A DNA stretch of 64,000 nt from Planctomycetota bacterium (GTDB lineage: Bacteria; Planctomycetota; Planctomycetia; Isosphaerales; Isosphaeraceae), in the NCBI GenBank assembly GCA_021791715.1, contig JAJYWB010000021.1:1-64000 (forward strand), written 5' to 3'. The position numbers were made by a program, and so were the translations under genes. This document shows positions 1 through 64,000 of the stretch, in pieces (position 1 is the first letter of the stretch; each line of letters starts with the position of its first letter). Under the pieces are notes generated by a model. It did not search any database, was not told the DNA's origin, and worked only from the letters and a program-made list of their open reading frames with translations.

Positions 1-18
1 TCGCGCCGAATTGTTACT

Positions 19-137
19 GTTTGGGGGGGCGAACCTCCTGGTGAGCCTCTTATCGAAAACTCCGTCGAAGAGGCCTTTTATTTGTCAATAATCGCAAACA
101 TCATAATTCGGCTCACCCGGAGGTTCGCCCTCCCATT
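19..137. repeat. Inverted-repeat element, copy 1
   Basis: A left arm (28-47) reads GGCGAACCTCCTGGTGAGCC. A right arm (110-129) is its reverse complement with one mismatch. The flanks continue the pairing through a G-rich or C-rich run. The arms are separated by exactly 62 bases, the same distance as in the element that opens the array at 40.15 kb. The two 62-base loops also look related, sharing a GCAAACAT..ATAATT block before the right arm. The right arm read as protein gives a Leu-Thr-Arg-Arg-Phe-Ala-Leu stretch, so upstream in-frame extensions of the next gene are repeat-derived. It could be a hairpin-type (REP- or MITE-like) element; no transposase is nearby. Confidence 0.75.
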
Positions 138-336
138 TTCGGATTCGACGGCTGATCACGCCAAAGATGCGGTTTTCTTTCCAGTAAGAATAATATTAGA
201 GGCCGAGAGCGGGCGCGTCGCTCGTCGTCATTTACGCTTGCGACGTCGCTCGGATCGACGAGAGCCGATTTCGCTCGCGAGGTTGAGACGCTATGCTTTG
301 TGCTCTTCGGTTCCAGGGTGTTTCAGGTTCGATCGC

Positions 337-1518
337 ATGGAGTCTCTCGCGGTGAATGGAGAACGGAACTTACGCGTGTTGTTGGCGACTTCATTTCCCG
401 TGCCTGGAGAATACGACGGGACGGCGATGCTGCCGATCAAGATCCTCCGCGCGCTCAAAACACGCGGAGTCGAACCGATCCTGGCGCACCTCCGCGCCAG
501 GCCTCCCTGGGGACCGATCGAACGGACCGAATTCGAAGGAACTCCTTCGTTCACGCTCCCTCCGTCGGCTTGGATATCGGGGCTCAAACGGATCCATGAT
601 GAATTTCCTTTTGATATCGTTCACGCGCAGCATCACGGGGGGGCGAATCGCGCGCAATTCGCGTGTCGAAAATATCGCCGGCCGATGATTTACGAGATCC
701 ATTCTCTGCTCGGGGAGGAGGTCGAACGCGAGAAGCTCGGGAGGGGGCTCGCGTTTCGGGTGAACGTTATGCTCGAACGGTGGGCTTGCCGAACCGCCAA
801 GGAGGTGATCGTTCTGGGAGAACTCGTGAAACGAGTGTGCGTCGAAGAAAAAGGGATCCCCGCCGAACGCGTTCACGTGATTTATCCGGGAATCGATTTG
901 TCAGAATATGAACATTCAGATAATCGTTCGATCGCGATTCCGGGAATCGAATCGCATCATAAAGTATTTATGTACATTGGAAGCATCGTTCATCCGAATC
1001 AAGGGGTTCCGCTTTTGATCGACGCGGCGACGCGGGTGTTCGACGCGATTCCGGACGCTCGGTGCGTACTGACGGGAGGGCCCGAGGAGGCCGGCGAGGG
1101 ATATCGCCAAAAGCTCGGTCGCCACGGCGATAAACTGATCGTGCTGGCGGGGCGCAAGCCAGACGAGGTCGTCGGCCTTTCGCGTCGAGCCGACGTCCTC
1201 GTGCATCCCCGGCTCGAATGTCGCGAGAACTACTCGGTTCAAAGCAAAATCGCGGTTTATCTCGCCGCCGGCAGGCCGATCGTCGCGACCGATTTCGCCG
1301 ATTACAAGACGATCCTCGGCGATTCGGGAGCGGGACGATTGTGCAAGGCCGAGCCGGGATCGATCGCCGAAGCGATCATCGACGTGCTCGAACATCCCGA
1401 ACTCGCCCAAAAATTAGCCGCGAACACCGCGCCCGTCGCGCGCGAGCTTTTCGGCATGGATCGAAATATCGATCGATACCTTGATGTTTATCGTAAAGCG
1501 CTCGCGCAAAACGCATAA
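337..1518 (+). CDS. GT4-family glycosyltransferase
   Basis: This 393-residue protein has the two-Rossmann GT-B layout of family 4 glycosyltransferases. An N-terminal acceptor half carries a Gly-rich loop after the first strand (LLATSFPVPGEYDG) and a DIVHAQHHGG segment. The C-terminal nucleotide-sugar half begins near VFMYIGSIVHPNQG and contains VHPRLECRENYSVQSK followed by YLAAGRPIVAT, at the place of the usual E-x7-E motif. It probably transfers a sugar to an envelope or exopolysaccharide acceptor at the cytoplasmic face; donor and acceptor cannot be read. I chose ATG 337 because the open frame upstream (from TTG 82) runs through the inverted-repeat element and matches no glycosyltransferase N-terminus. 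No other polysaccharide genes flank it here. Confidence 0.85.
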   Translation: MESLAVNGERNLRVLLATSFPVPGEYDGTAMLPIKILRALKTRGVEPILAHLRARPPWGPIERTEFEGTPSFTLPPSAWISGLKRIHDEFPFDIVHAQHHGGANRAQFACRKYRRPMIYEIHSLLGEEVEREKLGRGLAFRVNVMLERWACRTAKEVIVLGELVKRVCVEEKGIPAERVHVIYPGIDLSEYEHSDNRSIAIPGIESHHKVFMYIGSIVHPNQGVPLLIDAATRVFDAIPDARCVLTGGPEEAGEGYRQKLGRHGDKLIVLAGRKPDEVVGLSRRADVLVHPRLECRENYSVQSKIAVYLAAGRPIVATDFADYKTILGDSGAGRLCKAEPGSIAEAIIDVLEHPELAQKLAANTAPVARELFGMDRNIDRYLDVYRKALAQNA

Positions 1519-1603
1519 TGATTCGCATGATCTTTGATTCGTCGGATCGGGTTCGATCGAACTCCGATTGAGCCGATCGGTCATTAATCCGTTGATTCCG
1601 CGG

Positions 1604-3154
1604 TCAGGCCGAAGCTTTGGCCGCTCCTCGGTCGAGGAATTTGGTCGCGGCGTGCATGATCGATTCCTCGTTCGCTTCCTCCCTCGAAAGGACCGCGGTG
1701 AGCCGGCCTTCGCACAAAACGAGGATTCGATCCGAGACCGCGAGCAGTTCGGGGAGTTCGCTCGAAGCGAACAGGACGCTCATCCCCTCGGCCGCGAGCA
1801 ATCTCATCAAAGCATGAATTTCGGCTTTGGCGCCGATATCGATCCCCCGCGTCGGTTCGTCGAGAAGGAGGACTTTGGGGTTGATCAGCAGCCATCTCGC
1901 GAGGATGCACTTTTGTTGATTTCCTCCCGAGAGGCTCGTGATCGCCGCCGATCGTCCCGCGGTTTTGATTGAGAGTCTCTTGATCGATTCGTCGACCGCT
2001 TTTTTTTCGGCCTTGCGATCGACGAGTCCGAGTTTGGTGAGATCGAGAAGTTTGCGAATCGTGATGTTTTCTGCGACCGTCATCTTATCGAACAAACCGA
2101 GCGCCTTGCGATCCTCGGTGACGAGCGCGATCCCCGCCTTGATCGCCTCGGTCGGATCGTGAAATAAAACGTTTTTGCCGTCGAGTTCGATCGTTCCCGA
2201 GGGAGTCGCGGGGCTCGCTCCGAAGAGCGCCTCGAACAGTTCGGTTCTTCCCGCGCCCAGAAGCCCGGCGATTCCCAGAACCTCGCCGCGGGCGAGCGTG
2301 AACGAGATTCCGTGGAGCGACGGTCGACCGCTTCCGCGCGGGCTATGAAGATCAAGATTCTCAACCTTCAAGATCGGTTTATCTTCTTGACTCGCCGATT
2401 TGACGACGGGAACGACGATTTCTCGTCCCACCATCCACTGCACGACGCGCGCCGGGGTCGCCTCCGCGATCGGTTCGGACGCGACGAATCGGCCGTCGCG
2501 GAGGACGGTCACTCGATCCGAAAGCGTGAACACCTCGTTCATTTTATGGGAGATATATAGGATCGTTCCTCCCGCGCCGCGGAGGTCTTTGATCACGCGG
2601 AAGAGTCGATCGACCTCGGCGTCGGAAAGCGCCGAGGTCGGCTCGTCCATGATCAAGATCGCGGCGTCGAAAGCGAGCGCCTTGGCGATCTCCACCATTT
2701 GTTGGTCGCCGATCCGCAGGTCGCCGACGTTCGCCTTGGGATTGATCGGCGTGTCGAGCCTGCGAAACAGCTCGTTCGCTCGCCGCTCCATCGCGCGATC
2801 GTCGAGCCAAACCCCGCCCCGCGTGTGCTCTCGACCCAAAAAGATGTTCGCCGCGACGGTGAGTTCGGGAATGAGATTCAATTCTTGATAAATGATTCTC
2901 ACGCCCGCGTCTTCGGCGTCGCGCGGGGAACCGAAACGGACGGTTTTTCCGCCGAGCGCGATCTCCCCTTCGTAATCGACGATCGCTCCGGCGAGGATCT
3001 TCATCAGCGTGCTTTTGCCGGCGCCGTTTTCGCCGCAAATCGCGTGAACCTCGGAGCTTCGAGCCGAAAGCGAAACCCCCTCGAGCGCGTGAACGCCGCC
3101 GAAATGCTTGGTGATGTTGCGCATCTCGAGTCGAATCGATGTCTCTTCGCTCAT
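1604..3154 (-). CDS. Sugar ABC transporter ATP-binding protein (RbsA/MglA type)
   Basis: A 516-residue protein with two fused ATPase domains, the arrangement of ribose/galactose/xylose importers. Domain 1 has Walker A GENGAGKST (residues 41-49) and Walker B LIMDEPTSALS. Domain 2 has a degenerate Walker A (GLLGAGRTE), signature LSGGNQQK and Walker B VLLLDEPTRGID, the usual asymmetry of this family. It would power uptake of a monosaccharide through an RbsC-type permease. Start ATG 3154 is preferred over an upstream frame extension because the family motif begins about 12 residues in. Both neighbours are on the other strand, so no permease or binding protein accompanies it and the substrate is unknown. 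Confidence 0.92.
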   Translation of the reverse strand: MSEETSIRLEMRNITKHFGGVHALEGVSLSARSSEVHAICGENGAGKSTLMKILAGAIVDYEGEIALGGKTVRFGSPRDAEDAGVRIIYQELNLIPELTVAANIFLGREHTRGGVWLDDRAMERRANELFRRLDTPINPKANVGDLRIGDQQMVEIAKALAFDAAILIMDEPTSALSDAEVDRLFRVIKDLRGAGGTILYISHKMNEVFTLSDRVTVLRDGRFVASEPIAEATPARVVQWMVGREIVVPVVKSASQEDKPILKVENLDLHSPRGSGRPSLHGISFTLARGEVLGIAGLLGAGRTELFEALFGASPATPSGTIELDGKNVLFHDPTEAIKAGIALVTEDRKALGLFDKMTVAENITIRKLLDLTKLGLVDRKAEKKAVDESIKRLSIKTAGRSAAITSLSGGNQQKCILARWLLINPKVLLLDEPTRGIDIGAKAEIHALMRLLAAEGMSVLFASSELPELLAVSDRILVLCEGRLTAVLSREEANEESIMHAATKFLDRGAAKASA

Positions 3155-3467
3155 GAATCGCTTCGCTCCGCGTCGGGATCGCCGAAGTTCGGAATCGGTC
3201 TGAAAATCGGGAAACACGCCCAAATCACTTCGCTCTCGCCTCGATCCGATCGTCGTCGGCCTCGTATTCTATACCGAGACGAGAACGACCGAAAGCGACG
3301 AACCGGCGTACAATTTTTCAAAATCACTATATATAATGATATGACGACTTCCGTCGAAGGATCGCGAGGACGGCGCTAAGCGGCTCGATCGTCGGTATAA
3401 TATCGGTTTAAATCGTCGGATTCGATCGTGTCGATCGGGTCGAATCGAACCGAGGGGGAAGCGAGTC
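3155..3467. other. Divergent intergenic region
   Basis: This 313-base gap lies between the divergent ABC ATPase and zinc-ribbon genes and must hold both promoters. An AT-rich core (3328-3340) contains a perfect TATAAT at 3332-3337 on the plus strand, but I see no convincing -35 box at the right distance. Nothing else recognisable. Confidence 0.3.
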
Positions 3468-4004
3468 GTGCTGGAAAAGGCGGAATCGGTTGATGTCGGA
3501 GGCGCGACCCCGGCCGAAGCGGGATCGCCGTTCGAATTCATGCCGTATCATTGTCCACGATGCGGTATCGAACTCGACGATCGCGGCTCGCCGAGCGATT
3601 GCATGCTTCGGTGCCCGAATTGCGGTCGACCGAGCTCGCCTCCGTCTCAATACCGACGCCGCATCGTCACGCGAACGCGATCTTCACGGCCGGCGGCTCA
3701 TCAACTCGATGAAGAAGCGGAAAAACCGAGGAAGGTCGGACCTTTGCGGGTGCTTTTGTGGATCGCGATATCGGGGTTATCGGGGGTGATCGCGGCCGCG
3801 TTTATGGCAAGTGTGTTTCAAACCGACTCGGCGATGTCGAATCTCGCGGGTTTGGTTACGTGGGTCGCGGTTTTGTCGCTGTTCGCCATTCCGCGGCGCA
3901 AGCGGCGAAAACAGCGCGATCGCGCGGTTCAAATAGCGAATCGAACCGAGCCTGAAGTTGAACGAGAAGCCGATATCGATCGATCAAAATCAAGCTCATT
4001 ATGA
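3468..4004 (+). CDS. Zinc-ribbon membrane protein of unknown function
   Basis: A 178-residue protein. An N-terminal zinc ribbon has two Cys pairs (YHCPRCGIE near residue 28 and LRCPNCGRP near residue 49). A basic/Ser-rich linker follows, then two likely membrane helices at about 93-115 and 122-142, with very basic flanks (PRRKRRKQR). The tail is charged. Small planctomycete proteins with this ribbon-plus-two-helix plan are common, and I know of no function for them. Start GTG 3468 has a purine-rich GAGGGGGAAG about 10 bases upstream; ATG 3540, just before the ribbon, is an alternative. It precedes purC by 126 bases on the same strand. Confidence 0.65.
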   Translation: MLEKAESVDVGGATPAEAGSPFEFMPYHCPRCGIELDDRGSPSDCMLRCPNCGRPSSPPSQYRRRIVTRTRSSRPAAHQLDEEAEKPRKVGPLRVLLWIAISGLSGVIAAAFMASVFQTDSAMSNLAGLVTWVAVLSLFAIPRRKRRKQRDRAVQIANRTEPEVEREADIDRSKSSSL

Positions 4005-4130
4005 TCGATCTAACGTATCTGAATAAATGGTCGTTAATCTCGAGGGATCGCGCCGAGGCCGTTCAAGGTTATGTTATCAGGGTGTCGGAAGGGTCGCGAG
4101 AACCGCGGCAGGATCGACAAGGAGACGAAT

Positions 4131-5030
4131 ATGTCGTCGCGACGCGCGTTGATGCAGTCCAATTTGCGAGGTTTTACCAGGCGCGGCGGCAAGGTGCGCG
4201 ACGTGTACGATCTGGGGGATCGGCTTGTTTTGGTGGCGACCGATCGCATCAGCGCGTTCGATTGGATTTTGCCCGCGGGGATTCCCGACAAGGGAAGGGT
4301 GTTGACCGCGCTGAGCTTATTTTGGTTCAAGCGGTTCCAGGTTCCCAATCATCTGATCGACGATCATGTCGATCGCCTGCCGAACGTGAGCGACGACGAT
4401 CGTTCCGAACTCGAAGGGAGGGTGATGATCGTTAAGAAAGCTCATGTTATTCCGTTCGAATGCGTGGTTCGGGGCTATCTCGCGGGAAGCGGCTGGAAGG
4501 AATACCGCGATCATGGAACGGTATGCGGCGCCAAACTCGCTTCGGGGTTGAAAGAGAGCGACGCGATCGACCCGCCGATTTTCACCCCCGCGACAAAAGC
4601 CGAGACGGGACATGATGAAAATATATCGTTTGATCGAATGGTCGAGGTTCTCGGGTCGGAACTCGCCGAACGATTGCGTGATTTGAGCGTTCAAATTTAT
4701 AGGGAAGGCGCCGAATTCGCACGATCGCGGGGTTTAATTCTCGCCGATACGAAGTTCGAGTGGGGAACCGATCTGAAAACGGGGGAATTGATGCTCGTCG
4801 ACGAGGTTCTCACGCCCGACAGCTCGCGGTATTGGGACGCTTCGGGATATAAGCCGGGGGGTCCTCAACCTTCGTTCGACAAGCAGTTCGTGCGCGATTG
4901 GCTCGAGACGACGGGATGGGACAAGGCGAGCCCCCCTCCCCCGGTTCCGAGAGAGATCGTCGATCAAACGCGCAATAAGTACATTCAAGCGTATAAGATT
5001 TTAACGGGTAACGCATTTCCCTGGAGTTGA
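4131..5030 (+). CDS. purC: Phosphoribosylaminoimidazole-succinocarboxamide synthase
   Basis: SAICAR synthetase joins CAIR and aspartate with ATP in purine biosynthesis. The 299-residue protein matches the longer, fungal-like PurC class: GKVRDVYDLGDRLVLVATDRIS near the N-terminus (nucleotide loop), the ECVVRGYLAGSGWKEY motif, and LILADTKFEWG and VDEVLTPDSSRYW in the C-terminal half. Start ATG 4131 sits 6 bases after AAGGAG (4119-4124), so the longer open frame from 4071 is not needed. It ends only 3 bases before aroC, so the two are probably co-transcribed. Confidence 0.96.
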   Translation: MSSRRALMQSNLRGFTRRGGKVRDVYDLGDRLVLVATDRISAFDWILPAGIPDKGRVLTALSLFWFKRFQVPNHLIDDHVDRLPNVSDDDRSELEGRVMIVKKAHVIPFECVVRGYLAGSGWKEYRDHGTVCGAKLASGLKESDAIDPPIFTPATKAETGHDENISFDRMVEVLGSELAERLRDLSVQIYREGAEFARSRGLILADTKFEWGTDLKTGELMLVDEVLTPDSSRYWDASGYKPGGPQPSFDKQFVRDWLETTGWDKASPPPPVPREIVDQTRNKYIQAYKILTGNAFPWS

Positions 5031-5033
5031 AAC

Positions 5034-6197
5034 GTGACCGCGCTTCGGTGCATGACCGCGGGAGAATCGCACGGGCCGGCCCTGACGGCGATCGTCGAGG
5101 GGTTTCCGGCGGGAGTCGCTCTTGATACCGCTTTGATCGATTACGAATTGAAACGACGTCAAGGCGGTTACGGCCGCGGCAAGCGTCAGACGCTCGAGAC
5201 CGATCGGGTGATCGTCGAATCGGGGACTTATCACGGCGTGACGACGGGCGCTCCGATCGCGCTTCGGCTTGTCAACAACGACGCCAAGCTCGAACGCTTG
5301 CTCGAACCGACCGCTCCCCGCGGCGGGCACGTCGATCTCGCGGGGTCGATCAATTATCAGACCGGGATTCGCCAGGTGCTTGAACGCGCGAGCGCCCGCG
5401 AAACCGCGATTCGTGTCGCCGCGGGGGCGCTTTGCAAAACGTTGTTGCGCGAACTAAACATTCATGTCTATGGATATGTGAGATCGTTGGGAGGGATCGA
5501 CGCTCCGCCGTTATCGAGCGATCTATCGGTGCGCGACGCGAGCCCCGTGTACACGCTCAATCCCGCGGTCGATTCGGCGATCGTCGCGGCGATCGATTCC
5601 GCCAAGGAGGCCGGCGATACGCTTGGAGGGGTCGTTGAAACGATCGTCTTGAATTGTCCGATCGGTCTCGGCAGTCACGCTCAGTGGGATCGCAAGCTCG
5701 ACGCGCGGATCGCGCTCGCGGTGATGAGCGTGCAGGCGATCAAAGGCGTGGAGATCGGTTTGGGGTTTGAAGCGGCGCGACGGCCGGGGTCGCACGTGAT
5801 GGATCCGATCGATTTCGATCCGGCGCATTCGTCCGAAGATCGCAGGTTCGGATTTCGACGGCCGTCGAACAACGCGGGAGGGATCGAGGGAGGGACGAGC
5901 AACGGCGAGCCGATCGTCGTTCGCGCCGCGAAGAAGCCGATCAGCACGCTCGCGGCCCGCACACGGTCGGTCAATATGGAAACAAAAGCGCCTCAGCCCG
6001 CGTCTTATGAACGTTCAGACGTATGCGCCGTTCCCGCCGCGAGCGTGATCGTCGAGAACGTCGTCGCGTTCGAGATCGCCGCGGCGGTCGTCGAGAAATA
6101 TGTCGGCACGAGCCTCGCGGCGATCAAAGCCGCGATGGCCGCGATCCACGAACTCGATCGAAAGCTCCTCGATGATCGAGGCGACAGAGGATCATAA
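5034..6197 (+). CDS. aroC: Chorismate synthase
   Basis: This enzyme converts 5-enolpyruvylshikimate-3-phosphate to chorismate using reduced FMN, the last shikimate-pathway step. The 387-residue protein has the family blocks: GESHGPAL near the N-terminus, RRQGGYGRGKRQ, the RASARETA signature near residues 121-128, the NNAGGIEGG signature near 280, and a C-terminal R-S-D block. The start is GTG 5034, three bases after the purC stop, with GGAG just upstream inside purC. The N-terminal MTALRCMTAGES agrees with this start, although internal ATG 5052 is possible. Purine and aromatic genes as neighbours suggest a housekeeping pair. Confidence 0.96.
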   Translation: MTALRCMTAGESHGPALTAIVEGFPAGVALDTALIDYELKRRQGGYGRGKRQTLETDRVIVESGTYHGVTTGAPIALRLVNNDAKLERLLEPTAPRGGHVDLAGSINYQTGIRQVLERASARETAIRVAAGALCKTLLRELNIHVYGYVRSLGGIDAPPLSSDLSVRDASPVYTLNPAVDSAIVAAIDSAKEAGDTLGGVVETIVLNCPIGLGSHAQWDRKLDARIALAVMSVQAIKGVEIGLGFEAARRPGSHVMDPIDFDPAHSSEDRRFGFRRPSNNAGGIEGGTSNGEPIVVRAAKKPISTLAARTRSVNMETKAPQPASYERSDVCAVPAASVIVENVVAFEIAAAVVEKYVGTSLAAIKAAMAAIHELDRKLLDDRGDRGS

Positions 6198-6345
6198 ACA
6201 TACGCCGACGCTTTTGTGTCAACATGCAAACGTTCCCTGTTGTAAGGATTCGTCAACATATCGAAACGATTATCCGTGAGATCGGATCCCGCGGGGGTCG
6301 ATCGAGGACGATTCACGGCGCCTCGGCCGAGAAAGGATTTGAAGC

Positions 6346-8058
6346 GTGGGGGAGCTGAATTCAAGCGAACTGACGGTGTTTTTTCTGGGATTGGCGGTGC
6401 TGTTGGGATCGGCGCGGCTATTGGGCGAGGCTGCGAGGCGGATCGGTCAGCCCGTGGTGATCGGCGAGATGATCGCGGGTCTTTTGCTCGGCCCGACGGG
6501 GCTCGGCGTGGTCGCTCCGGTGTTTCAGAAGTGGTTGTTCCCCGAACACGGGCCCGCGGCGATCAGCCTCGACGCGGTCGTCGCGCTCGCGGTCGCGCTT
6601 TTACTTTTAACGGCGGGGATGGAGGTTGATTTATCGTCGGTTTGGCGACAGGGTTCGTCGGCGCTTCTCGTCGCTCTTTCCGGGCTTTTCGGCCCGCTTT
6701 TAATCGGCGGTTTGCTCGCCTGGTTCGCCCCCGATTTTTGGGGAATGCCTCCCAGGGGAAGCCCCGTTCCGTTCGCGATCTTCTTCGGCGCGGCGCTCGC
6801 GGTCAGCGCGCTCCCGGTGATCGCCAAAGTGCTCCTCGATCTCGACCTTTTTCAAACCGATTTCGGCATGCTCGTTTTAGTTTCTTCCACGCTTAATAAT
6901 CTTTTAGCATGGCTGGTATTCTCGGTCTTATTGGGAGGTCGATCGGAGGGGCATTCGCTCGGCTACACGATCGGTTTGACGGTGCTTTTCGTGACGGGAA
7001 CGATGACGATCGGCCGTTGGGCCGCGGATCGATCGATGCCGTGGGTACAGGCTCATTTATCATGGCCTTCGGGGGTGCTGGGATTTTTAATGGTCGTTGG
7101 GTTGTTAAGCGCGGCGATCACGCAATGGATCGGCATTCAGGCGATTTTCGGCGCGTTCCTGGCCGGGATCGCGCTCGGCGATTCGTCGCATTTACGCGAA
7201 CACACGCGTCAGATCGTACATCGGTTTGTCGAGGGGATTCTGGCGCCGATTTTCGTCGCGGCGATTGGTCTCGAGGTCAATTTCGCGTCGAATTTTCGCG
7301 TTTGGCTCGTCCTTCGCGTGCTGGCGTTGGGGATATTCGTCAAGGTGCTATCGTGCGGCCTCGCGGCTCGTTTCGGCGGACAAACGAAAGAACAGGCGTG
7401 GGCGACCGGGTTTGCGATGAGCGCCAGGGGCGAATTGGGGATCGTTATGGGTTTGCTCGCGTGGCACGCGCACGTGATTCGCGAGCGGCTTTTCGTCGCG
7501 CTCGTCACGCTGGCGATCGTCACCTCGGCGATGACCGGTCCAATTCTCAAGCGATTACTTCAAAGTAAAAAGTCGTTATCGATTACCGAGTTACTTGAAA
7601 GCAAATTATGCGTGATCGATCTCGACGCCGCCGATTCGGCCGAGGCGATTCACAAGCTCGCCGCGGTCGCCGCCGATCGAGCGACGCTCGACGCCGAATG
7701 GACGGCGCGGTCGGTGCTCGAACGCGAGTCGTTGATGCCGACGGGAATCGGCCAGGGGGTCGCGATTCCGCACGCTCGATTGATCAACGTCAAGGCGCCT
7801 CTCGTTGTCGTCGGCGTGTCGAGGCGCGGAGTCGATTTCAACGCTCCCGACGACGAGCCGGCTCGCTTGATTTTCCTCGTGCTCACGCCGCGCGACGATC
7901 ACGGCGCCCAACTTCAAATTCTTCGGTCGATCTCGCGGATCGTCCACGATCCTCAGGTTCGCGAGCAGGCGATCGGCGCGCGTACCCCGACCGAACTTCT
8001 CGCCGCGTTTCGCGTCGGTGAGGCGCTCAAGAAAGAAAACACCGAGGCGAAGAGTTGA
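6346..8058 (+). CDS. CPA2-type cation:proton antiporter fused to a PTS EIIA domain
   Basis: A 570-residue fusion. Residues about 5-405 hold around 12 hydrophobic segments of a Kef/NhaA-type monovalent cation:proton antiporter, including the GQPVVIGEMIAGLLLGPTG entry segment typical of CPA2. Residues about 420-560 are a PTS fructose/nitrogen-type EIIA domain. Its TGIGQGVAIPHARL motif has His476 in the position that is phosphorylated in EIIA-Ntr proteins, suggesting transport gated by a phosphorelay or by PTS-like state. The start is GTG 6346 with AAGGA about 10 bases upstream. It is 148 bases downstream of aroC and followed by a convergent operon. The transported cation (Na or K) cannot be read. 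Confidence 0.9.
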   Translation: MGELNSSELTVFFLGLAVLLGSARLLGEAARRIGQPVVIGEMIAGLLLGPTGLGVVAPVFQKWLFPEHGPAAISLDAVVALAVALLLLTAGMEVDLSSVWRQGSSALLVALSGLFGPLLIGGLLAWFAPDFWGMPPRGSPVPFAIFFGAALAVSALPVIAKVLLDLDLFQTDFGMLVLVSSTLNNLLAWLVFSVLLGGRSEGHSLGYTIGLTVLFVTGTMTIGRWAADRSMPWVQAHLSWPSGVLGFLMVVGLLSAAITQWIGIQAIFGAFLAGIALGDSSHLREHTRQIVHRFVEGILAPIFVAAIGLEVNFASNFRVWLVLRVLALGIFVKVLSCGLAARFGGQTKEQAWATGFAMSARGELGIVMGLLAWHAHVIRERLFVALVTLAIVTSAMTGPILKRLLQSKKSLSITELLESKLCVIDLDAADSAEAIHKLAAVAADRATLDAEWTARSVLERESLMPTGIGQGVAIPHARLINVKAPLVVVGVSRRGVDFNAPDDEPARLIFLVLTPRDDHGAQLQILRSISRIVHDPQVREQAIGARTPTELLAAFRVGEALKKENTEAKS

Positions 8059-8086
8059 TTGCAAAAGCGAATCGGATCAATCGATA

Positions 8087-8163
8087 AGCGAAACGAAATA
8101 TTAAGAATAATTAGAATATTTATCGTTTGAAGAGCGAAACATAATACTAAGCATAATTGGATT
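8087..8163. repeat. Imperfect direct repeat between convergent genes
   Basis: Two 31-base copies (8087-8117 and 8133-8163), both starting AGCGAAAC and AT-rich after that, match at about 25 of 31 positions. They fill the space between the stop codons of the antiporter and the RND pump. No hairpin with a T-tract is evident. Confidence 0.45.
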
Positions 8164-8169
8164 CTTTAA

Positions 8170-11100
8170 TCATCGATCGTTCGGTTCGGGGGATTCTTCG
8201 GCTTGAGACGCCTCTCGGCGTTTCAACACGCGGCGAAGCCGCACGCGGTAGAACAAAACGGGAAGGAATAAATCGATAATTTCATCGGCGACGAGGATTC
8301 CGCCGAGGACGGGCGCCGCCATCGGACGCACGACCTCGGCGCCGACACCCCCCGCCCAAAGGAGCGGAGCGAGTCCGACGACCGCGACCGCCTCGGTCAG
8401 CAGCTTGGGTCGCAACCGGTGCGCCGCCCCCTCGATAACGGCGAGCCGCAGCTCGTCGACGCCGATCCGGTCGACTCCGCCGAATCGCTCGACCGATTCT
8501 CTCAAGTAAACAAACATAATAATTCCTGTAGATGTAGCCATTCCCAGGCACGCGATATACCCGACCCAAGAAGCCGTCGAAATCCCCGAACCGATCAACC
8601 ATTGAAAAAGTACGCCGCCGGCGATCGCTCCCGGAACCGAAAGCATCAAGATCAGCGCGTCGACCGCGTCGTGATAAGTCAGGTATAACAGGATGAAAAT
8701 CAACGCGATCACGATCGGGGTCGCGATCATAACCGAGCGTCGCGCCCGGATTTCGTGTTCATACCTTCCGGTGAATTCGTAGAAGACTCCTTCGGGTAAG
8801 GTCACTTTTTTTTCGAGGACGAGACGCGCCTCGGCGACGAGATCGACGACGTCGCGATCACGCACGTTGAGTCGAACATAATTGCGTAAAAGGCCGTTTT
8901 CGGTCTTGATGGTCGCCGGGCCTTCGACGATTCGCACGTTCGCGACCTCGGACAGCGGGATTTGCCGGGGCGAACCGTCGCCGCGACCGTCGCGAGCGGC
9001 GACGAGGATGTTTTTGACCGATTCTTCATCTTCCCGATGTGATCGGCCGTATCGAACGACGACGGGACGACGCTCGCGTCCCTCAACCGTTTGCGTGGCG
9101 GTCGTACCGCCGAGCGCCGTCTCGACGACGTCGTTGATATCTCCCGCACTCACGCCGAGCCGAGCGGCCTTCGCCCGATCGATCCGAATTTCCAAATATG
9201 GTTTTCCTCGAATCGGATCGGCGACGACGTCGACCGCTCCTCGAACGTCGCGAAGCGCCCGTGCGATCCGTTCCGAAACGCGCACGACGTCGTCGAGTTT
9301 GGAGCCGAGAACGCGGACGCCGACGGGAGACGCGACCCCCGTCGCAAGCATGTCGACGCGATTCTGAATCGGCATCGTCCAAACGTTCGTCCACCCGGGC
9401 ATCGAAACGGCTCGATCGAGTTCACCGCCGAACCCCGTTAGTTCGTCGCGGTCGACTTTCCATAGCATCAACGTATCTGAGAACCTGGACGCGAGTTCGT
9501 CGCGAAGCTTTTGCAATCGGGGATCGGGAACGATCGTCGCGGTCGATTCCGCCGCTCCGCCGTGATGATGAGCGCCTCCCGGACGAGCGGGGCGATTCGC
9601 CGATTCGGCGGCCGCGGCCCGCGCCCTCCGAACCTCTTCCAGGTAATTTTTTGTACTCTCATCGAGAATATTCATTCGAGAAAGTAATTCCTCGGTCGAG
9701 ATGATCGTGAAAACGGTCGAGGCGCGGTCGTTGAGTTCGGAATCTAGCTTTTTGATATGATCGCGCCATTTGGGAACGAGGCGAGCCTCGGCGGGATCGG
9801 AGGGATTCGTCGACGACGGCGAAATCCCCTCCGATTCTCGAACCAATTGTTGATTACTTTGGTAAGCGAATTCACGCATTTGTGAATCGAACCGAAAGAG
9901 CGTCGCGTCGAGAGCCTCCGATACGATCGCGTCGGTCGATCGGCGATCGGACGGGGCTCGCGCGATCCGCCGATCGACGAGAGCTCTGAGGATCGATTCG
10001 ATCTGGCGACGAGCGTCGGAGGGTTTTAACTTGCGTCTCGGCCAGAACTCGACCGGACGAAAATTCACCATCGTTTCGATCATGTCGAGCGGCGCGGGGT
10101 CGGTCGAGGTCTCGGCTCGTCCCGCCTTGCCGACGACCATGTCGACCTCGGGAAAACGACAGAGCGCCATGTCGCGAGCGGCGAGGTCGTCGCCCGATCG
10201 TCGCGCCGAGGCTCGCGGAACCGTTATCGGCATATCCATTATCATGCCTTCATTAAGCGGCGTCATAAACTCGCGCGGTAACGGTTTGATCGTCTGATCG
10301 GCGACGAGCGCGACGAGCAGCAGCGACGCGGGAGCGAGAATCGCGGCGATCGCGCCTCGGCAAAACAGAGCGGAAGCGACGATCGAGACGAAAAGCACCG
10401 TCAAAAAGATCGTTCGATCGCCCAAAGGCGTGAAGCCGACGATCAGCGTCGCGGCGAAGATCCAGATCATCACGCCGGGACGATCGAGCAATCCGTTTAA
10501 AATCGGTTTATATACCTCGACGACGCTTCGAACGATCGCGCTTTCCTCCTCGCGTCGAATTTTACCCTTGATGAAGATCGTGCAGAGCGCCGGGACGAGC
10601 GTGATCGCGAGCGCCGCGACCGATACGAGCGCGAACGATTTGGCGATCACCATCGGCCGAAACATCTTGCCTTCGATCCCACCCAAAGCGAGTACGGGGA
10701 GAAACGAAATCAGCATGATCGCCACCGAAAACACCAGCGGCCGGCCGACCTCGAGACAAGCCTCCAGAACCGCCGTCCGGGTGTCGCCCGAGACCGGTCG
10801 ATCGCCGAATCGCTCGCGCAGCTTGTGCATCGCGTTCTCGGCGATCACGATCGACGAATCGACGAGAACCCCGATCGATATCGCGATCCCCGCCAACGAC
10901 ATCAGGTTCATCTGTACGTCGATCATTCCGCTCATTCGTACGATAAACATGATCAAAAAAGCGAACAACGCCGAAAGCGGCAACGTGATCGCGATAATAA
11001 ACGACGTTCGAATATGCATTAATACCAGGTAAACGCAGATCGAGGCGACGACGATCGCCTCGACCACGGTACGCGAAAGGGTTTCGATCGCGCCTTCGAT

Positions 11101-12126
11101 CAGCGGGGTTCGGTCGTAAAACGGAACGATCTTGACTCCGCCGGGAAGCCCCGGCTTGATCTCTCGTATTTTCTCTTTGATGCGCCGCGTGACTTCAAGC
11201 GGATTTTCGCCGCGCGTCATCAACACGACGCCACCCGTCGTCTCGCTTCCGTCCTTTTCAAGAACGCCGCGACGGAATCCTGGAGCGATCGTCACCTTGG
11301 CGACGTCGGCGACGGTTCGAGGTCGGCCCGCTTCGTCGAGGCTCGGAAGCGGAATTCGCTCGATATCCGCGATCGCCCGCGCCGAATCGAATGAATCGTC
11401 GCCGGGATCGGGAGAAACGCCGAGCAACCCGACCGATCGGATCAAATATTCGGCGTTTGTTTTTTGGATCACGTGCCCGCCCGCCGTTCCGTTCGATCGC
11501 CTGACGGCGTCGAGAACGTCTTTAATCGTCGTCCGAAACGCGAGCAGTCGATCGGGGTCGACCGCGATCTGATACTCGACCGGAAATCCGCCGACGGTCG
11601 AAACCTCGGCGACCCCCTCGACCGCGGCGAGCCGAGGTTTCACATACCATTCCTGAATCGAGCGCAATCGTCCCAAATCATATCCCGATCCTTCGACCGT
11701 ATACCAGAAAATCTGCCCGGTCGCGAGCGAATCCGCGGCGATCTCGGGCCTCGCTCCGTCGGGTAGCCCCGTCGACGCGCGAGCGAGCCGCTCGGCGACG
11801 GTCGCGCGCGCTCGATCTAAATCGATATCGTCATGAAAAATGACGTTGATCATCGAGAATCCCGGATCGCTCGACGATCGGACGACGCGAACCCCTCGCA
11901 TTCCTTGCAAACCGAGCGCGAGCGGGTATGTGACGCGGTCTTCGATCTCGCTCGGCGATCGCCCTTTCCACTCGGTGAAAACGACGACCTGGTTCTCCGA
12001 GAGATCGGGTATCGCGTCGACGGGGGTACGGATCGCCGCGAAAACCGCCAAAACCGACAGACACGCGCAGCCGACGATCACGATCGATCTTCGACGTATC
12101 GATAATCGTATAATTGCGTTAATCAT
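8170..12126 (-). CDS. Heavy-metal efflux RND pump (CusA/CzcA family)
   Basis: An inner-membrane proton-driven pump exporting monovalent or divalent metal ions. At 1318 residues it is about 270 longer than E. coli CusA. Family blocks include the N-terminal IRTPVDAIPDLSENQVVV, the TM4 proton-relay segment IGVLVDSSIVIAEN, the FMTPLNEG block, KAGRAETSTDPAPLDMIET and MPIQNRVDMLATGV. The extra sequence lies between the last two blocks (roughly residues 720-910): a charged, helical, coiled-coil-like periplasmic insert with a His-rich GGAHHHGG near residue 852. It overlaps the upstream membrane-fusion gene by 4 bases (ATGA), so the two are translationally coupled. No outer-membrane factor gene is in the operon. 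Confidence 0.93.
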   Translation of the reverse strand: MINAIIRLSIRRRSIVIVGCACLSVLAVFAAIRTPVDAIPDLSENQVVVFTEWKGRSPSEIEDRVTYPLALGLQGMRGVRVVRSSSDPGFSMINVIFHDDIDLDRARATVAERLARASTGLPDGARPEIAADSLATGQIFWYTVEGSGYDLGRLRSIQEWYVKPRLAAVEGVAEVSTVGGFPVEYQIAVDPDRLLAFRTTIKDVLDAVRRSNGTAGGHVIQKTNAEYLIRSVGLLGVSPDPGDDSFDSARAIADIERIPLPSLDEAGRPRTVADVAKVTIAPGFRRGVLEKDGSETTGGVVLMTRGENPLEVTRRIKEKIREIKPGLPGGVKIVPFYDRTPLIEGAIETLSRTVVEAIVVASICVYLVLMHIRTSFIIAITLPLSALFAFLIMFIVRMSGMIDVQMNLMSLAGIAISIGVLVDSSIVIAENAMHKLRERFGDRPVSGDTRTAVLEACLEVGRPLVFSVAIMLISFLPVLALGGIEGKMFRPMVIAKSFALVSVAALAITLVPALCTIFIKGKIRREEESAIVRSVVEVYKPILNGLLDRPGVMIWIFAATLIVGFTPLGDRTIFLTVLFVSIVASALFCRGAIAAILAPASLLLVALVADQTIKPLPREFMTPLNEGMIMDMPITVPRASARRSGDDLAARDMALCRFPEVDMVVGKAGRAETSTDPAPLDMIETMVNFRPVEFWPRRKLKPSDARRQIESILRALVDRRIARAPSDRRSTDAIVSEALDATLFRFDSQMREFAYQSNQQLVRESEGISPSSTNPSDPAEARLVPKWRDHIKKLDSELNDRASTVFTIISTEELLSRMNILDESTKNYLEEVRRARAAAAESANRPARPGGAHHHGGAAESTATIVPDPRLQKLRDELASRFSDTLMLWKVDRDELTGFGGELDRAVSMPGWTNVWTMPIQNRVDMLATGVASPVGVRVLGSKLDDVVRVSERIARALRDVRGAVDVVADPIRGKPYLEIRIDRAKAARLGVSAGDINDVVETALGGTTATQTVEGRERRPVVVRYGRSHREDEESVKNILVAARDGRGDGSPRQIPLSEVANVRIVEGPATIKTENGLLRNYVRLNVRDRDVVDLVAEARLVLEKKVTLPEGVFYEFTGRYEHEIRARRSVMIATPIVIALIFILLYLTYHDAVDALILMLSVPGAIAGGVLFQWLIGSGISTASWVGYIACLGMATSTGIIMFVYLRESVERFGGVDRIGVDELRLAVIEGAAHRLRPKLLTEAVAVVGLAPLLWAGGVGAEVVRPMAAPVLGGILVADEIIDLFLPVLFYRVRLRRVLKRREASQAEESPEPNDR

Positions 12127-13784
12127 TGAGGAGACGTCGATCTATTTTCGGCGGAACGATCGTTCGCGGGCGCGGCGTCGTCGGAGCGTTTCGCTTTTAT
12201 CGCTCGATCCGGATCGGCGCCGAGTTCGGGTAAATTCTCGCGCTTTTTCTCGGCGGCCTGAAATTTCGCCTCGCAACCGTCGCAACAAAGGAAGACGACC
12301 CGACCTCGCGAGACGACGCGAAACGGAGTCCCCATCGATCCCAACGGCTTACGCGTGACCGGACAAACGCGCTGAGCGATCGCGATTTTACGATCGTCGA
12401 GAGAAAGCTCGGCGAGCCCCGATTCGATCGCCGAAACCCGATCGATCGTCGATTGATTCGATCGAATTGATTGAACATTCCTTAAATCGACAAGAGTTTT
12501 CGCGCTCTCGCTCGCGCTCGCGGTTCGCGTCGCGCCGAAATACGCGGTCGAAGCCGCGGGATTGAGCCTCGTTTCGGCGTCAAGCAGAAACGCCCCCGCG
12601 GTCGCGACCGAGCGGCCTTCGTCGAGCCCGCGAACGATCGGATAAAATTCGCCGCAGCGGGGACCGACGACGACTTCAACCGCGTCGAACATTCCGGGCA
12701 TGCTTTCAACATAAACAATTTTACGAACGCCGTCGTCGACGATCGCCGATTCGGGAATCGCCGGAACCGTTCCCCCGGGGCGATACGAAACGACTCGAGG
12801 TTGCAGCCTCATCCCGCCGCACTTTGAGCACGTTTCGCCGGCGCGATTCGACTTAACCTCGGGATGCATCGGACACCAATATTCAAGCCTTTGAAAATCA
12901 TTTAACTGAGTGAATTCAAGTTGTTTTTGATCAATTGCGCATCGCCCCGGTTTTTCATAAACCGTCTCGGGGTGGTCGACGCACGCGTAGACGCTCCTCG
13001 CCTCTCGTACGCGAAGCGGCGGCGGATCCGCGGGAAGCGAACGGAAGGGTTCGATCTCGTCGACGGGAACCCGGATCAGCGCGTTCGCCGTCATCCCGTC
13101 GAGAAAATCATGATTAGGATCATTGACGACGATCACGGCTTTCGGCGGATCGACCGAATCGACTTTTCCCTCAAAAGGGCCTCGTCCCGGAAGATCGTCG
13201 GAGGTGATTTCGGCGGCGAGCCCGCCGCGAAGCACCGCCGCGTCGCGCGGGCGAAACGTCGGTGCGAGCGTCGTTCGGCCGTCGCTTGAACGATGAATGA
13301 TCGCAAATGCGCGAATCTCGATCGAGAGTTTCAGATAACGAACGGGAGACGTGCGAATGCCGGCGAGCTGAACGCGATCGGGCGAGAATTTCATACGCGC
13401 GAGAACGCCTTCGGGCAGCGGAGCGGCGTCTCCTTTTTTGCGTCGAACGAGCGCCATGTTGCACACGCCGCAACGCCCGGGCCACTCGGCGACGACTCCC
13501 GGATCCATCGGACAAAAATATTCGGTATCGTTCGAGACGGCGCCCGCGATCGCTTCGTTTCCGGTCGCGCGTCGCGTCAACCGATCCCAATGATTGCGGA
13601 GGAATTCCCAGCGGCCGACGACCAAAAACCCCGCGGCGAGGATCAACGGGAACCGGAGGCGAATGCGGATCGCTCGCCACGCGATCGCACCGGCGCCTCC
13701 GCGACGCTTGGTCGCCGAATCAAAAGGCGGCTCGCCGAGACGCGGCGACCGCGAATCGATCTTATTGATTTTTGTGATGCTCAT
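12123..13784 (-). CDS. Atypical CusB-like membrane fusion protein with several metal-binding modules
   Basis: Periplasmic adaptor of the RND pump, 553 residues. An N-terminal membrane anchor is at about 43-60. There are three heavy-metal-binding-type modules: YFCPMDPG..CGVCNMAL (89-112), VYACVDHPE..RCAIDQ (265-286) and YWCPMHPE..CSKCGG (302-324). A CusB-like C-terminal barrel follows (PAIPESAIVDDGVRK, then VVVGPRCGEFYPIVRGLDEG and LLDAETRLNP). A final TRASH/YHS-like Cys module (RVCPVTRKPLG..FLCCDGCEAKF) ends it. I see no lipoyl and alpha-helical-hairpin region, which would normally sit after residue 165 and reach the outer-membrane channel. It overlaps the upstream lipoprotein gene by 23 bases and the pump gene by 4. 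Confidence 0.85.
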   Translation of the reverse strand: MSITKINKIDSRSPRLGEPPFDSATKRRGGAGAIAWRAIRIRLRFPLILAAGFLVVGRWEFLRNHWDRLTRRATGNEAIAGAVSNDTEYFCPMDPGVVAEWPGRCGVCNMALVRRKKGDAAPLPEGVLARMKFSPDRVQLAGIRTSPVRYLKLSIEIRAFAIIHRSSDGRTTLAPTFRPRDAAVLRGGLAAEITSDDLPGRGPFEGKVDSVDPPKAVIVVNDPNHDFLDGMTANALIRVPVDEIEPFRSLPADPPPLRVREARSVYACVDHPETVYEKPGRCAIDQKQLEFTQLNDFQRLEYWCPMHPEVKSNRAGETCSKCGGMRLQPRVVSYRPGGTVPAIPESAIVDDGVRKIVYVESMPGMFDAVEVVVGPRCGEFYPIVRGLDEGRSVATAGAFLLDAETRLNPAASTAYFGATRTASASESAKTLVDLRNVQSIRSNQSTIDRVSAIESGLAELSLDDRKIAIAQRVCPVTRKPLGSMGTPFRVVSRGRVVFLCCDGCEAKFQAAEKKRENLPELGADPDRAIKAKRSDDAAPANDRSAENRSTSPQ

Positions 13785-14343
13785 GTGCTTGTTCTTTGAG
13801 ATTTGTGGGCTCGGCCCGGGCGGCGTTCGAATCGACCGGTTCGCCTTGACGACTCTTCGCTCCGGCGGGTCGATCGGGGGTCGAGTCGGCGGCGATCGTG
13901 GGATCGTCCATTTTATGATCCCAGTGCATAATTAAGTTAAAATCTTCTTCGCGATAAACCCAGACGGGAGCTCTTCCGAAAACGAGATACCGCGCGACTT
14001 TTGATTCGTCCGGGTTCGTCAATTCGAGCTTCGTGGTGAAGTATCGCGCGTGAGGAGTTTCGTTTTCGGTGAGGATTTGGAATCGATCAAGCTTTTGCCC
14101 CGAGAGCCGGGTCAGATCGACGAAATTGAGCCCGCCGATCGTGACAAGTTCGGGTTTGGGAGAATCTTGATCGCGCCACGCCGAGAGCGAGGTTTCCAAA
14201 GCCCTCCGCGCCTCGATCGAACGCGGAACGAGGCTCGCTCGTTTGGCGTCTTCTTTGCGCCCGACGCACCCCGCGATTAAACCGACCGAGACGATCAAAC
14301 CGAGGGTTCGAGCGCTTCGATTATTTAACAAGAATAATGTCAT
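13762..14343 (-). CDS. Small lipoprotein, first gene of the RND operon
   Basis: A 193-residue secreted protein with a signal peptide ending in a good lipobox (LIAGC, Cys about 26). The body resembles the lipoprotein at 16.5 kb. Both share an early 'AR.ALE..L..W' block, a central 'I..VD' element and a 'YLVFGRAPVWVYREEDFN..M.MD' block here matching 'YMILGKDPVRIYRDEDFTRMLNMD' there. The C-terminus is polar and ends in EQAHEHHKNQ, a possible metal-binding tail. It is first in an operon with the membrane-fusion protein and pump, so a periplasmic accessory role is plausible but unproven. I know of no described function for this planctomycete family. Confidence 0.75.
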   Translation of the reverse strand: MTLFLLNNRSARTLGLIVSVGLIAGCVGRKEDAKRASLVPRSIEARRALETSLSAWRDQDSPKPELVTIGGLNFVDLTRLSGQKLDRFQILTENETPHARYFTTKLELTNPDESKVARYLVFGRAPVWVYREEDFNLIMHWDHKMDDPTIAADSTPDRPAGAKSRQGEPVDSNAARAEPTNLKEQAHEHHKNQ

Positions 14344-14529
14344 AATATATAGCTGGTATTGGAACTTCGGTACGACGATACGTTCGAAGGCTCTTAAGTT
14401 GAATATATCGCTTGCGGACGGGCGAAGGCTAGGTTAACTTCTATGATGGATTTGTTCCGATCGGCGACGACCGATTGGGGCGTTTCGATCGATCGTGCGA
14501 TCGCTCCGTCGTATGGAAGGCTCGTTCCA

Positions 14530-15006
14530 GTGGCACATCCGCCTGCTTTGCGTTTGAAGCGCGCCTCCGCGATCTTCCGGTTTTTATCGGTCGTCGCGAT
14601 GCTCATCGTGTTTGCGCCTCATTCCACGCGAGCGGCTTGCGGGGGTTGGGTTTCGTGGACCCACGAAACTTCGATATCGGCTCGACTCGATCGATTCGTC
14701 GCATCGATGATTTCAACAGGCGTTGACGACCGGGGTTCGATCGTTCTGGAGAACGCGAACTCGCCGATCGCTTCCAAAACTCCCTCCCCCTGCTCTCTCG
14801 GGCTCTGCTCGAAGGCGCCCGAAAGCCCGTTCGCTCCGCCGCGCATCGCTCGCGTTTCGAGCGATTCCTGGATCGCTTTATCGGTCGATCCGATTCACGA
14901 CGAGTCTCGGTCGAGTCCTCTTTTCATGGAACCGATCGCCGATCCTCCTCAATTCTCACGCGATTCGATCGATCGACCGCCGCGAAGTCGCCGATTCACG
15001 TCATAA
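14530..15006 (+). CDS. Small secreted Cys-containing protein of unknown function
   Basis: A 158-residue protein whose N-terminus is a signal peptide (FRFLSVVAMLIVFAPHSTRAACGG). Two features look like a family of small secreted planctomycete proteins: CGGWVSWTHE right after cleavage and a PCSLGLCSKAPESP segment near the middle; this is recalled, not searched. I start at GTG 14530 because GGAAGG lies 9 bases upstream and the signal peptide then begins close to the N-terminus. An in-frame ATG at 14443 would add 29 residues with no signal character. It is divergent from the RND operon, 186 bases away, so metal-linked expression is possible. Confidence 0.5.
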   Translation: MAHPPALRLKRASAIFRFLSVVAMLIVFAPHSTRAACGGWVSWTHETSISARLDRFVASMISTGVDDRGSIVLENANSPIASKTPSPCSLGLCSKAPESPFAPPRIARVSSDSWIALSVDPIHDESRSSPLFMEPIADPPQFSRDSIDRPPRSRRFTS

Positions 15007-15351
15007 AATCGTTGCGATTTTTCAACGGATCGTTTTCGAAATCGGCGTGTATTCGATTCCGAGTCCTAAAAAGCCGTCCAATCGACGACTCTCGGAGTTG
15101 AATCGCCGCGAGAACTTCGAATCCGTTTCGAATCTAATCATAAACATGAAGGGACGAGCTTAAGGCGGATGTCCGCCGACGCCGCTCGTTCCGATCCGAG
15201 TTCAATACGCGCTTGTCATTTAAGCGTGGTCGCCGCGGTTGAAGCGGTGCGCCGAGAGTTCGCAGGGATGGAGAGTTTTTTCCGCATGATATTTTTATCG
15301 TTCCCCGTTATTTTTTGATCCTTCATCGTTTTTCTCGAAGGAGTCCGATTG
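15007..15351. other. Intergenic region upstream of the DUF1559 gene
   Basis: This 345-base gap shows only a short G-C hairpin (GGCGGATGTCCGCC, 15163-15176) and the ribosome-binding site AAGGAG at 15338-15343 that fixes the next start. No clear promoter. Confidence 0.3.
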
Positions 15352-16401
15352 ATGATTCGTCGACGTTCAGGATTCACTTTGATCGAATTGCTGGTCGTGA
15401 TTGCGATCATCGCGATTTTGATCGCGCTATTGCTTCCGGCGGTTCAACAGGCTCGCGAAGCCGCGCGTCGCGCGCAGTGCACGAACAACCTCAAGCAATT
15501 GGGGTTGGCGATTCACAATTACCTGAGCTCGGGGCAGTGCTTGCCCTTCGGCAAAGGGGGAAGCTACGCCGCCGACGTCCCCGGCACGCCGATCTACGCG
15601 CGCTGGTCGGCTTTAAGTCAATTGCTCATGTATATTGAGCAGGGGAATCTTTTTAACAGCATCAATTTTAGTTTGCCTCCCGAAACGCCCGGCATGGGCG
15701 GGGACGTTCCGTTCATGCCCCCTTATCAAAACCCGAACCGCGCCAATATGACCGCGTGCCGCATCAACGTCGGCGTGTTTCTTTGTCCGTCGGACAATCC
15801 TCCGATCGGGATTTGGCCGGGAGGAACGAATTATCTGGGGAATTTGCAAACGTGGCTCTGCGATTTGAGCGAGAATTTCCCCAGTACGATCTCTCCGGGG
15901 ACGTCTCCCCAGGGGATTTTTTATTTCAACAGTCGCGTGAATCTCGCGATGGTGATCGACGGAACGAGCAACACCGCTTTTATGAGTGAAAAAATCCGAG
16001 GAACGGGCAATCCCGATCGCGACGCTCGATCCGATTCGCTCGTCACCAGCGCCACGACTTCGCTTCTGCAAACCTTTCAGGTTTGTCAGGCGACGAACCC
16101 CGCGAACGCGACACGGCTGACGATGCTGCAAGGAGCGAGCTGGGTGATGGGAGAAATGTGTTGTACCTCATACAATCACGTGAGTACTCCCAATACCCAC
16201 ACGTGCGCAGGGCTCGGTTTCTCGGGGAACATGGCGAACATGCCGATGGTCGTTCCGCCGTCGAGCCAACACCCCGGCGGGGTGAACGTCTTGATGGGAG
16301 ACGGGAGCGTTCGGTTCGTCAAAAGCAGCGTGAATTTAATCACCTGGCAAGCGATCGGCACACGCAACGGCGGCGAGGTCGTTTCGGGTGATTCTTTCTG
16401 A
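15352..16401 (+). CDS. DUF1559 protein with type IV pilin-like N-terminus
   Basis: A 349-residue member of the planctomycete DUF1559 family. It opens with a short basic leader and the prepilin cleavage motif [20 protein letters not shown], a hydrophobic helix, then [24 protein letters not shown]. The C-terminus has the conserved 'Gx9DG' region ([17 protein letters not shown]). Such proteins are thought to be processed by a prepilin peptidase and held at the membrane; their role is not established. Start ATG 15352 follows AAGGAG by 8 bases. It is followed by a long hairpin and then a lipoprotein gene on the same strand, a pairing I have often seen described in planctomycete genomes. Confidence 0.93.
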
Positions 16402-16422
16402 TGATAACGATTTCGAGCTGAA

Positions 16423-16462
16423 ACTCCGGGCCGCGCACGAGCTTGATCGCGCGGCTCGGAGT
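16423..16462 (+). terminator. Long hairpin between the DUF1559 and lipoprotein genes
   Basis: ACTCCG-G-GCCGCGC pairs with GCGCGGC-T-CGGAGT around a 12-base loop: 13 pairs with one mismatch. No T-tract follows, so it may act as an RNA-stabilising or attenuating element rather than a full terminator. Confidence 0.55.
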
Positions 16463-16505
16463 GAATTCGCAAGCCGAATATTGATGGAATCTGGAGATCG
16501 GTGAT

Positions 16506-16934
16506 ATGAACGTTCGATCGATTTTCTTGGTCGCGGCGACTTGCGCCGCGGGGTGCGGTATCGAGGGGAAAAGCGGCGCGCCGATGCCGACGGGTACCGA
16601 GGCGAGACAGGCGCTTGAAAAGGCGCTCGACACGTGGAAGGCGGGGAAAAGTCCCGCTTCGATCGCCGATCAAGCTCCCAAGATCGACGTCGTCGATTAT
16701 CAATGGAAGGCCGGCGACGTGCTTGAAAGCTACTCGATCGTCGCCGAGAAACAAGGCGAGGGAAACAAGACGTTCGGCGTCAAGCTGACGCTAAAAAAAC
16801 CTCCCGGATCAAAAGACGTCGAATACATGATTCTTGGAAAAGATCCCGTGAGGATCTATCGCGACGAGGATTTCACGCGAATGCTCAACATGGACAACAA
16901 CCCCGGCGCCGGTTCAAAATCACGCCGACGATAA
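16506..16934 (+). CDS. Small lipoprotein, paralogue of the RND-operon lipoprotein
   Basis: A 142-residue protein with a short signal peptide and a Cys at about 17 (TCAAGC, an acceptable lipobox). The body contains ARQALEKALDTWKAGK, a VVDYQWKAGD segment and YMILGKDPVRIYRDEDFTRML, all matching positions in the lipoprotein encoded at 13.8-14.3 kb. The tail is basic. ATG 16506 has GGAG nine bases upstream. It follows the DUF1559 gene after a hairpin and is probably in the same transcript, so the two may act together at the cell envelope. Function unknown. Confidence 0.75.
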   Translation: MNVRSIFLVAATCAAGCGIEGKSGAPMPTGTEARQALEKALDTWKAGKSPASIADQAPKIDVVDYQWKAGDVLESYSIVAEKQGEGNKTFGVKLTLKKPPGSKDVEYMILGKDPVRIYRDEDFTRMLNMDNNPGAGSKSRRR

Positions 16935-17515
16935 ATCGAAGGATTTCCTCGATCGGTTCGGTAATAAGAACGACAAGCCGCGAAGCCGGCCGTCTCTCGG
17001 CGTGAGATCCGCTCAAATCGAGAGAATCGGTCGGCGCCCGAGCCGATCGTCCGAGCGATATCCAGGATCAACGATTTTCAACGATTTATTCGTGACCTAT
17101 AATTATATGATGCTAATTTTGGTGTGTCCTTGATCGCCGAACCGTTCGTCGTCGATCCTTCAAGCTCGCGGTCCGAGCGTCGATCGACCCTCGCCGCGTT
17201 GCTCGAGGGAATTCTAAATCACCGAACAATTGTATGTTATTAGACAACATAAATCAATTAGGTTAATCGTTCGTGGTTTTCGATCACGATCAAGCTCGTG
17301 CGAAAACTCGCCGAAACCGATCCGCGACCCGCAAGCCGCGAGAAAAGATTCTCGACGATTCCCGAAAGGCTCGTCACCCTTATGCAATTCAATCGCCGGG
17401 TGCGTTTTCGCTTGCGACTGGCCGCTCGAAGCCGCGATCGCTACACTGAATCGCGTGATTTTCCCCAAGAGAACCGAGCGCTCAAGAATGACATGCATCC
17501 GAGAACCAAGAGTCG
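16935..17515. other. Intergenic region before hpnC
   Basis: 581 bases. The short open frames here have no ribosome-binding site and no recognisable motif. The AT-rich stretch 17095-17115 could hold a promoter but has no clear pair of boxes. No RNA gene seen. Confidence 0.3.
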
Positions 17516-18487
17516 ATGTCTTTTATCGATGAATTGAAAGCTTTTGGACCCGATTCCACGCGATCGCTCTCGCTTGCCGAAGCCGAACGCTACTGCGCGG
17601 AACTCGCCGCGACGCATTACGAAAACTTCAGCGTCGTTTCGATCCTCACTCCGCGCGAACTCAAGCGATCGTTCGCGAGCGTTTACGCCTTCTGCCGCTG
17701 GTCCGACGACCTCGGCGACGAAATCGGCGACCCCGCACGCTCGCTCGAACTCCTCGCGTGGTGGCGTGATGAACTCAGGGCGATGTACGCGGGGGCTCCC
17801 AAACACCCGGTTATGATCGCTCTCGCCGAAACCGTACGAACATATCGAATTCCGATCGATCCCTTCGAGGATCTCATCGCGGCGTTTGAACAAGATCAAA
17901 CGGTTCATGAATACGAAACAATCGATCAATTGCTTGATTATTGCACTCGCTCGGCCGATCCGGTCGGTCGACTCGTCCTTTACATGGGGGGCGTTTTCAA
18001 CGAGGAAAACGCGCGGCTTTCCGATCTCACCTGCTCGGCGCTGCAATTGGCCAATTTTTGGCAGGACGTCGCGCGAGACCTGGCGATCGGGCGAATTTAC
18101 CTTCCTCGCGAAGATCGTGTTCGATTCGGTGTTTCCGAAGGCGACCTCAAGGCGCTTAAGTTCACCCCCGCGTTCGCCGAGTTGCTCGCTTTCGAGGTCG
18201 ATCGAGCGCGTTCCATGTTGGTTCACGGCCGCGAGCTTTTACCCAGGCTCAAGGGACGATTCCGGCTCGCCGTCGATCTGTTCAATCGCGGAGGCTCGGC
18301 GATCCTCGACGCGATCGAACGCTCGGGTTTCGACGTTCTGACCGAACGACCGCGATTATCAAAATTGGATAAAGTTCAATTGATTATAAAAGCGATTACT
18401 GGTATCGAGCCGCGGACGATTCCGCGAGTTTTGAGCGGGGGCGATCGCACTCCGGTCGCTTCGGCTCGATCGGGGGATCGAGCGTGA
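17516..18487 (+). CDS. hpnC: Presqualene diphosphate-stage enzyme HpnC
   Basis: In the three-gene bacterial squalene route, HpnD makes presqualene diphosphate from two farnesyl diphosphates, HpnC turns that into hydroxysqualene, and HpnE reduces it to squalene. This 323-residue protein is the HpnC type of the all-helical trans-isoprenyl-diphosphate synthase fold. It has a first Asp-rich motif CRWSDDLGDE (near 60), the GRLVLYMGG segment, and a second motif QLANFWQDVARDLAIGRIYLP (near 180). The order hpnC-hpnD-hpnE and the 4-base overlap with hpnD support the assignment. Start ATG 17516 gives the usual N-terminus; no strong Shine-Dalgarno is visible. Confidence 0.93.
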   Translation: MSFIDELKAFGPDSTRSLSLAEAERYCAELAATHYENFSVVSILTPRELKRSFASVYAFCRWSDDLGDEIGDPARSLELLAWWRDELRAMYAGAPKHPVMIALAETVRTYRIPIDPFEDLIAAFEQDQTVHEYETIDQLLDYCTRSADPVGRLVLYMGGVFNEENARLSDLTCSALQLANFWQDVARDLAIGRIYLPREDRVRFGVSEGDLKALKFTPAFAELLAFEVDRARSMLVHGRELLPRLKGRFRLAVDLFNRGGSAILDAIERSGFDVLTERPRLSKLDKVQLIIKAITGIEPRTIPRVLSGGDRTPVASARSGDRA

Positions 18488-19380
18488 ATCGCGAATTGAG
18501 GGAGAGTTATCGCCACTGCGCGGCGGTCGCGCGGCGCGAGGCTCGCAATTTTTATCCGACCTTCTGGCTGCTTCCGCCCGAAAAGCGACGCGGAATGTGC
18601 GCTCTTTATGCTTTTATGCGTAAAACCGACGACATCGCCGACGACGAAGGCGCCGACGACGCCAAGCGATCGGCGCTCGACGCTTGGTCGCACGAACTCG
18701 AAGCGATCGCGAACGCGCGATTTGAGGGAGTTTGGCCGGGGCGATTCGCTCTCGCCGATTGCGTCGCGCGATATCAGATTCCGGTCGATCTCCTCGCCGC
18801 GACGATCAAAGGCGTGCGGATGGACGTCGATCGTCGTCGGTATCAAACGTTCGACGATCTTTATGATTACTGTTATCATGTCGCGTCGGTCGTCGGGATC
18901 GCTTGCCTGTCTATTTGGGGTTTTGATCGATCGGGGGATTCGGCGATTCGCCGTGCCGAGGCGTGCGGGATCGCGCTCCAACTGACGAACATCCTTCGCG
19001 ACGTGCGCGAGGACGCCGAACGAGGCCGGGTTTATTTGCCGGCCGAAGATCTCGATCGCTTCGGCGTTTCGGTCGCCGAACTGAGCGGCGATCGTCTTGG
19101 AGAAAACGCGCGTTCGCTCTTCGCCTTTGAGGCCGATCGCGCGTACAACTACTATGAACGCGCCCGAGGGCTCGACCGCTTCGTCGATCCGGTCGGCAGG
19201 CCGATTCTACGAGCGATTTCGGGGGTTTATCGAGCGTTGCTCGACGAGATCCGGATGCGCGATTACGACGTCCTCAAGGGGCGTATCTCGCTTTCAAAAC
19301 GACGTAAGCTGCTGATCCTGGCCCGATCGCTGGGGTCGAGGTTCAAACGCGCCGAACCCGCCGCGGAGCCCGAATTCTGA
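18484..19380 (+). CDS. hpnD: Presqualene diphosphate synthase HpnD
   Basis: Condenses two farnesyl diphosphates to presqualene diphosphate. The 298-residue protein has the fold's two Asp-rich motifs, RKTDDIADDE (near residue 47) and LTNILRDVREDAERGRVYLP (near 170). The stretch ARREARNFYPTFWLLPPEKR near the N-terminus is typical of HpnD. It starts at GTG 18484, overlapping the hpnC stop by 4 bases, and its stop overlaps the hpnE start by 1 base, so the three are translationally coupled. The membrane-bound product feeds hopanoid or other squalene-derived lipid synthesis; no cyclase gene is in the window. Confidence 0.94.
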   Translation: MNRELRESYRHCAAVARREARNFYPTFWLLPPEKRRGMCALYAFMRKTDDIADDEGADDAKRSALDAWSHELEAIANARFEGVWPGRFALADCVARYQIPVDLLAATIKGVRMDVDRRRYQTFDDLYDYCYHVASVVGIACLSIWGFDRSGDSAIRRAEACGIALQLTNILRDVREDAERGRVYLPAEDLDRFGVSVAELSGDRLGENARSLFAFEADRAYNYYERARGLDRFVDPVGRPILRAISGVYRALLDEIRMRDYDVLKGRISLSKRRKLLILARSLGSRFKRAEPAAEPEF

Positions 19381-20870
19381 TGAAAACGGTTCCACATTCT
19401 CATACAACTGTGAATGAAGATCGACCCGCTCCTCCCCGAGTCGTCGTCGTCGGCGGGGGACTCGCCGGGCTTGCGACCGCCGCGGCGCTCACCGGGCACG
19501 ATCTCCAGATCACGATGCTGGAAAGCAGACCCAGACTGGGAGGGCGAGCCGGCTCGTTCGTCGACCCCGCGTCGGGAGAGCTCGTCGATAATTGCCAACA
19601 CGTCGGCATGGCTTGCTGTGTAAATTTGATCGATTTTTGCGAACGAGTCGGCGTCGCCGAGCTGTTCAAACGCGATCCCGTGATCGTCTTCGTGGGGCCC
19701 GACGGCCGCGTTTCCAAAATGAGCGCGGGGCGCATTCCCGCGCCGTTTCATTTAACGGCAAGTATGCTTAAACTCTCGTTTTTAACGTTTCTGGATAAAT
19801 TGCGAATCGCTTACGGCATGGCGCGATTACGGTTCGACGGTTCGGGTAAGCCGGGAGAAACGTTTGAATCTTGGCTCAAAAGACATGCGCAAAACGACCG
19901 GACGATTGAACGGTTTTGGGGCTCGGTACTCGTCTCGGCGCTCAACGAACGGCTCGATCGGATGGACATAGGCCACGCCCGGAAAGTGTTTTTCGAGGGC
20001 TTTCTCGAAAATCAACTAGGTTACGCTCTCGATATCCCCGCGGCGCCGCTCGGCGAAATCTACGGCGTGAGGATGGAGGAATGGCTGGCGCGCAAGGGGG
20101 TTGAGGTTCGGCTCAAAACGGGAGTCAAACGCGTTGAGATCGATCACGAATCGTCGGTTCAAGGCGTGATTCTCCGTTCTGGAGAACGCGTGGAAGCCGA
20201 TTTCGTGATCGTCGCGGTTCCTTTCGATCGGATCGCCGACATGCTCCAAACCGACGAGAACGGAATTTCTCCCGCTCCCAAATCGATCGAATCGATCGAG
20301 GCTTCGCCGATTACGGGCGTTCATTTGTGGTTTGATCAACCCGTTTTTCCTTTCGCGCACGCGGCGATCGTCGGCAAAACGATCCAGTGGGTGTTCAATC
20401 ATACCGAACTTCAAGGTCGCGAGCCCGAGGGACAGTATTTGCAGATAGTGATCAGCGCGTCGTACGATCTCGTCGGCCGCGATAACGAATCGATCAAAAA
20501 TCTTGTGATTCAAGAAATGAGCGAGCTTTGGCCCGAAGTCTCCGGGGCGATTCTCAAACGGTATCGCGTCGTGATCGAGCACGGGGCGACGTTCGCGGTA
20601 CGTCCCGGCGTCGATTCGCTCCGACCCCCTCAGCGAACCGCGGTCGACGGCCTATTTTTCGCGGGCGATTGGACCGATACGGGCTGGCCCGCGACGATGG
20701 AAGGCGCGGTTCGGAGCGGCTATTTGGCCGCGGAGGGGGTTCTCGACGACCTCGGCAGGGCGCGCCGGCTCCTCAAGCCCGATCTCCCCGCGGGCGCGCT
20801 CGCTCGATTCCTCCTCGGTCGAAAACCAAATCATCGAACGACTCCGGGATCTTCCAAAACAAAGAAATAA
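19380..20870 (+). CDS. hpnE: Hydroxysqualene dehydroxylase HpnE
   Basis: FAD-dependent amine-oxidase-fold enzyme that removes the hydroxyl of hydroxysqualene to give squalene. The 496-residue protein has the dinucleotide-binding motif VVVVGGGLAGLATA near residue 22, the ESRPRLGGRAGSF motif, and the C-terminal FAD motif GLFFAGDWTDTGWPATMEGAVRSG. The ATG at 19380 overlaps the hpnD stop (TGATG). The last ~35 residues are basic and variable. An AT-rich stretch follows (20871-20925) without an obvious terminator hairpin. Confidence 0.93.
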   Translation: MKTVPHSHTTVNEDRPAPPRVVVVGGGLAGLATAAALTGHDLQITMLESRPRLGGRAGSFVDPASGELVDNCQHVGMACCVNLIDFCERVGVAELFKRDPVIVFVGPDGRVSKMSAGRIPAPFHLTASMLKLSFLTFLDKLRIAYGMARLRFDGSGKPGETFESWLKRHAQNDRTIERFWGSVLVSALNERLDRMDIGHARKVFFEGFLENQLGYALDIPAAPLGEIYGVRMEEWLARKGVEVRLKTGVKRVEIDHESSVQGVILRSGERVEADFVIVAVPFDRIADMLQTDENGISPAPKSIESIEASPITGVHLWFDQPVFPFAHAAIVGKTIQWVFNHTELQGREPEGQYLQIVISASYDLVGRDNESIKNLVIQEMSELWPEVSGAILKRYRVVIEHGATFAVRPGVDSLRPPQRTAVDGLFFAGDWTDTGWPATMEGAVRSGYLAAEGVLDDLGRARRLLKPDLPAGALARFLLGRKPNHRTTPGSSKTKK

Positions 20871-21038
20871 ATATATTTATTTATTATATATATAAAATAT
20901 TAATTACATATAATAAAGGTTGAATGAGCGCTTTTTTGGTCGTGTTACGACCGAAGATCGTCCGTCGCCGATCCCGCACGCCTGGTTACTCGCTATCGGC
21001 GCCGGGCGAATCGTTTTGAAAATCGGTTGAAAAGGCTA

Positions 21039-21070
21039 TTGACTCCGTACCTAAGTACGGGGCGTATCAT
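21039..21070 (+). promoter_or_regulatory. MerR-type operator-promoter
   Basis: A -35 box TTGACT (21039-21044) and a -10 box TATCAT (21065-21070) are 20 bases apart. The spacer holds a perfect dyad CCGTAC-CTAA-GTACGG (21045-21060). An over-long spacer with such a dyad is the hallmark of promoters untwisted by MerR-family activators, and the dyad half-site matches the classical mer operator as I recall it. AAGGAGGT (21080-21087) is the ribosome-binding site of the regulator gene just downstream, so the regulator controls its own operon. Confidence 0.85.
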
Positions 21071-21096
21071 CTCTACTGGAAGGAGGTACGACTTCG

Positions 21097-21561
21097 ATGC
21101 GTACCGGAGAACTCGCTCGAACGGCGAATGTAAATGTTGAAACTCTCAGGTTTTACGAGCGCGAGGGATTGCTCGCCGCGCCGCCCAGGGGAGGCTCATG
21201 TCGAGATTATCCCGTCGAGGCGGTGAGCGTCGTTCGGTTCATCCGGAGAGCGCAAGAACTTGGATTTTCGCTCCGCGAGATCAAGGAGCTTCTCGCCTTG
21301 CGAAAAGTGACACGGGCGAAATGTTCCGATGTCGCCGCTCTCGCGAGAAACAAGATCGATGAGATCGAAGCCAAGATCGACGATCTTCGCGCCATGCGGA
21401 ACGCTCTTGTTGAACTCGTCGAGGGGTGTCACGGTTCCGATCCGATCGCTTCCTGTCCAATCATCGAAACATTGGCCAAGGATGATCCGTCACTGGCGGA
21501 TTCTCGTCTCTCCAATCAAAAAACAAAAGGAAAACACGATGGAAACCGTCGCGAAAATTAA
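21097..21561 (+). CDS. merR: MerR-family metal-responsive regulator, probably mercury-sensing
   Basis: A 154-residue regulator. The N-terminal winged helix-turn-helix reads GELARTANVNVETLRFYEREGLL. A dimerisation helix follows, then a metal-binding loop. Cys76 (RAKCSDVA), Cys111 (EGCHG) and Cys120 (ASCPIIETL) fall where the three Hg(II)-binding cysteines of classical MerR lie (82, 117, 126 in the Tn501 protein), each shifted by six. This three-Cys set separates Hg sensors from CueR and ZntR types. It sits 27 bases after its own operator-promoter with a strong AAGGAGGT. It overlaps the following gene by 23 bases. The acidic/polar last ~25 residues are extra. Confidence 0.88.
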   Translation: MRTGELARTANVNVETLRFYEREGLLAAPPRGGSCRDYPVEAVSVVRFIRRAQELGFSLREIKELLALRKVTRAKCSDVAALARNKIDEIEAKIDDLRAMRNALVELVEGCHGSDPIASCPIIETLAKDDPSLADSRLSNQKTKGKHDGNRREN

Positions 21562-22966
21562 CGCGGCAGCGGCTTGTCCCAATTGTTCGACCAAAACTCT
21601 CAAGGTCGAACCGATCACGGTCCGCTCGCTCGTGAAACCCGAAATCGTCGAACGCGTTCGCGACGAAACGTACCGTTTCTGTCCTTCGAACACGTGCGAC
21701 ATCGTTTATTTTTCCGCCCAAGATCCCGAGCGAAGATTCTTTCGCGCCGACATGAAAGTGCGCGTCGGGCAAAAAGAGACGTCGGGCTCCATCCAGGTTT
21801 GTTATTGCTTCGATTGGACGACCGACGACATCGCTCAAGACCTGCGCGACACGGGCGAGACGACCGTCCCCGATAGAATTAAGAGGCTGATTCAGCTCGG
21901 TTTCTGCCGGTGCGAGACGATGAACCCTCATGGAACTTGCTGTCTCGGCGAAGTCAACCGCGCCGTCAAGGAGGCGCGTACCAAATATGCGCGGAGCGCG
22001 TCCGAAGTCGATCTTCGTGACGATCGAACGATCCGAGAAGCGAACTCACAGATCTCTGAGATTAATCCGGCGTCGAACAAACCAACTCGCGCCGCCGGCA
22101 TCGCCGTCTTGGGCGCCGTCTTCACCGCGATCATCGGATCGGCGTGCTGCTGGCTTCCATTGCTCTTGATCGCACTCGGCTTTTCGGCGGCCGGCGTAAG
22201 CCGAGCCTTCGAACGCTTCCAGCCGATTCTGATCGTCATCGCATTCGCTCTGTTGGGCTCGGCGTGGGCGCTCAGTTATCGGAGCACGCTTTATCGACTT
22301 TGGGCGAGAGCGACCGGCAAACCGGCATGCGGTACACATGATGAATCGTGCTGTTCGATTGATTCCAAGGGTGATTCCTCTGTTCTCTTCAACTCTTTAC
22401 AAGGAGATTCAACCATGTCTGGTAAAAAGCATTCTTGTTGCGATATCGATCCCAATTCAAGCTTGGCCGATGCCGAATGCTCAAAGGCCGAGACCTCGAC
22501 CGATCGCCCTTCGCGGCGGGGTATTTCGACGCCTCGAATGAGCCGGTTGATGTTGTGGATCGCGACCGGTCTGATTCCGTTGTTCGTTTTCTTCCCATAC
22601 TGGAGCGGGTTGATCTTCGGTTCGGGCGTCGGCTTCAATCCGTTCCTCATCTCGAAGAACGGAGACGCAGGGGGCGGAGGATGTTGCGCCGTATCTCAGA
22701 CGAAAGCCATTTCTCCGGTATCGACGACCGTTTCTGATAATTCGATCGTTCTGAAACTCGAAGGGCTTACATGCGAAGGTTGCGCCGCGACGGTGCGGCA
22801 AGCGTTGAGCCGAGCGCGCGACGTCTCCGATGTTCAGGTCGATTTCCAGAATTCACGAGCCGTGATCATCCCGAAGACTCGAACAGCGTTATCCGCCGAA
22901 GACCTCGTGAAGGTCGTCGAAAAAACTGGTTATCACGCCAAGATCGAAGAAACAACGCGGAAATGA
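21539..22966 (+). CDS. CopZ-MerT-MerP fusion: metallochaperone, mercury transporter and binding domain
   Basis: One 475-residue open frame joins modules usually found apart. Residues 1-150 resemble the CopZ-type metallochaperone N-terminus: CPNC (13-16), FCPSNTC (47-53), CYC (88-90), CRC (123-125) and CC (134-135), likely binding zinc and an iron-sulfur cluster. Residues 185-250 hold two membrane helices with SACCWLPLLL, the paired Cys of MerT. A third helix lies at about 336-360, followed by CC (382-383). Residues 402-470 are an HMA domain with LTCEGCAATV (Cys412, Cys415) as in MerP. An internal AAGGAG (22401-22406) precedes ATG 22415, so the third helix plus HMA part could also be made separately. 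It overlaps merR by 23 bases. Confidence 0.82.
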   Translation: METVAKINAAAACPNCSTKTLKVEPITVRSLVKPEIVERVRDETYRFCPSNTCDIVYFSAQDPERRFFRADMKVRVGQKETSGSIQVCYCFDWTTDDIAQDLRDTGETTVPDRIKRLIQLGFCRCETMNPHGTCCLGEVNRAVKEARTKYARSASEVDLRDDRTIREANSQISEINPASNKPTRAAGIAVLGAVFTAIIGSACCWLPLLLIALGFSAAGVSRAFERFQPILIVIAFALLGSAWALSYRSTLYRLWARATGKPACGTHDESCCSIDSKGDSSVLFNSLQGDSTMSGKKHSCCDIDPNSSLADAECSKAETSTDRPSRRGISTPRMSRLMLWIATGLIPLFVFFPYWSGLIFGSGVGFNPFLISKNGDAGGGGCCAVSQTKAISPVSTTVSDNSIVLKLEGLTCEGCAATVRQALSRARDVSDVQVDFQNSRAVIIPKTRTALSAEDLVKVVEKTGYHAKIEETTRK

Positions 22967-23074
22967 GATGCGGCGGATCGAGATTCCGTGCCGTCGCCCG
23001 GTGTAAGTGTTGATCGATTGAATTGCTCATCGCTTGAAGTTGGATCGTATCATTTGAAAGAAAGGAAAGGATCC

Positions 23075-23458
23075 ATGATTCATAGAGTGTTCAGATTGAT
23101 GACGATGATCGTTCTTGTTCCAGCGTTTGGTTGCTGCGGATGCGGGGTTTCCCTCGAATCCGCGGCGAGGGCGAACGAGACGATTCAAAAGTGTCGCGTC
23201 GAGGCCCGCGCCGGTGATAAGACAAGCGATTGCTGCTATGTCTTGGAGATCAAGGGGATGACATGTGAAAGTTGCGCCGAACACGTCGCGACGGCGCTTC
23301 GACAAGTTCCAGGCGTGGCCGACGCCAAAGTTGTTTATCGCGATTCTCAGGCGAAGGTTCATCCGAAACCCGGGGCTCGGCTCAAGGGCGACGCGCTGGT
23401 GAAGGCCGTTGAAAAAGCCGGATACCGCGCGGAGATCAAAGAAACGCCTAAACCTTGA
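23075..23458 (+). CDS. Exported MerP-like heavy-metal-binding protein
   Basis: A 127-residue protein with an N-terminal signal segment (FRLMTMIVLVPAFGCCGCG), then one HMA domain from about 53 to 122. The metal site is KGMTCESCAEHV (two Cys in GMTCxxC) and the end is KAVEKAGYRAEI. A Cys-rich spot at the signal end could be a lipidation site, but Phe at -2 is unusual for a lipobox. ATG 23075 has AAAGGAAAGG upstream; the longer open frame from 22988 adds no signal-like sequence. As the last gene of the MerR-controlled operon it would bind Hg(II) or another soft metal outside the membrane and hand it to the transporter. Confidence 0.82.
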   Translation: MIHRVFRLMTMIVLVPAFGCCGCGVSLESAARANETIQKCRVEARAGDKTSDCCYVLEIKGMTCESCAEHVATALRQVPGVADAKVVYRDSQAKVHPKPGARLKGDALVKAVEKAGYRAEIKETPKP

Positions 23459-23475
23459 TGAATTTGATCGAACAC

Positions 23476-23510
23476 GTGGAACGGCGCGGAACTCCTCCTC
23501 GCCGCTCCAC
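23476..23510 (+). terminator. Hairpin after the mer-like operon
   Basis: GTGGAACGGCGCGGA pairs with TCCTCGCCGCTCCAC (13 of 15 pairs) around a short loop, 17 bases after the last stop. It is followed by an AT-rich stretch but no T-run, so termination is likely rather than certain. Confidence 0.6.
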
Positions 23511-23742
23511 TAATAATCTGAATAAAACATATATATTCTTTTGTGTTATAATGATAAGCATAAAAATTGATTCTATAATAGTCGACGCCCGATTTTCTCT
23601 TTGTGTCGGTTAAAATTCATTTTGTGAATCGAGCGGATCGTCGCTTATGATGCGAGTGCGGCTTTCGCCTGATCGTCAAGATCGACGAGACGCGACCGAT
23701 CCGTGCGAAATCAACGTCTGTTACCCGGCTGGAATCGATCCC

Positions 23743-25626
23743 ATGATCCGAGCGATGATCGGCGAAACGGCGTTTCATTGTTCGAGAGTGCTCGCTTTCG
23801 CATTTGAATTCGCGGTTGCACTCGGTATTACGGCGAGCGTATCGGCGCGCGAGGGCCGGTATATGGAACGTCTTGGACGCGGAGTCGTCGCGATTCCAGA
23901 AGATTCGGGCAAGGTTTTCCTATCATGGCGGCTGCTGGGTACCGATCCCGATGCGATCGCTTTCAACGTGTATCGCAAGCCGGCGAACGATTCACCGAAG
24001 AAGCTTAACGAATCGCCGATCACAACCGCGACATCGTTCGTCGATTCGTCCGCCGATCGCACCCACGAGAACGCGTATTTCGTGCGTCCCGTGATCGACG
24101 GAAAAGAAATCGATCCGAGCGATGCGTTCACGCTTAAACCAGAGAACAAGAAAAGATATTTATCGATTTCGCTGCGAGCCCCAGCGGGTTACGAGCCGAA
24201 CGATATCTCTCCGGGAGATCTCGACGGCGACGGCGAATACGAACTCGTTCTTCATCAAACGTCGAAAGGACGCGATAACTCGCAAAAGGGGATGACGGGC
24301 GAGCCGATCCTCGACGCTTACAAGCTCGACGGAACGCGTCTTTGGCGGATCAACCTGGGTAAAAATATACGCGAAGGCGCGCATTACACGCAATTCTTGG
24401 TTTATGATTTTGACGGCGACGGCAAGGCCGAGGTCGTTTGTAAAACGGCCGACGGGACGGTCGACGGCGCGGGCGTGATTCTGGGAGATCCCGGGGCCGA
24501 TTACCGCAATCCCGCGGGATACGTTCTCGACGGGCCCGAATTCCTCACGGTGTTCGACGGTTTAACGGGAAAGGCGCTCGCGACGACTCCTTACATCCCG
24601 CCGCGCGGGAGGGTTTCGGACTGGGGCGACGATTACGGTAATCGCGTCGATCGCTTCCTCGCGTGTGTCGCGTATCTCGACGGCGAACGGCCGAGCATCG
24701 TGATGTGCCGCGGTTATTACACGCGGACGGTTCTCGCGGCGTTCAACTGGCGTGCGGGAAAGTTATCTCATGTTTGGACATTTGATACCGATAAGCTAGG
24801 TCGAATCGGTACGAATTATCGAGGCCAGGGGAATCATAATTTAAGCGTCGGCGACGTCGACGGCGACGGCAAGGATGAGATTGTATACGGAGCATGCTGT
24901 ATTGATGATAACGGCAAGGGGCTTTATTCGACGGGTTGGGGGCACGGCGACGCGCTTCATCTTTCCGACATCGACCCGTCGCGCCCAGGGCTCGAGGTTT
25001 TTGATATTCACGAACGGCCCAGGCATCGCAACGGCGCCGAATTTCGCGACGCGCGTACGGGCAAGCTCATTTGGGGAAAGCAAAGCCCCGACGTCGGTCG
25101 CGGCGTGGCGTTCGATATCGATCCGCGTCATCCGGGATACGAGATGTGGGCCTCGGGGGCGGGCCTGACCGGCGTTTGGAACGTTAAGGGAGAAGTCGTT
25201 TCGGAAAGCAAGCCTCGATCGTGCAATTTCGGCGTTTGGTGGGACGGCGACGCGTTGCGCGAGCTTTTAAACTCGAACCGGGTGACAAAATGGAACTGGA
25301 ACGACGCGACCGAATCGACGCTGCTGACCGACCCGGATTGCACCTCGAACAACGGCAGTAAATCGACCCCCTGCCTCTGCGCCGATATTTTGGGAGACTG
25401 GCGTGAAGAGATAATTTGGCGTAACAAAAATAACAATGAACTGCGCATTTACACGACGACGATTCCGACCGATCTTCGGTTATATACGTTAATGCATGAT
25501 CCTCAATATCGGTTGAGCGTCGCTTGGCAAAACGTCGGCTACAACCAACCGACGCAGCCCGGCTTTTACCTGGGAGCGGGGATGAAGCGGGCCCCTCGGC
25601 CGAGGATCCGCACCGATTCGCCTTGA
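23743..25626 (+). CDS. Rhamnogalacturonan lyase, polysaccharide lyase family 11
   Basis: A secreted enzyme cleaving the rhamnose-galacturonate backbone of pectin by beta-elimination. From ATG 23743 it is 627 residues, opening with a signal peptide (VLAFAFEFAVALGITASVSA). The body has the PL11 layout: an early fibronectin-like part (SGKVFLSWRLLGTDPDAIAFNVYR), then a beta-propeller with calcium-binding Asp repeats (DLDGDGEYE, DFDGDGKAE, DVDGDGKDE). Conserved blocks GVWWDGDALRELL and CLCADILGDWREEIIWR come near the end, as in YesW-type lyases. An in-frame ATG at 23647 would add 32 residues without signal character. It lies just beyond the end of the BMC operon, and its rhamnose-containing product suits that pathway. 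Confidence 0.93.
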   Translation: MIRAMIGETAFHCSRVLAFAFEFAVALGITASVSAREGRYMERLGRGVVAIPEDSGKVFLSWRLLGTDPDAIAFNVYRKPANDSPKKLNESPITTATSFVDSSADRTHENAYFVRPVIDGKEIDPSDAFTLKPENKKRYLSISLRAPAGYEPNDISPGDLDGDGEYELVLHQTSKGRDNSQKGMTGEPILDAYKLDGTRLWRINLGKNIREGAHYTQFLVYDFDGDGKAEVVCKTADGTVDGAGVILGDPGADYRNPAGYVLDGPEFLTVFDGLTGKALATTPYIPPRGRVSDWGDDYGNRVDRFLACVAYLDGERPSIVMCRGYYTRTVLAAFNWRAGKLSHVWTFDTDKLGRIGTNYRGQGNHNLSVGDVDGDGKDEIVYGACCIDDNGKGLYSTGWGHGDALHLSDIDPSRPGLEVFDIHERPRHRNGAEFRDARTGKLIWGKQSPDVGRGVAFDIDPRHPGYEMWASGAGLTGVWNVKGEVVSESKPRSCNFGVWWDGDALRELLNSNRVTKWNWNDATESTLLTDPDCTSNNGSKSTPCLCADILGDWREEIIWRNKNNNELRIYTTTIPTDLRLYTLMHDPQYRLSVAWQNVGYNQPTQPGFYLGAGMKRAPRPRIRTDSP

Positions 25627-25680
25627 TCATCGAGCGAATCAATCCGATCGACCTACGAAATCATTGATTCATAGATTTTG

Positions 25681-25726
25681 ATCGACGATTCGCGTCGGTC
25701 GTATTCGCTCGCGAATCGTCGATTTT
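25681..25726 (+). terminator. Intrinsic terminator after the rhamnogalacturonan lyase gene
   Basis: A 14-base perfect stem (ATCGACGATTCGCG, 25681-25694, with its complement at 25710-25723) encloses a 15-base loop and runs into TTTT. It sits between convergent genes, 54 bases after the lyase stop. Confidence 0.7.
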
Positions 25727-25824
25727 GGGATCATGATCGAATTCGAGATTGAACAACCTCGGTAGCGTTTCCGGCGACTTCGATGAACGGGGCTTCGCGG
25801 CGCCGGAAACGATTGCGGGATGAA

Positions 25825-26931
25825 TCAAAGCGTGGGAATCAGCGTTTTCTCACCGTTTTTCATCGCCGATTGGTGCGCGCAGATCCCCACCATCGTCCAG
25901 TTCGCCGAGGTTTCGGCGTCGGGAAGCGCGGGACGATCACCTTTGATCGCCGAAAGCCACGCGTGCGCGAGATGAGGATGCGATCCCCCGTGCCCGCCCC
26001 CCTGGATGAACGAGAGGTGCTGCTCGTCTTCGACGTTGTAAACGCCCTTGGTGGTGAAGCGACGGATCGGCTCGGGGAGGAGGTGCGCGAAATCGGGTAC
26101 GTGCACGCGTTCGGGGATCTCTCCTTTGTGCAGAACGGGGTCTTCGCCTTCGATCTGCTGCCACTCGAAGCTCGCCTTATCGCCGTAAACGTCAAAACTT
26201 TCGCGGTATTGCCGCGCCGTTTCAAACAGGCTTCGTGTAACCTCGGCCGCCAGGTTGGAATCTTTGAGCTTCAGCGTCGCGGTTTCGATCGCGAACGGGG
26301 AACCGTATTTGGATGTGAGCGAATCGCTGATCTTACCCGACCCGTGACAAACGACGTGTTCGGCCAATTTACCGGGCAAGGCGAGGCACGGGCTGACGCA
26401 GTGCGTCGCGTAGTGCATCGGCGGCAGCCCCTCCCAGTAACCCGGCCAGCCCGCCATCTCTTGCTGGTGGGAACCGCGAAGGAACTGAATCCGTCCGATC
26501 GTTCCCTCTTCGTACAAGTGTTTCACGAAGAGGTATTCGCGGCTATAGACGACGGTTTCCATCATCATATAAATTTTATCGGCGGCGCGGCGGGCCTCGA
26601 CGATCGCCCTGCAATCTTCGATCGAGGTGGCCATCGGCACGGTGCACGCGACGTGCTTGCCGGCCTTGAGCGCCGCGAGCGATTGCGGAGCGTGATCCTG
26701 GATCGGCGAATTGATGTGCACGGCGTCGATGTTCGGGTCTTTAAGCATGTCTTCAAACGACGTGTAACGAACTTTGATTCCCCAGCGGTCGCCGCATTCG
26801 TCGAGATCTTTGCGAGAGCGGCGGCAGATCGCGTACATCTCGGCGTCGGGGTGATTTTGGTAGATCGGGATGAATTCGGCGCCGAAGCCTAACCCGACGA
26901 TCGCGACCCGGATTTTGGACTCTTTCGCCAT
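25825..26931 (-). CDS. Gfo/Idh/MocA-family oxidoreductase
   Basis: A 368-residue NAD(P)-dependent dehydrogenase of the glucose-fructose oxidoreductase/inositol dehydrogenase family. The N-terminal Rossmann motif is VAIVGLGFGAEFIPIY. The INSPIQDHAPQSLAALKAGKH segment leads to the family EKP-like position, here ACTVPMATS, so the usual catalytic Lys-Pro (EKP) appears replaced by T-V-P. The C-terminal half is the alpha/beta domain with a GGHGGSHPHLAHAWL segment near the end. Substrate unknown, probably a sugar or polyol. ATG 26931 is preceded by AAAGGGA; the open frame upstream lacks any fold motif. Convergent with the lyase gene and divergent from the M28 peptidase gene. Confidence 0.88.
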   Translation of the reverse strand: MAKESKIRVAIVGLGFGAEFIPIYQNHPDAEMYAICRRSRKDLDECGDRWGIKVRYTSFEDMLKDPNIDAVHINSPIQDHAPQSLAALKAGKHVACTVPMATSIEDCRAIVEARRAADKIYMMMETVVYSREYLFVKHLYEEGTIGRIQFLRGSHQQEMAGWPGYWEGLPPMHYATHCVSPCLALPGKLAEHVVCHGSGKISDSLTSKYGSPFAIETATLKLKDSNLAAEVTRSLFETARQYRESFDVYGDKASFEWQQIEGEDPVLHKGEIPERVHVPDFAHLLPEPIRRFTTKGVYNVEDEQHLSFIQGGGHGGSHPHLAHAWLSAIKGDRPALPDAETSANWTMVGICAHQSAMKNGEKTLIPTL

Positions 26932-27214
26932 GGCGCAAGTCCCTTTATGAGCTTGAGTTTGAGGGAATCGATAACGAACGACGCGCGATTCTCTCGGACC
27001 CGAAATCGCACGCCGCTCAGCAGAATAGTTGGTTCGCGCGTTGAAAACAAGTAAGCTGATCGTACGACTCGGACGCGTCGGGGCGATTCTCCCGCGATCG
27101 ACGCTGATTTCCTTAAGACGACCTCGCGTCGTCGGTTCTCTCCCGCACGGGCGCCTCAGTCCGCGTCGCACGCTCAAAGATGTTCAATTGGATAACAATG
27201 GGAGATCGTCATCG

Positions 27215-28999
27215 ATGATTCGAATTCGTTCGGCCTCTTTCCCGATCGCCGCGGCGCGGATCGCGTGTCTGTTGGGCTTGGCGGCGGGGTCGCTTTCGGC
27301 GCAAACAGCCCCTCCCGAAAATCAGAATCAATTGCGCGTTCAAAAAAGCGAATCGAGCTACATCTTACTAAGCGAGCCGGCTCACGCGACGCCCGCGCCT
27401 TCGGCGACCGCCAAGATCGACGCGATCGCTCGCATCAAAGACGAAGGGCTCAAACATTCCCAGGTGATGAAAACGCTTAGTTATCTAACCGACGTGATCG
27501 GTCCCAGGCTCACGGGTTCCTCGAACCTCAAGCGAGCCAATCAGTGGACGCGCGACAAGATGGTCGAATGGGGGCTCTCGAACGCGCACCTCGAGGCGTG
27601 GGGTCCGTTCGGCAGGGGTTGGACGCTCAAACGATTCTCGGCGCAAGTCGTCGATCCGCAATGCATCCCGTTGATCGCGTACCCGCGAGCTTGGTCGCCG
27701 GGGGTGAAGCTCGAAAACGCCCCCGTCGTATACTTCGACGTCAAAACCGAGGCCGATTTCGCCAAATATCACGGCAAGCTCAGCGGCGCGGTCGTCCTCA
27801 CGGGACCTCCCAGGGCTCTCAAGGCGCACTTCGATCCCGAAGGGAAACGCAAGACCGACTCCGAACTGCTCACGCTCGCCGACGATCAAGAACGTGAAGG
27901 CCGAAATAACATCAACCGACGAAACATCCGTAACAATCCAAGATTCCTGGCTCGGCAGCTTCAGGCGAAGAAAGTCGCGTTTTTGGCGGCCGAATCCCCC
28001 GCTCTCTTGATCGACCCCAGCTCAATCGGCGACGGCGGCACGCTTTTCGTCGACTCGGCGACCGTCCCCGCGCCTCCTTCGACCGCTCCCGGATCGCGTC
28101 CCCGTCCCTGGCAAAAAAACGCCCCCGCGATCGTTCCGCAAATCGTGATGGCGAGCGAACATTACAATCGACTCGTTCGAATGATCGAACAAGGTGAACG
28201 TTTAAAGATCTCAGTTGATCTTGATATCGCGTACGACGATTCCGACTCCATGGCGTACAACACGATCGCCGAGATTCCCGGAACCGATCTCAAAGATGAG
28301 ATCGTGATGTTGGGAGGGCATATGGATTCGTGGCATTCGGGAACCGGGGCGACCGACAACGGCGCGGGGATCTCGGTCGCGATGGAGGCCGCGCGGATCA
28401 TCAAGGCTTCGGGCCTCAAGCCGCGTCGCACGATCCGAGTCGCGCTTTGGTCGGGCGAGGAACAGGGGCTTTTCGGATCGCGTGCTTACGTAAAAGAACA
28501 TTTTGGATCGGTTCGCGAGAAAAAACTGATCAATTTCGTTCGGCTCATGTCGGGGGATAAACCCCTCCCCTTGCTCGAGATCAAACCCGAACATGAAAAG
28601 CTTTCGGTCTATTTCAACCTCGATAACGGCACGGGGAAAATCAGGGGCGTTTACCTCCAGGGGAACGAGGCGGCCAGGCCGATCTTCCGCGAGTGGCTCA
28701 AGCCTTTCGCCGATATGGGGGCGAGCACGCTGACGATATCGAACACCGGAGGAACCGATCACCTTTCGTTCGACGCGATCGGCTTGCCGGGCTTTCAATT
28801 CATCCAGGACGAGATCGAATACAACGCGCGTACGCATCATTCCAACCAGGACGTGTTCGATCGCATTCAAGAAGACGATCTCAAACAGGCGTCGGTCATC
28901 ATGGCGACGTTTGTTTATAACGCCGCGTCGATGAACGAAAAATTCCCCCGCAAGCCCCTACCCAAGGAAGACGCGATGTCGGTTTTCGATCTTTTCTAA
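27215..28999 (+). CDS. Secreted M28-family zinc metallopeptidase
   Basis: A 594-residue exported aminopeptidase-type enzyme. A signal peptide covers about residues 1-29 (ACLLGLAAGSLSAQ). A PA-like insert (about 170-330) precedes the catalytic domain, which carries the M28 zinc ligands and acid: LGGHMDSWHSGTGATDNGAG (His, Asp), VALWSGEEQGLFGSRAYV (catalytic Glu and adjacent ligand Glu), a NTGGTDHLSFD segment and a final His in ARTHHSNQDVFDRI. It would trim peptides in the periplasm or outside. Start ATG 27215 is chosen because the signal peptide begins there and GGGAG is upstream; the open frame from TTG 27029 is unlikely. It ends 57 bases before the convergent BMC operon. Confidence 0.9.
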   Translation: MIRIRSASFPIAAARIACLLGLAAGSLSAQTAPPENQNQLRVQKSESSYILLSEPAHATPAPSATAKIDAIARIKDEGLKHSQVMKTLSYLTDVIGPRLTGSSNLKRANQWTRDKMVEWGLSNAHLEAWGPFGRGWTLKRFSAQVVDPQCIPLIAYPRAWSPGVKLENAPVVYFDVKTEADFAKYHGKLSGAVVLTGPPRALKAHFDPEGKRKTDSELLTLADDQEREGRNNINRRNIRNNPRFLARQLQAKKVAFLAAESPALLIDPSSIGDGGTLFVDSATVPAPPSTAPGSRPRPWQKNAPAIVPQIVMASEHYNRLVRMIEQGERLKISVDLDIAYDDSDSMAYNTIAEIPGTDLKDEIVMLGGHMDSWHSGTGATDNGAGISVAMEAARIIKASGLKPRRTIRVALWSGEEQGLFGSRAYVKEHFGSVREKKLINFVRLMSGDKPLPLLEIKPEHEKLSVYFNLDNGTGKIRGVYLQGNEAARPIFREWLKPFADMGASTLTISNTGGTDHLSFDAIGLPGFQFIQDEIEYNARTHHSNQDVFDRIQEDDLKQASVIMATFVYNAASMNEKFPRKPLPKEDAMSVFDLF

Positions 29000-29014
29000 T
29001 TCAAAAGATCGATC

Positions 29015-29033
29015 ATTGAACGCGCGGTTCAAT
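29015..29033. terminator. Hairpin between convergent M28 and BMC transcripts
   Basis: ATTGAAC-GCGCG-GTTCAAT-type hairpin: a 7-pair stem with a 5-base loop. T-rich sequence follows within a few bases on each strand (TCGTCTTT on plus, a TTTT run on minus), so it may serve both operons. Confidence 0.5.
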
Positions 29034-29056
29034 TCGTCTTTGGTATGTGCGCGAAT

Positions 29057-30469
29057 TCAAGAACCCAGTCCCAGTCGCTTGCGGTGATACGCGAGCCGCT
29101 GGGACGCGTTCATTTTGGCGAAATCGGGCTTGCCGTCGGCGAGGGTTGGATACGTTCGATCGGAACCCGCCGAAACCGCCTCGACGCTCGGCTGAAAGGC
29201 GCGCGACGCGCTTTGCGTGACGCGGGGAGCGAACAAGATCGATCCCGCGGAGGCTGAGACGACCGACCCGTTTGACGAAGGTTCGTTCGAATGCCGTTCA
29301 TGGCATCGACACGCATGCGCCGCGGGCTCGACACCCACGCGCTCGGCCGAACTCGAGCCGTTCGCCATCAATTCATGTGCGCTCACGCGTGAATTCAACG
29401 ATGAGGCGGATTCATTTTTTTGAACGACGACCGAAGATGAAGACGCTCCGTAACTCATCGAGGTCGATTGATGTTTAAGATCGTCTTCGAGCGATCGGTG
29501 CGGGCGGACTCCCAATTTGGAAAGAACCGCGTGATACGCCTTGACGGCGTCGACCGGGCCGATCACTCCGTCGACGATCAGGCGCAGGAAGTGGACGAAC
29601 GCGAGCTGATTTTCGGCGTTGTTGATCTTTCTGCCGAAAAGCGCGACTTTCGCTCCGTATTTTTGAGCGTCGTACAGCAGTTGGAACGCGTCGAGCGTCG
29701 TTCCCGAAGCGCCTCCTAAAATTCCAATCACCAGTTTGGGATCGAAACGAAACAATTCCTCCATCGCCCTGGGTCCGTGATACACCATTTTAAGGAATTG
29801 AGGACGTCCAGCGGGGGCGACGCCGGCGAGCATACGCGTGATCATATCATTAATATAGCCAGGCAAAAGATCGGGAGCGACCGCGCCCGGAATGTTGGGA
29901 TCGAAAACCTCGAGGAAGTAGCGAAAGCCTTTGCGTTCGGCCTCGATGCGGAATTCATGAAAGCGTTCGAGCGTTTCTTGATCGCGATCGAGGTCGTTGT
30001 TGAAGGTGACGCTATAAAGCCCGAGGTTCGCCCCCAGCGAGCGTTCGGCGTCGGTGCAATCTTCGTGTCCGCACTGGATATGATCGATCGTCGCCGTGCG
30101 GAAAGGCCGCGAGGGGCTTGATGAATACCGCGATCCGCGCGCCAGGTGAATGTCGGTCGTATCGTTGGCGCGGACCGCGGGAGTTACGTGAGAGTGTTCG
30201 AACAAGCGTTCTTCAATCGTGAGCGCATAATTATTATAGGCCGACATCAGCATGATGTCGACGAAGCCCTGGCGGGTGATCGCGCGGATATTCTCGCGAT
30301 AATCCTCGAGGGTTTTGAAGCGAGCCTCGCCGCCGAGCGATTCGGGTGATTGTCCCGGAGCGCCCAGGCCGTAAGCCATGTCGCCGTCTTTGGCGTCGGC
30401 GAGGATGAACTCGCGACAGTTCGGGTCGGCGTGGATGAGCGCCAGTTTTCGGTCGAGCGATTTATCCAT
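29057..30469 (-). CDS. BMC-operon TIM-barrel (aldolase-like) protein with long Ser-rich tail
   Basis: Last gene of the BMC operon, 470 residues. Residues 1-330 read like a class I aldolase-type TIM barrel: repeated strand-helix units, IDHIQCGHEDC, YFLEVFDPN, FLKMVYHGP, VIGILGGASGTTLD, GAKVALFGRKINNAE. The catalytic Lys of a Schiff-base aldolase could be in FLKMVY, but I cannot be sure. Residues about 333-470 are a low-complexity Ser/Ala-rich extension ending in a predicted helix, MNASQRLAYHRKRLG, followed by a short end. Such linker-plus-helix tails often target enzymes into shells. Its start overlaps the dehydrogenase gene by 8 bases. Homologues exist in planctomycete BMC loci as I recall; the reaction is not known to me. 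Confidence 0.7.
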   Translation of the reverse strand: MDKSLDRKLALIHADPNCREFILADAKDGDMAYGLGAPGQSPESLGGEARFKTLEDYRENIRAITRQGFVDIMLMSAYNNYALTIEERLFEHSHVTPAVRANDTTDIHLARGSRYSSSPSRPFRTATIDHIQCGHEDCTDAERSLGANLGLYSVTFNNDLDRDQETLERFHEFRIEAERKGFRYFLEVFDPNIPGAVAPDLLPGYINDMITRMLAGVAPAGRPQFLKMVYHGPRAMEELFRFDPKLVIGILGGASGTTLDAFQLLYDAQKYGAKVALFGRKINNAENQLAFVHFLRLIVDGVIGPVDAVKAYHAVLSKLGVRPHRSLEDDLKHQSTSMSYGASSSSVVVQKNESASSLNSRVSAHELMANGSSSAERVGVEPAAHACRCHERHSNEPSSNGSVVSASAGSILFAPRVTQSASRAFQPSVEAVSAGSDRTYPTLADGKPDFAKMNASQRLAYHRKRLGLGS

Positions 30470-31580
30470 TGCGGCCGATTCCTCCTCGTCCCGAGATCGT
30501 CACCCTCGAATTCGAGCTTCCCGAGGAGCTCGTCGTCACCTTGACCGATCCCGGGGGTTTCAAGCTCGACGAGCCTTTCGAACTCGATCCGGCCGCCGAC
30601 CCGTTCGCCGAAAGCATGCCGATATTCTTGTTCGCCTGAGCGTTATCGCCGGTTGATCCGAGCACCTGAGCGATCGTTTGTTTAAGCGTTTCGGCCGATC
30701 GCCGCAGCGCCGCGACCTCGGCGGGCCAAAGCTCGATTTCCAGGTGTTTCACGACCCCCGCTCGACCGACGACGGTCGGAATCGAAAGGCTCACGTCGCG
30801 GATCCCGTAGGTTCCCAGAATGAGCGACGAAACGGGGAGGATGCGTTTGAGATCGAGCGCGATCGCGTGGACGACGTCTCGGATCGCGATCCCGACCGCG
30901 AAGCCCGCGCCTCCTTTCAGCTTGATCACCTCGGCGCCGCTTCCCTTCGTCTTTTGAAAGAGCGAATCGGCGAGCGTGCGCGACCATCCCGGATATTTGT
31001 CGAGCGGAAGCCCCGCGATCTGCGCCGACGACCAGATCGGAACCATACTGTCGCCGTGCTCGCCCAAAATGAGAGCGTTCACCTGCGTGGGAGGAGCGTC
31101 GAGCGCCTGAGCGATGATTCCGCGAAACCGCGCCGTGTCGAGCTGCGTCCCCAGGCCGATCACCTGCGTAAGAGGAATCGGCAACTTTTTGGCCGCGAGA
31201 TACGTTAAAACGTCGACGGGATTCGAGACGACGAGAATCACCGCGTCTTTCTTTAGACCCGCGGCGTGAATTTGTTCCAGAATCCCCACGAACAACGCCA
31301 CGTTCCGATTGATCAGATCGAGCCGGCTCTCGTCGGGCTTGCGGCGCAGCCCCGCGGTGATCACGACGACGTCGCTTGTCGGGATCTCTTCATATCCCGA
31401 CGAATAGATTTTTTGATCCGCGACGAGCGCCGCGCCGTGGAGCAGGTCGAGAGCCTGGCCTCGGCAAAGATCGGCGCCGATATCGATCAGCGCGATCTCG
31501 CTCGCGACCCCTCCGCACTGAAGCGCGAACGCGGCGCACGATCCCACGAGCCCCCCGCCTCCGATAATGCTTACCTTCAT
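30462..31580 (-). CDS. L-lactate/malate dehydrogenase-fold enzyme of the BMC operon
   Basis: A 372-residue NAD-dependent 2-hydroxyacid dehydrogenase. It has Rossmann IIGGGGLVGS (residues 5-14), Asp33 ending strand 2 (NAD preference), the mobile loop TAGLRRKPDESRLDL, catalytic Asp-Arg pair DTARFR, and catalytic His in LGEHGDSMV. In LDHs the residue before Lys-Pro of the loop is Gln; here it is Arg80, as in malate dehydrogenases, so the true substrate may not be lactate. Residues 313-372 are a Ser/Gly-rich, disordered-looking extension not part of the fold. In the compartment it would re-oxidise the NADH made by the aldehyde dehydrogenase. It overlaps the next gene by 8 bases. Confidence 0.88.
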   Translation of the reverse strand: MKVSIIGGGGLVGSCAAFALQCGGVASEIALIDIGADLCRGQALDLLHGAALVADQKIYSSGYEEIPTSDVVVITAGLRRKPDESRLDLINRNVALFVGILEQIHAAGLKKDAVILVVSNPVDVLTYLAAKKLPIPLTQVIGLGTQLDTARFRGIIAQALDAPPTQVNALILGEHGDSMVPIWSSAQIAGLPLDKYPGWSRTLADSLFQKTKGSGAEVIKLKGGAGFAVGIAIRDVVHAIALDLKRILPVSSLILGTYGIRDVSLSIPTVVGRAGVVKHLEIELWPAEVAALRRSAETLKQTIAQVLGSTGDNAQANKNIGMLSANGSAAGSSSKGSSSLKPPGSVKVTTSSSGSSNSRVTISGRGGIGRNG

Positions 31581-31618
31581 AAGTTCAATTCCTTAAAATT
31601 GGATGTTCGTAGGGATCG

Positions 31619-32515
31619 TCACGCCGAGACGCCCGCGAGCGCCCTCATCACCTGATCGGTGATCGCGGCGACCAGCGATTCGACGTCGCCGTCCGCCGCG
31701 TGATTCGCTCGACTCGCGTCGGTCGATCGTTTTTGATCTTGAAACTTGGCGGGAATGAACGCGTGCGGCTCGGGTTTGAAATCGGAATAGCCCTCGCGGA
31801 ACAGGCTGTTGCCGCAAAGATCGCAATTTTCGAGGCCGCGCTCGAGCCGAGCGTCGCGAATGCCGAGCCCAGGTTTAATTTTAATCAGTTCCGCGGCTTT
31901 CTCATCCGAGTAATAATTGACGCGACCGAGTTGTTTGGTGAGGATCAAAATTCGGCAATACGCGTCGATGATTTCGGTTTTGAAATACGCGTCTTCAAGA
32001 TCGACCCCCGCGGTGATCGTCCCGTGATTCGCGAGAATGATCGTATCGGTATCTTTGATATACGGCAGCACGGTGTTCGCGAACGCCTGCGTTCCGGGGG
32101 TTTCGTAAGGGGTGATCGCCACCTCGCCGAGGAAAACCTCGAACTCGGGCATCGTGCACTTGGGGATCGGCTCGTGAGCGACCGCGAACGCGGTCGCGTG
32201 AGGGGGATGACAATGAACGCACGAATTAATATCGGGTCGCGCTTTAAGAATCGCCAGATGAAGGAGAATTTCGCTCGATCGTTTCCGAGTTCCCGCGAGC
32301 TGATTTCCCTCGAGATCGACGATGCAGAGATCGTCGGGCTTCATAAAGCCTTTGGACACCCGCGTGGGGGTGCATAAGACGCGATTTTCACCGAGTCGCA
32401 TCGAGATGTTGCCGTCGTTCGCCGCGGCGAAACCCTTGGCGTAAACGCGTCGGCCGATCTCGCACATCCGTTCGCGCAACTTCCATTCGCTCATCAAAGT
32501 GCCATTAGCGCTCAT
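31619..32515 (-). CDS. Class II sugar-phosphate aldolase (fuculose/rhamnulose-phosphate type) with encapsulation tail
   Basis: A zinc aldolase of the FucA/AraD fold that should split L-fuculose-1-phosphate or L-rhamnulose-1-phosphate into dihydroxyacetone phosphate and L-lactaldehyde. The 298-residue protein shows the zinc His pair HCHPPH (His101, His103), a third His in LANHGT (His164), an acidic residue in the PEFEVF/GEVAI region, and a GNISMRL substrate loop. The body ends near 255. A polar linker follows and then a C-terminal amphipathic helix VESLVAAITDQVMRALAG, a typical BMC encapsulation peptide. ATG 32515 has AAGGAG at the right distance; the open frame beyond it is unneeded. Confidence 0.92.
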   Translation of the reverse strand: MSANGTLMSEWKLRERMCEIGRRVYAKGFAAANDGNISMRLGENRVLCTPTRVSKGFMKPDDLCIVDLEGNQLAGTRKRSSEILLHLAILKARPDINSCVHCHPPHATAFAVAHEPIPKCTMPEFEVFLGEVAITPYETPGTQAFANTVLPYIKDTDTIILANHGTITAGVDLEDAYFKTEIIDAYCRILILTKQLGRVNYYSDEKAAELIKIKPGLGIRDARLERGLENCDLCGNSLFREGYSDFKPEPHAFIPAKFQDQKRSTDASRANHAADGDVESLVAAITDQVMRALAGVSA

Positions 32516-32544
32516 ACCGGTGTTCTCCTTGAGTCTCTTTTGTT

Positions 32545-32826
32545 TTATGAACAATGAATTTGATCGATCAAGCACGCGCAGTACGCGTCGACGGGTTTTA
32601 CGTCTTTGCCGAACGGATTGGCCGCCTCGCCTCCCTCGCTCAGTCCGATCCGATCGCCCGGGCTCGCCCCCAGGTCGTCGTAGGCGATCACCTCTTCGCC
32701 GCGAAGACGCGATCCCGCGACGAGCGCCTCTTTGGGCATCGGCGCCGCGATCACGAACCGAGCCCCCTTCAGCGAGGGATGAGCCCGCGACAATACGACC
32801 TTGCCGATCACCTCGGCGATCCTCAT
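32545..32826 (-). CDS. BMC-P pentameric shell vertex protein (EutN/CcmL family)
   Basis: A 93-residue shell protein of the pentamer type that caps the vertices of microcompartments. It opens with MRIAEVIGKVVLSRAHPSL, the usual strand and 'G.V..S..HPSL' pattern, contains YDDLGASPGDRIGLSEG (conserved 'D.lGAg.Gd.V....G') and ends with VDAYCACLIDQIH. ATG 32826 is preferred to ATG 32841 because GGGAG lies 9 bases upstream and other family members start at this Met. One of three BMC-P genes in the operon; different ones may occupy different vertices. Confidence 0.93.
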   Translation of the reverse strand: MRIAEVIGKVVLSRAHPSLKGARFVIAAPMPKEALVAGSRLRGEEVIAYDDLGASPGDRIGLSEGGEAANPFGKDVKPVDAYCACLIDQIHCS

Positions 32827-32917
32827 CGAAATCGCTCCCATAAAACGCTCGTCATCTTTATCCGTAATCGCCGCGATCGAACGATCTCCAATCTCGCGTT
32901 TGGCTGTGTGTACGTAA

Positions 32918-33172
32918 TCATATATTTGGAAGTCCGAGAACGCTCCAGCGACCGGGGGTGTCGCGACCGATCATCTCTTGAAGGATCTTGCCGTCGTTGG
33001 TGAGCATGACGGTCTCCCCCCTCCCCGCCCCGAGCCGATCGAACGCGAGCACGGGTTCGCCGTCGTCGCCCCCTTCGCTCGTAAGCAATTGGACGACGAG
33101 CAAACGCTCCCCCTGGAACGTCTTATGCTTCACGGTCGACGTCGCCGTCCCGATCACCACTCCGAGCTGCAC
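32918..33172 (-). CDS. BMC-P pentameric shell vertex protein
   Basis: An 84-residue EutN/CcmL-type shell protein starting at GTG 33172 (MQLGVVIGTATSTVKHKTF). The conserved LAFDRLGAGRGETVMLTNDG block is in the second half. The end is short (WSVLGLPNI), so it lacks the longer C-terminal strand of the other two BMC-P proteins here. A short, pentamer-forming vertex protein in the same operon as the other shell and enzyme genes; it lies 92 bases upstream of the next BMC-P gene. Confidence 0.92.
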   Translation of the reverse strand: MQLGVVIGTATSTVKHKTFQGERLLVVQLLTSEGGDDGEPVLAFDRLGAGRGETVMLTNDGKILQEMIGRDTPGRWSVLGLPNI

Positions 33173-33202
33173 GCGTATTGATCCTTATCGAATGAAAGAT
33201 TA

Positions 33203-34636
33203 TTAAACAAAACGGAACCCGCCGACGATCGACGTTCGCCTTTGCCGGCAGAACGTCAGCGGGGTCGTCACCCCTTCGCCCGTCGGACCCGCGATCGAGA
33301 ACGAAAGCGATCCCTCGCCCCCCAGGCCGAGCCCCGCGACGCTCGGGCCGTTGACGACGAAGATCGTGCAATCCATCGCCTTCCCCATGCGAGTCATCGT
33401 TCCGGTATCGCGCGAGTGCAAAATCGCGGTATGGCCGTAGCCGTGTTCCGACGACTTGGCGAGTTCGATCGCTCGATCGACGTTCTCGACGCGTACAAAC
33501 GGAATAAACGGCATCATCTGTTCATGATCGACGAACGGATGATCCGCCGAGGTTTCGCCGAAGAGAATCTGCGTACCGTCGGGAACTCGCGCTCCCGCGT
33601 GTTCGCCGAGGATCGCGGGATCTCTGCCGACGAGATCCTTATCGACGACGAGTTTTCCTTTATCGTCTTTTTTGAACGCGGCCCGCGTGAGCGCGGCGAT
33701 CCGTTCCGAGTCGAGGCGGAAGCCGCCGTGACGAGCGACCGCGTCCATCAGTTTGTCGAAGATCAAAGCGACCGCGAACACCTGCTTTTCGCCGATACAT
33801 AGCAGGTTATTATCAAACGCCGCTCCTTCGACGATCGATTTGGCGGCGAGTTCGAGATCGGCGGTCGTATCGACGACGACGGGGGGATTTCCCGGCCCCG
33901 CGACGATCGCCCGGCGGTTGCTCGCGAGCGCCGCCCTGGCGACAGCGGGACCTCCCGTGACGACGAGCAAACGAACGCCTCGATGTTCAAACAACGCGGT
34001 CGCCGATTCGAGCGTCGGAGGATCGATGATCGTAAGCAGGTCGTCGAGCCCGATCGCATCGCAAATCGCCTGATTGAACCGGCGAACCCCCTCCGCGGCG
34101 ACTTTCGCTCCCGAGGGATGCGCGTTGAAGACGACCGTGTTTCCCGCGGCGAGCATGTTGATCGCGTTTCCCGCGAGCGTGGGCAAGCTGTGCGTGACGG
34201 GAGTGATCGCTCCGATCACGCCGAAGGGAGAATAATCGGTGAGAGTCAGCCCCGAGTCTCCCGACGCGTTCTCGGTTCGAAGGTATTCGACTCCCGGAAC
34301 GCGTTCGGCGGCGACTTTGAGTTTGGCGATCTTATGATCAAGCCGGCCGATCTTGGTTTCATCGAGCTCCATCCTGCCGAGTTCCTCGGCCTGATCGAGG
34401 CAGATCGCGCGAATCCGATCGATCGCGGCGCGGCGGTCTTCGAGCGGACGCGTGCGGTACGCCTGAAACGCGCGTTCGGCGGCGGAGACCGCGGAATCGG
34501 CGTCGCGATAAACCCCGTTCGTCCCGCGTCCGCCTCGACAGGGGCGAGCCGACCCCGCGTCGGTCGGCGAAACCTCGCCGATCCGGCTCAGAACCTCTTG
34601 AACGACGCCTCGAATTAGATCCTCGCTCAATTGCAT
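33203..34636 (-). CDS. CoA-acylating aldehyde dehydrogenase (PduP/EutE family), BMC-targeted
   Basis: Oxidises an aldehyde to acyl-CoA with NAD inside the compartment; here the likely substrate is L-lactaldehyde from the aldolase. The 477-residue protein begins with an amphipathic helix LIRGVVQEVLSRIG (residues 7-20), the N-terminal encapsulation peptide seen in PduP. A Gly/Arg-rich linker follows, then the dehydrogenase core: GVIGAITPVTHSLPTLAGN, a VVTGGPAVARAAL NAD-binding turn, and catalytic Cys280 in NNLLCIGEKQ. ATG 34636 is the natural start. It is flanked by BMC-P genes on both sides. The product passes to the PduL phosphotransacylase. Confidence 0.94.
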   Translation of the reverse strand: MQLSEDLIRGVVQEVLSRIGEVSPTDAGSARPCRGGRGTNGVYRDADSAVSAAERAFQAYRTRPLEDRRAAIDRIRAICLDQAEELGRMELDETKIGRLDHKIAKLKVAAERVPGVEYLRTENASGDSGLTLTDYSPFGVIGAITPVTHSLPTLAGNAINMLAAGNTVVFNAHPSGAKVAAEGVRRFNQAICDAIGLDDLLTIIDPPTLESATALFEHRGVRLLVVTGGPAVARAALASNRRAIVAGPGNPPVVVDTTADLELAAKSIVEGAAFDNNLLCIGEKQVFAVALIFDKLMDAVARHGGFRLDSERIAALTRAAFKKDDKGKLVVDKDLVGRDPAILGEHAGARVPDGTQILFGETSADHPFVDHEQMMPFIPFVRVENVDRAIELAKSSEHGYGHTAILHSRDTGTMTRMGKAMDCTIFVVNGPSVAGLGLGGEGSLSFSIAGPTGEGVTTPLTFCRQRRTSIVGGFRFV

Positions 34637-34704
34637 GATCGATTCTTCTCCCGTTTAACCGCGTCGATCGGAACGACGCCGCGAAGTCTCATGTGTGTAT
34701 TCGA

Positions 34705-35022
34705 TCAGTGATTCGTCTGTTTGGAATAAATCGTTCGGCCCTCGATATCGACCGTGTCGACGAGGCCGATGATCACGGCGTCGACGGGAAGTTTCTCGGT
34801 CTCGGGGGTGAGCCTGGCGCTCGATCCCTGACAGATCAAAACATAATCGCCGAGCCCCGCTCCCAACGCGTCGACGACGATGAACGTTCGTCCCGTCGGC
34901 GAAAGTCGATCCCTCGTCTTCTCGTCGACGCGATACGGCTCGACCGCGAGGAGCTTGCGTCCCGTCATCGACGCGACCTTCTGGGTGGCGACGACGACGC
35001 CTGTCACTTTGGCGACGAACAT
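34705..35022 (-). CDS. BMC-P pentameric shell vertex protein, long form
   Basis: A 105-residue EutN/CcmL-family shell protein: MFVAKVTGVVVATQKVASMTG at the start, VVDALGAGLGDYVLICQGSSAR in the centre and PVDAVIIGLVDTVDI near the end, all standard. It has the fuller C-terminal strand and a short polar tail. It begins 3 bases after the acetate kinase stop codon, so it is surely in the same transcript. Together with the two other BMC-P proteins it would close the twelve vertices of the shell. Confidence 0.94.
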   Translation of the reverse strand: MFVAKVTGVVVATQKVASMTGRKLLAVEPYRVDEKTRDRLSPTGRTFIVVDALGAGLGDYVLICQGSSARLTPETEKLPVDAVIIGLVDTVDIEGRTIYSKQTNH

Positions 35023-35025
35023 CGA

Positions 35026-36222
35026 TCAGCCTCCCGAGGCCAGCAGGTCGCGCGCCCGGCGAGCGACGACGATTTCCTCGTTCGTGGGTATTGTCCAAAT
35101 TTGAACACGTGATTGATCGCTTGAGACGATGGATTCGTCTTTGGCGGCGGCGTTCCGCGCCGGGTCGAGCTCGATTCCGAACCACGAAAGGTCGCGGCAA
35201 ACCCCCTCGCGAATCCATTGCGAGTTTTCGCCGATTCCCCCGGTGAAGACGATCGCGTCGGCGCCGCCGAGTTCGACCAGATACGCGCCGAGATAATGAC
35301 GTATCGACGCGATATACACGTTGATCGCCAGTTCGGCGCGTTCGTCCCCCCGGCGCGCCGCGGCTTCGATGTCGCGAAGGTCGCGGCTCGTCCCGCTCAA
35401 TCCTTCAAGGCCCGATCGATTCGCGAGCGTATCGAGGATTTTCTCGAGCGTAAGCCCCGTCTCTCTGATCAAGAGAGGCAAGGCGAAAACGTCGAAATCC
35501 CCCACGCGGTTGTTCTGCGGCAGCCCCGATTGCGGGCTCATCCCCAAACTGCACGCGACCGACGCTCCATTTTTGATCGCGCACAGCGACGAGCTTCCTC
35601 CCAGATGACATGAAATGATTTTCAAGTCGTTTCGCTTAAGGATTTCGCTCGTTCGACCCGCGATGTAACGATGGCTCGCGCCGTGGAACCCCCAGCGAAC
35701 GACGCCGAATCGCGTCGCCCATTCGTCGGGGATCGCGTAGCGTTTATTGGCGGGAGGGATCGTTTCGTGAAAGCCCGTTTCAAACGACGCGACGAGGGGA
35801 AGGTTGGGGAATCGTTTGGCGAGCGAACGCATCGCTCGGATGTAAGGAGGATTGTGCGCCGGCGCGACCTCGGCGAACGAGTCCATAACATCCAATAACT
35901 TAGATGTAATGCGATGAGCGCCCGTGATATTACCCGCGTGGACCGCCTTGAAGCCGATCGCCGCGATCTCGGCCTCGCTTTCGATCACTCCGAGCTTGGG
36001 GTCGGTCAATTGTTCGAGGCAGATGCTCACCGCGACCGCGTGATCGGGTATCGGCTCGACGAGGTCGATCCGGCGTTGCGGCGACCAGATCGTCACCTTG
36101 GCGTCGTCGGACCCGATCCGTTCGACCGAGCCCCGCGCGAGGAGCGGTTCGGCGGGGTCTCCCAGGTCGTACAGCCGATACTTGAAGCTCGTGCTGCCGA
36201 GGTTGGCGACGAGGATTTTCAA
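35026..36222 (-). CDS. Acetate/propionate kinase-family enzyme with altered active-site residues
   Basis: A 398-residue acetate kinase homologue that would convert the acyl-phosphate from PduL to acid plus ATP. Recognisable motifs are NLGSTSFKY (residues 7-15), GFHGASHRYIAGR with His180, CHLGGSSSLCAI, and FTGGIGENSQWIREG. Compared from memory with the Methanosarcina thermophila enzyme, the substrate-binding Arg91 is Lys92 (GFKAVHAG instead of GHRVVHGG). Catalytic Asp148 is Glu148 (SFETGFH instead of FDTAFH). The DTSMG..TPLEG loop is rewritten (CSLGMSPQSGLPQNN), though Arg239 is kept. The changes suggest a different acyl group, for example lactyl, rather than loss of function. It lies between shell genes in the BMC operon. 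Confidence 0.88.
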   Translation of the reverse strand: MKILVANLGSTSFKYRLYDLGDPAEPLLARGSVERIGSDDAKVTIWSPQRRIDLVEPIPDHAVAVSICLEQLTDPKLGVIESEAEIAAIGFKAVHAGNITGAHRITSKLLDVMDSFAEVAPAHNPPYIRAMRSLAKRFPNLPLVASFETGFHETIPPANKRYAIPDEWATRFGVVRWGFHGASHRYIAGRTSEILKRNDLKIISCHLGGSSSLCAIKNGASVACSLGMSPQSGLPQNNRVGDFDVFALPLLIRETGLTLEKILDTLANRSGLEGLSGTSRDLRDIEAAARRGDERAELAINVYIASIRHYLGAYLVELGGADAIVFTGGIGENSQWIREGVCRDLSWFGIELDPARNAAAKDESIVSSDQSRVQIWTIPTNEEIVVARRARDLLASGG

Positions 36223-36247
36223 GGTTTCATCTCCCGGAACGAAAACG

Positions 36248-36529
36248 TCAGCCGCCGATAAATGTTTGAACGACGACGTGTTGAGGTCTGGGGATCACGT
36301 GCGCCGCGATCAATTGCCCGGCCCTCGCCGCGGCGTCCGCTCCCGCCTCGACCGCGGCGCGAACGCTCGAAACGTCGCCTTGAACCATCACGCTCACAAG
36401 CCCGCCGTCGAGCTTGATCACCGAGCTCGCGAGCGTCACGTTCGCCGCCTTGAGCATCGCGTCGATTCCCTGGATCAGGCCGACGAGCCCCATCGTCTCG
36501 ATCATGCCGATCGCCGAGCCGTTGTTCAC
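36248..36529 (-). CDS. BMC-H hexameric shell protein, third copy
   Basis: A 93-residue single-domain BMC shell protein: [41 protein letters not shown] and HVIPRP are classical. The pore loop reads VIKLDGG instead of the usual KVGSG, so its hexamer channel would carry different chemistry. I start at GTG 36529, 9 bases after GAAAGG. Upstream codons to 36610 give a non-BMC N-terminus, and GTG 36535 would leave no room for a ribosome-binding site. It is very similar to the next BMC-H (36.6 kb), so the two likely arose by tandem duplication. Confidence 0.9.
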   Translation of the reverse strand: MNNGSAIGMIETMGLVGLIQGIDAMLKAANVTLASSVIKLDGGLVSVMVQGDVSSVRAAVEAGADAAARAGQLIAAHVIPRPQHVVVQTFIGG

Positions 36530-36637
36530 GGTCGTCACCCTTTCAAAATCATGAGATGCGAATATGCAATTTCGCCTCGCCGAAGCGAAGTCGAGATCGC
36601 GCCGGATCAACCGTTTATTAAACGCGCTTTCGCGCGA

Positions 36638-36961
36638 TCATTTCACATACGTATCGAGAATCGTCCGATCGGGACGGGGAATCACGTGCGCCCCGACGAG
36701 TTCGCCCACTTTCGACGCGGCGTCGGCGCCGGCTTCGACCGCGGCGCGAACGCTGCCGACGTCCCCTTTGACGAGCGTCGTCACGTAACCCGCGCCGATC
36801 CCCACGCGACCCGCGAGCGTCACGTTCGCCGCCTTGAGCATCGCGTCGGTCGCCTCGATCAAACCGACGAGCCCCTTCGTCTCGATCAACCCCAGGGCGT
36901 CGCCGTTCGCTCCGTTAACGTTCGCAGTCATTTTTGTACCTTTTTGTTGTGCGGTCGCCAT
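36638..36961 (-). CDS. BMC-H hexameric shell protein, second copy
   Basis: A single BMC domain, 107 residues from ATG 36961: [40 protein letters not shown] and AHVIPRPDR. The pore loop is VGIGAG. Two starts are plausible. ATG 36961 has GGAG 9 bases upstream, within the end of the previous gene. ATG 36931 has AAGG about 7 bases upstream and would remove a polar 10-residue extension. It starts 4 bases after the first BMC-H gene stops. Closely related to the third copy. Confidence 0.92.
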
Positions 36962-36965
36962 GACT

Positions 36966-37295
36966 TCACGCTCCGTCGTTTCGAGTCGCCGCGGGAGCGG
37001 CCGCGGGCTTCTTGGCGAACGGCAACACGCCGCCCAGATCCTCGTGAGGTCGCGGAATCACTTGAACGCTAATCACTTCGCCGATGCGACCCGCCGCCGC
37101 GGCGCCCGCGTCGACCGCGGCCTTCACCGCCGCCACGTCTCCCGCGACGAACGCCGTCACGAGCCCGCTCCCCACTTTATCCCAGCCGACCAACTCGACG
37201 TTGGCGGCCTTCACCATCGCGTCGCTCGCCTCGACGAGCGCGATAAATCCCTTGCACTCGATCATGCCGAGCGCTTCCAGGGACGCGTTTGCCAT
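36966..37295 (-). CDS. BMC-H hexameric shell protein, first copy
   Basis: A 109-residue canonical BMC-H protein: [24 protein letters not shown], pore loop WDKVGSGLV (Lys40, GSG 42-44), [20 protein letters not shown] and [12 protein letters not shown]. It ends in an Ala/Pro-rich tail ([13 protein letters not shown]) of about 15 residues. It is the closest of the three to typical planctomycete and PduA-like facets and probably builds most of the shell surface. ATG 37295 is close to the domain start. Confidence 0.95.
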
Positions 37296-37369
37296 CTGTC
37301 GACTCCTAATCCAATCAAGAAAACGGAAGAATCAATCAACGCACTAACAACAAAAAGAACTTCGATCGA

Positions 37370-38062
37370 TTAGCCGCGCGGCCTCACGAGTTCGACTTTC
37401 GTCGCATGAGCGAGGTCGCAGCAGTTCGCCTCGTCGGTGTCGATGTGAACCTCGAGCTTCCAATCGTCGTGCGTCCGCACGAGCAACCCCTCGAGAACCG
37501 TCGGACACGATCCCTCGACCCTGAGATCGAGCCGATCCTTGTGCTTCACTCCGTAATAACTCGCATCTTTCGGACCCATATGAACATGGCGTTCGGCGCG
37601 GATCACCCCGCGGGGCAAAACCAAACTCCCCTTCGGGCCGATCAACAGACATCCGGGAGTTCCCTCGATCTCTCCCGAAAGCCGTACGGGAACTTCGATT
37701 CCCAGGCTGATCGCATCGGTGAACGCGAGTTCGACCTGGCTGAATTTTCGGCAAGGACCGAGAATCCGAACGCCCGGTATCATCCGCTGCCTCGGCCCGA
37801 CGACCGCGACCGTTTCGTTCGCGGCGAAATCGGTCGATTGATACAGCGTACGCATCGGAGTCAACTGATATCCAGGACCAAAAAGAACGTCGACATCGGC
37901 TTGCGTTAAATGACAATGCCGCGCCGAGATGTTGACGACAAGGTTGGGTCGATACGAAGGCTCGACTCGCGGAGCGGCGCGGCCGTTCAATCCTCCAAGT
38001 CGATCGATCAAAATCGACCGGACGATCCCCTCCACCTGATCGCGTGCGATCGCGGTCGTCAT
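37370..38062 (-). CDS. PduL-type phosphotransacylase
   Basis: Moves the acyl group from CoA to phosphate, regenerating CoA inside the compartment. The 230-residue protein has the two beta-barrel halves of PduL with zinc-binding His motifs NISARHCHLT (His49, His51) and AERHVHMGP (near 160), and the VLGPCRKFSQVELA-like central block. The N-terminal helix QVEGIVRSILIDRLGG (residues 9-24) fits an encapsulation peptide. It starts inside the DeoR gene's stop (4-base overlap, ATGA), so the regulator and enzyme are coupled. Confidence 0.94.
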   Translation of the reverse strand: MTTAIARDQVEGIVRSILIDRLGGLNGRAAPRVEPSYRPNLVVNISARHCHLTQADVDVLFGPGYQLTPMRTLYQSTDFAANETVAVVGPRQRMIPGVRILGPCRKFSQVELAFTDAISLGIEVPVRLSGEIEGTPGCLLIGPKGSLVLPRGVIRAERHVHMGPKDASYYGVKHKDRLDLRVEGSCPTVLEGLLVRTHDDWKLEVHIDTDEANCCDLAHATKVELVRPRG

Positions 38063-38886
38063 GCTCGGCTCCTTGTCGCTTCGTCTTTAGATTGTCCGTT
38101 AAGCGAATCGCCGAACGGATCGCGTTCGGGCTCGGCGAACAACACGTTCACATTCTTATCGCGCAACATGCCTCGATGTTCCTCGCTCAATCCGGCGTCG
38201 ACGACGATCGTTCGCACGCTTTCGAGCCCGCACAGCCACGCGAGCGCCGGCCTGCCGAATTTGGTGTGATCGGCGACGACGAACACCTCCTGGGCGCACG
38301 CGGTCATTCGTCGCTGAGTTTCAACCAATAATAAATTGTGGTTATAAATACCGTCCGCGATGATTCCCCCCGCTCCCATGATCGTCTTCCGCACCCGAAC
38401 GTCTTTCAGCCCGTCGATCGCGATCGGGCCGAGCGCCACCCCCGTTTTGGGGTAAACGTAGCCGCCGATCAGAATCAAATCGGTCTCTTTGCTCGCGGCG
38501 ATCAAAGACGCGATCGGCAGGCTGTTGGTGACGATCTGTACGGGTCGGTCGACGAGAGCGCGGGCGACTTCCAGCGTCGTCGTTCCGCCGTCGAGCAAGA
38601 TCGATTCGCCGTCTTCGATCAACGACGCGACGAGCCGACCGATCGCACGCTTCTCCGCCGCCGAAGTCGCGGCGCGATCCTCAAGAGCCGGAAGCGACTT
38701 CATCTCCGCGACGCTCACCGCGCCGCCGTAAACCCGCTTGATCAGCCCCGCGTGATCGAGAGCCTCCAGATCGCGGCGAATCGTGCTTTCAGAAGCGCCC
38801 AACGAGGCCGCGATCCCGGTCAGACTCGCGAAACCATCGCGACCGATCCGTTCCAGCAGCATTCGACGACGCGTCTCTTGATTCAT
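38059..38886 (-). CDS. DeoR-family transcriptional regulator of the BMC operon
   Basis: A 275-residue sugar-responsive repressor type. It has an N-terminal helix-turn-helix (LTGIAASLGASESTIRRDLEALDHAGLIKRVYGGA) and a C-terminal sugar-phosphate-sensing domain (LLDGGTTTLEVARAL, IVTNSLPIASLIA, LIGGYVYPKTGVALG, VVADHTKFGRPA). It is first in the BMC operon, so it probably represses it until a pathway sugar phosphate appears. I chose ATG 38886. The upstream GTG 38919 falls at the predicted transcription start of the promoter at 38927-38955, which leaves a 30-odd-base leader only for the ATG. Confidence 0.9.
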   Translation of the reverse strand: MNQETRRRMLLERIGRDGFASLTGIAASLGASESTIRRDLEALDHAGLIKRVYGGAVSVAEMKSLPALEDRAATSAAEKRAIGRLVASLIEDGESILLDGGTTTLEVARALVDRPVQIVTNSLPIASLIAASKETDLILIGGYVYPKTGVALGPIAIDGLKDVRVRKTIMGAGGIIADGIYNHNLLLVETQRRMTACAQEVFVVADHTKFGRPALAWLCGLESVRTIVVDAGLSEEHRGMLRDKNVNVLFAEPERDPFGDSLNGQSKDEATRSRA

Positions 38887-38926
38887 GACCGATTCGTCTC
38901 GAAGTCTTTCGCACGCCACGAATGCT

Positions 38927-38955
38927 ATTCTTCAATCTCGAACGGAGTCTGTCAA
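38927..38955 (-). promoter_or_regulatory. Predicted sigma-70 promoter of the BMC operon
   Basis: On the minus strand, TTGACA (complement of 38950-38955) is followed by a 17-base spacer and AAGAAT (complement of 38927-38932, 4 of 6 to consensus). The start of transcription would be near 38920, about 34 bases before the DeoR ATG. A DeoR operator should lie here, but I do not see a clear palindrome. Confidence 0.55.
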
Positions 38956-39204
38956 GAATCCGGCGGAACCTTTTCGTCAATTTGAACGATTACGGCGGAT
39001 TTTGTGGAAGAAATCTTTCAGATCGCGTTGTGGTTTTGGCGCCTGTTAACCGAAATCGGTCATCCGGGTGGGCTTTCGCCGATCGATTGCGTTGTTTTAA
39101 CGACGTTGCCCGTCGGGTGGCGCGGCGATAAGATCGGATCGTCCGGGCTTCGTTGACCGACCCGAGCCTCGATCGATCAAGTCCACTCGAAAGGAACCCG
39201 ATTC

Positions 39205-40083
39205 GTGCCCGAGCTACCCGAGGTCGAGACGATGGTTCGGGGGCTTCGGCCCGTGATGGAGGGTTTCTCACTCGTTGAACTGAAAATACATGATCCGTCT
39301 TTGATCCGTGGGATCGAACCCGATCGTTTAATCGACCGGGTTGAGGGATCTCGGATCGATCGGATCGAGCGACGAGGCAAGTGGGTTGTTTTTCATCTCG
39401 CACTCGACGCGGGTATTATCGTCGTTCAGCCGCGGATGACGGGAGGATTTTGGCTCATTTTTCCGGCTCGAATCGATCACGCGCGCCTCACGTTTCGGTT
39501 GGGTGAACCCGAGCGGTCGGTTTGGTACTGCGATGCGCGACGATTGGGGCGAATTCATTGGTTTGGATCTCTCGAAGAAGCCTCGCGGGCGTTCAAGAAA
39601 TCGCACGGACCCGATGCGCTCGCGATCGAGCTCGACATCCTTATCGCCAAGCTCAAAGCGACGAATCGAGGAATCAAGCCGACATTGATGGATCAAAAAA
39701 TCCTCGCCGGAATCGGCAACATCTACGCCGACGAAATCTTATTCGCGGCCAAGATTCATCCCGAGAGAAAAGCTTCGTCGCTCGCTTCCAAAGAAATCAA
39801 GCAAATACATGATTCGATCAGTTTGGTGTTGGCGAAGGCGATCGCCGCTGAGGGTTCGAGCTTCGACGCGGGATATCGAACCGTCCTCGGCCTTGAAGGG
39901 GGTTTTTTGGCGATGAACGCGGTTTATGGACGCGAGGGCGCCCCCTGCCCCGATTGCGGCTCGGCGATCGTCAAAGGGAAAATTCAGGGCCTGATCGGCA
40001 GACCGACGTATCATTGCCCAGGCTGCCAGATACTCGGTCGTCGTCGGAAAAAACGATCGACGAAAAACGATCCCGAACGGTGA
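39205..40083 (+). CDS. mutM: Formamidopyrimidine-DNA glycosylase
   Basis: Base-excision repair enzyme that removes 8-oxoguanine and formamidopyrimidines and nicks the strand. The 292-residue protein begins PELPEVETMVRGL, with the catalytic Pro1 and Glu2 after Met removal. It contains the GRKWV-like RGKWVVFHL block, the helix-two-turn-helix segment ILAGIGNIYADEILF, and a C-terminal zinc finger (CPDCGSAIVKGK..TYHCPGCQ). The start is GTG 39205; Pro must be residue 2, which fixes it. Divergent from the BMC operon. Confidence 0.96.
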   Translation: MPELPEVETMVRGLRPVMEGFSLVELKIHDPSLIRGIEPDRLIDRVEGSRIDRIERRGKWVVFHLALDAGIIVVQPRMTGGFWLIFPARIDHARLTFRLGEPERSVWYCDARRLGRIHWFGSLEEASRAFKKSHGPDALAIELDILIAKLKATNRGIKPTLMDQKILAGIGNIYADEILFAAKIHPERKASSLASKEIKQIHDSISLVLAKAIAAEGSSFDAGYRTVLGLEGGFLAMNAVYGREGAPCPDCGSAIVKGKIQGLIGRPTYHCPGCQILGRRRKKRSTKNDPER

Positions 40084-40148
40084 TGTCGTTTCGTTTATTG
40101 CGTAAAAGTGTGTGTGTGTGTTGTATCAACATGTGTGATCTATTCTGT

Positions 40149-41042
40149 TTGGGAGGGCGAACCTCCTGGTGAGCCTCGGTTCGTAAACATCGGAAACATT
40201 GTCGTTTTTTCGGGCATAAATTGCAAACATATAATTTGGCACACCAGGAGGTTCGCCTTCCCAAATTCGGCATCGGCCTTCCCAATTGCGGGATAAATCG
40301 GCTCACCAGGAGGTTCGCCCTCCCAAATTCGGCTTCGGCCTTCCCAATTGCGGGATAAGTCGGCTCACCAGGAGGTTCGCCCTCCCAAGTTCGGCATCGA
40401 CCTCCCAAATGCGGCTTCGGCCTTCCCAATTGCGGGATAAATCGGCTCACCAGGAGGTTCGCCCTCCCAAATTCGGCATCGGCCTCCCAAATTGCGGCAT
40501 CGGCCTCCCAAGTTCGGCATCGGCCTTCCCAATTGCGGGATAATTCGGCTCACCAGGAGGTTCGCCCTCCCAAATTCGGCATCGCCGACTCCCAAATTCG
40601 GCATCGGCCTCGCAAATTCTGGATAAATCGGCTCACCAGGAGGTTCGCCCTCCCAAATTGCGGCATCGGCCTCCCAAATTCGGCATCGCCGACTCCCAAA
40701 TTCGGCTTCGGCCTCCCAAATGCGGGATAAGTCGGCTCACCAGGAGGTTCGCCCTCCCAAATTCGGCATCGGCCTCCCAAATTCGGCTTCGGCCTTCCCA
40801 ATTGCGGGATAATTCGGCTCACCAGGAGGTTCGCCCTCCCAAATTCGGCATCGCCCTCCCAAATTCGGCTTCGGCCCTCCCAAATTCGGCATCGGCCTCC
40901 CAAATTCGGCTTCGGCCTTCCCAATTGCGGGATAATTCGGCACACCAGGAGGTTCGTCCTCCCAAATTGCGGCATCGGCCTCCCAAATGCGGCATCGGCC
41001 TTCCAAATGCGGGATAAATCGGCTCACCAGGAGGTTCGCCAT
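40149..41042. repeat. Inverted-repeat element followed by a nested direct-repeat array
   Basis: A reverse arm (40156-40175, GGCGAACCTCCTGGTGAGCC) faces a forward arm (40238-40257) across 62 bases, the same element as at 19-137. From the forward arm an array continues. GGCTCACCAGGAGGTTCGCC recurs at about 40238, 40300, 40362, 40444, 40547, 40630, 40733, 40815, 40939 and 41021. The spacings (62, 62, 82, 103, 83, 103, 82, 124, 82) are near multiples of 20.6, because variable numbers of a 20-21-base sub-unit (GGCATCGGCCTCCCAAATTC and variants) lie between. Each long unit usually ends TTGCGGGATAA. Open frames across it on both strands are low-complexity repeat translations, not genes. Confidence 0.93.
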
Positions 41043-41157
41043 GCCGATTGCCGGTTCGGCGTCAAATCGCGACGATCATACGGATTTCATTCCGAATGAT
41101 ATCTCATTTACCATAATATCATCTTGCTTACCAAGCGTGAGGAGAAAATCGAATCGT

Positions 41158-42189
41158 TCACGCTTTCGTCGCCAGGACCGCGTCGAGCGGGACTCCGCCC
41201 GAGAGCGCTTTGTGCTCGACTCCGGCGAAGCCGACGCTCTTGAGCAGCGATTCATATTCTTGCGCGGTTCGTTCGCGCCCCTCGGTGTATATCAACATCC
41301 CGAGATGTTGCATCAGCGCCCACCGCGGCCCCGATCGATCGGAATCGATCAGCTTTTCGGCGACAAGAACCGAGCCTCCAATCGGCAGACGATCATAAAT
41401 ACGCTTTAAAAGGACAAGGATTTTTTCCTCGGTCCAATCGTGGAGGATGCGACCGAGCGCGAAGACGTCTCCTTCGGGGAGAGGATCGACGAAAAAATCT
41501 CCCGCGCGGATCTCGATCCGCGAGGCCGCGGGCGATCGGCCGACGATCTCGCGGGTCAAAGGAACGACGTCGGCGAGGTCGAAAACCGTCGCGTGCAACC
41601 GCGGATAACGCTCGCACGCCGCGATCGCGAGATGCCCCGTCGCGCCGCCGAGATCGACGAGCCGTTTCCTCGATCCCAGGTCGAACGCCGCGACGACCTC
41701 GGGTGAACTAATCAATCCATATCCGTGCATTCCCATTAAGAATTCACGCTTGGATTCCTCGGTACGAAAGAAATTCGCGAAAATCGGCCCGTCCCAGCCG
41801 AAGGTTTCTTTCCAGCGGTGCGTTCCCTCGCGAATCGCCCCCTCGAGGTTCGCCCACATCTTCCACAGAACGTCGTTCGAATAGCCGATATATCCCGTTA
41901 ATCGTCGCGGACTCGCGCTCGTTAAGTACGTTTGAGCGACCCGAGCGTTCGCGTAACGATCGGCCGATTTTTCGATCAGCTTCAGGCAAACGCACGCGTC
42001 GAGCAGCCTGCCGAGCGAGTCGGCGTGAAGACCCAGTTTTTCGGCGAGCGCTTCGGCGGTCGCGGGCTCTTTGTCAAGCGCGTCGAAAATTCCCAGCGAA
42101 ACCGCGGCGAACATCGTCTTCGATCGACGGTACGATTCGAGCAAATCGAGGACGATCGAGGGATCGGCTACCGAAGGAAGTTCCGACAT
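41158..42189 (-). CDS. SAM-dependent O-methyltransferase, acetylserotonin-OMT type
   Basis: A 343-residue class I methyltransferase with an N-terminal winged-helix dimerisation domain (LLESYRRSKTMFAAVSLGIFDAL..ALAEKLGLHADSLGRLLDAC). The catalytic domain has SAM motif I LVDLGGATGHLAIA, an RIEIRAGDFF motif and the ALGRILHDWTEEK block, where the catalytic His of small-molecule OMTs lies. It likely methylates a hydroxylated secondary metabolite or carotenoid-like compound; substrate unknown. ATG 42189 has AAGAGAG upstream. It follows the repeat array and no biosynthetic cluster is nearby. Confidence 0.88.
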   Translation of the reverse strand: MSELPSVADPSIVLDLLESYRRSKTMFAAVSLGIFDALDKEPATAEALAEKLGLHADSLGRLLDACVCLKLIEKSADRYANARVAQTYLTSASPRRLTGYIGYSNDVLWKMWANLEGAIREGTHRWKETFGWDGPIFANFFRTEESKREFLMGMHGYGLISSPEVVAAFDLGSRKRLVDLGGATGHLAIAACERYPRLHATVFDLADVVPLTREIVGRSPAASRIEIRAGDFFVDPLPEGDVFALGRILHDWTEEKILVLLKRIYDRLPIGGSVLVAEKLIDSDRSGPRWALMQHLGMLIYTEGRERTAQEYESLLKSVGFAGVEHKALSGGVPLDAVLATKA

Positions 42190-42328
42190 AATCAACTCTC
42201 TTAAAAAGATATATAATAAAACAATCTTGGTTGAGGATCGCGATCGAAACGAAAACGAAAGAAGCGTTTATTCGGGAATTCGCTTCTGGCGAGAGCGTCT
42301 TTGGCAAGCTACGAACGGCGTTTCGCGT

Positions 42329-43177
42329 TCAATCTTCGATCGACGAATCGTCCTCGGGGATGAAGCCGAGGAGTTCCTCGGCCGCGGTCAGATCCCAGCG
42401 CGTGCCTCTGTTGTTGGAAAGGCCGTTGACGACGACGTACGAAAGCGCGTCGAAATCGGCCTCGACGGCTCGCCCGAAGAGCCGAACGAGGTCTTTATTC
42501 GAAAGCCAAAGCGATCGGGCCCACGGATCGGGGAGAGTCGCGGGGGAGTTTCGCCCGATTTGAACCCAACCGAGCCGAAGCGCGACAAACGTCATATCAA
42601 ACGCCCGGGCGATGCTTTTGCCGAGCCGTTCGCCCATCCATTTCGAAGCCCCGTAGGCGTTATCGGGACGAGGCGGAAGGTCGACCGTGATCGGCATGTC
42701 GTCGTATTCGCGATATCCCCCCATCACGTGATTTGAACTCGCGAAGACGAAACGCTCGACCCCCGCGAGCGCGGCGGCGTTAAGGACGTTCGCCGTCGCG
42801 TCCAAATTCGGCCCCTCGAGCTCGTGCCACGCCGCGAATTCGTTCGAATCGCCCGCCAGATGAACGACCGTATCGACCTCCTCGAAATACGAAGCCCATT
42901 CTTCATCATAAATCGATAAGTCGGCGACGTAAATCTCTCCGGTGTCGTCGTCGTTTCGATCGATGAGCACAAGATCATACAAATCGGCCCACGCCACGCG
43001 GAGCTTGCGGCCGATATCGCCGCAAGCCCCGGTGATGAGAACCGAGCGTTTCGCGTCCTCGAACTCGTCGTCTTCGAACTCGTCTTCGATCTCCTCGGCG
43101 GCGATCACCGTCAGATCGGGGAATTTACGAATCGGAGTCGTGGATTCTTGGATCGCTTCGGGATCGTCGCCGTTCAT
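42329..43177 (-). CDS. NAD-dependent epimerase/dehydratase (extended SDR)
   Basis: A 282-residue sugar-epimerase-like short-chain dehydrogenase. It has the SDR motif TGACGDIGRKL near residue 48, an Asp-rich stretch before it (EEIEDEFEDDEFEDAKRS), VVHLAGDSNEFAAW, the active-site Ser region FVFASSNHVMGGY and catalytic YGASKWMGE (Tyr-x3-Lys). The C-terminal substrate half is short. The acidic N-terminus is unusual. It resembles uronate-dehydrogenase-like proteins, so hexuronate oxidation is a possibility. ATG 43177 has AGGAAG upstream; the frame extension to 43321 has no fold character. First of the epimerase to hydrolase group on this strand. Confidence 0.85.
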   Translation of the reverse strand: MNGDDPEAIQESTTPIRKFPDLTVIAAEEIEDEFEDDEFEDAKRSVLITGACGDIGRKLRVAWADLYDLVLIDRNDDDTGEIYVADLSIYDEEWASYFEEVDTVVHLAGDSNEFAAWHELEGPNLDATANVLNAAALAGVERFVFASSNHVMGGYREYDDMPITVDLPPRPDNAYGASKWMGERLGKSIARAFDMTFVALRLGWVQIGRNSPATLPDPWARSLWLSNKDLVRLFGRAVEADFDALSYVVVNGLSNNRGTRWDLTAAEELLGFIPEDDSSIED

Positions 43178-43236
43178 GGCTTCACTTCCTGGGAGAATGG
43201 CCGACCCGCGAATCGCGATCCGCGAGCGTCGAATCG

Positions 43237-44208
43237 TCATGTGACGGCGCAAAGCGTTCGAGCCGATTGAATTTGCCGCGAAAACGGCTCCCACCATTCG
43301 CCCGCGTTGCGGGTGCGCCACATCTCGCCCGAATCGAACGCGACGAGCGCGAATTCGGTCGCCGCGGGATCATGACGAATGTCGATGATCGAATCGAATT
43401 CAAGCCGCTCGGGGAATCCTCTGCGAACATGACTCCATGTTTTTCCGCGATCTTTCGATTCGTAAAGCGCGAATCCGAGAGGGGCTTTCTTGCCGGGGGA
43501 AGACGCGTCGATTCCACCCCTCGGCGCCGCGCCCGCGAGCAAAAGATTGGGATCGTCGGGATCGATCGCCACGGCGCGTGCGTATCGAGCCGATTCGAGC
43601 CCTTTGCCGCGATCGGCCCACGTTTCGCCGCCGTCTTCGCTGATCCAAACGCCGTCGTTCGTCGCGGCGACGACGAGCCCCGCTCCCACGCCCGCGACAC
43701 GAACCGAGAAAACCTCGCTCGGCGCCAATGAGCAAGCCTTCCACGAAGCTCCCGAATCGCCGCTCCGCCACAAACCGCGACCGCTAATCGCCGCGTACCA
43801 AACCGCGGGATCGGGCTTGCCCTGCGCCAAAACTCGCACAAATGGAGGAGGACTCGACGAATCGGGCTCGATCGCAGGCTCGGGAAGCTTCGTCCACGCC
43901 TTCGCCGAGCCGAATACGCGAAAATAAAGCGAAAACGGCTTGAACGCCGCGACGACCGGAGCCTCGATCCCGCTCCCCGCCGCGATCGCCGTCGGCCGCG
44001 TCGCCCCCTCGGGCGCCGGAATCTCGCGCCACGAAAGACCGTTGTCGCGGCTTTCCAGAATCGCGCCCCCCTCGTCGATCACCACGAGAGCCCCGCTCCC
44101 GGACGATACGATCTGATTGATCGCGCGATGCTGCAAACTGTGAAAGACGGGCCAGGGACCTCCCTGAAACCAGCGATGAATCCCGTCGTCCGTTCCAATT
44201 AATATCAT
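43237..44208 (-). CDS. BNR/sialidase-like beta-propeller protein
   Basis: A 323-residue propeller with Asp-box repeats: LVVIDEGGAILESRDNGLSW, GRGLWRSGDSGASWKA, DGVWISEDGGETWADRG, ALYESKDRGKTWSHV and MWRTRNAGEWWEPF ('S.D.G.TW'). It has no signal peptide, so it is probably cytoplasmic, and no catalytic residues of a sialidase are evident. Similar proteins are often called exo-alpha-sialidase or photosystem-II stability-like, without proof. It ends 59 bases before the epimerase and starts 12 bases after the hydrolase, so the three genes form one minus-strand group. Confidence 0.75.
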   Translation of the reverse strand: MILIGTDDGIHRWFQGGPWPVFHSLQHRAINQIVSSGSGALVVIDEGGAILESRDNGLSWREIPAPEGATRPTAIAAGSGIEAPVVAAFKPFSLYFRVFGSAKAWTKLPEPAIEPDSSSPPPFVRVLAQGKPDPAVWYAAISGRGLWRSGDSGASWKACSLAPSEVFSVRVAGVGAGLVVAATNDGVWISEDGGETWADRGKGLESARYARAVAIDPDDPNLLLAGAAPRGGIDASSPGKKAPLGFALYESKDRGKTWSHVRRGFPERLEFDSIIDIRHDPAATEFALVAFDSGEMWRTRNAGEWWEPFSRQIQSARTLCAVT

Positions 44209-44220
44209 GTGATAGCGCCC

Positions 44221-45279
44221 TTAGGTTTTTGATGCAAGCCACTGTTTAAGCTGCGCGAACGCCGCCGCCCCCTGAAACACGTGCGCCGCCGAGAAAAACG
44301 CCGAAGCGAAGTTCTCCTCGACGCCGATCGCGCGGAAAGCTCGCGACGTTTCAAAGATCGCCGCGTCGACGCCCGCTTTGGGAAAAATCGGATCTTCGAG
44401 CCCGCTCTCACAAAAAAGACGCCGCGGTGCAATCAGCGACGCCACGTCCGAAGCCTCGAAATATTGAAGAATCTTGGGTACGTAATTATCAATGCAATGA
44501 TTAACGCTGAAGATCGAATCGCGAAACGTGCAGAACGACCCCGAAAGAACCGTCGAATGCACCCGAAGATCGAGCGCCGCGGCGTAAAGCGCGACCGTTC
44601 CCCCTCCCGATATCCCCATCAAAACGATCCGATCCGAATCGACCTCGGGACGCGTCGACATCAGATCGATCGCCTTCAAAACGTCCCAAACCCGCCAGCC
44701 GATCATCGTTTCGCCGAGCATGAGCGCCGCCCCCGACGCCGTTTGACAACTGCTCGTCGAACCGCCGGCCTTGCAAGCCGCCGCGTCCCGCCGATGACCG
44801 AACCCAAGCATCTCGAGCGCCAACGTCACATAACCGCGATCCACGCATTGCAGCGCGAAATCGTGTTGATAACCGTCGTAATGATCGCGCTCGCCGCCGT
44901 TCTCGTCGATCCCCACGATCTCGTCGATCCCGCGACCGTGGCCGGGAAGGCAAATCACCGCGGGGCTCGGCTTCACCACCGAATCGGGTATCAGAAGATA
45001 ACCGATCGCCGAAAGGTTCAACCGCGTGTTGAATGTGACGATCCTCCGTGAATATCCCTTCTTCTTCACCGGAGTTTCATACCGCGCGTCGAGGTCGATC
45101 GTCTTCTCGGGAAAAGGACCGATCAGATCGACGAGCTTCGCCCGAGCCTCGTTTTGCCAAACGTAAGCGTCGGCAGCGGTCTGGGCGCGGAACGACATCC
45201 TCCGCGGCGTTTCGCGATACCGCGAAAGCGCGTAGGAAAGCGAGTCAAAACGATCGGAACGAGGCGTCGGACCGGTCAT
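44221..45279 (-). CDS. Alpha/beta hydrolase, acetyl-xylan-esterase or dienelactone-hydrolase type
   Basis: A 352-residue hydrolase without signal peptide. The nucleophile elbow is GISGGG, an oxyanion-type segment is CLPGHGRGIDEI, the acid is in ESGLEDPIFP and the His in FSAAHVFQG. The layout follows the large-cap family often annotated abhydrolase_7/acetyl xylan esterase. It would hydrolyse an ester, substrate unknown. Several Cys near the middle (AAACKAGGSTSSCQ) are a lineage-specific loop. The next gene (BNR propeller) begins 12 bases downstream on the same strand. Confidence 0.82.
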   Translation of the reverse strand: MTGPTPRSDRFDSLSYALSRYRETPRRMSFRAQTAADAYVWQNEARAKLVDLIGPFPEKTIDLDARYETPVKKKGYSRRIVTFNTRLNLSAIGYLLIPDSVVKPSPAVICLPGHGRGIDEIVGIDENGGERDHYDGYQHDFALQCVDRGYVTLALEMLGFGHRRDAAACKAGGSTSSCQTASGAALMLGETMIGWRVWDVLKAIDLMSTRPEVDSDRIVLMGISGGGTVALYAAALDLRVHSTVLSGSFCTFRDSIFSVNHCIDNYVPKILQYFEASDVASLIAPRRLFCESGLEDPIFPKAGVDAAIFETSRAFRAIGVEENFASAFFSAAHVFQGAAAFAQLKQWLASKT

Positions 45280-45518
45280 GGCGATTTATCAATTCCCAAA
45301 ATCATCCCGGGGGGAAGCGCTCGAAGCGAATCGCCTTGAAGCATAACGCAACCCGCTTGAGCGGGCAAGGATTCGATCGTCACCGCGACAATCCTCGGGA
45401 ATCACGAGCATTCTTTTTCGATGTCACCGATCGATGATCACGCCGAAATCAACCCGAAGGCGCACGACGAAGCTCGACCGCCCGCCGAACCGCTTCGCCG
45501 CCCCCCCGTGAGCCGCGG

Positions 45519-45541
45519 CCGCCGAATCGCCGAATCGGCGG
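45519..45541. terminator. Short hairpin in the gap between hydrolase and aldo/keto reductase genes
   Basis: CCGCCGA pairs with TCGGCGG across a 9-base loop, in a 343-base gap with no gene. T-rich sequence follows on the plus strand but not on the minus, so its role is uncertain. Nothing else is seen in 45280-45622. Confidence 0.35.
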
Positions 45542-45622
45542 ATCGTTTTACCAATTTATGTATATAAGAACAGGCGATCTCTCGGATCACGTCTTTAGAC
45601 GATCGGATCACGACTCGGACGC

Positions 45623-46594
45623 TCATTGCGACCACTTCGTCGGCGTTCGATCCCACCTGTGCCCGCTCAACCGTTCGATCAAGGCGACCGATAAATGCGG
45701 AGGACCGCTCGCGGCGATGTTTGATTCCACATGTTTAAGTTTTCTCATTCCGGGAATGATCGTCGACACCCGAGGATCGGCCAGAATCCATTTGAGCGCG
45801 AGTTCGGCGAGCGTCATCCCCTGGGGAATCAACGGCTTGAGCCGCTCGGCTCGTTCCACGCTCGCCTTCAAATTCTCGGGGACGAAATACGTGTTCCGCC
45901 AATCCCCCTCGGGCCAGCGTGAATCGAGAGTCAGATTCCCAGTCAACGTTCCCTCGTCGAACGGAACCCGAGCGATCACCCCCACGTTCAACTCGCGACA
46001 CAACGGCAACAACCGATCCTGAGGCGCCTGATCAAAAATGTTGTAAATCACTTGTACCGCGTCGATCAGCCCCGTTTTGAGCGTTTCCAGGCAGTTTTCG
46101 GGCTCCCATCGATTCACGCTCACTCCGACCGCTCGAACCAATCCCTCGCTCTTCAACCGATCGATCGCGGTTTGCCAACGCGTGTCGCTCGCCCACGAAT
46201 CCTCCCAAACGTGGAACTGAATCAGATCGATCGGCGCGCGTCCGAGATTCTCCAAACTTTTATCCACATATTCTCGAATATGATCGGGAGGAAAACAGTC
46301 GTCGAGGGTGAATTCTCGTCGCGAAGGCCAAATCAAATTCTTGGGAGGGATTTTGGTGGCGAGTCGGAGCGTTCGATCGGGGAACGTCTTCACAAGCTCG
46401 CCGAGGAGTCGTTCGCTGTGTCCCGCTCCGTAGGCCCAAGCGGTGTCGAAAAAGTTGCAGCCGAGTTCGACCGCCCGGCGCAGCGACTCGAGCGATTCGG
46501 CGTCGTCCGAGCCCGACCACCCCCCCATGCCCCACATTCCATAACCGATCTCGCCGACCTCGAATCCCGTCCTGCCCAAAATGCGCTGATTCAT
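45623..46594 (-). CDS. Aldo/keto reductase
   Basis: A 323-residue NADPH-dependent reductase with the (beta/alpha)8 AKR signature: NFFDTAWAYGAGHSERLLGELV (active-site Asp and Tyr), LRLATKIPP (Lys), a FHVWEDS block with His, and the C-terminal LALKWILADPRVSTIIPGMRKL. It reduces carbonyls, substrate unknown. ATG 46594 is the natural start (NQRILGRTGFEV); the open frame to 46783 enters the following AT-richer region. It is transcribed alone, 343 bases from the hydrolase gene. Confidence 0.92.
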   Translation of the reverse strand: MNQRILGRTGFEVGEIGYGMWGMGGWSGSDDAESLESLRRAVELGCNFFDTAWAYGAGHSERLLGELVKTFPDRTLRLATKIPPKNLIWPSRREFTLDDCFPPDHIREYVDKSLENLGRAPIDLIQFHVWEDSWASDTRWQTAIDRLKSEGLVRAVGVSVNRWEPENCLETLKTGLIDAVQVIYNIFDQAPQDRLLPLCRELNVGVIARVPFDEGTLTGNLTLDSRWPEGDWRNTYFVPENLKASVERAERLKPLIPQGMTLAELALKWILADPRVSTIIPGMRKLKHVESNIAASGPPHLSVALIERLSGHRWDRTPTKWSQ

Positions 46595-46895
46595 CGATCC
46601 GACTCTCCGCGTGCGAAAAGTAACGTGAACGCGAAGGAATCTTAGCAGATCGAAAAACCGATCGCACGTGTTCGCCAAGAGTCGTCGGCGGCGGATCGAC
46701 GCGATCTTAACATGATGTAAAAAGAGGATTTGGTCGGGTTGATTTGTCCGGTCGGCGGAATGTTCGATTCGTCGCGATCGCATGTCGTGTGTCTTGGCCC
46801 GTGTTCCTGTTACCAGCAGGAATGCGGACTTTTTCTTTCATGCTAAATTGTAGTAAACATTTTTACAAACGGCAAGAGCGGCAGGCATTTTTTGG

Positions 46896-46924
46896 TTGAT
46901 TTTTCGACAAATCTTGTCTATATT
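46896..46924 (+). promoter_or_regulatory. Predicted sigma-70 promoter at the left edge of a sequence islet
   Basis: TTGATT (46896-46901), a 17-base spacer and TATATT (46919-46924). The predicted start of transcription would fall almost on ATG 46932, so the first transcript is nearly leaderless. The gap 46595-46895 before it shows only a small hairpin (TTCCTG..CAGGAA near 46805). Confidence 0.5.
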
Positions 46925-46931
46925 AAGCTGC

Positions 46932-47144
46932 ATGGCCAGACGACGAACAAGATCCGAAACTCTGGATGGAAAAGACCTTCGCATCCCCGTGACGGCATAA
47001 TTGAAGCGGTTGATCGAAGAAGCGACCGGCGACGTACCGGAGGGGAAAGCGTCGGGGTATAGAACCGTCCTACCGGAAGCCGCCCAGAGGAAGTAGTCGC
47101 ACCGTCAGCTTCTAGAGGAGTTCCAACAATAGAAGGAAGAATGA
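46932..47144 (+). pseudogene. Decayed small gene with three in-frame stops
   Basis: Reading on from ATG 46932 in one frame gives MARRRTRSETLDGKDLRIP, a stop (TAA), LKRLIEEATGDVPEG..RTVLPEAAQRK, a stop (TAG), SHRQLLEEFQQ, a stop (TAG), then KEE and TGA at 47144. The three stops look like single-base changes (for example GAA to TAA), and the intervening codons keep a coding, helix-rich pattern. It could be a former small DNA-binding or antitoxin-like protein; I do not recognise the family. Promoter boxes end 7 bases before the ATG. Confidence 0.5.
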
Positions 47145-47292
47145 TTTCTAGGCGTCCGTCTTATTCAGACGCGGCCGGTTAGTCCGCAATTGCTGTATTG
47201 GAAATAAGTTACGGTTTTTTTTCCTCGCCGCGCACTTAGTATATGGAGAGGGGGGTTGGCCCCAGAGATCAATTCAGAGAAGGAGTATTAAA

Positions 47293-47490
47293 ATGGCACA
47301 GCCGTTGATTATTCAATACACGAACCTGCTCCACAAGTACCGCGATCCAAACGCGGAGCCTGTCAAGGCTTTTCTGCGGAAGCACGCCGCTGACAAAGTT
47401 CTCATCAAGCGTGCTGACGCTCTTAACGAGGTTTGGAAGCTGAAGGAGGCGCTCATCACAAGCTCTATACGAGGTTTGGAAGCCGAATGA
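47293..47490 (+). CDS. Small hypothetical protein, possibly truncated
   Basis: A 65-residue acidic/basic helical protein (MAQPLIIQYTNLLHKYRD..FLRKHAADKVLIKRADALNEVWKLKEAL). The 'FL..HA.D..F..RA..L' pattern is like short proteins paired with sigma-like genes, though I cannot name a family. ATG 47293 follows GGAG by 9 bases. The last codons (ITSSIRGLEAE) come from a 43-base tandem duplication that shifts the frame, so the native end is probably lost. It is convergent with the sigma-like gene, 8 bases from its stop. Confidence 0.55.
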   Translation: MAQPLIIQYTNLLHKYRDPNAEPVKAFLRKHAADKVLIKRADALNEVWKLKEALITSSIRGLEAE

Positions 47491-47502
47491 GGCGCTCGTC
47501 AG
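47427..47502. repeat. 43-base tandem duplication
   Basis: Copy 1 begins at 47427 (CGAGGTTTGGAAG..) and copy 2 at 47470, matching at about 29 of 33 bases. The 43-base step is not a multiple of three, so it changes the reading frame at the end of the small upstream ORF. It also reaches the stop codon of the convergent sigma-like gene. Confidence 0.65.
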
Positions 47503-48047
47503 ATCCTTCGCACAGCCCCCTGTTGCTCCAACATATCTATCGCTTCTTCGTAGTATCGGTAGAGATCGTCTATGGACATGTCAAGCGCGCCGGCGATATT
47601 ATTTGGGTCTCCTTCGTCGAAGAAAATCCTCTCTAAGACCGTCTTGTGCGGTTCAGGGAGATCGTTGACAAGATCGAGCAGGATATCGATCTCCATCTGA
47701 CTATCCATCTTGGCAAGAGCGTTCGGGTCAATGGACGGCGTCTCGATTTCTTCGCGGCGCCGTCTTTTTCTTTGGGCTAAAATGGCGGCGTTCCATAGCG
47801 ATTGTCGCAAATATGCCTTGAAAGCACCGAATGTCGGATACCGACGCGAGTTAATGAAACGGCGGTTCTTCGCCAATTTGCCATCAAACCATGCAAAGAC
47901 GTGGGAAACGGCGTCGCTAAAGTCCATGCTAGGGTACCGAACAGTGTATTCGTTCGAAAGATCGACAAGCAAATTGGCGAAAGTATCGCTGCGGATAAAA
48001 TCGCGACCTTTGTCGGGTGGCCAGGACTCTGGGCTTATATCTATCAA
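47499..48047 (-). CDS. Sigma-70-like small regulator
   Basis: A 182-residue protein with a region-2-like block (FSDAVSHVFAWFDGKLAKNR then TFGAFKAYLRQSLWNAAILAQ, followed by the basic KRRRREE) and a C-terminal region-4-like helix-turn-helix (DLPEPHKTVLERIFF then NIAGALDMSIDDLYRYYEEA). This plan fits an extracytoplasmic-function-like sigma factor, but the similarity is weak and other helix-turn-helix roles are possible. It starts at TTG 48047 with a strong GGAGG 7 bases upstream, which decides the start. It follows the membrane protein gene by 18 bases, so the pair may be a sigma and membrane partner. Confidence 0.6.
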   Translation of the reverse strand: MIDISPESWPPDKGRDFIRSDTFANLLVDLSNEYTVRYPSMDFSDAVSHVFAWFDGKLAKNRRFINSRRYPTFGAFKAYLRQSLWNAAILAQRKRRRREEIETPSIDPNALAKMDSQMEIDILLDLVNDLPEPHKTVLERIFFDEGDPNNIAGALDMSIDDLYRYYEEAIDMLEQQGAVRRI

Positions 48048-48065
48048 CTAGGAGCCTCCATGTGT

Positions 48066-48584
48066 TTAGGCGTTGTCTTTATCATCGGCCATTGAGTCGG
48101 CCGCTCGCTCCAACCTCCGCGCCAATTCCTGCTCGCTGATTTTAGCTTCGCGTTCAATTTGCTTTAGTGGCATAAATTGAGATGCAATCAGAGAGGAGCG
48201 GTCATCGACATCGGGCACTTTATCATGCAAAGCGTCACTCATCTGGATAATAGCCTTCACCGACATTAGGGTAAATGGGCGAGCCGGGAAGAAGAGGCCG
48301 ACTATACTGAGAGTCAGTCCTAACCCAAGACCGAGCAAGTAGAACGCGGCGTTATTCGCCTCCAGAAGACGCGCGAAAAGAGCGGTGGCTCCGAAAGCTC
48401 CTCCACCAAAAAGGGCTAACATCACCGCCATGAAAATCTTACTTGCCGTTTCCGCACTTTCCCAGTTCGCAATAACAGACCGAAGAAGCATACCAAAGCA
48501 CAGGCCGAGGCCGATACCGATGAAAAACGCAGCTGCACACCAGACAAAGTACATAAGTGGGAACCACGGAAGGGGGGTCGGCAA
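48066..48584 (-). CDS. Four-helix membrane protein paired with the sigma-like gene
   Basis: A 172-residue protein with about four hydrophobic segments (residues 8-36, 44-70, 75-98) and a long cytoplasmic C-terminal tail (about 105-172) rich in charged helix (QIEREAKISEQELARRLERA). It may anchor or sense for the sigma-like protein encoded just downstream, but no family is recognised. The start at TTG 48584 has no good ribosome-binding site; ATG 48554 is an alternative. Confidence 0.5.
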   Translation of the reverse strand: MPTPLPWFPLMYFVWCAAAFFIGIGLGLCFGMLLRSVIANWESAETASKIFMAVMLALFGGGAFGATALFARLLEANNAAFYLLGLGLGLTLSIVGLFFPARPFTLMSVKAIIQMSDALHDKVPDVDDRSSLIASQFMPLKQIEREAKISEQELARRLERAADSMADDKDNA

Positions 48585-49061
48585 TGAGTTATCTTGTGCC
48601 GAGTAACCGAATCAGTTCTGATCCGATTTAAATGATTCTAGCTAAGCGAAATGACGGAATCAAGAGTCTGGAAGAGAATGCGTTGCATACTGCTCATATC
48701 ATTGCAATTGTTCGGATTGCGTTGCTTGAGGAGAATGCGCTGCAAAGCCGAGACGTGGATCGTCGGTGTCGAAACGGCATGAGGACTCGCTCGAGCAAAT
48801 GTTCAAAGAATATTTACAATAATAATTATTTGCATGAAAAGACTCCTTTTCGATTTCATCGCCAAGGATCGAAACGCGGAGCGGCTTCCGCTTGAATACG
48901 ACTGAAAAACAACGACATCGAAGGAACTTCAAAAAGCCGGCGACATCCGCGGTTTGAAACCGACCTCAACAAACGCCCGCTCAAAGGCGCCTCGAACGGC
49001 GATCCGGCCCTCGGAGAAGAAGATCGATTTGATCTCTCGCAAGAAATCCGGAATACTCGCA
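48585..49061. other. Intergenic region after the islet
   Basis: 477 bases with a 14-base imperfect direct repeat (GAGAATGCGTTGCA near 48674, GAGAATGCGCTGCA near 48733) and no convincing gene. The base style returns to the CGATCG-rich host pattern near 48850. Confidence 0.3.
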
Positions 49062-49090
49062 TTGACTTTTCGCTCGGAACGCGTTACATT
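49062..49090 (+). promoter_or_regulatory. Predicted sigma-70 promoter of the 49.2 kb gene
   Basis: TTGACT (49062-49067), a 17-base spacer and TACATT (49085-49090), about 100 bases upstream of ATG 49195. Confidence 0.55.
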
Positions 49091-49194
49091 CGGTATGTAC
49101 GACCGATTCATGGAAAATATCAAAACCACGCACGGTCGATCGTGTATGTACGCGTAAAACGACGTTCGACAACCGCCGACTTTGGAGAATCCTC

Positions 49195-50775
49195 ATGGCC
49201 GCAGTCGATCAAGCTTCGATCAACCGTACTAACGCCGCCAAATCGACCGGGCCCAAAACCCGCGAGGGAAAGGCGAAATCATCAAAAAACGCAATCAAAC
49301 ACGGGATCAAATCCGAAATACCCGTGATTCCAGGTGTCGAATCGTTCGACGAATGGGAAGATCATCGCGACGCGGTCGTTCGAGGGCTCCACGCCCGCGG
49401 CGAACTTGAAATCGCGCTCGCGGAACGCGCATCGCTCCTCATGTGGCGGATGAATCGCGTCATCCGATTCGAGAACGAAACCGCTGCGCGGGAGATCGAT
49501 CACGCAAGTCAAACGCTCGACACGCTCTTCAAACTTCCCGTCTTGGCGCGGTCGAAAACCGAGGCGATCCACGTCGAAACCGCAAAAAAACACTTCCAGG
49601 TCTGTTCCGAACGGTACGATAAGTACGGCGCCCGAGCGCTCGACGACCCCGATATCCGCGACGATCGCGTCGAGATCGGCAAAGGAATTAAAGACATCCA
49701 AAAACGCGCGATCCTCCCCCCGGTCGATACCCTCCAGGTTATCGTCAGGTACGAGGCGCACCTCCAACGCGCACTCAAATTCACCCTCCAAGAACTCGTA
49801 CGCGTGCAAAAATTGCGAGAATCGATCCCCTACGAATTCGTCGACGACGATCTTTTGAACGACGCGAGCGGCGATCGGTTCTCCTCGGCTTACGACGAAG
49901 GCGACTTCGATATCGACGATCCTCGTCCGGTCCACGAACCGCGTCGACACGTTGAGGAACGCGATCGCGCGAATTCCGAGCGCGATGAAACCGCAAAGAC
50001 GACTGTGATTCGAGATAAGTCGATTGATCGCATCGATCGGCGATTCGTCGATGTCGTTCCGCCTCAAGATCAAGCGTCGAACGTCTCGAATTTGAGCGAG
50101 AACTTCGAAATCACGATCGTCGACACGGTCGCTCCTCGGATTGACGCGGGGTTTTTCGCATCCAGGATCGCTTTCGTTTCATCGCTTTACGGCGCAACGG
50201 CGAGCTCGGCGGATTCGATCGCATCGGCTGTCGCGGACGTCTCCTCGGTTCACGCGGCTTCGGATCGCGAAGATCGACCCCATTCCGATGAACATCGACT
50301 TTCCAGGGAAGGCGAACGCGCGTGTTTGATCGCGGTCGCGACAGGGGTTGCGGAAAACCGCGCCGCTTTCGAGGATGTGAACGATCGCTTCGCCACGGTC
50401 GTTACGGTTCCCTCGGCTCGTCAGATTCATGACTCATTATTATGTTACGATTCGACACGCGTCTTCTTTCTGAACGTTTCGGCTTCGAGGGAGATCGTGG
50501 GGGTTGATGAGCGAGAAGTCGCCGTGGAATTCTCACGCGATTTATCGGGCGATCGAGTGGAATTCTCACGCGATTCGTCGGGCGATCGTTCGGTCGATCG
50601 CGATCGGGCTTCGTTCGGCGATCTTCACTTCGACGACGAACCGAGTTCTTCAGGCGAAACCGAATCCGACGACGCCTTGGATCGAAGACTGATCGAAGCG
50701 CTCGGCGATTCGGTTCGTCCCGGTCCTTGGGTTCCACGCGATCGTTTGTCGCCGAGTTCGCGTGCGATCGTGTGA
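49195..50775 (+). CDS. Hypothetical protein with conserved N-terminal KSTGP motif and degenerate acidic tail
   Basis: A 526-residue protein. The N-terminus (NRTNAAKSTGPKTREGKAKSSKNAIKHG) matches a widespread short motif of uncharacterised bacterial proteins, with a helical, charged region to about residue 210. Beyond that it is Asp/Arg/Ser-rich and near-repetitive: EFSRDLSGDR and EFSRDSSGDR follow each other near residues 442-462. There is no signal peptide. It starts at ATG 49195 with GGAG upstream. Function unknown. The tail could be disordered and fast-evolving, or the coding ends earlier than the open frame suggests; codon style remains like the neighbours. Confidence 0.7.
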   Translation: MAAVDQASINRTNAAKSTGPKTREGKAKSSKNAIKHGIKSEIPVIPGVESFDEWEDHRDAVVRGLHARGELEIALAERASLLMWRMNRVIRFENETAAREIDHASQTLDTLFKLPVLARSKTEAIHVETAKKHFQVCSERYDKYGARALDDPDIRDDRVEIGKGIKDIQKRAILPPVDTLQVIVRYEAHLQRALKFTLQELVRVQKLRESIPYEFVDDDLLNDASGDRFSSAYDEGDFDIDDPRPVHEPRRHVEERDRANSERDETAKTTVIRDKSIDRIDRRFVDVVPPQDQASNVSNLSENFEITIVDTVAPRIDAGFFASRIAFVSSLYGATASSADSIASAVADVSSVHAASDREDRPHSDEHRLSREGERACLIAVATGVAENRAAFEDVNDRFATVVTVPSARQIHDSLLCYDSTRVFFLNVSASREIVGVDEREVAVEFSRDLSGDRVEFSRDSSGDRSVDRDRASFGDLHFDDEPSSSGETESDDALDRRLIEALGDSVRPGPWVPRDRLSPSSRAIV

Positions 50776-50908
50776 ACCTTGAGCGTCGTTTGGGCGGCGG
50801 GGCGGATGCGAGCGATTCGAGGGGGTTTGAAGCGAGCTCGGCGTCGTTGAAACGAACGAAATCGCGATCGGTATCGAAATAAGGAATGAAGGTTGCGTGA
50901 ACTATTCG

Positions 50909-50937
50909 TTGACGTCATGTTGAACCGAGATTACGAT
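50909..50937 (+). promoter_or_regulatory. Predicted promoter upstream of the S55-family gene
   Basis: TTGACG (50909-50914), a 17-base spacer and TACGAT (50932-50937, 4 of 6 to consensus), about 145 bases before ATG 51085. The rest of the gap 50776-51084 shows nothing else. Confidence 0.45.
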
Positions 50938-51084
50938 AAAGATAGGGACTAATCCGTTCGTCTCATCGTTTGAATATCTTCGTCGTCGCGACGGTTTTTC
51001 GTCTTCGGGACGGTGAGGAAGATCGGATCTCGGATCGACGCGTTTCGCCCACCGACCACGCCCGTTTTTGGGAGGTCATTTCGC

Positions 51085-53013
51085 ATGTGTTTCGGCGACG
51101 AGAGTCAGTATCGGCGGTTTCGTTCGGTATCCACGATTGCGGCGATTCTTTTGGGAATCGGTTTGGTCGCGGTCAACGCGGTCCGCGCCGAGCCCGACCC
51201 GAAATCGTATTGGAATGTGAACGACGTGCACGCCGGTATGAAGGGTGAAGGGTGGACGGTATTGGTCGGGACGAAGCCCGAGAAGTTCACGGCCGAGGTT
51301 TTGGGGGTTCTCAAGGATGTGAATCCGGGTCGAGACATGGTGTTGTGCAGGCTTAAGGGATGCGATCTTGAGCACGCGGGAATCGTTCAGGGGATGAGCG
51401 GGAGCCCGATTTACATCGACGGTAAGCTTTTGGGAGCGGTCGCTTACGCGTGGGAGTTCGCCAAGGATCCGATCGCGGGAGTGACTCCGTTTTGCCAGAT
51501 GGTTCAGTTCGTTCGGTCGAGCGACAAGCGGATCGCCGCCGAGGCCGGCGGGAAAGACGGCGCCAAGGGGGTTGATGGAACGCGGTCGGCTTCGCTCGGT
51601 CGTTTTGAGAAAGATCTGCTCGTGGTCGATTCGGACGGACCTCGACCCGACGCGAGTTCGGCCGGCGGAATCGCTGTCGGCGGAGGCGGGATGGCGGGAA
51701 TGCGAGCGATCGGCACGCCGCTTTCAGCGCGTGGCTTTTCACCGCGTGCGATGGCGTTTTTGGCCGATCGGCTCGGTCCGTTGGGAATGGCGCCCGGGCC
51801 AGGCGGCGGAGCGACCGATCAAATTATCAAAGAAGAAGGAGATAAACCGTTCGTCCCCGGCGCTCCGCTTACGATCGCGATGGTGACGGGCGATTTCGAC
51901 ATCTCGGGAATCGGCACGGTGACACATGTCGAGGGGAATCGCGTTTACGGCTTCGGTCATCCGATGCTGGGGCTTGGAACGTGCGATTTACCGCTGATGA
52001 CGGGGTATATTCACACCGTTTATCCGCGAGCGAGCGTGAGCATGAAGATGGGTTCGCCGCTCAAGATCGTCGGCGTATTGGATACCGACGTGAGCACGTG
52101 TGTTGCGGGTCGAATCGGTCCCAAGCCCGATCTGCTGCCGATGTCGGCGCTCGTGAAGGTGGGGCGTTATTCGGAGCCCAAGACGTTTCGCGTGCAAATC
52201 GTCCGCGAGCCGAATTTGCTGCCGACATTCGTGATGTCGGTGTTGGCGAACGCGATCGACACCGAGGGGAACCTTCCCGAGGAGTTCACCGCGAACTTGA
52301 AGGCGACGATCAAGCTGAAGGATCAGCGAGCGATTGAAATTGAAGACAGGCTCAGCGGGTCGCGGTTTTCGGGGCCGATGGGGGCGCCTTCGTTGTTCGG
52401 CACGATCGCGGCGACGGTCAATTTGCTCTCCCGTAACGACATGGCGCCGGTTCGGATCGAATCGATCGACTGTGCGATCGATATCGAACGCGGGCGAACC
52501 GACGCGACGATCGAATCGTTCCAGGTGGAATCGGATCGGCTCGAGCCGGGTCAAACGCTCAAGGGGACGGTCGTTCTCAAACCGTTCAAGGCCGACCGCG
52601 TGACCGTTCCGGTTGAGCTCGCGCTTCCCGCGGATCTCGCCGAGGGCAAATATGAGGCGACGGTTTGCGACGTCGTCAACGCGATTCGGCGCACGCTCCA
52701 CGACGAGCCTCGATTGATGTCGCCGACGAGTCTTGAAGGCGTGCTTGAAATCATCCGGCTTCAAACCGAGGTGAAACATACGTCGCTTTCGTTGCGGCTG
52801 GCGTTACGCGATCAGGGGATCGCGATCGAAGGGAAACCGCTGCCGAACCTCCCCGCGAGCGTTCGAGCGGTGTTTTTAAACACCAAGCAATCGTCCGAAA
52901 CGCCGGTTCATTCCGAACTCGTCGTCTCGAAAGCGACGCCTTACGTGATCGAGGGAACGCGCTCGTTGCGAATCGAAATCGTGAAAAACCGAGCCGTGAC
53001 GGCGAACGATTAA
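51085..53013 (+). CDS. Secreted SpoIVB/S55-family domain protein
   Basis: A 642-residue exported protein with a signal peptide at about 14-34 (SVSTIAAILLGIGLVAVNAVRA). The first domain has GMKGEGWTVLVGT and GIVQGMSGSPIYIDGKLLGAVAY, the serine block of the S55 (SpoIVB) peptidase family (Ser105 or Ser107). A second block, GIGTVTHVEGNRVYGFGHPMLGLG, supplies the His and comes after the Ser here, whereas in Bacillus SpoIVB the His comes first. The remainder is beta-rich, probably several Ig-like modules. ATG 51085 has GGAGGT 8 bases upstream, so the open frame from GTG 51013 is not needed. Substrate unknown; it may act on envelope proteins. Confidence 0.85.
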   Translation: MCFGDESQYRRFRSVSTIAAILLGIGLVAVNAVRAEPDPKSYWNVNDVHAGMKGEGWTVLVGTKPEKFTAEVLGVLKDVNPGRDMVLCRLKGCDLEHAGIVQGMSGSPIYIDGKLLGAVAYAWEFAKDPIAGVTPFCQMVQFVRSSDKRIAAEAGGKDGAKGVDGTRSASLGRFEKDLLVVDSDGPRPDASSAGGIAVGGGGMAGMRAIGTPLSARGFSPRAMAFLADRLGPLGMAPGPGGGATDQIIKEEGDKPFVPGAPLTIAMVTGDFDISGIGTVTHVEGNRVYGFGHPMLGLGTCDLPLMTGYIHTVYPRASVSMKMGSPLKIVGVLDTDVSTCVAGRIGPKPDLLPMSALVKVGRYSEPKTFRVQIVREPNLLPTFVMSVLANAIDTEGNLPEEFTANLKATIKLKDQRAIEIEDRLSGSRFSGPMGAPSLFGTIAATVNLLSRNDMAPVRIESIDCAIDIERGRTDATIESFQVESDRLEPGQTLKGTVVLKPFKADRVTVPVELALPADLAEGKYEATVCDVVNAIRRTLHDEPRLMSPTSLEGVLEIIRLQTEVKHTSLSLRLALRDQGIAIEGKPLPNLPASVRAVFLNTKQSSETPVHSELVVSKATPYVIEGTRSLRIEIVKNRAVTAND

Positions 53014-53026
53014 CCTTCAACCCCGC

Positions 53027-53062
53027 GCCGCGATCCCGGAAACGATCGCGGCGTCTTTTTTT
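53027..53062 (+). terminator. Intrinsic terminator after the S55-family gene
   Basis: A perfect 9-base stem (GCCGCGATC and GATCGCGGC) encloses CCGGAAAC and is followed within 3 bases by seven T residues. Confidence 0.92.
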
Positions 53063-53098
53063 GCTCAGATGAACAATTACTAATCCAGTGAGTGTTTT

Positions 53099-55840
53099 AT
53101 GCCGATTACGCCGACCAGCGACGCTATGAATCCGATCAACAGCGAGCGACATTTCGACGTCGAAGGATCGTTATGCGCGGGGGAAACGCGCCTCGATTCG
53201 TCGTCGGGTTCGGCGGAGGCGTCTGTTTCGGTCTCGGCTTCGGGCTCCGTTTCGGTCTCGGATTCGGCCTCGTTCCGTAGTCGAGCAACGTCGGTTGATC
53301 TTTTGATTCGAGGCGATCGGCGCCGAAGTTTCCGGGATCGAGTGAGCTTTGCGGCGACGGTTTTGATCTTCTTTTCGGGGGCTTTCGCTACGGCTTGGGG
53401 GTCGAAGGTTGAAACGTGGAAGGTGGAGAGTCAGGCGGCGTTTTTCAAGGGGAAGCGCGAGCGGGTGATCGTCTCGGATACGGGACGCGTTCGGCTCAGC
53501 CTTGGGCTCGCGGGCGATAACGCGAAGGGGCTTTCGGCGCGGCGGGTTTGGAAGCTTGTTCGGACATCCGACGGGTCGATCTACGCGGCGACGGGAGACG
53601 AGGGGAAGGTTTTCAAGCTCGTACCGAAAACCGATGCGTGGACGATCGCGCTCGACGCGGCCGATACGCAAATTTTTAGTCTGGCGGTTCTCCCTGACGG
53701 CAAGGTGATGGCGGGGACGGGCGCGGGGGGGCAGGTGATCGACGTTTCGTCGGCGGATCATCCCGCGAGTCGTCCCGATCCCGCGGTCAAATACATCTGG
53801 GATCTCGCCGCCGATAAGGGGGGGAATCTTTACGCGGCGACGGGTCCGAGCGGACAATTGTGGAAACGTGCGGGCGACGGCAAATGGACGCTCGTCCTCG
53901 ATACCAAACATTCGCATCTATTAAGTGTGGCCGTGGGAATAAACGGCGAGGTTTACGCGGGGAGCGACGGCGACGGCTTGATTTACAAGATCGTCGACGG
54001 CAAAACGAGCGTCGTTTACGACTCTCCTCAAACCGAGATTCGATCGTTGTTGGTCGCTCCCGACGGTTCGTTGTACGCGGGAACCGCGGATTTTACGGGA
54101 GGAACGCCGGGAACGGGGGTCGGTCGGGGGTTCGCGACGGGCATGCGTGAACATGCCGACGAGGGGTTGATCGCCCGCGACGACGGGACGAATTCAGGGC
54201 GACTTATAAAAACGAGTTCTAATGCGTTCCCGGCGCCGATCGGTCCGGGAATCGATTCTCGAAATGTCGATGTATCTGAGATATCGCCCTCGTTTGCGCT
54301 TCGGATCGGCTTGAAAGCCGAGCGATCGACTGGAATCGCGGATTTAAACGAGATTTCCCGCTCGTTTGTGCGTCGGGACGGCGTGAAAGGCGAGCGATCG
54401 GCGTGTCGATACGTTATCGACGATCAAATGCACGGCGCGATCGCCAATGAACTTTTAGGAATAAGAACACAAGCATCAAAAAGGCGTCTTGATCATAAGG
54501 ATATCGGCGATCGTTTGGTTATCGCCGCGATCGCGGGTTTAACGACTTCGTTTTCGGCTTTGGGAGCTTGGGCGGACGACTCCGACCGGGGCGAATTGGA
54601 TACGGCGACGGCGTTTCAGGCGCCCGCCGGGGGAACCGCGACGATGCGGCCGATTCGTCCTGGAGAGAACGTCGTTTATCACATTGATCGTGACGGGGTT
54701 CCGCGCGAGGTTTTTCGAGCTCGGGTGCTGGTTCATTCGCTCGCGTGGCGGAACGATTCGCTTTTGATCGGAACCGGTCCCGACGGCGAGTTGTACGAGG
54801 TGCGCGACGACGGTCGCGAGACGACTCCGCTCGCTCGGCTCGATTCGGGGCAAATCCTTTCGCTCGTGGTCGATCCCGACGGATCGGTTTGGATCGGCTC
54901 GGGAGAGCCCGCCGCGGTCGGCAAGCTCAAGTCGACTTATGTGGAATCGGGAACGCTCGTTTCGGACGTGCTCGACGCCAAGTTGATCAGCCGATTCGGC
55001 ACGGCGTCTTGGCGGGGCGAGAATCCTCTCGGTACGTCGACGACGTTGGAGATGAGGACTGGGAACGTCGGCGAGCCCGATGAAACCTGGGCGCCCTGGT
55101 CGAGCCCCGTGAGCGACGCCTCGGGATCGAAAACCGACGTACCCGCGGGTCGATTCGCTCAATTTCGGCTCAATCTCAAAACGAGCGACCCCACCAAAAC
55201 GCCCGACGTCCGGTCGATCGCGGTTCATTATCAGTCGGTGAACCTGCCTCCCGAATTGACGAAGATCGACGTCCCCGACGTCGTTTTCGGCGACGGCTCG
55301 ACGCGCGGCGGCAAGGTGGCGATCAAATGGACCGCGAACGATCCGAACGGCGACGAGCTTTCTTATATGTTGATGGTGAAGAAAGAAGGTTGGCCCGATT
55401 GGGTTGAGCTTTGGGATAAGCCGAAGACCGACACGAGCTTTTCGTGGGACGGCTGGTCGGTTCCCGCAGGCGTTTATCGGGCGCGGGTGACCGCCTCGGA
55501 TCGGCTTTCGAACGCACCCGGCGATTCGCTGGCGCGGACGATCACGAGCGACGCGTTTGTAATCGATCACGAACCGCCGCGGGTTTCGCTGAGGAAGACC
55601 GAGAAAGGGTTCGAGGCCGAAATCCACGACGACCTGACGCGGGTTGTGAAGGCGCTTTACGCGGTCGACGGCGGCGATTGGACGCCGATCTTTCCCGTAG
55701 ACGGTCTTTATGATTCAACACACGAAAAACTGAGAATGGATTTACTCGATCTCAAACCCGGAGCGCATGTCGTCGTGGTTCAGGCGACCGACGCGGCCGG
55801 GAACACGGGATCGACCGATCTGGTGATCGCTCGTCCCTAA
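53099..55840 (+). CDS. Large beta-propeller protein with C-terminal Ig-like domains
   Basis: A 913-residue protein. Its first ~65 residues are Ser-rich (GSAEASVSVSASGSVSVSDSAS), followed by a signal-like helix (VSFAATVLIFFSGAFATAWG). Propeller blades follow (for example DGSIYAATGDEGKVFKL, DGKVMAGTGAGGQVIDV, GGNLYAATGPSGQLWKR, DGSLYAGTADFTGG), resuming later with DGELYEVRDDGRETTPLARL and GSVWIGSGEPAAVGKL. The C-terminal third has Ig/FN3-like sandwiches (RSIAVHYQSVNLPPELT, KVAIKWTANDPNGDELSYML). Between blades, about residues 340-500, is an unrelated insert with two ~20-residue near-copies (SEISPSFALRIGLKAERS and NEISRSFVRRDGVKGERS). ATG 53099 has no strong ribosome-binding site, and 38 bases separate it from the terminator. 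Confidence 0.8.
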   Translation: MPITPTSDAMNPINSERHFDVEGSLCAGETRLDSSSGSAEASVSVSASGSVSVSDSASFRSRATSVDLLIRGDRRRSFRDRVSFAATVLIFFSGAFATAWGSKVETWKVESQAAFFKGKRERVIVSDTGRVRLSLGLAGDNAKGLSARRVWKLVRTSDGSIYAATGDEGKVFKLVPKTDAWTIALDAADTQIFSLAVLPDGKVMAGTGAGGQVIDVSSADHPASRPDPAVKYIWDLAADKGGNLYAATGPSGQLWKRAGDGKWTLVLDTKHSHLLSVAVGINGEVYAGSDGDGLIYKIVDGKTSVVYDSPQTEIRSLLVAPDGSLYAGTADFTGGTPGTGVGRGFATGMREHADEGLIARDDGTNSGRLIKTSSNAFPAPIGPGIDSRNVDVSEISPSFALRIGLKAERSTGIADLNEISRSFVRRDGVKGERSACRYVIDDQMHGAIANELLGIRTQASKRRLDHKDIGDRLVIAAIAGLTTSFSALGAWADDSDRGELDTATAFQAPAGGTATMRPIRPGENVVYHIDRDGVPREVFRARVLVHSLAWRNDSLLIGTGPDGELYEVRDDGRETTPLARLDSGQILSLVVDPDGSVWIGSGEPAAVGKLKSTYVESGTLVSDVLDAKLISRFGTASWRGENPLGTSTTLEMRTGNVGEPDETWAPWSSPVSDASGSKTDVPAGRFAQFRLNLKTSDPTKTPDVRSIAVHYQSVNLPPELTKIDVPDVVFGDGSTRGGKVAIKWTANDPNGDELSYMLMVKKEGWPDWVELWDKPKTDTSFSWDGWSVPAGVYRARVTASDRLSNAPGDSLARTITSDAFVIDHEPPRVSLRKTEKGFEAEIHDDLTRVVKALYAVDGGDWTPIFPVDGLYDSTHEKLRMDLLDLKPGAHVVVVQATDAAGNTGSTDLVIARP

Positions 55841-56032
55841 CGCTTCGATCTGGAACCTTCGAGTTTTGTTTTTTTCTGGAGCCCTTATTCAACACGAAAG
55901 GCGGAATTCTTGATGAAACAAGAGAACTTGACAAAATCGTTTTAAGTCGCGTAACCGTCGCGGTCGATACCTAGTTGTGCGAAACCCTTCCGGTCGAATC
56001 GACCGGGAGATCGGACGATCAGGGTTGATCGC

Positions 56033-56070
56033 GAGGGGGCCGGCGCTTCTGGCGGACCGCCGACCCCCTC
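56033..56070. terminator. Long G-C hairpin between convergent genes
   Basis: GAGGGGG and CCCCCTC (56033-56039 and 56064-56070) enclose a second CGGCG/CGCCG pairing. It sits in the 372-base gap between the propeller and DUF2135 genes, which holds nothing else visible. Confidence 0.45.
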
Positions 56071-56212
56071 GGCGACTCGTCTTATCGCCGGTTTGTCTCC
56101 CTCAAAATCCGGGTTTCAAAAGTCGAAACTCGAAAGCGATTCGCGGACCGTCACTTATAAAAAACCTTTTAACCTGAACTTGTAAGAACTCTTAAACCGA
56201 AAACATTAACGC

Positions 56213-57526
56213 TTATTTGGATGACTCACCGTGTTTATCATCGCCCGCTCCGTCTCGCTCGACCTTGAGCGTGTACAGTTTGCTCCGTTGGTCGACGTTC
56301 TTCAGAATCCCTTTGTGGATTTCGACCGTCCCGGCGTGTTTGATGCGCACCTTCCAATGGACCGGCGCGCCGGAATCGAGCCCGCCGAAGCCCGGGTAGT
56401 AGTGGACGTACCACTTGTAAACGCCGGGAGGTCCTTTTCCGGTCGTCCAATAGATGTTTTCGGGTCCGAAGCCCTCGGTGTTATCGACGTCGATCTCGCC
56501 GTGATTGGGGCTTGTCTTATCGAGCCACCAGATTTCCTTGCCGCCCGGTTCGAAAACGTGGAGGTCGAGATCGACCTTGGCGTCCCAGATCAAGGTGAAT
56601 TGAGGGTCGCCGACTTTAACTTCAACGCCGCCGATGTTTTCTTTGCCGTTACCGTATCGCGCGATGCCGAACCCCTCTCCCGAGCCCCCTCCGCCTCCGG
56701 CGATGTTGGAAAGGTCGAGCCCCGCGCCGGCGCTTCCAGGTTTATTCTTCGGTTTGGCGACCGACGCCGCGGGATCAAGGTGAATCGACGAAACGTCGAG
56801 TTTGGTCAGCTCGCCGGGAGTCGGCGTTTTGCTGTCGTCGTTCGGGTTGAGCGGGGCGTCGAGATCGCCGACTCGTCCGAGATCGGTTCCCTCGGCGATC
56901 CCGTTCAAATTGCCGAACGCTTCGCCGATTTTGGTCGAGATTTCGGTCGGCTTGTGGAATTGCTGGGGAACGATGATCCAGAGAGCGAGGATCACGAGCA
57001 ACGCCGCGTGAAAGCCGATCGAAGTCACAAATCCTTTGATCCCCTCGGGGGTGAAGAACGAAACGGTTTCTTCCTCAATAATCGGCTGTTTTTCGATCCG
57101 CAGCTTTTGCGATTTGTTCGAGGGCTTGACGGCCTGGGGGGTTTTGGCGGAGGGGACGGGAGGGATGTTTGCGGAAGCCGCGTGCGACGTTGGGATCACT
57201 CCGGGCGCCGCGGCCGAGTTTTCGGGAGATCCGTTCGCGAACGTCGGCAAAGGCTTACCGCCGGGATGCGATCCGAGGCGAGCCGTCGTCTCGCCTTGAG
57301 GCGCGTCTGGAACCTCGGCGATTTGCTCCCGCGGATCGACATTCGGCGATCGCCCTTCGAGCCCGGCGAGCCAGGCGGGGGCTTCGTCGTCGACGATCGG
57401 GGTCGGCTTATTTGCGGTCGAAGGAGCGGGTTTACGGTCGTCCTCGAACGGATCGACCTGAATCAAATTCCAGGTCGGTTCGGAGGACTCTGGCGTGAGG
57501 CGAATGGATCGGTTTTCAGGGGACAT
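56213..57526 (-). CDS. Single-pass membrane protein with DUF2135 (YfaP-like) domain
   Basis: A 437-residue protein. Residues 1-165 are Pro/Ala-rich and acidic, and likely cytoplasmic and disordered. A membrane helix lies near residues 172-190 (GFVTSIGFHAALLVILALWIIV). A Gly-rich linker (IAGGGGGSGEGFGIARYG) leads to the C-terminal domain: LIWDAKVDLDLHVFEPGGKEIWW, EIDVDNTEGFGPENIYW and GVYKWYVHYYPGF, the DUF2135 pattern of YfaP-like proteins. It could bind or present partners at the envelope; function unknown. ATG 57526 is preferred over the longer open frame to 57616. Divergent from larB. Confidence 0.82.
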   Translation of the reverse strand: MSPENRSIRLTPESSEPTWNLIQVDPFEDDRKPAPSTANKPTPIVDDEAPAWLAGLEGRSPNVDPREQIAEVPDAPQGETTARLGSHPGGKPLPTFANGSPENSAAAPGVIPTSHAASANIPPVPSAKTPQAVKPSNKSQKLRIEKQPIIEEETVSFFTPEGIKGFVTSIGFHAALLVILALWIIVPQQFHKPTEISTKIGEAFGNLNGIAEGTDLGRVGDLDAPLNPNDDSKTPTPGELTKLDVSSIHLDPAASVAKPKNKPGSAGAGLDLSNIAGGGGGSGEGFGIARYGNGKENIGGVEVKVGDPQFTLIWDAKVDLDLHVFEPGGKEIWWLDKTSPNHGEIDVDNTEGFGPENIYWTTGKGPPGVYKWYVHYYPGFGGLDSGAPVHWKVRIKHAGTVEIHKGILKNVDQRSKLYTLKVERDGAGDDKHGESSK

Positions 57527-57724
57527 CGAGAACCCTCGCCGGTCGCGCGAACGGGATGTCCAAGCGAGCTTCGTTATGTTACCACGCGTGTACCGCGATT
57601 GGGTAGTCGACACCATTGCGGCGAACGCGACCTCAAGGCTACAAAAGATTGTACGCGAATCGAAGCGTTTGGGTTACGAAAAAAGCGAAATCGTTCGGAC
57701 GGGCGTGATCGAGGACGAAACGAA

Positions 57725-58621
57725 ATGGACTCGGGCGAGTTGAATCGGCTATTCGACGCGGTGTGGAAGCGTGAGCTCAAGCCCGACGAGGCGCTCGCGC
57801 GGATCAAGACGGCTCCTTATGATCATGATATTGAAGGAGTGGCCAAGGTGGATTTACACCGCCACGTGCGATGCGGATTTCCCGAGGTCGTCTTCGGTCC
57901 GGGCAAAACCGACGAGCAGATTGTCGCGATCTTGCGTACGTTGCTCGATCACGGTCAGGGGGGGCTCGTCACACGGATCGAAGCGAAAACCGGCGAGCGT
58001 CTTGAGCGCGAATTTCACGGCGGGTTTTATCATTCCGCGGCGCGGACGTTTCGCGTTCCGTCGCCGGTCGATCCCGGTCCGAAAATGGGTCGGGTGGTGA
58101 TCGTCACCGCGGGGACGAGCGATCTTCCCGTGGCGCACGAGGCGCGAGTGACCGCCGAAGCTTGGAATTGTGATACTTCGTTGATCGCCGACGTGGGGGT
58201 CGCGGGTCTTCACCGATTGCTCAACCGGCTTGGCGAACTTGAAGGCGCGGACGCGATCGTGGTCGTCGCGGGAATGGAGGGGGCGCTGCCGAGCGTCGTC
58301 GGAGGACAGGTGTCTTGCCCCGTGATCGCGGTTCCGACATCGGTCGGCTACGGCGCGAGCCTGGGAGGGCTCGCCGCGCTGCTGGGGATGCTGAACAGTT
58401 GCTCGTCGAACGTGGTGACGGTGAACATCGACGGCGGATTTAACGGCGGATATGTGGCGGGTTTGATCGCGCGTCGCGCCGGGGCGGCTCGGAACGCGGG
58501 GACGGCGAGTTCTCACGCGCACGCGACCGAAAACGCGATCGCCGCGGACGGGTCGAAGGCGGCGACTAGCTCGGTCGGCGAGACGAGCGGAGCGGGTTCA
58601 AGAAAGCACACAAGCAAATGA
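57725..58621 (+). CDS. larB: Nickel-pincer-cofactor biosynthesis protein LarB
   Basis: LarB carboxylates and hydrolyses nicotinate adenine dinucleotide, the first step to the nickel pincer nucleotide of lactate racemase. The 298-residue protein has the N-terminal ELNRLFDAVWKRELKPDEAL region and RCGFPEVVFGPGKTDEQIV. The PurE-like C-terminal domain has VTAGTSDLPVAHEA, ADVGVAGLHRLL, VVAGMEGALPSVVGG, PVIAVPTSVGYGAS and the final NIDGGFNGGYVAG. The last ~35 residues are a low-complexity Ala/Ser/Thr tail. ATG 57725 is preceded by GAGGA. It overlaps nnrD by 4 bases. No larA, larC or larE is near. Confidence 0.9.
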   Translation: MDSGELNRLFDAVWKRELKPDEALARIKTAPYDHDIEGVAKVDLHRHVRCGFPEVVFGPGKTDEQIVAILRTLLDHGQGGLVTRIEAKTGERLEREFHGGFYHSAARTFRVPSPVDPGPKMGRVVIVTAGTSDLPVAHEARVTAEAWNCDTSLIADVGVAGLHRLLNRLGELEGADAIVVVAGMEGALPSVVGGQVSCPVIAVPTSVGYGASLGGLAALLGMLNSCSSNVVTVNIDGGFNGGYVAGLIARRAGAARNAGTASSHAHATENAIAADGSKAATSSVGETSGAGSRKHTSK

Positions 58622-59496
58622 ACATCGAAATAATTGATGCGATACCGACGCTTCCTCCTCGGCCGGTCGACGGTCATAAGGGGATGTTCGGCTCGGTGTT
58701 GTTGATCGCGGGGAGCCGGGGGATGGCGGGGGCGGCGGCGCTCGCCGGCGCGGCTGCGTTGCGTTCGGGCGCGGGGCTGGTGACGATCGCATCTCCCGCC
58801 GAGGTTCAGCCGACGGTCGCGAGTTTTGAGCCGTCTTATATGACATATCCGCTGCCGCAGGATCACGCGGGGTTGATTGATTTCGCCGCGGGTCGGCCGA
58901 TTTTGGAGAAATTGCTCGAGCGAGCGACGGTGGTGGCGATCGGTCCCGGGATGGGTCGAGGCGAAGGCGTTGAGGCGACCGTCGCGTGGGCGATCGAGGC
59001 GGTTCAAACGCCTCTCGTCATCGACGCCGACGCGTTGAACGCGCTCGAGGGAAAGCTTGAATTGTTGGCGAGACGTCCCGCCGCGACGATCATCACGCCG
59101 CATCCCGGCGAGTTCGCGCGGCTCACCGGGCGAAAGACCGCGGCGATCCAGGAGGATCGCCGGGCCGCGGCGATCGAGCCGGCGCGGCGGTTTGATCGAT
59201 TGGTCGTCGTGCTCAAAGGTGCGGGGACGATCGTCACCGATGGTGATAAATTATACGTAAACACATCGGGTAATCCAGGGATGGCGACGGGAGGAACGGG
59301 AGACGTGCTGACGGGGGTGATCGCGGCGCTGCTGGCGCAGCGGGTTCCCGTGTTCGAGGCGGCGCAGCTCGGCGTTTACGCGCACGGCCTGGCGGGCGAT
59401 ATCGCCCGCGATCAGAACGGGGCGATCGGCATGATCGCCGGAGACGTCGTCGATTCGCTCGCCGACGCCTTCGAACATCTGGAGGCTTATTCATGA
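58618..59496 (+). CDS. nnrD: ADP-dependent NAD(P)H-hydrate dehydratase
   Basis: Repairs hydrated NAD(P)H. The 292-residue protein matches the ribokinase-like NnrD/YjeF C-terminal domain: GSVLLIAGSRGMAGAAALAGAAALRSGAGLVT, VAIGPGMGRG, VIDADALNAL, IITPHPGEFARLTG, VLKGAGTIVTDG and the active-site motif NPGMATGGTGDVLTG. The NnrE epimerase domain often fused to it is absent. It starts at ATG 58618, overlapping the larB stop (ATGA). The coupling with larB is notable because both touch nicotinamide dinucleotide metabolism. Confidence 0.94.
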   Translation: MNIEIIDAIPTLPPRPVDGHKGMFGSVLLIAGSRGMAGAAALAGAAALRSGAGLVTIASPAEVQPTVASFEPSYMTYPLPQDHAGLIDFAAGRPILEKLLERATVVAIGPGMGRGEGVEATVAWAIEAVQTPLVIDADALNALEGKLELLARRPAATIITPHPGEFARLTGRKTAAIQEDRRAAAIEPARRFDRLVVVLKGAGTIVTDGDKLYVNTSGNPGMATGGTGDVLTGVIAALLAQRVPVFEAAQLGVYAHGLAGDIARDQNGAIGMIAGDVVDSLADAFEHLEAYS

Positions 59497-59697
59497 TAAG
59501 TTCATAAAGGTGCATTTAAAAATGTATTGTATCGATACGACGCGATACCGCGAGACGATTCGTCGAATCGCTCTCCGCGCGGATCGATTCGCCGGCGTAT
59601 ACTGGAATTGATCGAAATGGTTATGATTCATAAACCTTGATGGCCGACGCGACGTGAAGCGACCGGTGCGGTCCGACGATAGACGGGAGAAAACAAC

Positions 59698-60207
59698 GTG
59701 TCTTCGCAAGAAAATCCTTCGCCTCCGTTTTGGACTTATCGCATGGAAGTGTCTCCGACCGGGCAAAATCCGGGCGCCTACGCGTCCAACATGACCGATC
59801 CGATCGCGCTTTTGCATTTGTTGATCAATTTGCAATCGCAGATGCTCGAAGTTCAGCGTCAAACGTTCGAGGTCGAGCGGCAACAGCTCGAACTGGCTCG
59901 CGAGGCCGCGGCGATCGCGCGCGATCAACGGACGCGGCAGATCGCCGAGCTCGAACGGTGGCAGTCGAGCCACGAAGACGTCGTCGACGACTGTAAAGAA
60001 GCCCTTTCACAGCTCGAAAGCGTGCACGCGTCGCTGATGCGCGAGATGACCGATTTCATCGCCGAAAATCACGAAAACCTCCGCGAGGGAGATTTCTCGC
60101 TCACCGATTTCGTCGATCGCTTCGGTCCCAGGCTCGCCCATCTCAACACGATGCTCGCGATCCTTCGCCCGCTCGCCGCGGTGATCAAAAAAGGTGAGGG
60201 AAGTTGA
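59698..60207 (+). CDS. Coiled-coil protein of unknown function
   Basis: A 169-residue cytoplasmic protein. A Pro/Gly-rich start is followed by a long heptad-like helix (residues 40-115: LLINLQSQMLEVQRQTFEVE.. and ARDQRTRQIAELERWQ). A second helical segment to the end contains FVDRFGPRLAHLNTMLAILRPLAAVI. It has no enzymatic motif. GTG 59698 follows GGGAG at 11 bases. The next gene encodes a membrane-anchored TAXI-type receptor 82 bases on, so the two are probably in one transcript. A scaffolding role is plausible. Confidence 0.65.
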   Translation: MSSQENPSPPFWTYRMEVSPTGQNPGAYASNMTDPIALLHLLINLQSQMLEVQRQTFEVERQQLELAREAAAIARDQRTRQIAELERWQSSHEDVVDDCKEALSQLESVHASLMREMTDFIAENHENLREGDFSLTDFVDRFGPRLAHLNTMLAILRPLAAVIKKGEGS

Positions 60208-60289
60208 TAAAATCACGCTTGCACTTGTTAATTTATTTAAAGTTCCGATTCCATTAAAGGGGCCGCGGGGCCCGATCTTGGTGATTAAA

Positions 60290-61939
60290 ATGTTTACTTG
60301 TTCGTTCGCTTCGGCGCGGGGCGGGCGGTTTTCGATAGCCCTCCGTCTCGCGGTTTCGCTGAGTGTAACGACCTTGATCGCGGTCTGGTTCGTCGCGCGG
60401 GCCCGCGACGAACGCGCCTCGAAGCGTCCGCTGCGGGTCGCCACCGGGGCGTCCGCGACGACGCGGCGGCGGCTTTTAAACGCCTTCGCCGAAGGCGCTC
60501 GAGCGCAAGGCGTGCGGATCGAGGTCGTCCCGACCGAAGGCTCGATCGACGCGTGTCAAAAAGTCGCCGCGGGCGAGGTTGAAACGGCTCTCGTCCTCGG
60601 TTCACGCGATTTCTCGGCGTTTCCACGCCTTCGCCAGATCGCCGCTCTCCACGTTGAACCGATGCACCTTTTGGTAAAAAACAACCTCTTTCAAATTGTT
60701 TCAAATGATATTCATAACCTTGAAGGCAAGCGGATCGCGACGGTCGGCTTCGAGGGATCGGCCGTGCGTCAATTTTCCAATATGTTGCTCGATATGCTCG
60801 GATTTCAATCCGCCGAAGCCGATTCGGCGGCGAAAGCGGACGCCCGGAAGATCAATGCGCACGGATCGAACCGAGACGGCGGAGCCGAACGTTCGACGAC
60901 CGATTCGGATCGATCAAACTCGAATCGACCGAACGCCGAGGCCGAAAAACCGAAAGGCCGCGTGGGTTTCGTTTATCGATCGAACTTCGACCTCGAATCG
61001 CTCGGCCCTACGACTCGCGTCGAGGAACTCCCCGACGCGATCTTCGTCGTCTCGACCCTTCCCTCGCTTCGGATTCGCGAGCTGGTGGAAAAATTCGAAT
61101 ATCGCCTCGTTCCGCTGCCGTACGCCGACGCGATCGCCCTCTCGGCGATCGAGGAATCGCAAGCCGATCAATCAAAAGTTCGAACAAACATACTTCACAA
61201 AGAATTTATTCATGATGTATCGATTCCTCAATTCGCTTATCAAATCGATCCTCCCGTGCCGGCATCGACGATACGGACGCTCGGCCTGCGGGTTTTGCTC
61301 GTGGGGCGAGACGATCTCGACCCCGATCGGGTCGAGGAGGTGCTGGGATTGATTTTCCGCACTCGATTCGCACGGCTCGTGAGGCCCAAGCTCGACGCCG
61401 CGGGAATGAAAGGATATTCCGAATTGCCGTGGCACGAAGGCTCGCTCCGGTATTTTCATCATGACGATCCATTTATCACGGCCGAGTCGATCGACGAGCT
61501 CGAAAAGACGATGACGATCGTCGGCACGATCGCGGGGGGGATCCTTGTTTTATGGCAGTGGCTTCGCAGTCGAAGAGCCGTCGAACGCGATCGTCGGTTC
61601 CAGGTTTATCTTGTGAAGGTGAGTGAAATCGATCGGCGAGCGCTCGATTATGAGATCGCGAACACGCTCGAAGTCGCCTCGCTCGTGTCGCTTCAGCGCG
61701 AACTCGGAGTTCTCAAAAACGAGGCGATCGAGAAGTTCGCCGAGGGGGAGATCGGCGGAGAATCGCTGTTGAACGGATTCCTGGCGCACGTCAACGACTC
61801 GCGCGACAACATCACGCGATTGATTCTCCACGCAAGGTCGGAGGCGGCGACTTCTCGCGAGACTGAGGATAACGAACGGAACGTGCGATCGGTTCGTTCA
61901 ACCGCGGCGGATAACTCAACAAATAAAACAGTATCTTAA
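60290..61939 (+). CDS. Membrane-anchored TAXI-type (TRAP) solute-binding protein
   Basis: A 549-residue protein with an N-terminal membrane helix (IALRLAVSLSVTTLIAVWFVA, about residues 17-36). It is followed by a periplasmic-binding fold like TAXI-type TRAP receptors: LRVATGASATTRRRLL, GEVETALVLGSRDF, LHLLV-like MHLLVKNN, GKRIATVGFEGSAVRQ and a long acidic/Asn-rich insert at about 175-225. A second helix near residue 418-436 (TIVGTIAGGILVLWQWL) is followed by a cytoplasmic charged coiled-coil tail. Classical TAXI receptors are soluble and lack the second helix, so this looks like a sensor. Start ATG 60290 is chosen because the helix follows; GTG 60281 is possible. No TRAP permease is near. 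Confidence 0.7.
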   Translation: MFTCSFASARGGRFSIALRLAVSLSVTTLIAVWFVARARDERASKRPLRVATGASATTRRRLLNAFAEGARAQGVRIEVVPTEGSIDACQKVAAGEVETALVLGSRDFSAFPRLRQIAALHVEPMHLLVKNNLFQIVSNDIHNLEGKRIATVGFEGSAVRQFSNMLLDMLGFQSAEADSAAKADARKINAHGSNRDGGAERSTTDSDRSNSNRPNAEAEKPKGRVGFVYRSNFDLESLGPTTRVEELPDAIFVVSTLPSLRIRELVEKFEYRLVPLPYADAIALSAIEESQADQSKVRTNILHKEFIHDVSIPQFAYQIDPPVPASTIRTLGLRVLLVGRDDLDPDRVEEVLGLIFRTRFARLVRPKLDAAGMKGYSELPWHEGSLRYFHHDDPFITAESIDELEKTMTIVGTIAGGILVLWQWLRSRRAVERDRRFQVYLVKVSEIDRRALDYEIANTLEVASLVSLQRELGVLKNEAIEKFAEGEIGGESLLNGFLAHVNDSRDNITRLILHARSEAATSRETEDNERNVRSVRSTAADNSTNKTVS

Positions 61940-62037
61940 TTTACGAATTCAACAATTAATAAAGCTTTAACTTAGCAATTCGAGTGAACGACGAGGATCA
62001 AATCAGATGAAATATCAAAAACATAAGAGGTTGTGCA

Positions 62038-62076
62038 CCCCGAGCCCGATCGACGTCGGTCGATCGGGCCGAGGGG
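62038..62076. terminator. Strong hairpin between convergent genes
   Basis: An 11-base perfect stem (GCCCGATCGAC, 62044-62054, with its complement at 62059-62069) and a 4-base loop are extended by CCCC/GGGG. It lies between the TAXI-type gene and clpC, so it probably serves both, although T-runs are lacking. Confidence 0.7.
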
Positions 62077-62114
62077 CGGGGACGGGAAGGCGTGGTAACG
62101 CGAGCGGGTCGGGT

Positions 62115-64000
62115 TTAAACCTCGCCCGCGGGGGTATCGGGCGCCGCGGCGGCTGCGCCGACCTCGGCGAGCGCCTCTTCTCCTTTGACGGTCGCCTCGA
62201 ATCGCAGTCGTTTGATATCATCGATCGTTTCGAGGCGAACGGTGATCAAGTTTTTACCTTTAAACTCGCCGCGGAGGATCTCCTCGCTCATCGGATCTTC
62301 GATGAAATTCTCGATCGCGCGACGAAGCGGGCGGGCGCCGTAATCTGGATTGAAGCCTTTTTCAATCAAGAACTCTTTGGCTTCGTCGCTGAGAACGAGT
62401 TCGAGCCCCCGATCGCGCAGCCGGCCTCGAACTTTCGTCAGCTCGATGTCGACGATCTGCTTGAGATTCTCGCGATTGAGCCCGTGGAAGACGATCACAT
62501 CGTCGAGCCGGTTGAGGAACTCGGGACGGAAATAACGCTCGATCGAAACTTTCACTCGCTCTTTCATCGTTTCATACGACGCCGCGTCGTCGCGGCCGCG
62601 ATCGAATCCGAAGATGTTCGAGGTCGAAACCGATTCGGCGCCGGCGTTCGTCGTGAGGATCAAGATCGTGTTCTTGAAGTCGACGTTGCGGCCGAAGCTG
62701 TCGGTCAGTCGCCCTTCCTCCATGATTTGGAGCAACATGTTGAAGACGTCGGGATGCGCCTTCTCGATCTCGTCCAAAAGCACCACCGCGTAGGGACGGC
62801 GGCGGATCTTCTCGGTCAATTGCCCCCCTTCCTCGTAACCGACATAACCCGGAGGGGCGCCGATCAAACGCGACACGTTGTGTTTTTCCATGTATTCCGA
62901 CATGTCGATTTGAATGAGCGCGTCGGCGTCGCCGAACATGAACTCGGCGAGGCTCTTGGCGAGGAGCGTTTTGCCGACGCCCGTCGGTCCGGCGAAGATG
63001 AACGAGCCGATCGGCCGTTTGGGATCCTTCAGCCCGGCCCTGCTGCGCCGCACCGCCTGGCTGATCCGCTTGATCGCCTCGGTTTGAGAAATGACCTTCT
63101 TTTGAAGATCCTGCTCCATCCGGACGAGTCGCTCGGACTCTTCGGCTTCGAGCCTCGTGAGCGGAATGCCCGTCATCTTGCTGACGACCTCGGCGACGAC
63201 CTCCTCGTCGACCGTGCCGTCGATCTCTTTCGATCGTTCCCGCCATTCGCGCGTGATCGTTTCTTTCTTTTTCTTCAGCTTATCGGCCTGATCGCGGAGC
63301 GCCGCGGCGCGCTCGAAATCTTGATTGGCGACCGCCTCTTCTTTGTCTTGATTAAGCCGTTCGATCTGCTCGTCGAGCTCTTTGAGATCGGGGGGACGCG
63401 TCATCGCCTTAAGGCGGACGCGAGCGCCAGCCTCGTCGACGACGTCGATCGCCTTGTCGGGCAAACAACGTCCCGTGATATAACGATCCGAAAGCTCGAT
63501 CGCGGCCTCGAGCGCCTCGTCGGTGATTTGCACGCGATGGTGCGTTTCGTAACGATCGCGCAAGCCGCGAAGAATCTCGAGCGCCTCGTTCTTCGACGGC
63601 GGTTCGACGACGATAGTTTGGAATCGACGTTCAAGTGCGCCGTCTTTTTCAATATATTTACGATATTCATCGAGAGTCGTGGCGCCGATGCATTGCACCT
63701 CGCCGCGAGCGAGCGCCGGCTTAAGCACGTTCGACGCGTCGATCGCCCCCTCGGCGCCACCCGCGCCCACCAGCGTGTGCAATTCGTCGATGAAGAGGAT
63801 CGTGTTTTTGGCGCGACGAACCTCGTTCATCACCGCCTTGATCCGCTCTTCAAATTGACCGCGATATTTCGTGCCGGCGACCATCATCGCCAGATCGAGC
63901 ACGACGATCCGACGGTCGCGCAACAGCTCGGGGACGTTCCCCTCGACGATCATCTGCGCCAACCCTTCGACGATCGCGGTTTTACCAACCCCCGCCTCGC
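62115..64000 (-). CDS. clpC: ClpC-family ATP-dependent Clp ATPase (partial)
   Basis: The C-terminal part of an AAA+ unfoldase that feeds substrates to ClpP. The gene runs off the right edge, with the first visible codons reading [15 protein letters not shown], Walker A of the first ATPase domain. Then come [15 protein letters not shown] (Walker B), a UVR-like [18 protein letters not shown] middle block and [24 protein letters not shown]. The second domain has [18 protein letters not shown] (Walker A), [15 protein letters not shown] (Walker B) and [15 protein letters not shown]. The UVR block and the short middle region favour ClpC over ClpB. The 3' end is complete at 62115. Confidence 0.93.

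Follow-up and report, generated by a model that had tools for sequence, protein, structure and literature searches.

A nested repeat array between mutM and a methyltransferase gene of a planctomycete is probably an expanded, degenerate IS5-family MITE

A dense array of short repeats occupies the gap between two convergent genes, mutM and a methyltransferase gene, of a Planctomycetota bacterium, and it raises the question of what kind of element it is and how it grew. The window that we analyzed is a stretch of 64,000 nucleotides that contains this array. Ten forward arms, CACCAGGAGGTTCG(C/T)C, have their CACC starts at 40242, 40304, 40366, 40448, 40551, 40634, 40738, 40820, 40943, and 41025, giving successive spacings of 62, 62, 82, 103, 83, 104, 82, 123, and 82 bp. 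The original prediction, made from the window alone, was that the arms recur at multiples of about 20.6 bases. Period analysis bore this out, since the best-fit period of the nine spacings is 20.6 bp, with no spacing more than 1.0 bp off a multiple, and 0 of 200,000 random spacing sets fitted as well. Arms with up to 2 mismatches numbered 13 in the window, against 0.03 expected from shuffling. The filler between the arms consists of copies of a 20- to 21-bp module, as had been proposed; Tandem Repeats Finder likewise returned nested periods of 62, 82, 103, and 123 bp together with a 20-bp unit. The first forward arm pairs with a reverse arm at 40151, and the other nine forward arms have no reverse partner, which agrees with the claim of a single reverse arm at the first element; a second inverted arm pair of the window, at 28-129, is separate from the array.

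Open frames run through the array on both strands, for example, 141 aa on the minus strand (40550-40975) and 119 aa on the plus strand (40658-41017). They had been described as pseudo-proteins; the frames do exist, but they show no sign of being genes, and the array is noncoding. Regular repeats with fillers and frames of this kind could also be read as a CRISPR-like array or a repeat-protein gene. We give this reading practically no chance, as the fillers are copies of one module and not unique spacers, which refutes a CRISPR array, and a repeat-protein gene is contradicted by the mixed 20- and 21-bp units, which break any frame, and by the frames being open on both strands. Scanning the window for Rfam families and tRNAs returned no matches.

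Rather than a local oddity, the array is a decayed member of a MITE family that is spread over the genome. Arms with up to 3 mismatches occur 1,175 times in this draft genome (6.5 Mb, 145 contigs, 92% complete, with copy numbers inside arrays that may be wrong), against 0 for a reversed-pattern control. The same-genus genome has 31 arms, most members of the taxonomic family have 0 to 16, and one member has 83 of a variant. Searched as an exact pattern, inverted-arm cores number at least 191 in this genome, 4 in the genus mate, and 0 in four other family members. We studied in detail about 1.28 to 1.46 Mb of the genome, a repeat-biased sample picked mostly around repeats. Neighboring inverted pairs in 1.28 Mb of it were spaced 90 to 93 bp in 114 of 123 cases, and other arm spacings varied widely. 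Because the closest full-length relatives of one examined copy are only 82 to 84% identical to it, the family looks old.

Several contigs end in such arrays (e.g., C99, C31, C28, C126, and C21), and in a draft genome, collapsed or misjoined repeats could in principle have made the array. We judge such an assembly artifact extremely unlikely, since the window array is internal to a 78-kb contig and is built of mutually different units and since similar arrays, with periods of their own, occur at dozens of unrelated loci.

The ends of the family consensus were found by lining up isolated copies, in which conservation continues past the arms. The basal unit measures ~285 bp (consensus, 286 bp; range, 265 to 306 bp), has no transposase inside, and consists, in order, of the TIR GAGGCTATCCGGAAAG, a leader, the left arm GGGAGGGCGAACCTCCTGGTGAGCC, a 63-bp core, the right arm GGCTCACCGGGAGGTTCGCCCTCCC, a tail, and the end CTTTTCCGGATAGCCTC. 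Exact 3-bp duplications were present at 12 of 44 end pairs, a set that includes a few nested or duplicate ones, compared to a null mean of 2.7 and to never more than 10 in 10,000 shuffles; 4-bp duplications were found at 0 of the 44. The duplicated triplets were TTA, TAA, TGA, TCA, TTG, and TCG, and TNA was the flanking triplet at 71 of at most 132 ends, with an intergenic background of 5.6%. The IS1031 subgroup of the IS5 family prefers TNA targets and duplicates 3 bp (PMC12016507). The family thus has the features of an IS5/IS1031-type MITE, namely, TIRs matching those of an IS, a 3-bp TNA duplication, short length, and the absence of a transposase gene.

The 286-bp profile of the family matched the window array on the minus strand at 40279-40123 (model positions 42 to 198; E value of 1e-30) and at 41097-41013 (model positions 7 to 91; E value of 3e-16). 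The array had been placed at 40238-41042; this holds for the array itself, and the recognizable element reaches further, from ~40123 to ~41105 (Table 1). The left TIR of the window copy is degenerate (41088-41105, reading CATTCCGAATGATATCTC on the plus strand). Its right end is missing before mutM, with no recognizable right TIR and hence no readable TSD, so that a complete TIR pair with a TSD is absent from this copy. This loss counts against assigning the array to a MITE. A short GT microsatellite occupies positions 40110-40122, where the right end is lost.

Table 1. Positions of the MITE copies, their parts, and the neighboring genes in the window, and of short elements in another genome
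Feature	Position	Strand	Basis
Decayed, expanded MITE copy, whole recognizable element	40123..41105	- (canonical orientation)	MITE profile matches
Canonical right arm, sole reverse arm of the array	40151..40175	-	Exact arm
Inter-arm core (inverted arms 91 bp apart, as elsewhere in the family)	40176..40237	-	Aligns to consensus
Canonical left arm, first forward arm and growth origin of the array	40238..40262	+	Arm match, arm-type data
Nested array, eight further arms and 20- to 21-bp modules	40263..41020	+	Period, filler, and identity data
Tenth and last forward arm, truncated	41021..41040	+	Arm match
Canonical left leader and degenerate left TIR	41041..41105	-	nhmmer and pairwise alignment to consensus
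Second MITE copy, plain, one inverted pair, no array, cut by window start	12..184	-	nhmmer (E value of 1.9e-47); arms at 28 and 114
mutM/fpg, convergent on the element	39205..40083	+	TIGR00577, 229.5 bits
Methyltransferase gene, convergent on the element	41158..42195	-	NCBIfam methyltransferase matches, below curated cutoffs
Short elements with the same ends in genome G024	L203:1350-1515, L205:240-405, L208:1501-1567, L211:1501-1599		

The same-genus genome gave no mutM match and offered no orthologous site for comparison, and in genome G037, the mutM and methyltransferase matches lie on different contigs. Upstream of mutM, at 33203-38919, we noted ORFs that by eye resemble a bacterial microcompartment locus, with small shell-type proteins, acetate kinase-like and aldehyde dehydrogenase-like enzymes, and a DeoR-type regulator.

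A possible source of the transposase was found in a relative. Genome G039, of the same taxonomic family, carries an intact IS of ~938 bp with the same end sequence and a TGA duplication; this IS, in record L193, begins with GAGGCTATCCGGAAAG and ends with TTCCCGGATAGCCTC, and its 283-aa transposase matches DUF4096, DDE_Tnp_1, and NF033580 (190 bits; IS5). With the IS1031 subgroup of IS5, the MITE has in common the 3-bp TNA duplication and the TIR GAGGCTATCCGGAAA, which is present in this IS5-family element of the relative; it differs in being ~285 bp long, in having no transposase gene, and in its arms and modules, which are absent from the relative's IS. The genome under study yielded no transposase locus with these TIRs; it has 7 PF01609 loci and 4 PF13340 loci, none so flanked, and the transposase loci found are few and partly broken. 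The lack of a partner in the genome also counts against assignment to a MITE, and for old MITE families a partner transposase in the same genome is no strict requirement. Genome G024, from another genus, has very short elements of 67 to 166 bp whose ends are the same and some of which are flanked by 3-bp TNA duplications; we regard them as independent MITEs belonging to this IS type.

Inverted pairs of short, GC-rich hairpins that are extragenic and present in hundreds of copies are also the mark of REP/REPIN (BIME) elements, which a RAYT transposase spreads. That the family belongs here seems very unlikely to us. Y1_Tnp (PF01797) was not detected in the genome in a search whose control run was positive in 5 of 14 genomes, the arms have no GTAG or CGTC tag when compared with the families of PMC3733652, and long TIRs with 3-bp TSDs are present, unlike in REPs.

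We therefore consider it highly probable that the window array is a degenerate nonautonomous IS5-family (IS1031-type) MITE copy whose inner repeats were multiplied in place. The leader of the basal unit holds an 11-bp motif, GAGGGCGAACC, which appears again 20 bp later, within the left arm. Slippage on this built-in repeat predicts a ladder of leader lengths with 20-bp steps, and such a ladder was observed: at 93 left ends, the lengths from the end to the first arm peak at 38, 58, 78, 98, 114 to 118, and 138 bp and on, in steps of ~20 bp, so that the copy number of the inner direct repeat differs among genomic copies.

Arrays are also locally homogeneous. The identity of the spacers between arms averages 0.73 within arrays versus 0.44 between arrays, and each unit of the window array has a partner within the array at 0.76 to 0.95 identity and reaches at most 0.79 with any sampled unit elsewhere. 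Array periods differ by locus, even between the two sides of one core. We rejected helical-turn spacing (the module measures about two turns) as a functional clue, as the ladder has 20-bp steps throughout the genome and the periods of other arrays (41, 58, 76, 99, and 120 bp) are unrelated. Among extra arms on the left side, 38 of 42 carry the left-arm base, and 5 of 8 on the right side are of the right type. The ladder, the local homogeneity, and the arm types support growth outward from one arm in two tiers, by whole units and by the small module, as the best account of the array and as the original prediction had it.

We infer that polymerase slippage and unequal recombination were the copying steps and that events took the following order. 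A transposase acting in trans, of the kind encoded by the relative's IS, would have spread the MITE by targeting TNA and duplicating 3 bp, and one copy would have inserted between mutM and the convergent methyltransferase gene. Replication slippage on the built-in direct repeat would then have added 20- to 21-bp modules, and longer slippage or unequal recombination on existing arm copies would have duplicated arm-plus-module units until one side had ten arms. Afterwards, the element would have lost its right end and decayed.

Other forms of expansion were noted in the same genome. At L173:1-790, complete MITEs follow one another head to tail, separated by copies of the TTA target, which makes tandem whole-element arrays a third type of expansion. 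Tandem arrays of the TTTCGGCGATCTCAGAATACTTGGGTGTCTGGGTTTAC type adjoin the same MITE end at L093:3300-3741 and L172:7720-8100, which suggests that the genome also has a related element built on another inner repeat. A further dispersed sequence, GTTCGCTCAAAAGATGCGC..GAAGATAC.GACGAAGACTC, recurs near MITE insertions in L093, L094, and L054.

The elements avoid genes and promoters and mostly sit just after genes. With gene calls from a rough, home-made ORF scorer, 0 of 117 element clusters lay inside genes, and among the 64 clusters with both neighbors, 33 occupied convergent gaps, compared to 79 of 520 other gaps (Fisher P value of 4e-10), and 3 occupied divergent gaps, compared to 111 of 520. 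Seven element ends lie directly against a stop codon (TGA or TAA), with a spike at distance zero and none at 1 to 4 bp. Insertion at a stop codon would be harmless, because the TNA duplication would restore the stop, which suggests that stop codon rebuilding is one reason for the placement after genes; our literature search, with the terms tried, found no publication on insertion at stop codons. Selection that purges insertions elsewhere explains the placement without any function, but a role at transcript ends is conceivable.

Such a role leads to a different reason for the persistence of the arms, namely, that they are a selected functional palindrome (for example, a transcript end or stabilizer or, in PVC bacteria, a site bound by a protein), with the MITE as a vehicle and the arrays as dosage variants downstream of genes. 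This reading, which can be combined with that of a MITE, is in our view possible but rather doubtful. The arms are far better conserved than their surroundings: among elements detected solely through their tails, tail identity is 0.76, and 43 of 66 right arms have 0 to 1 mismatch in 25, and in isolated copies, pairwise identity is 0.93 to 0.94 for arms and 0.71 for cores. Arms at 0.94 beside tails at 0.76 are not predicted by plain decay and, to that extent, weigh against the MITE account. Left and right arms also keep a fixed T/G difference (in 97 of 115 and 87 of 115 cases), a distinction that would be lost if the arms converted each other freely. The folded element is highly stable (z score of -10.2), and selection for function would fit the enrichment of convergent gaps and the avoidance of divergent ones. 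However, elements would also end up after genes if insertion at other sites were just harmful, no T-tracts follow the arms, which are thus not classical intrinsic terminators, and copy numbers are hugely unequal in two genomes of one genus.

The exact 25-mer arm further occurs in Verrucomicrobia, Phycisphaerae, Chthonomonadia, and other records (L221-L246), frequently as inverted pairs and in most cases lacking these TIRs, which again favors a functional palindrome; the arm sequence appeared in none of the literature searched. The constancy of the arms may reflect selection, conversion, or the capture of an older palindrome. We advance only tentatively, as a scenario that is itself unlikely, that the arm is a PVC-group palindrome, conserved for function or independently homogenized, which an IS5-type MITE captured and multiplied, so that arrays downstream of genes would change the dose of this site.

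Returning to the MITE with inner repeats multiplied in place, the closest precedent in kind, compared by description, is BrickBuilt of Porphyromonas gingivalis, a minisatellite-bearing MITE with 19 copies, a 23-nt unit, and a single tier (PMC4596501). Both are MITEs with a TIR-bearing leader and a tail, variable direct repeats of ~20 nt inside, exclusively intergenic positions, and no inner transposase. The present family differs in its scale (at least 191 cores), in its two tiers, with a 20- to 21-nt module nested in units that carry a 25-bp hairpin arm, and in the rigid core, whose inverted arms stand at an almost constant distance. In eukaryotes, MITE-derived satellites arise by tandem amplification of inner MITE repeats in place; here, the genome is bacterial, and the arrays are short.

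In draft assemblies of such genomes, these arrays are places where contigs break, and open frames within the arrays should not be taken for genes. Altogether, a bacterial transposon has seeded minisatellites at dozens of sites, and plain 285-bp copies and kilobase arrays occur in one genome, so the path of growth can be read directly. The constant arms, common to distant PVC bacteria, pose the question of selection versus gene conversion; if the arm is a captured functional palindrome, the arms would stay constant while the surrounding transposon decays.
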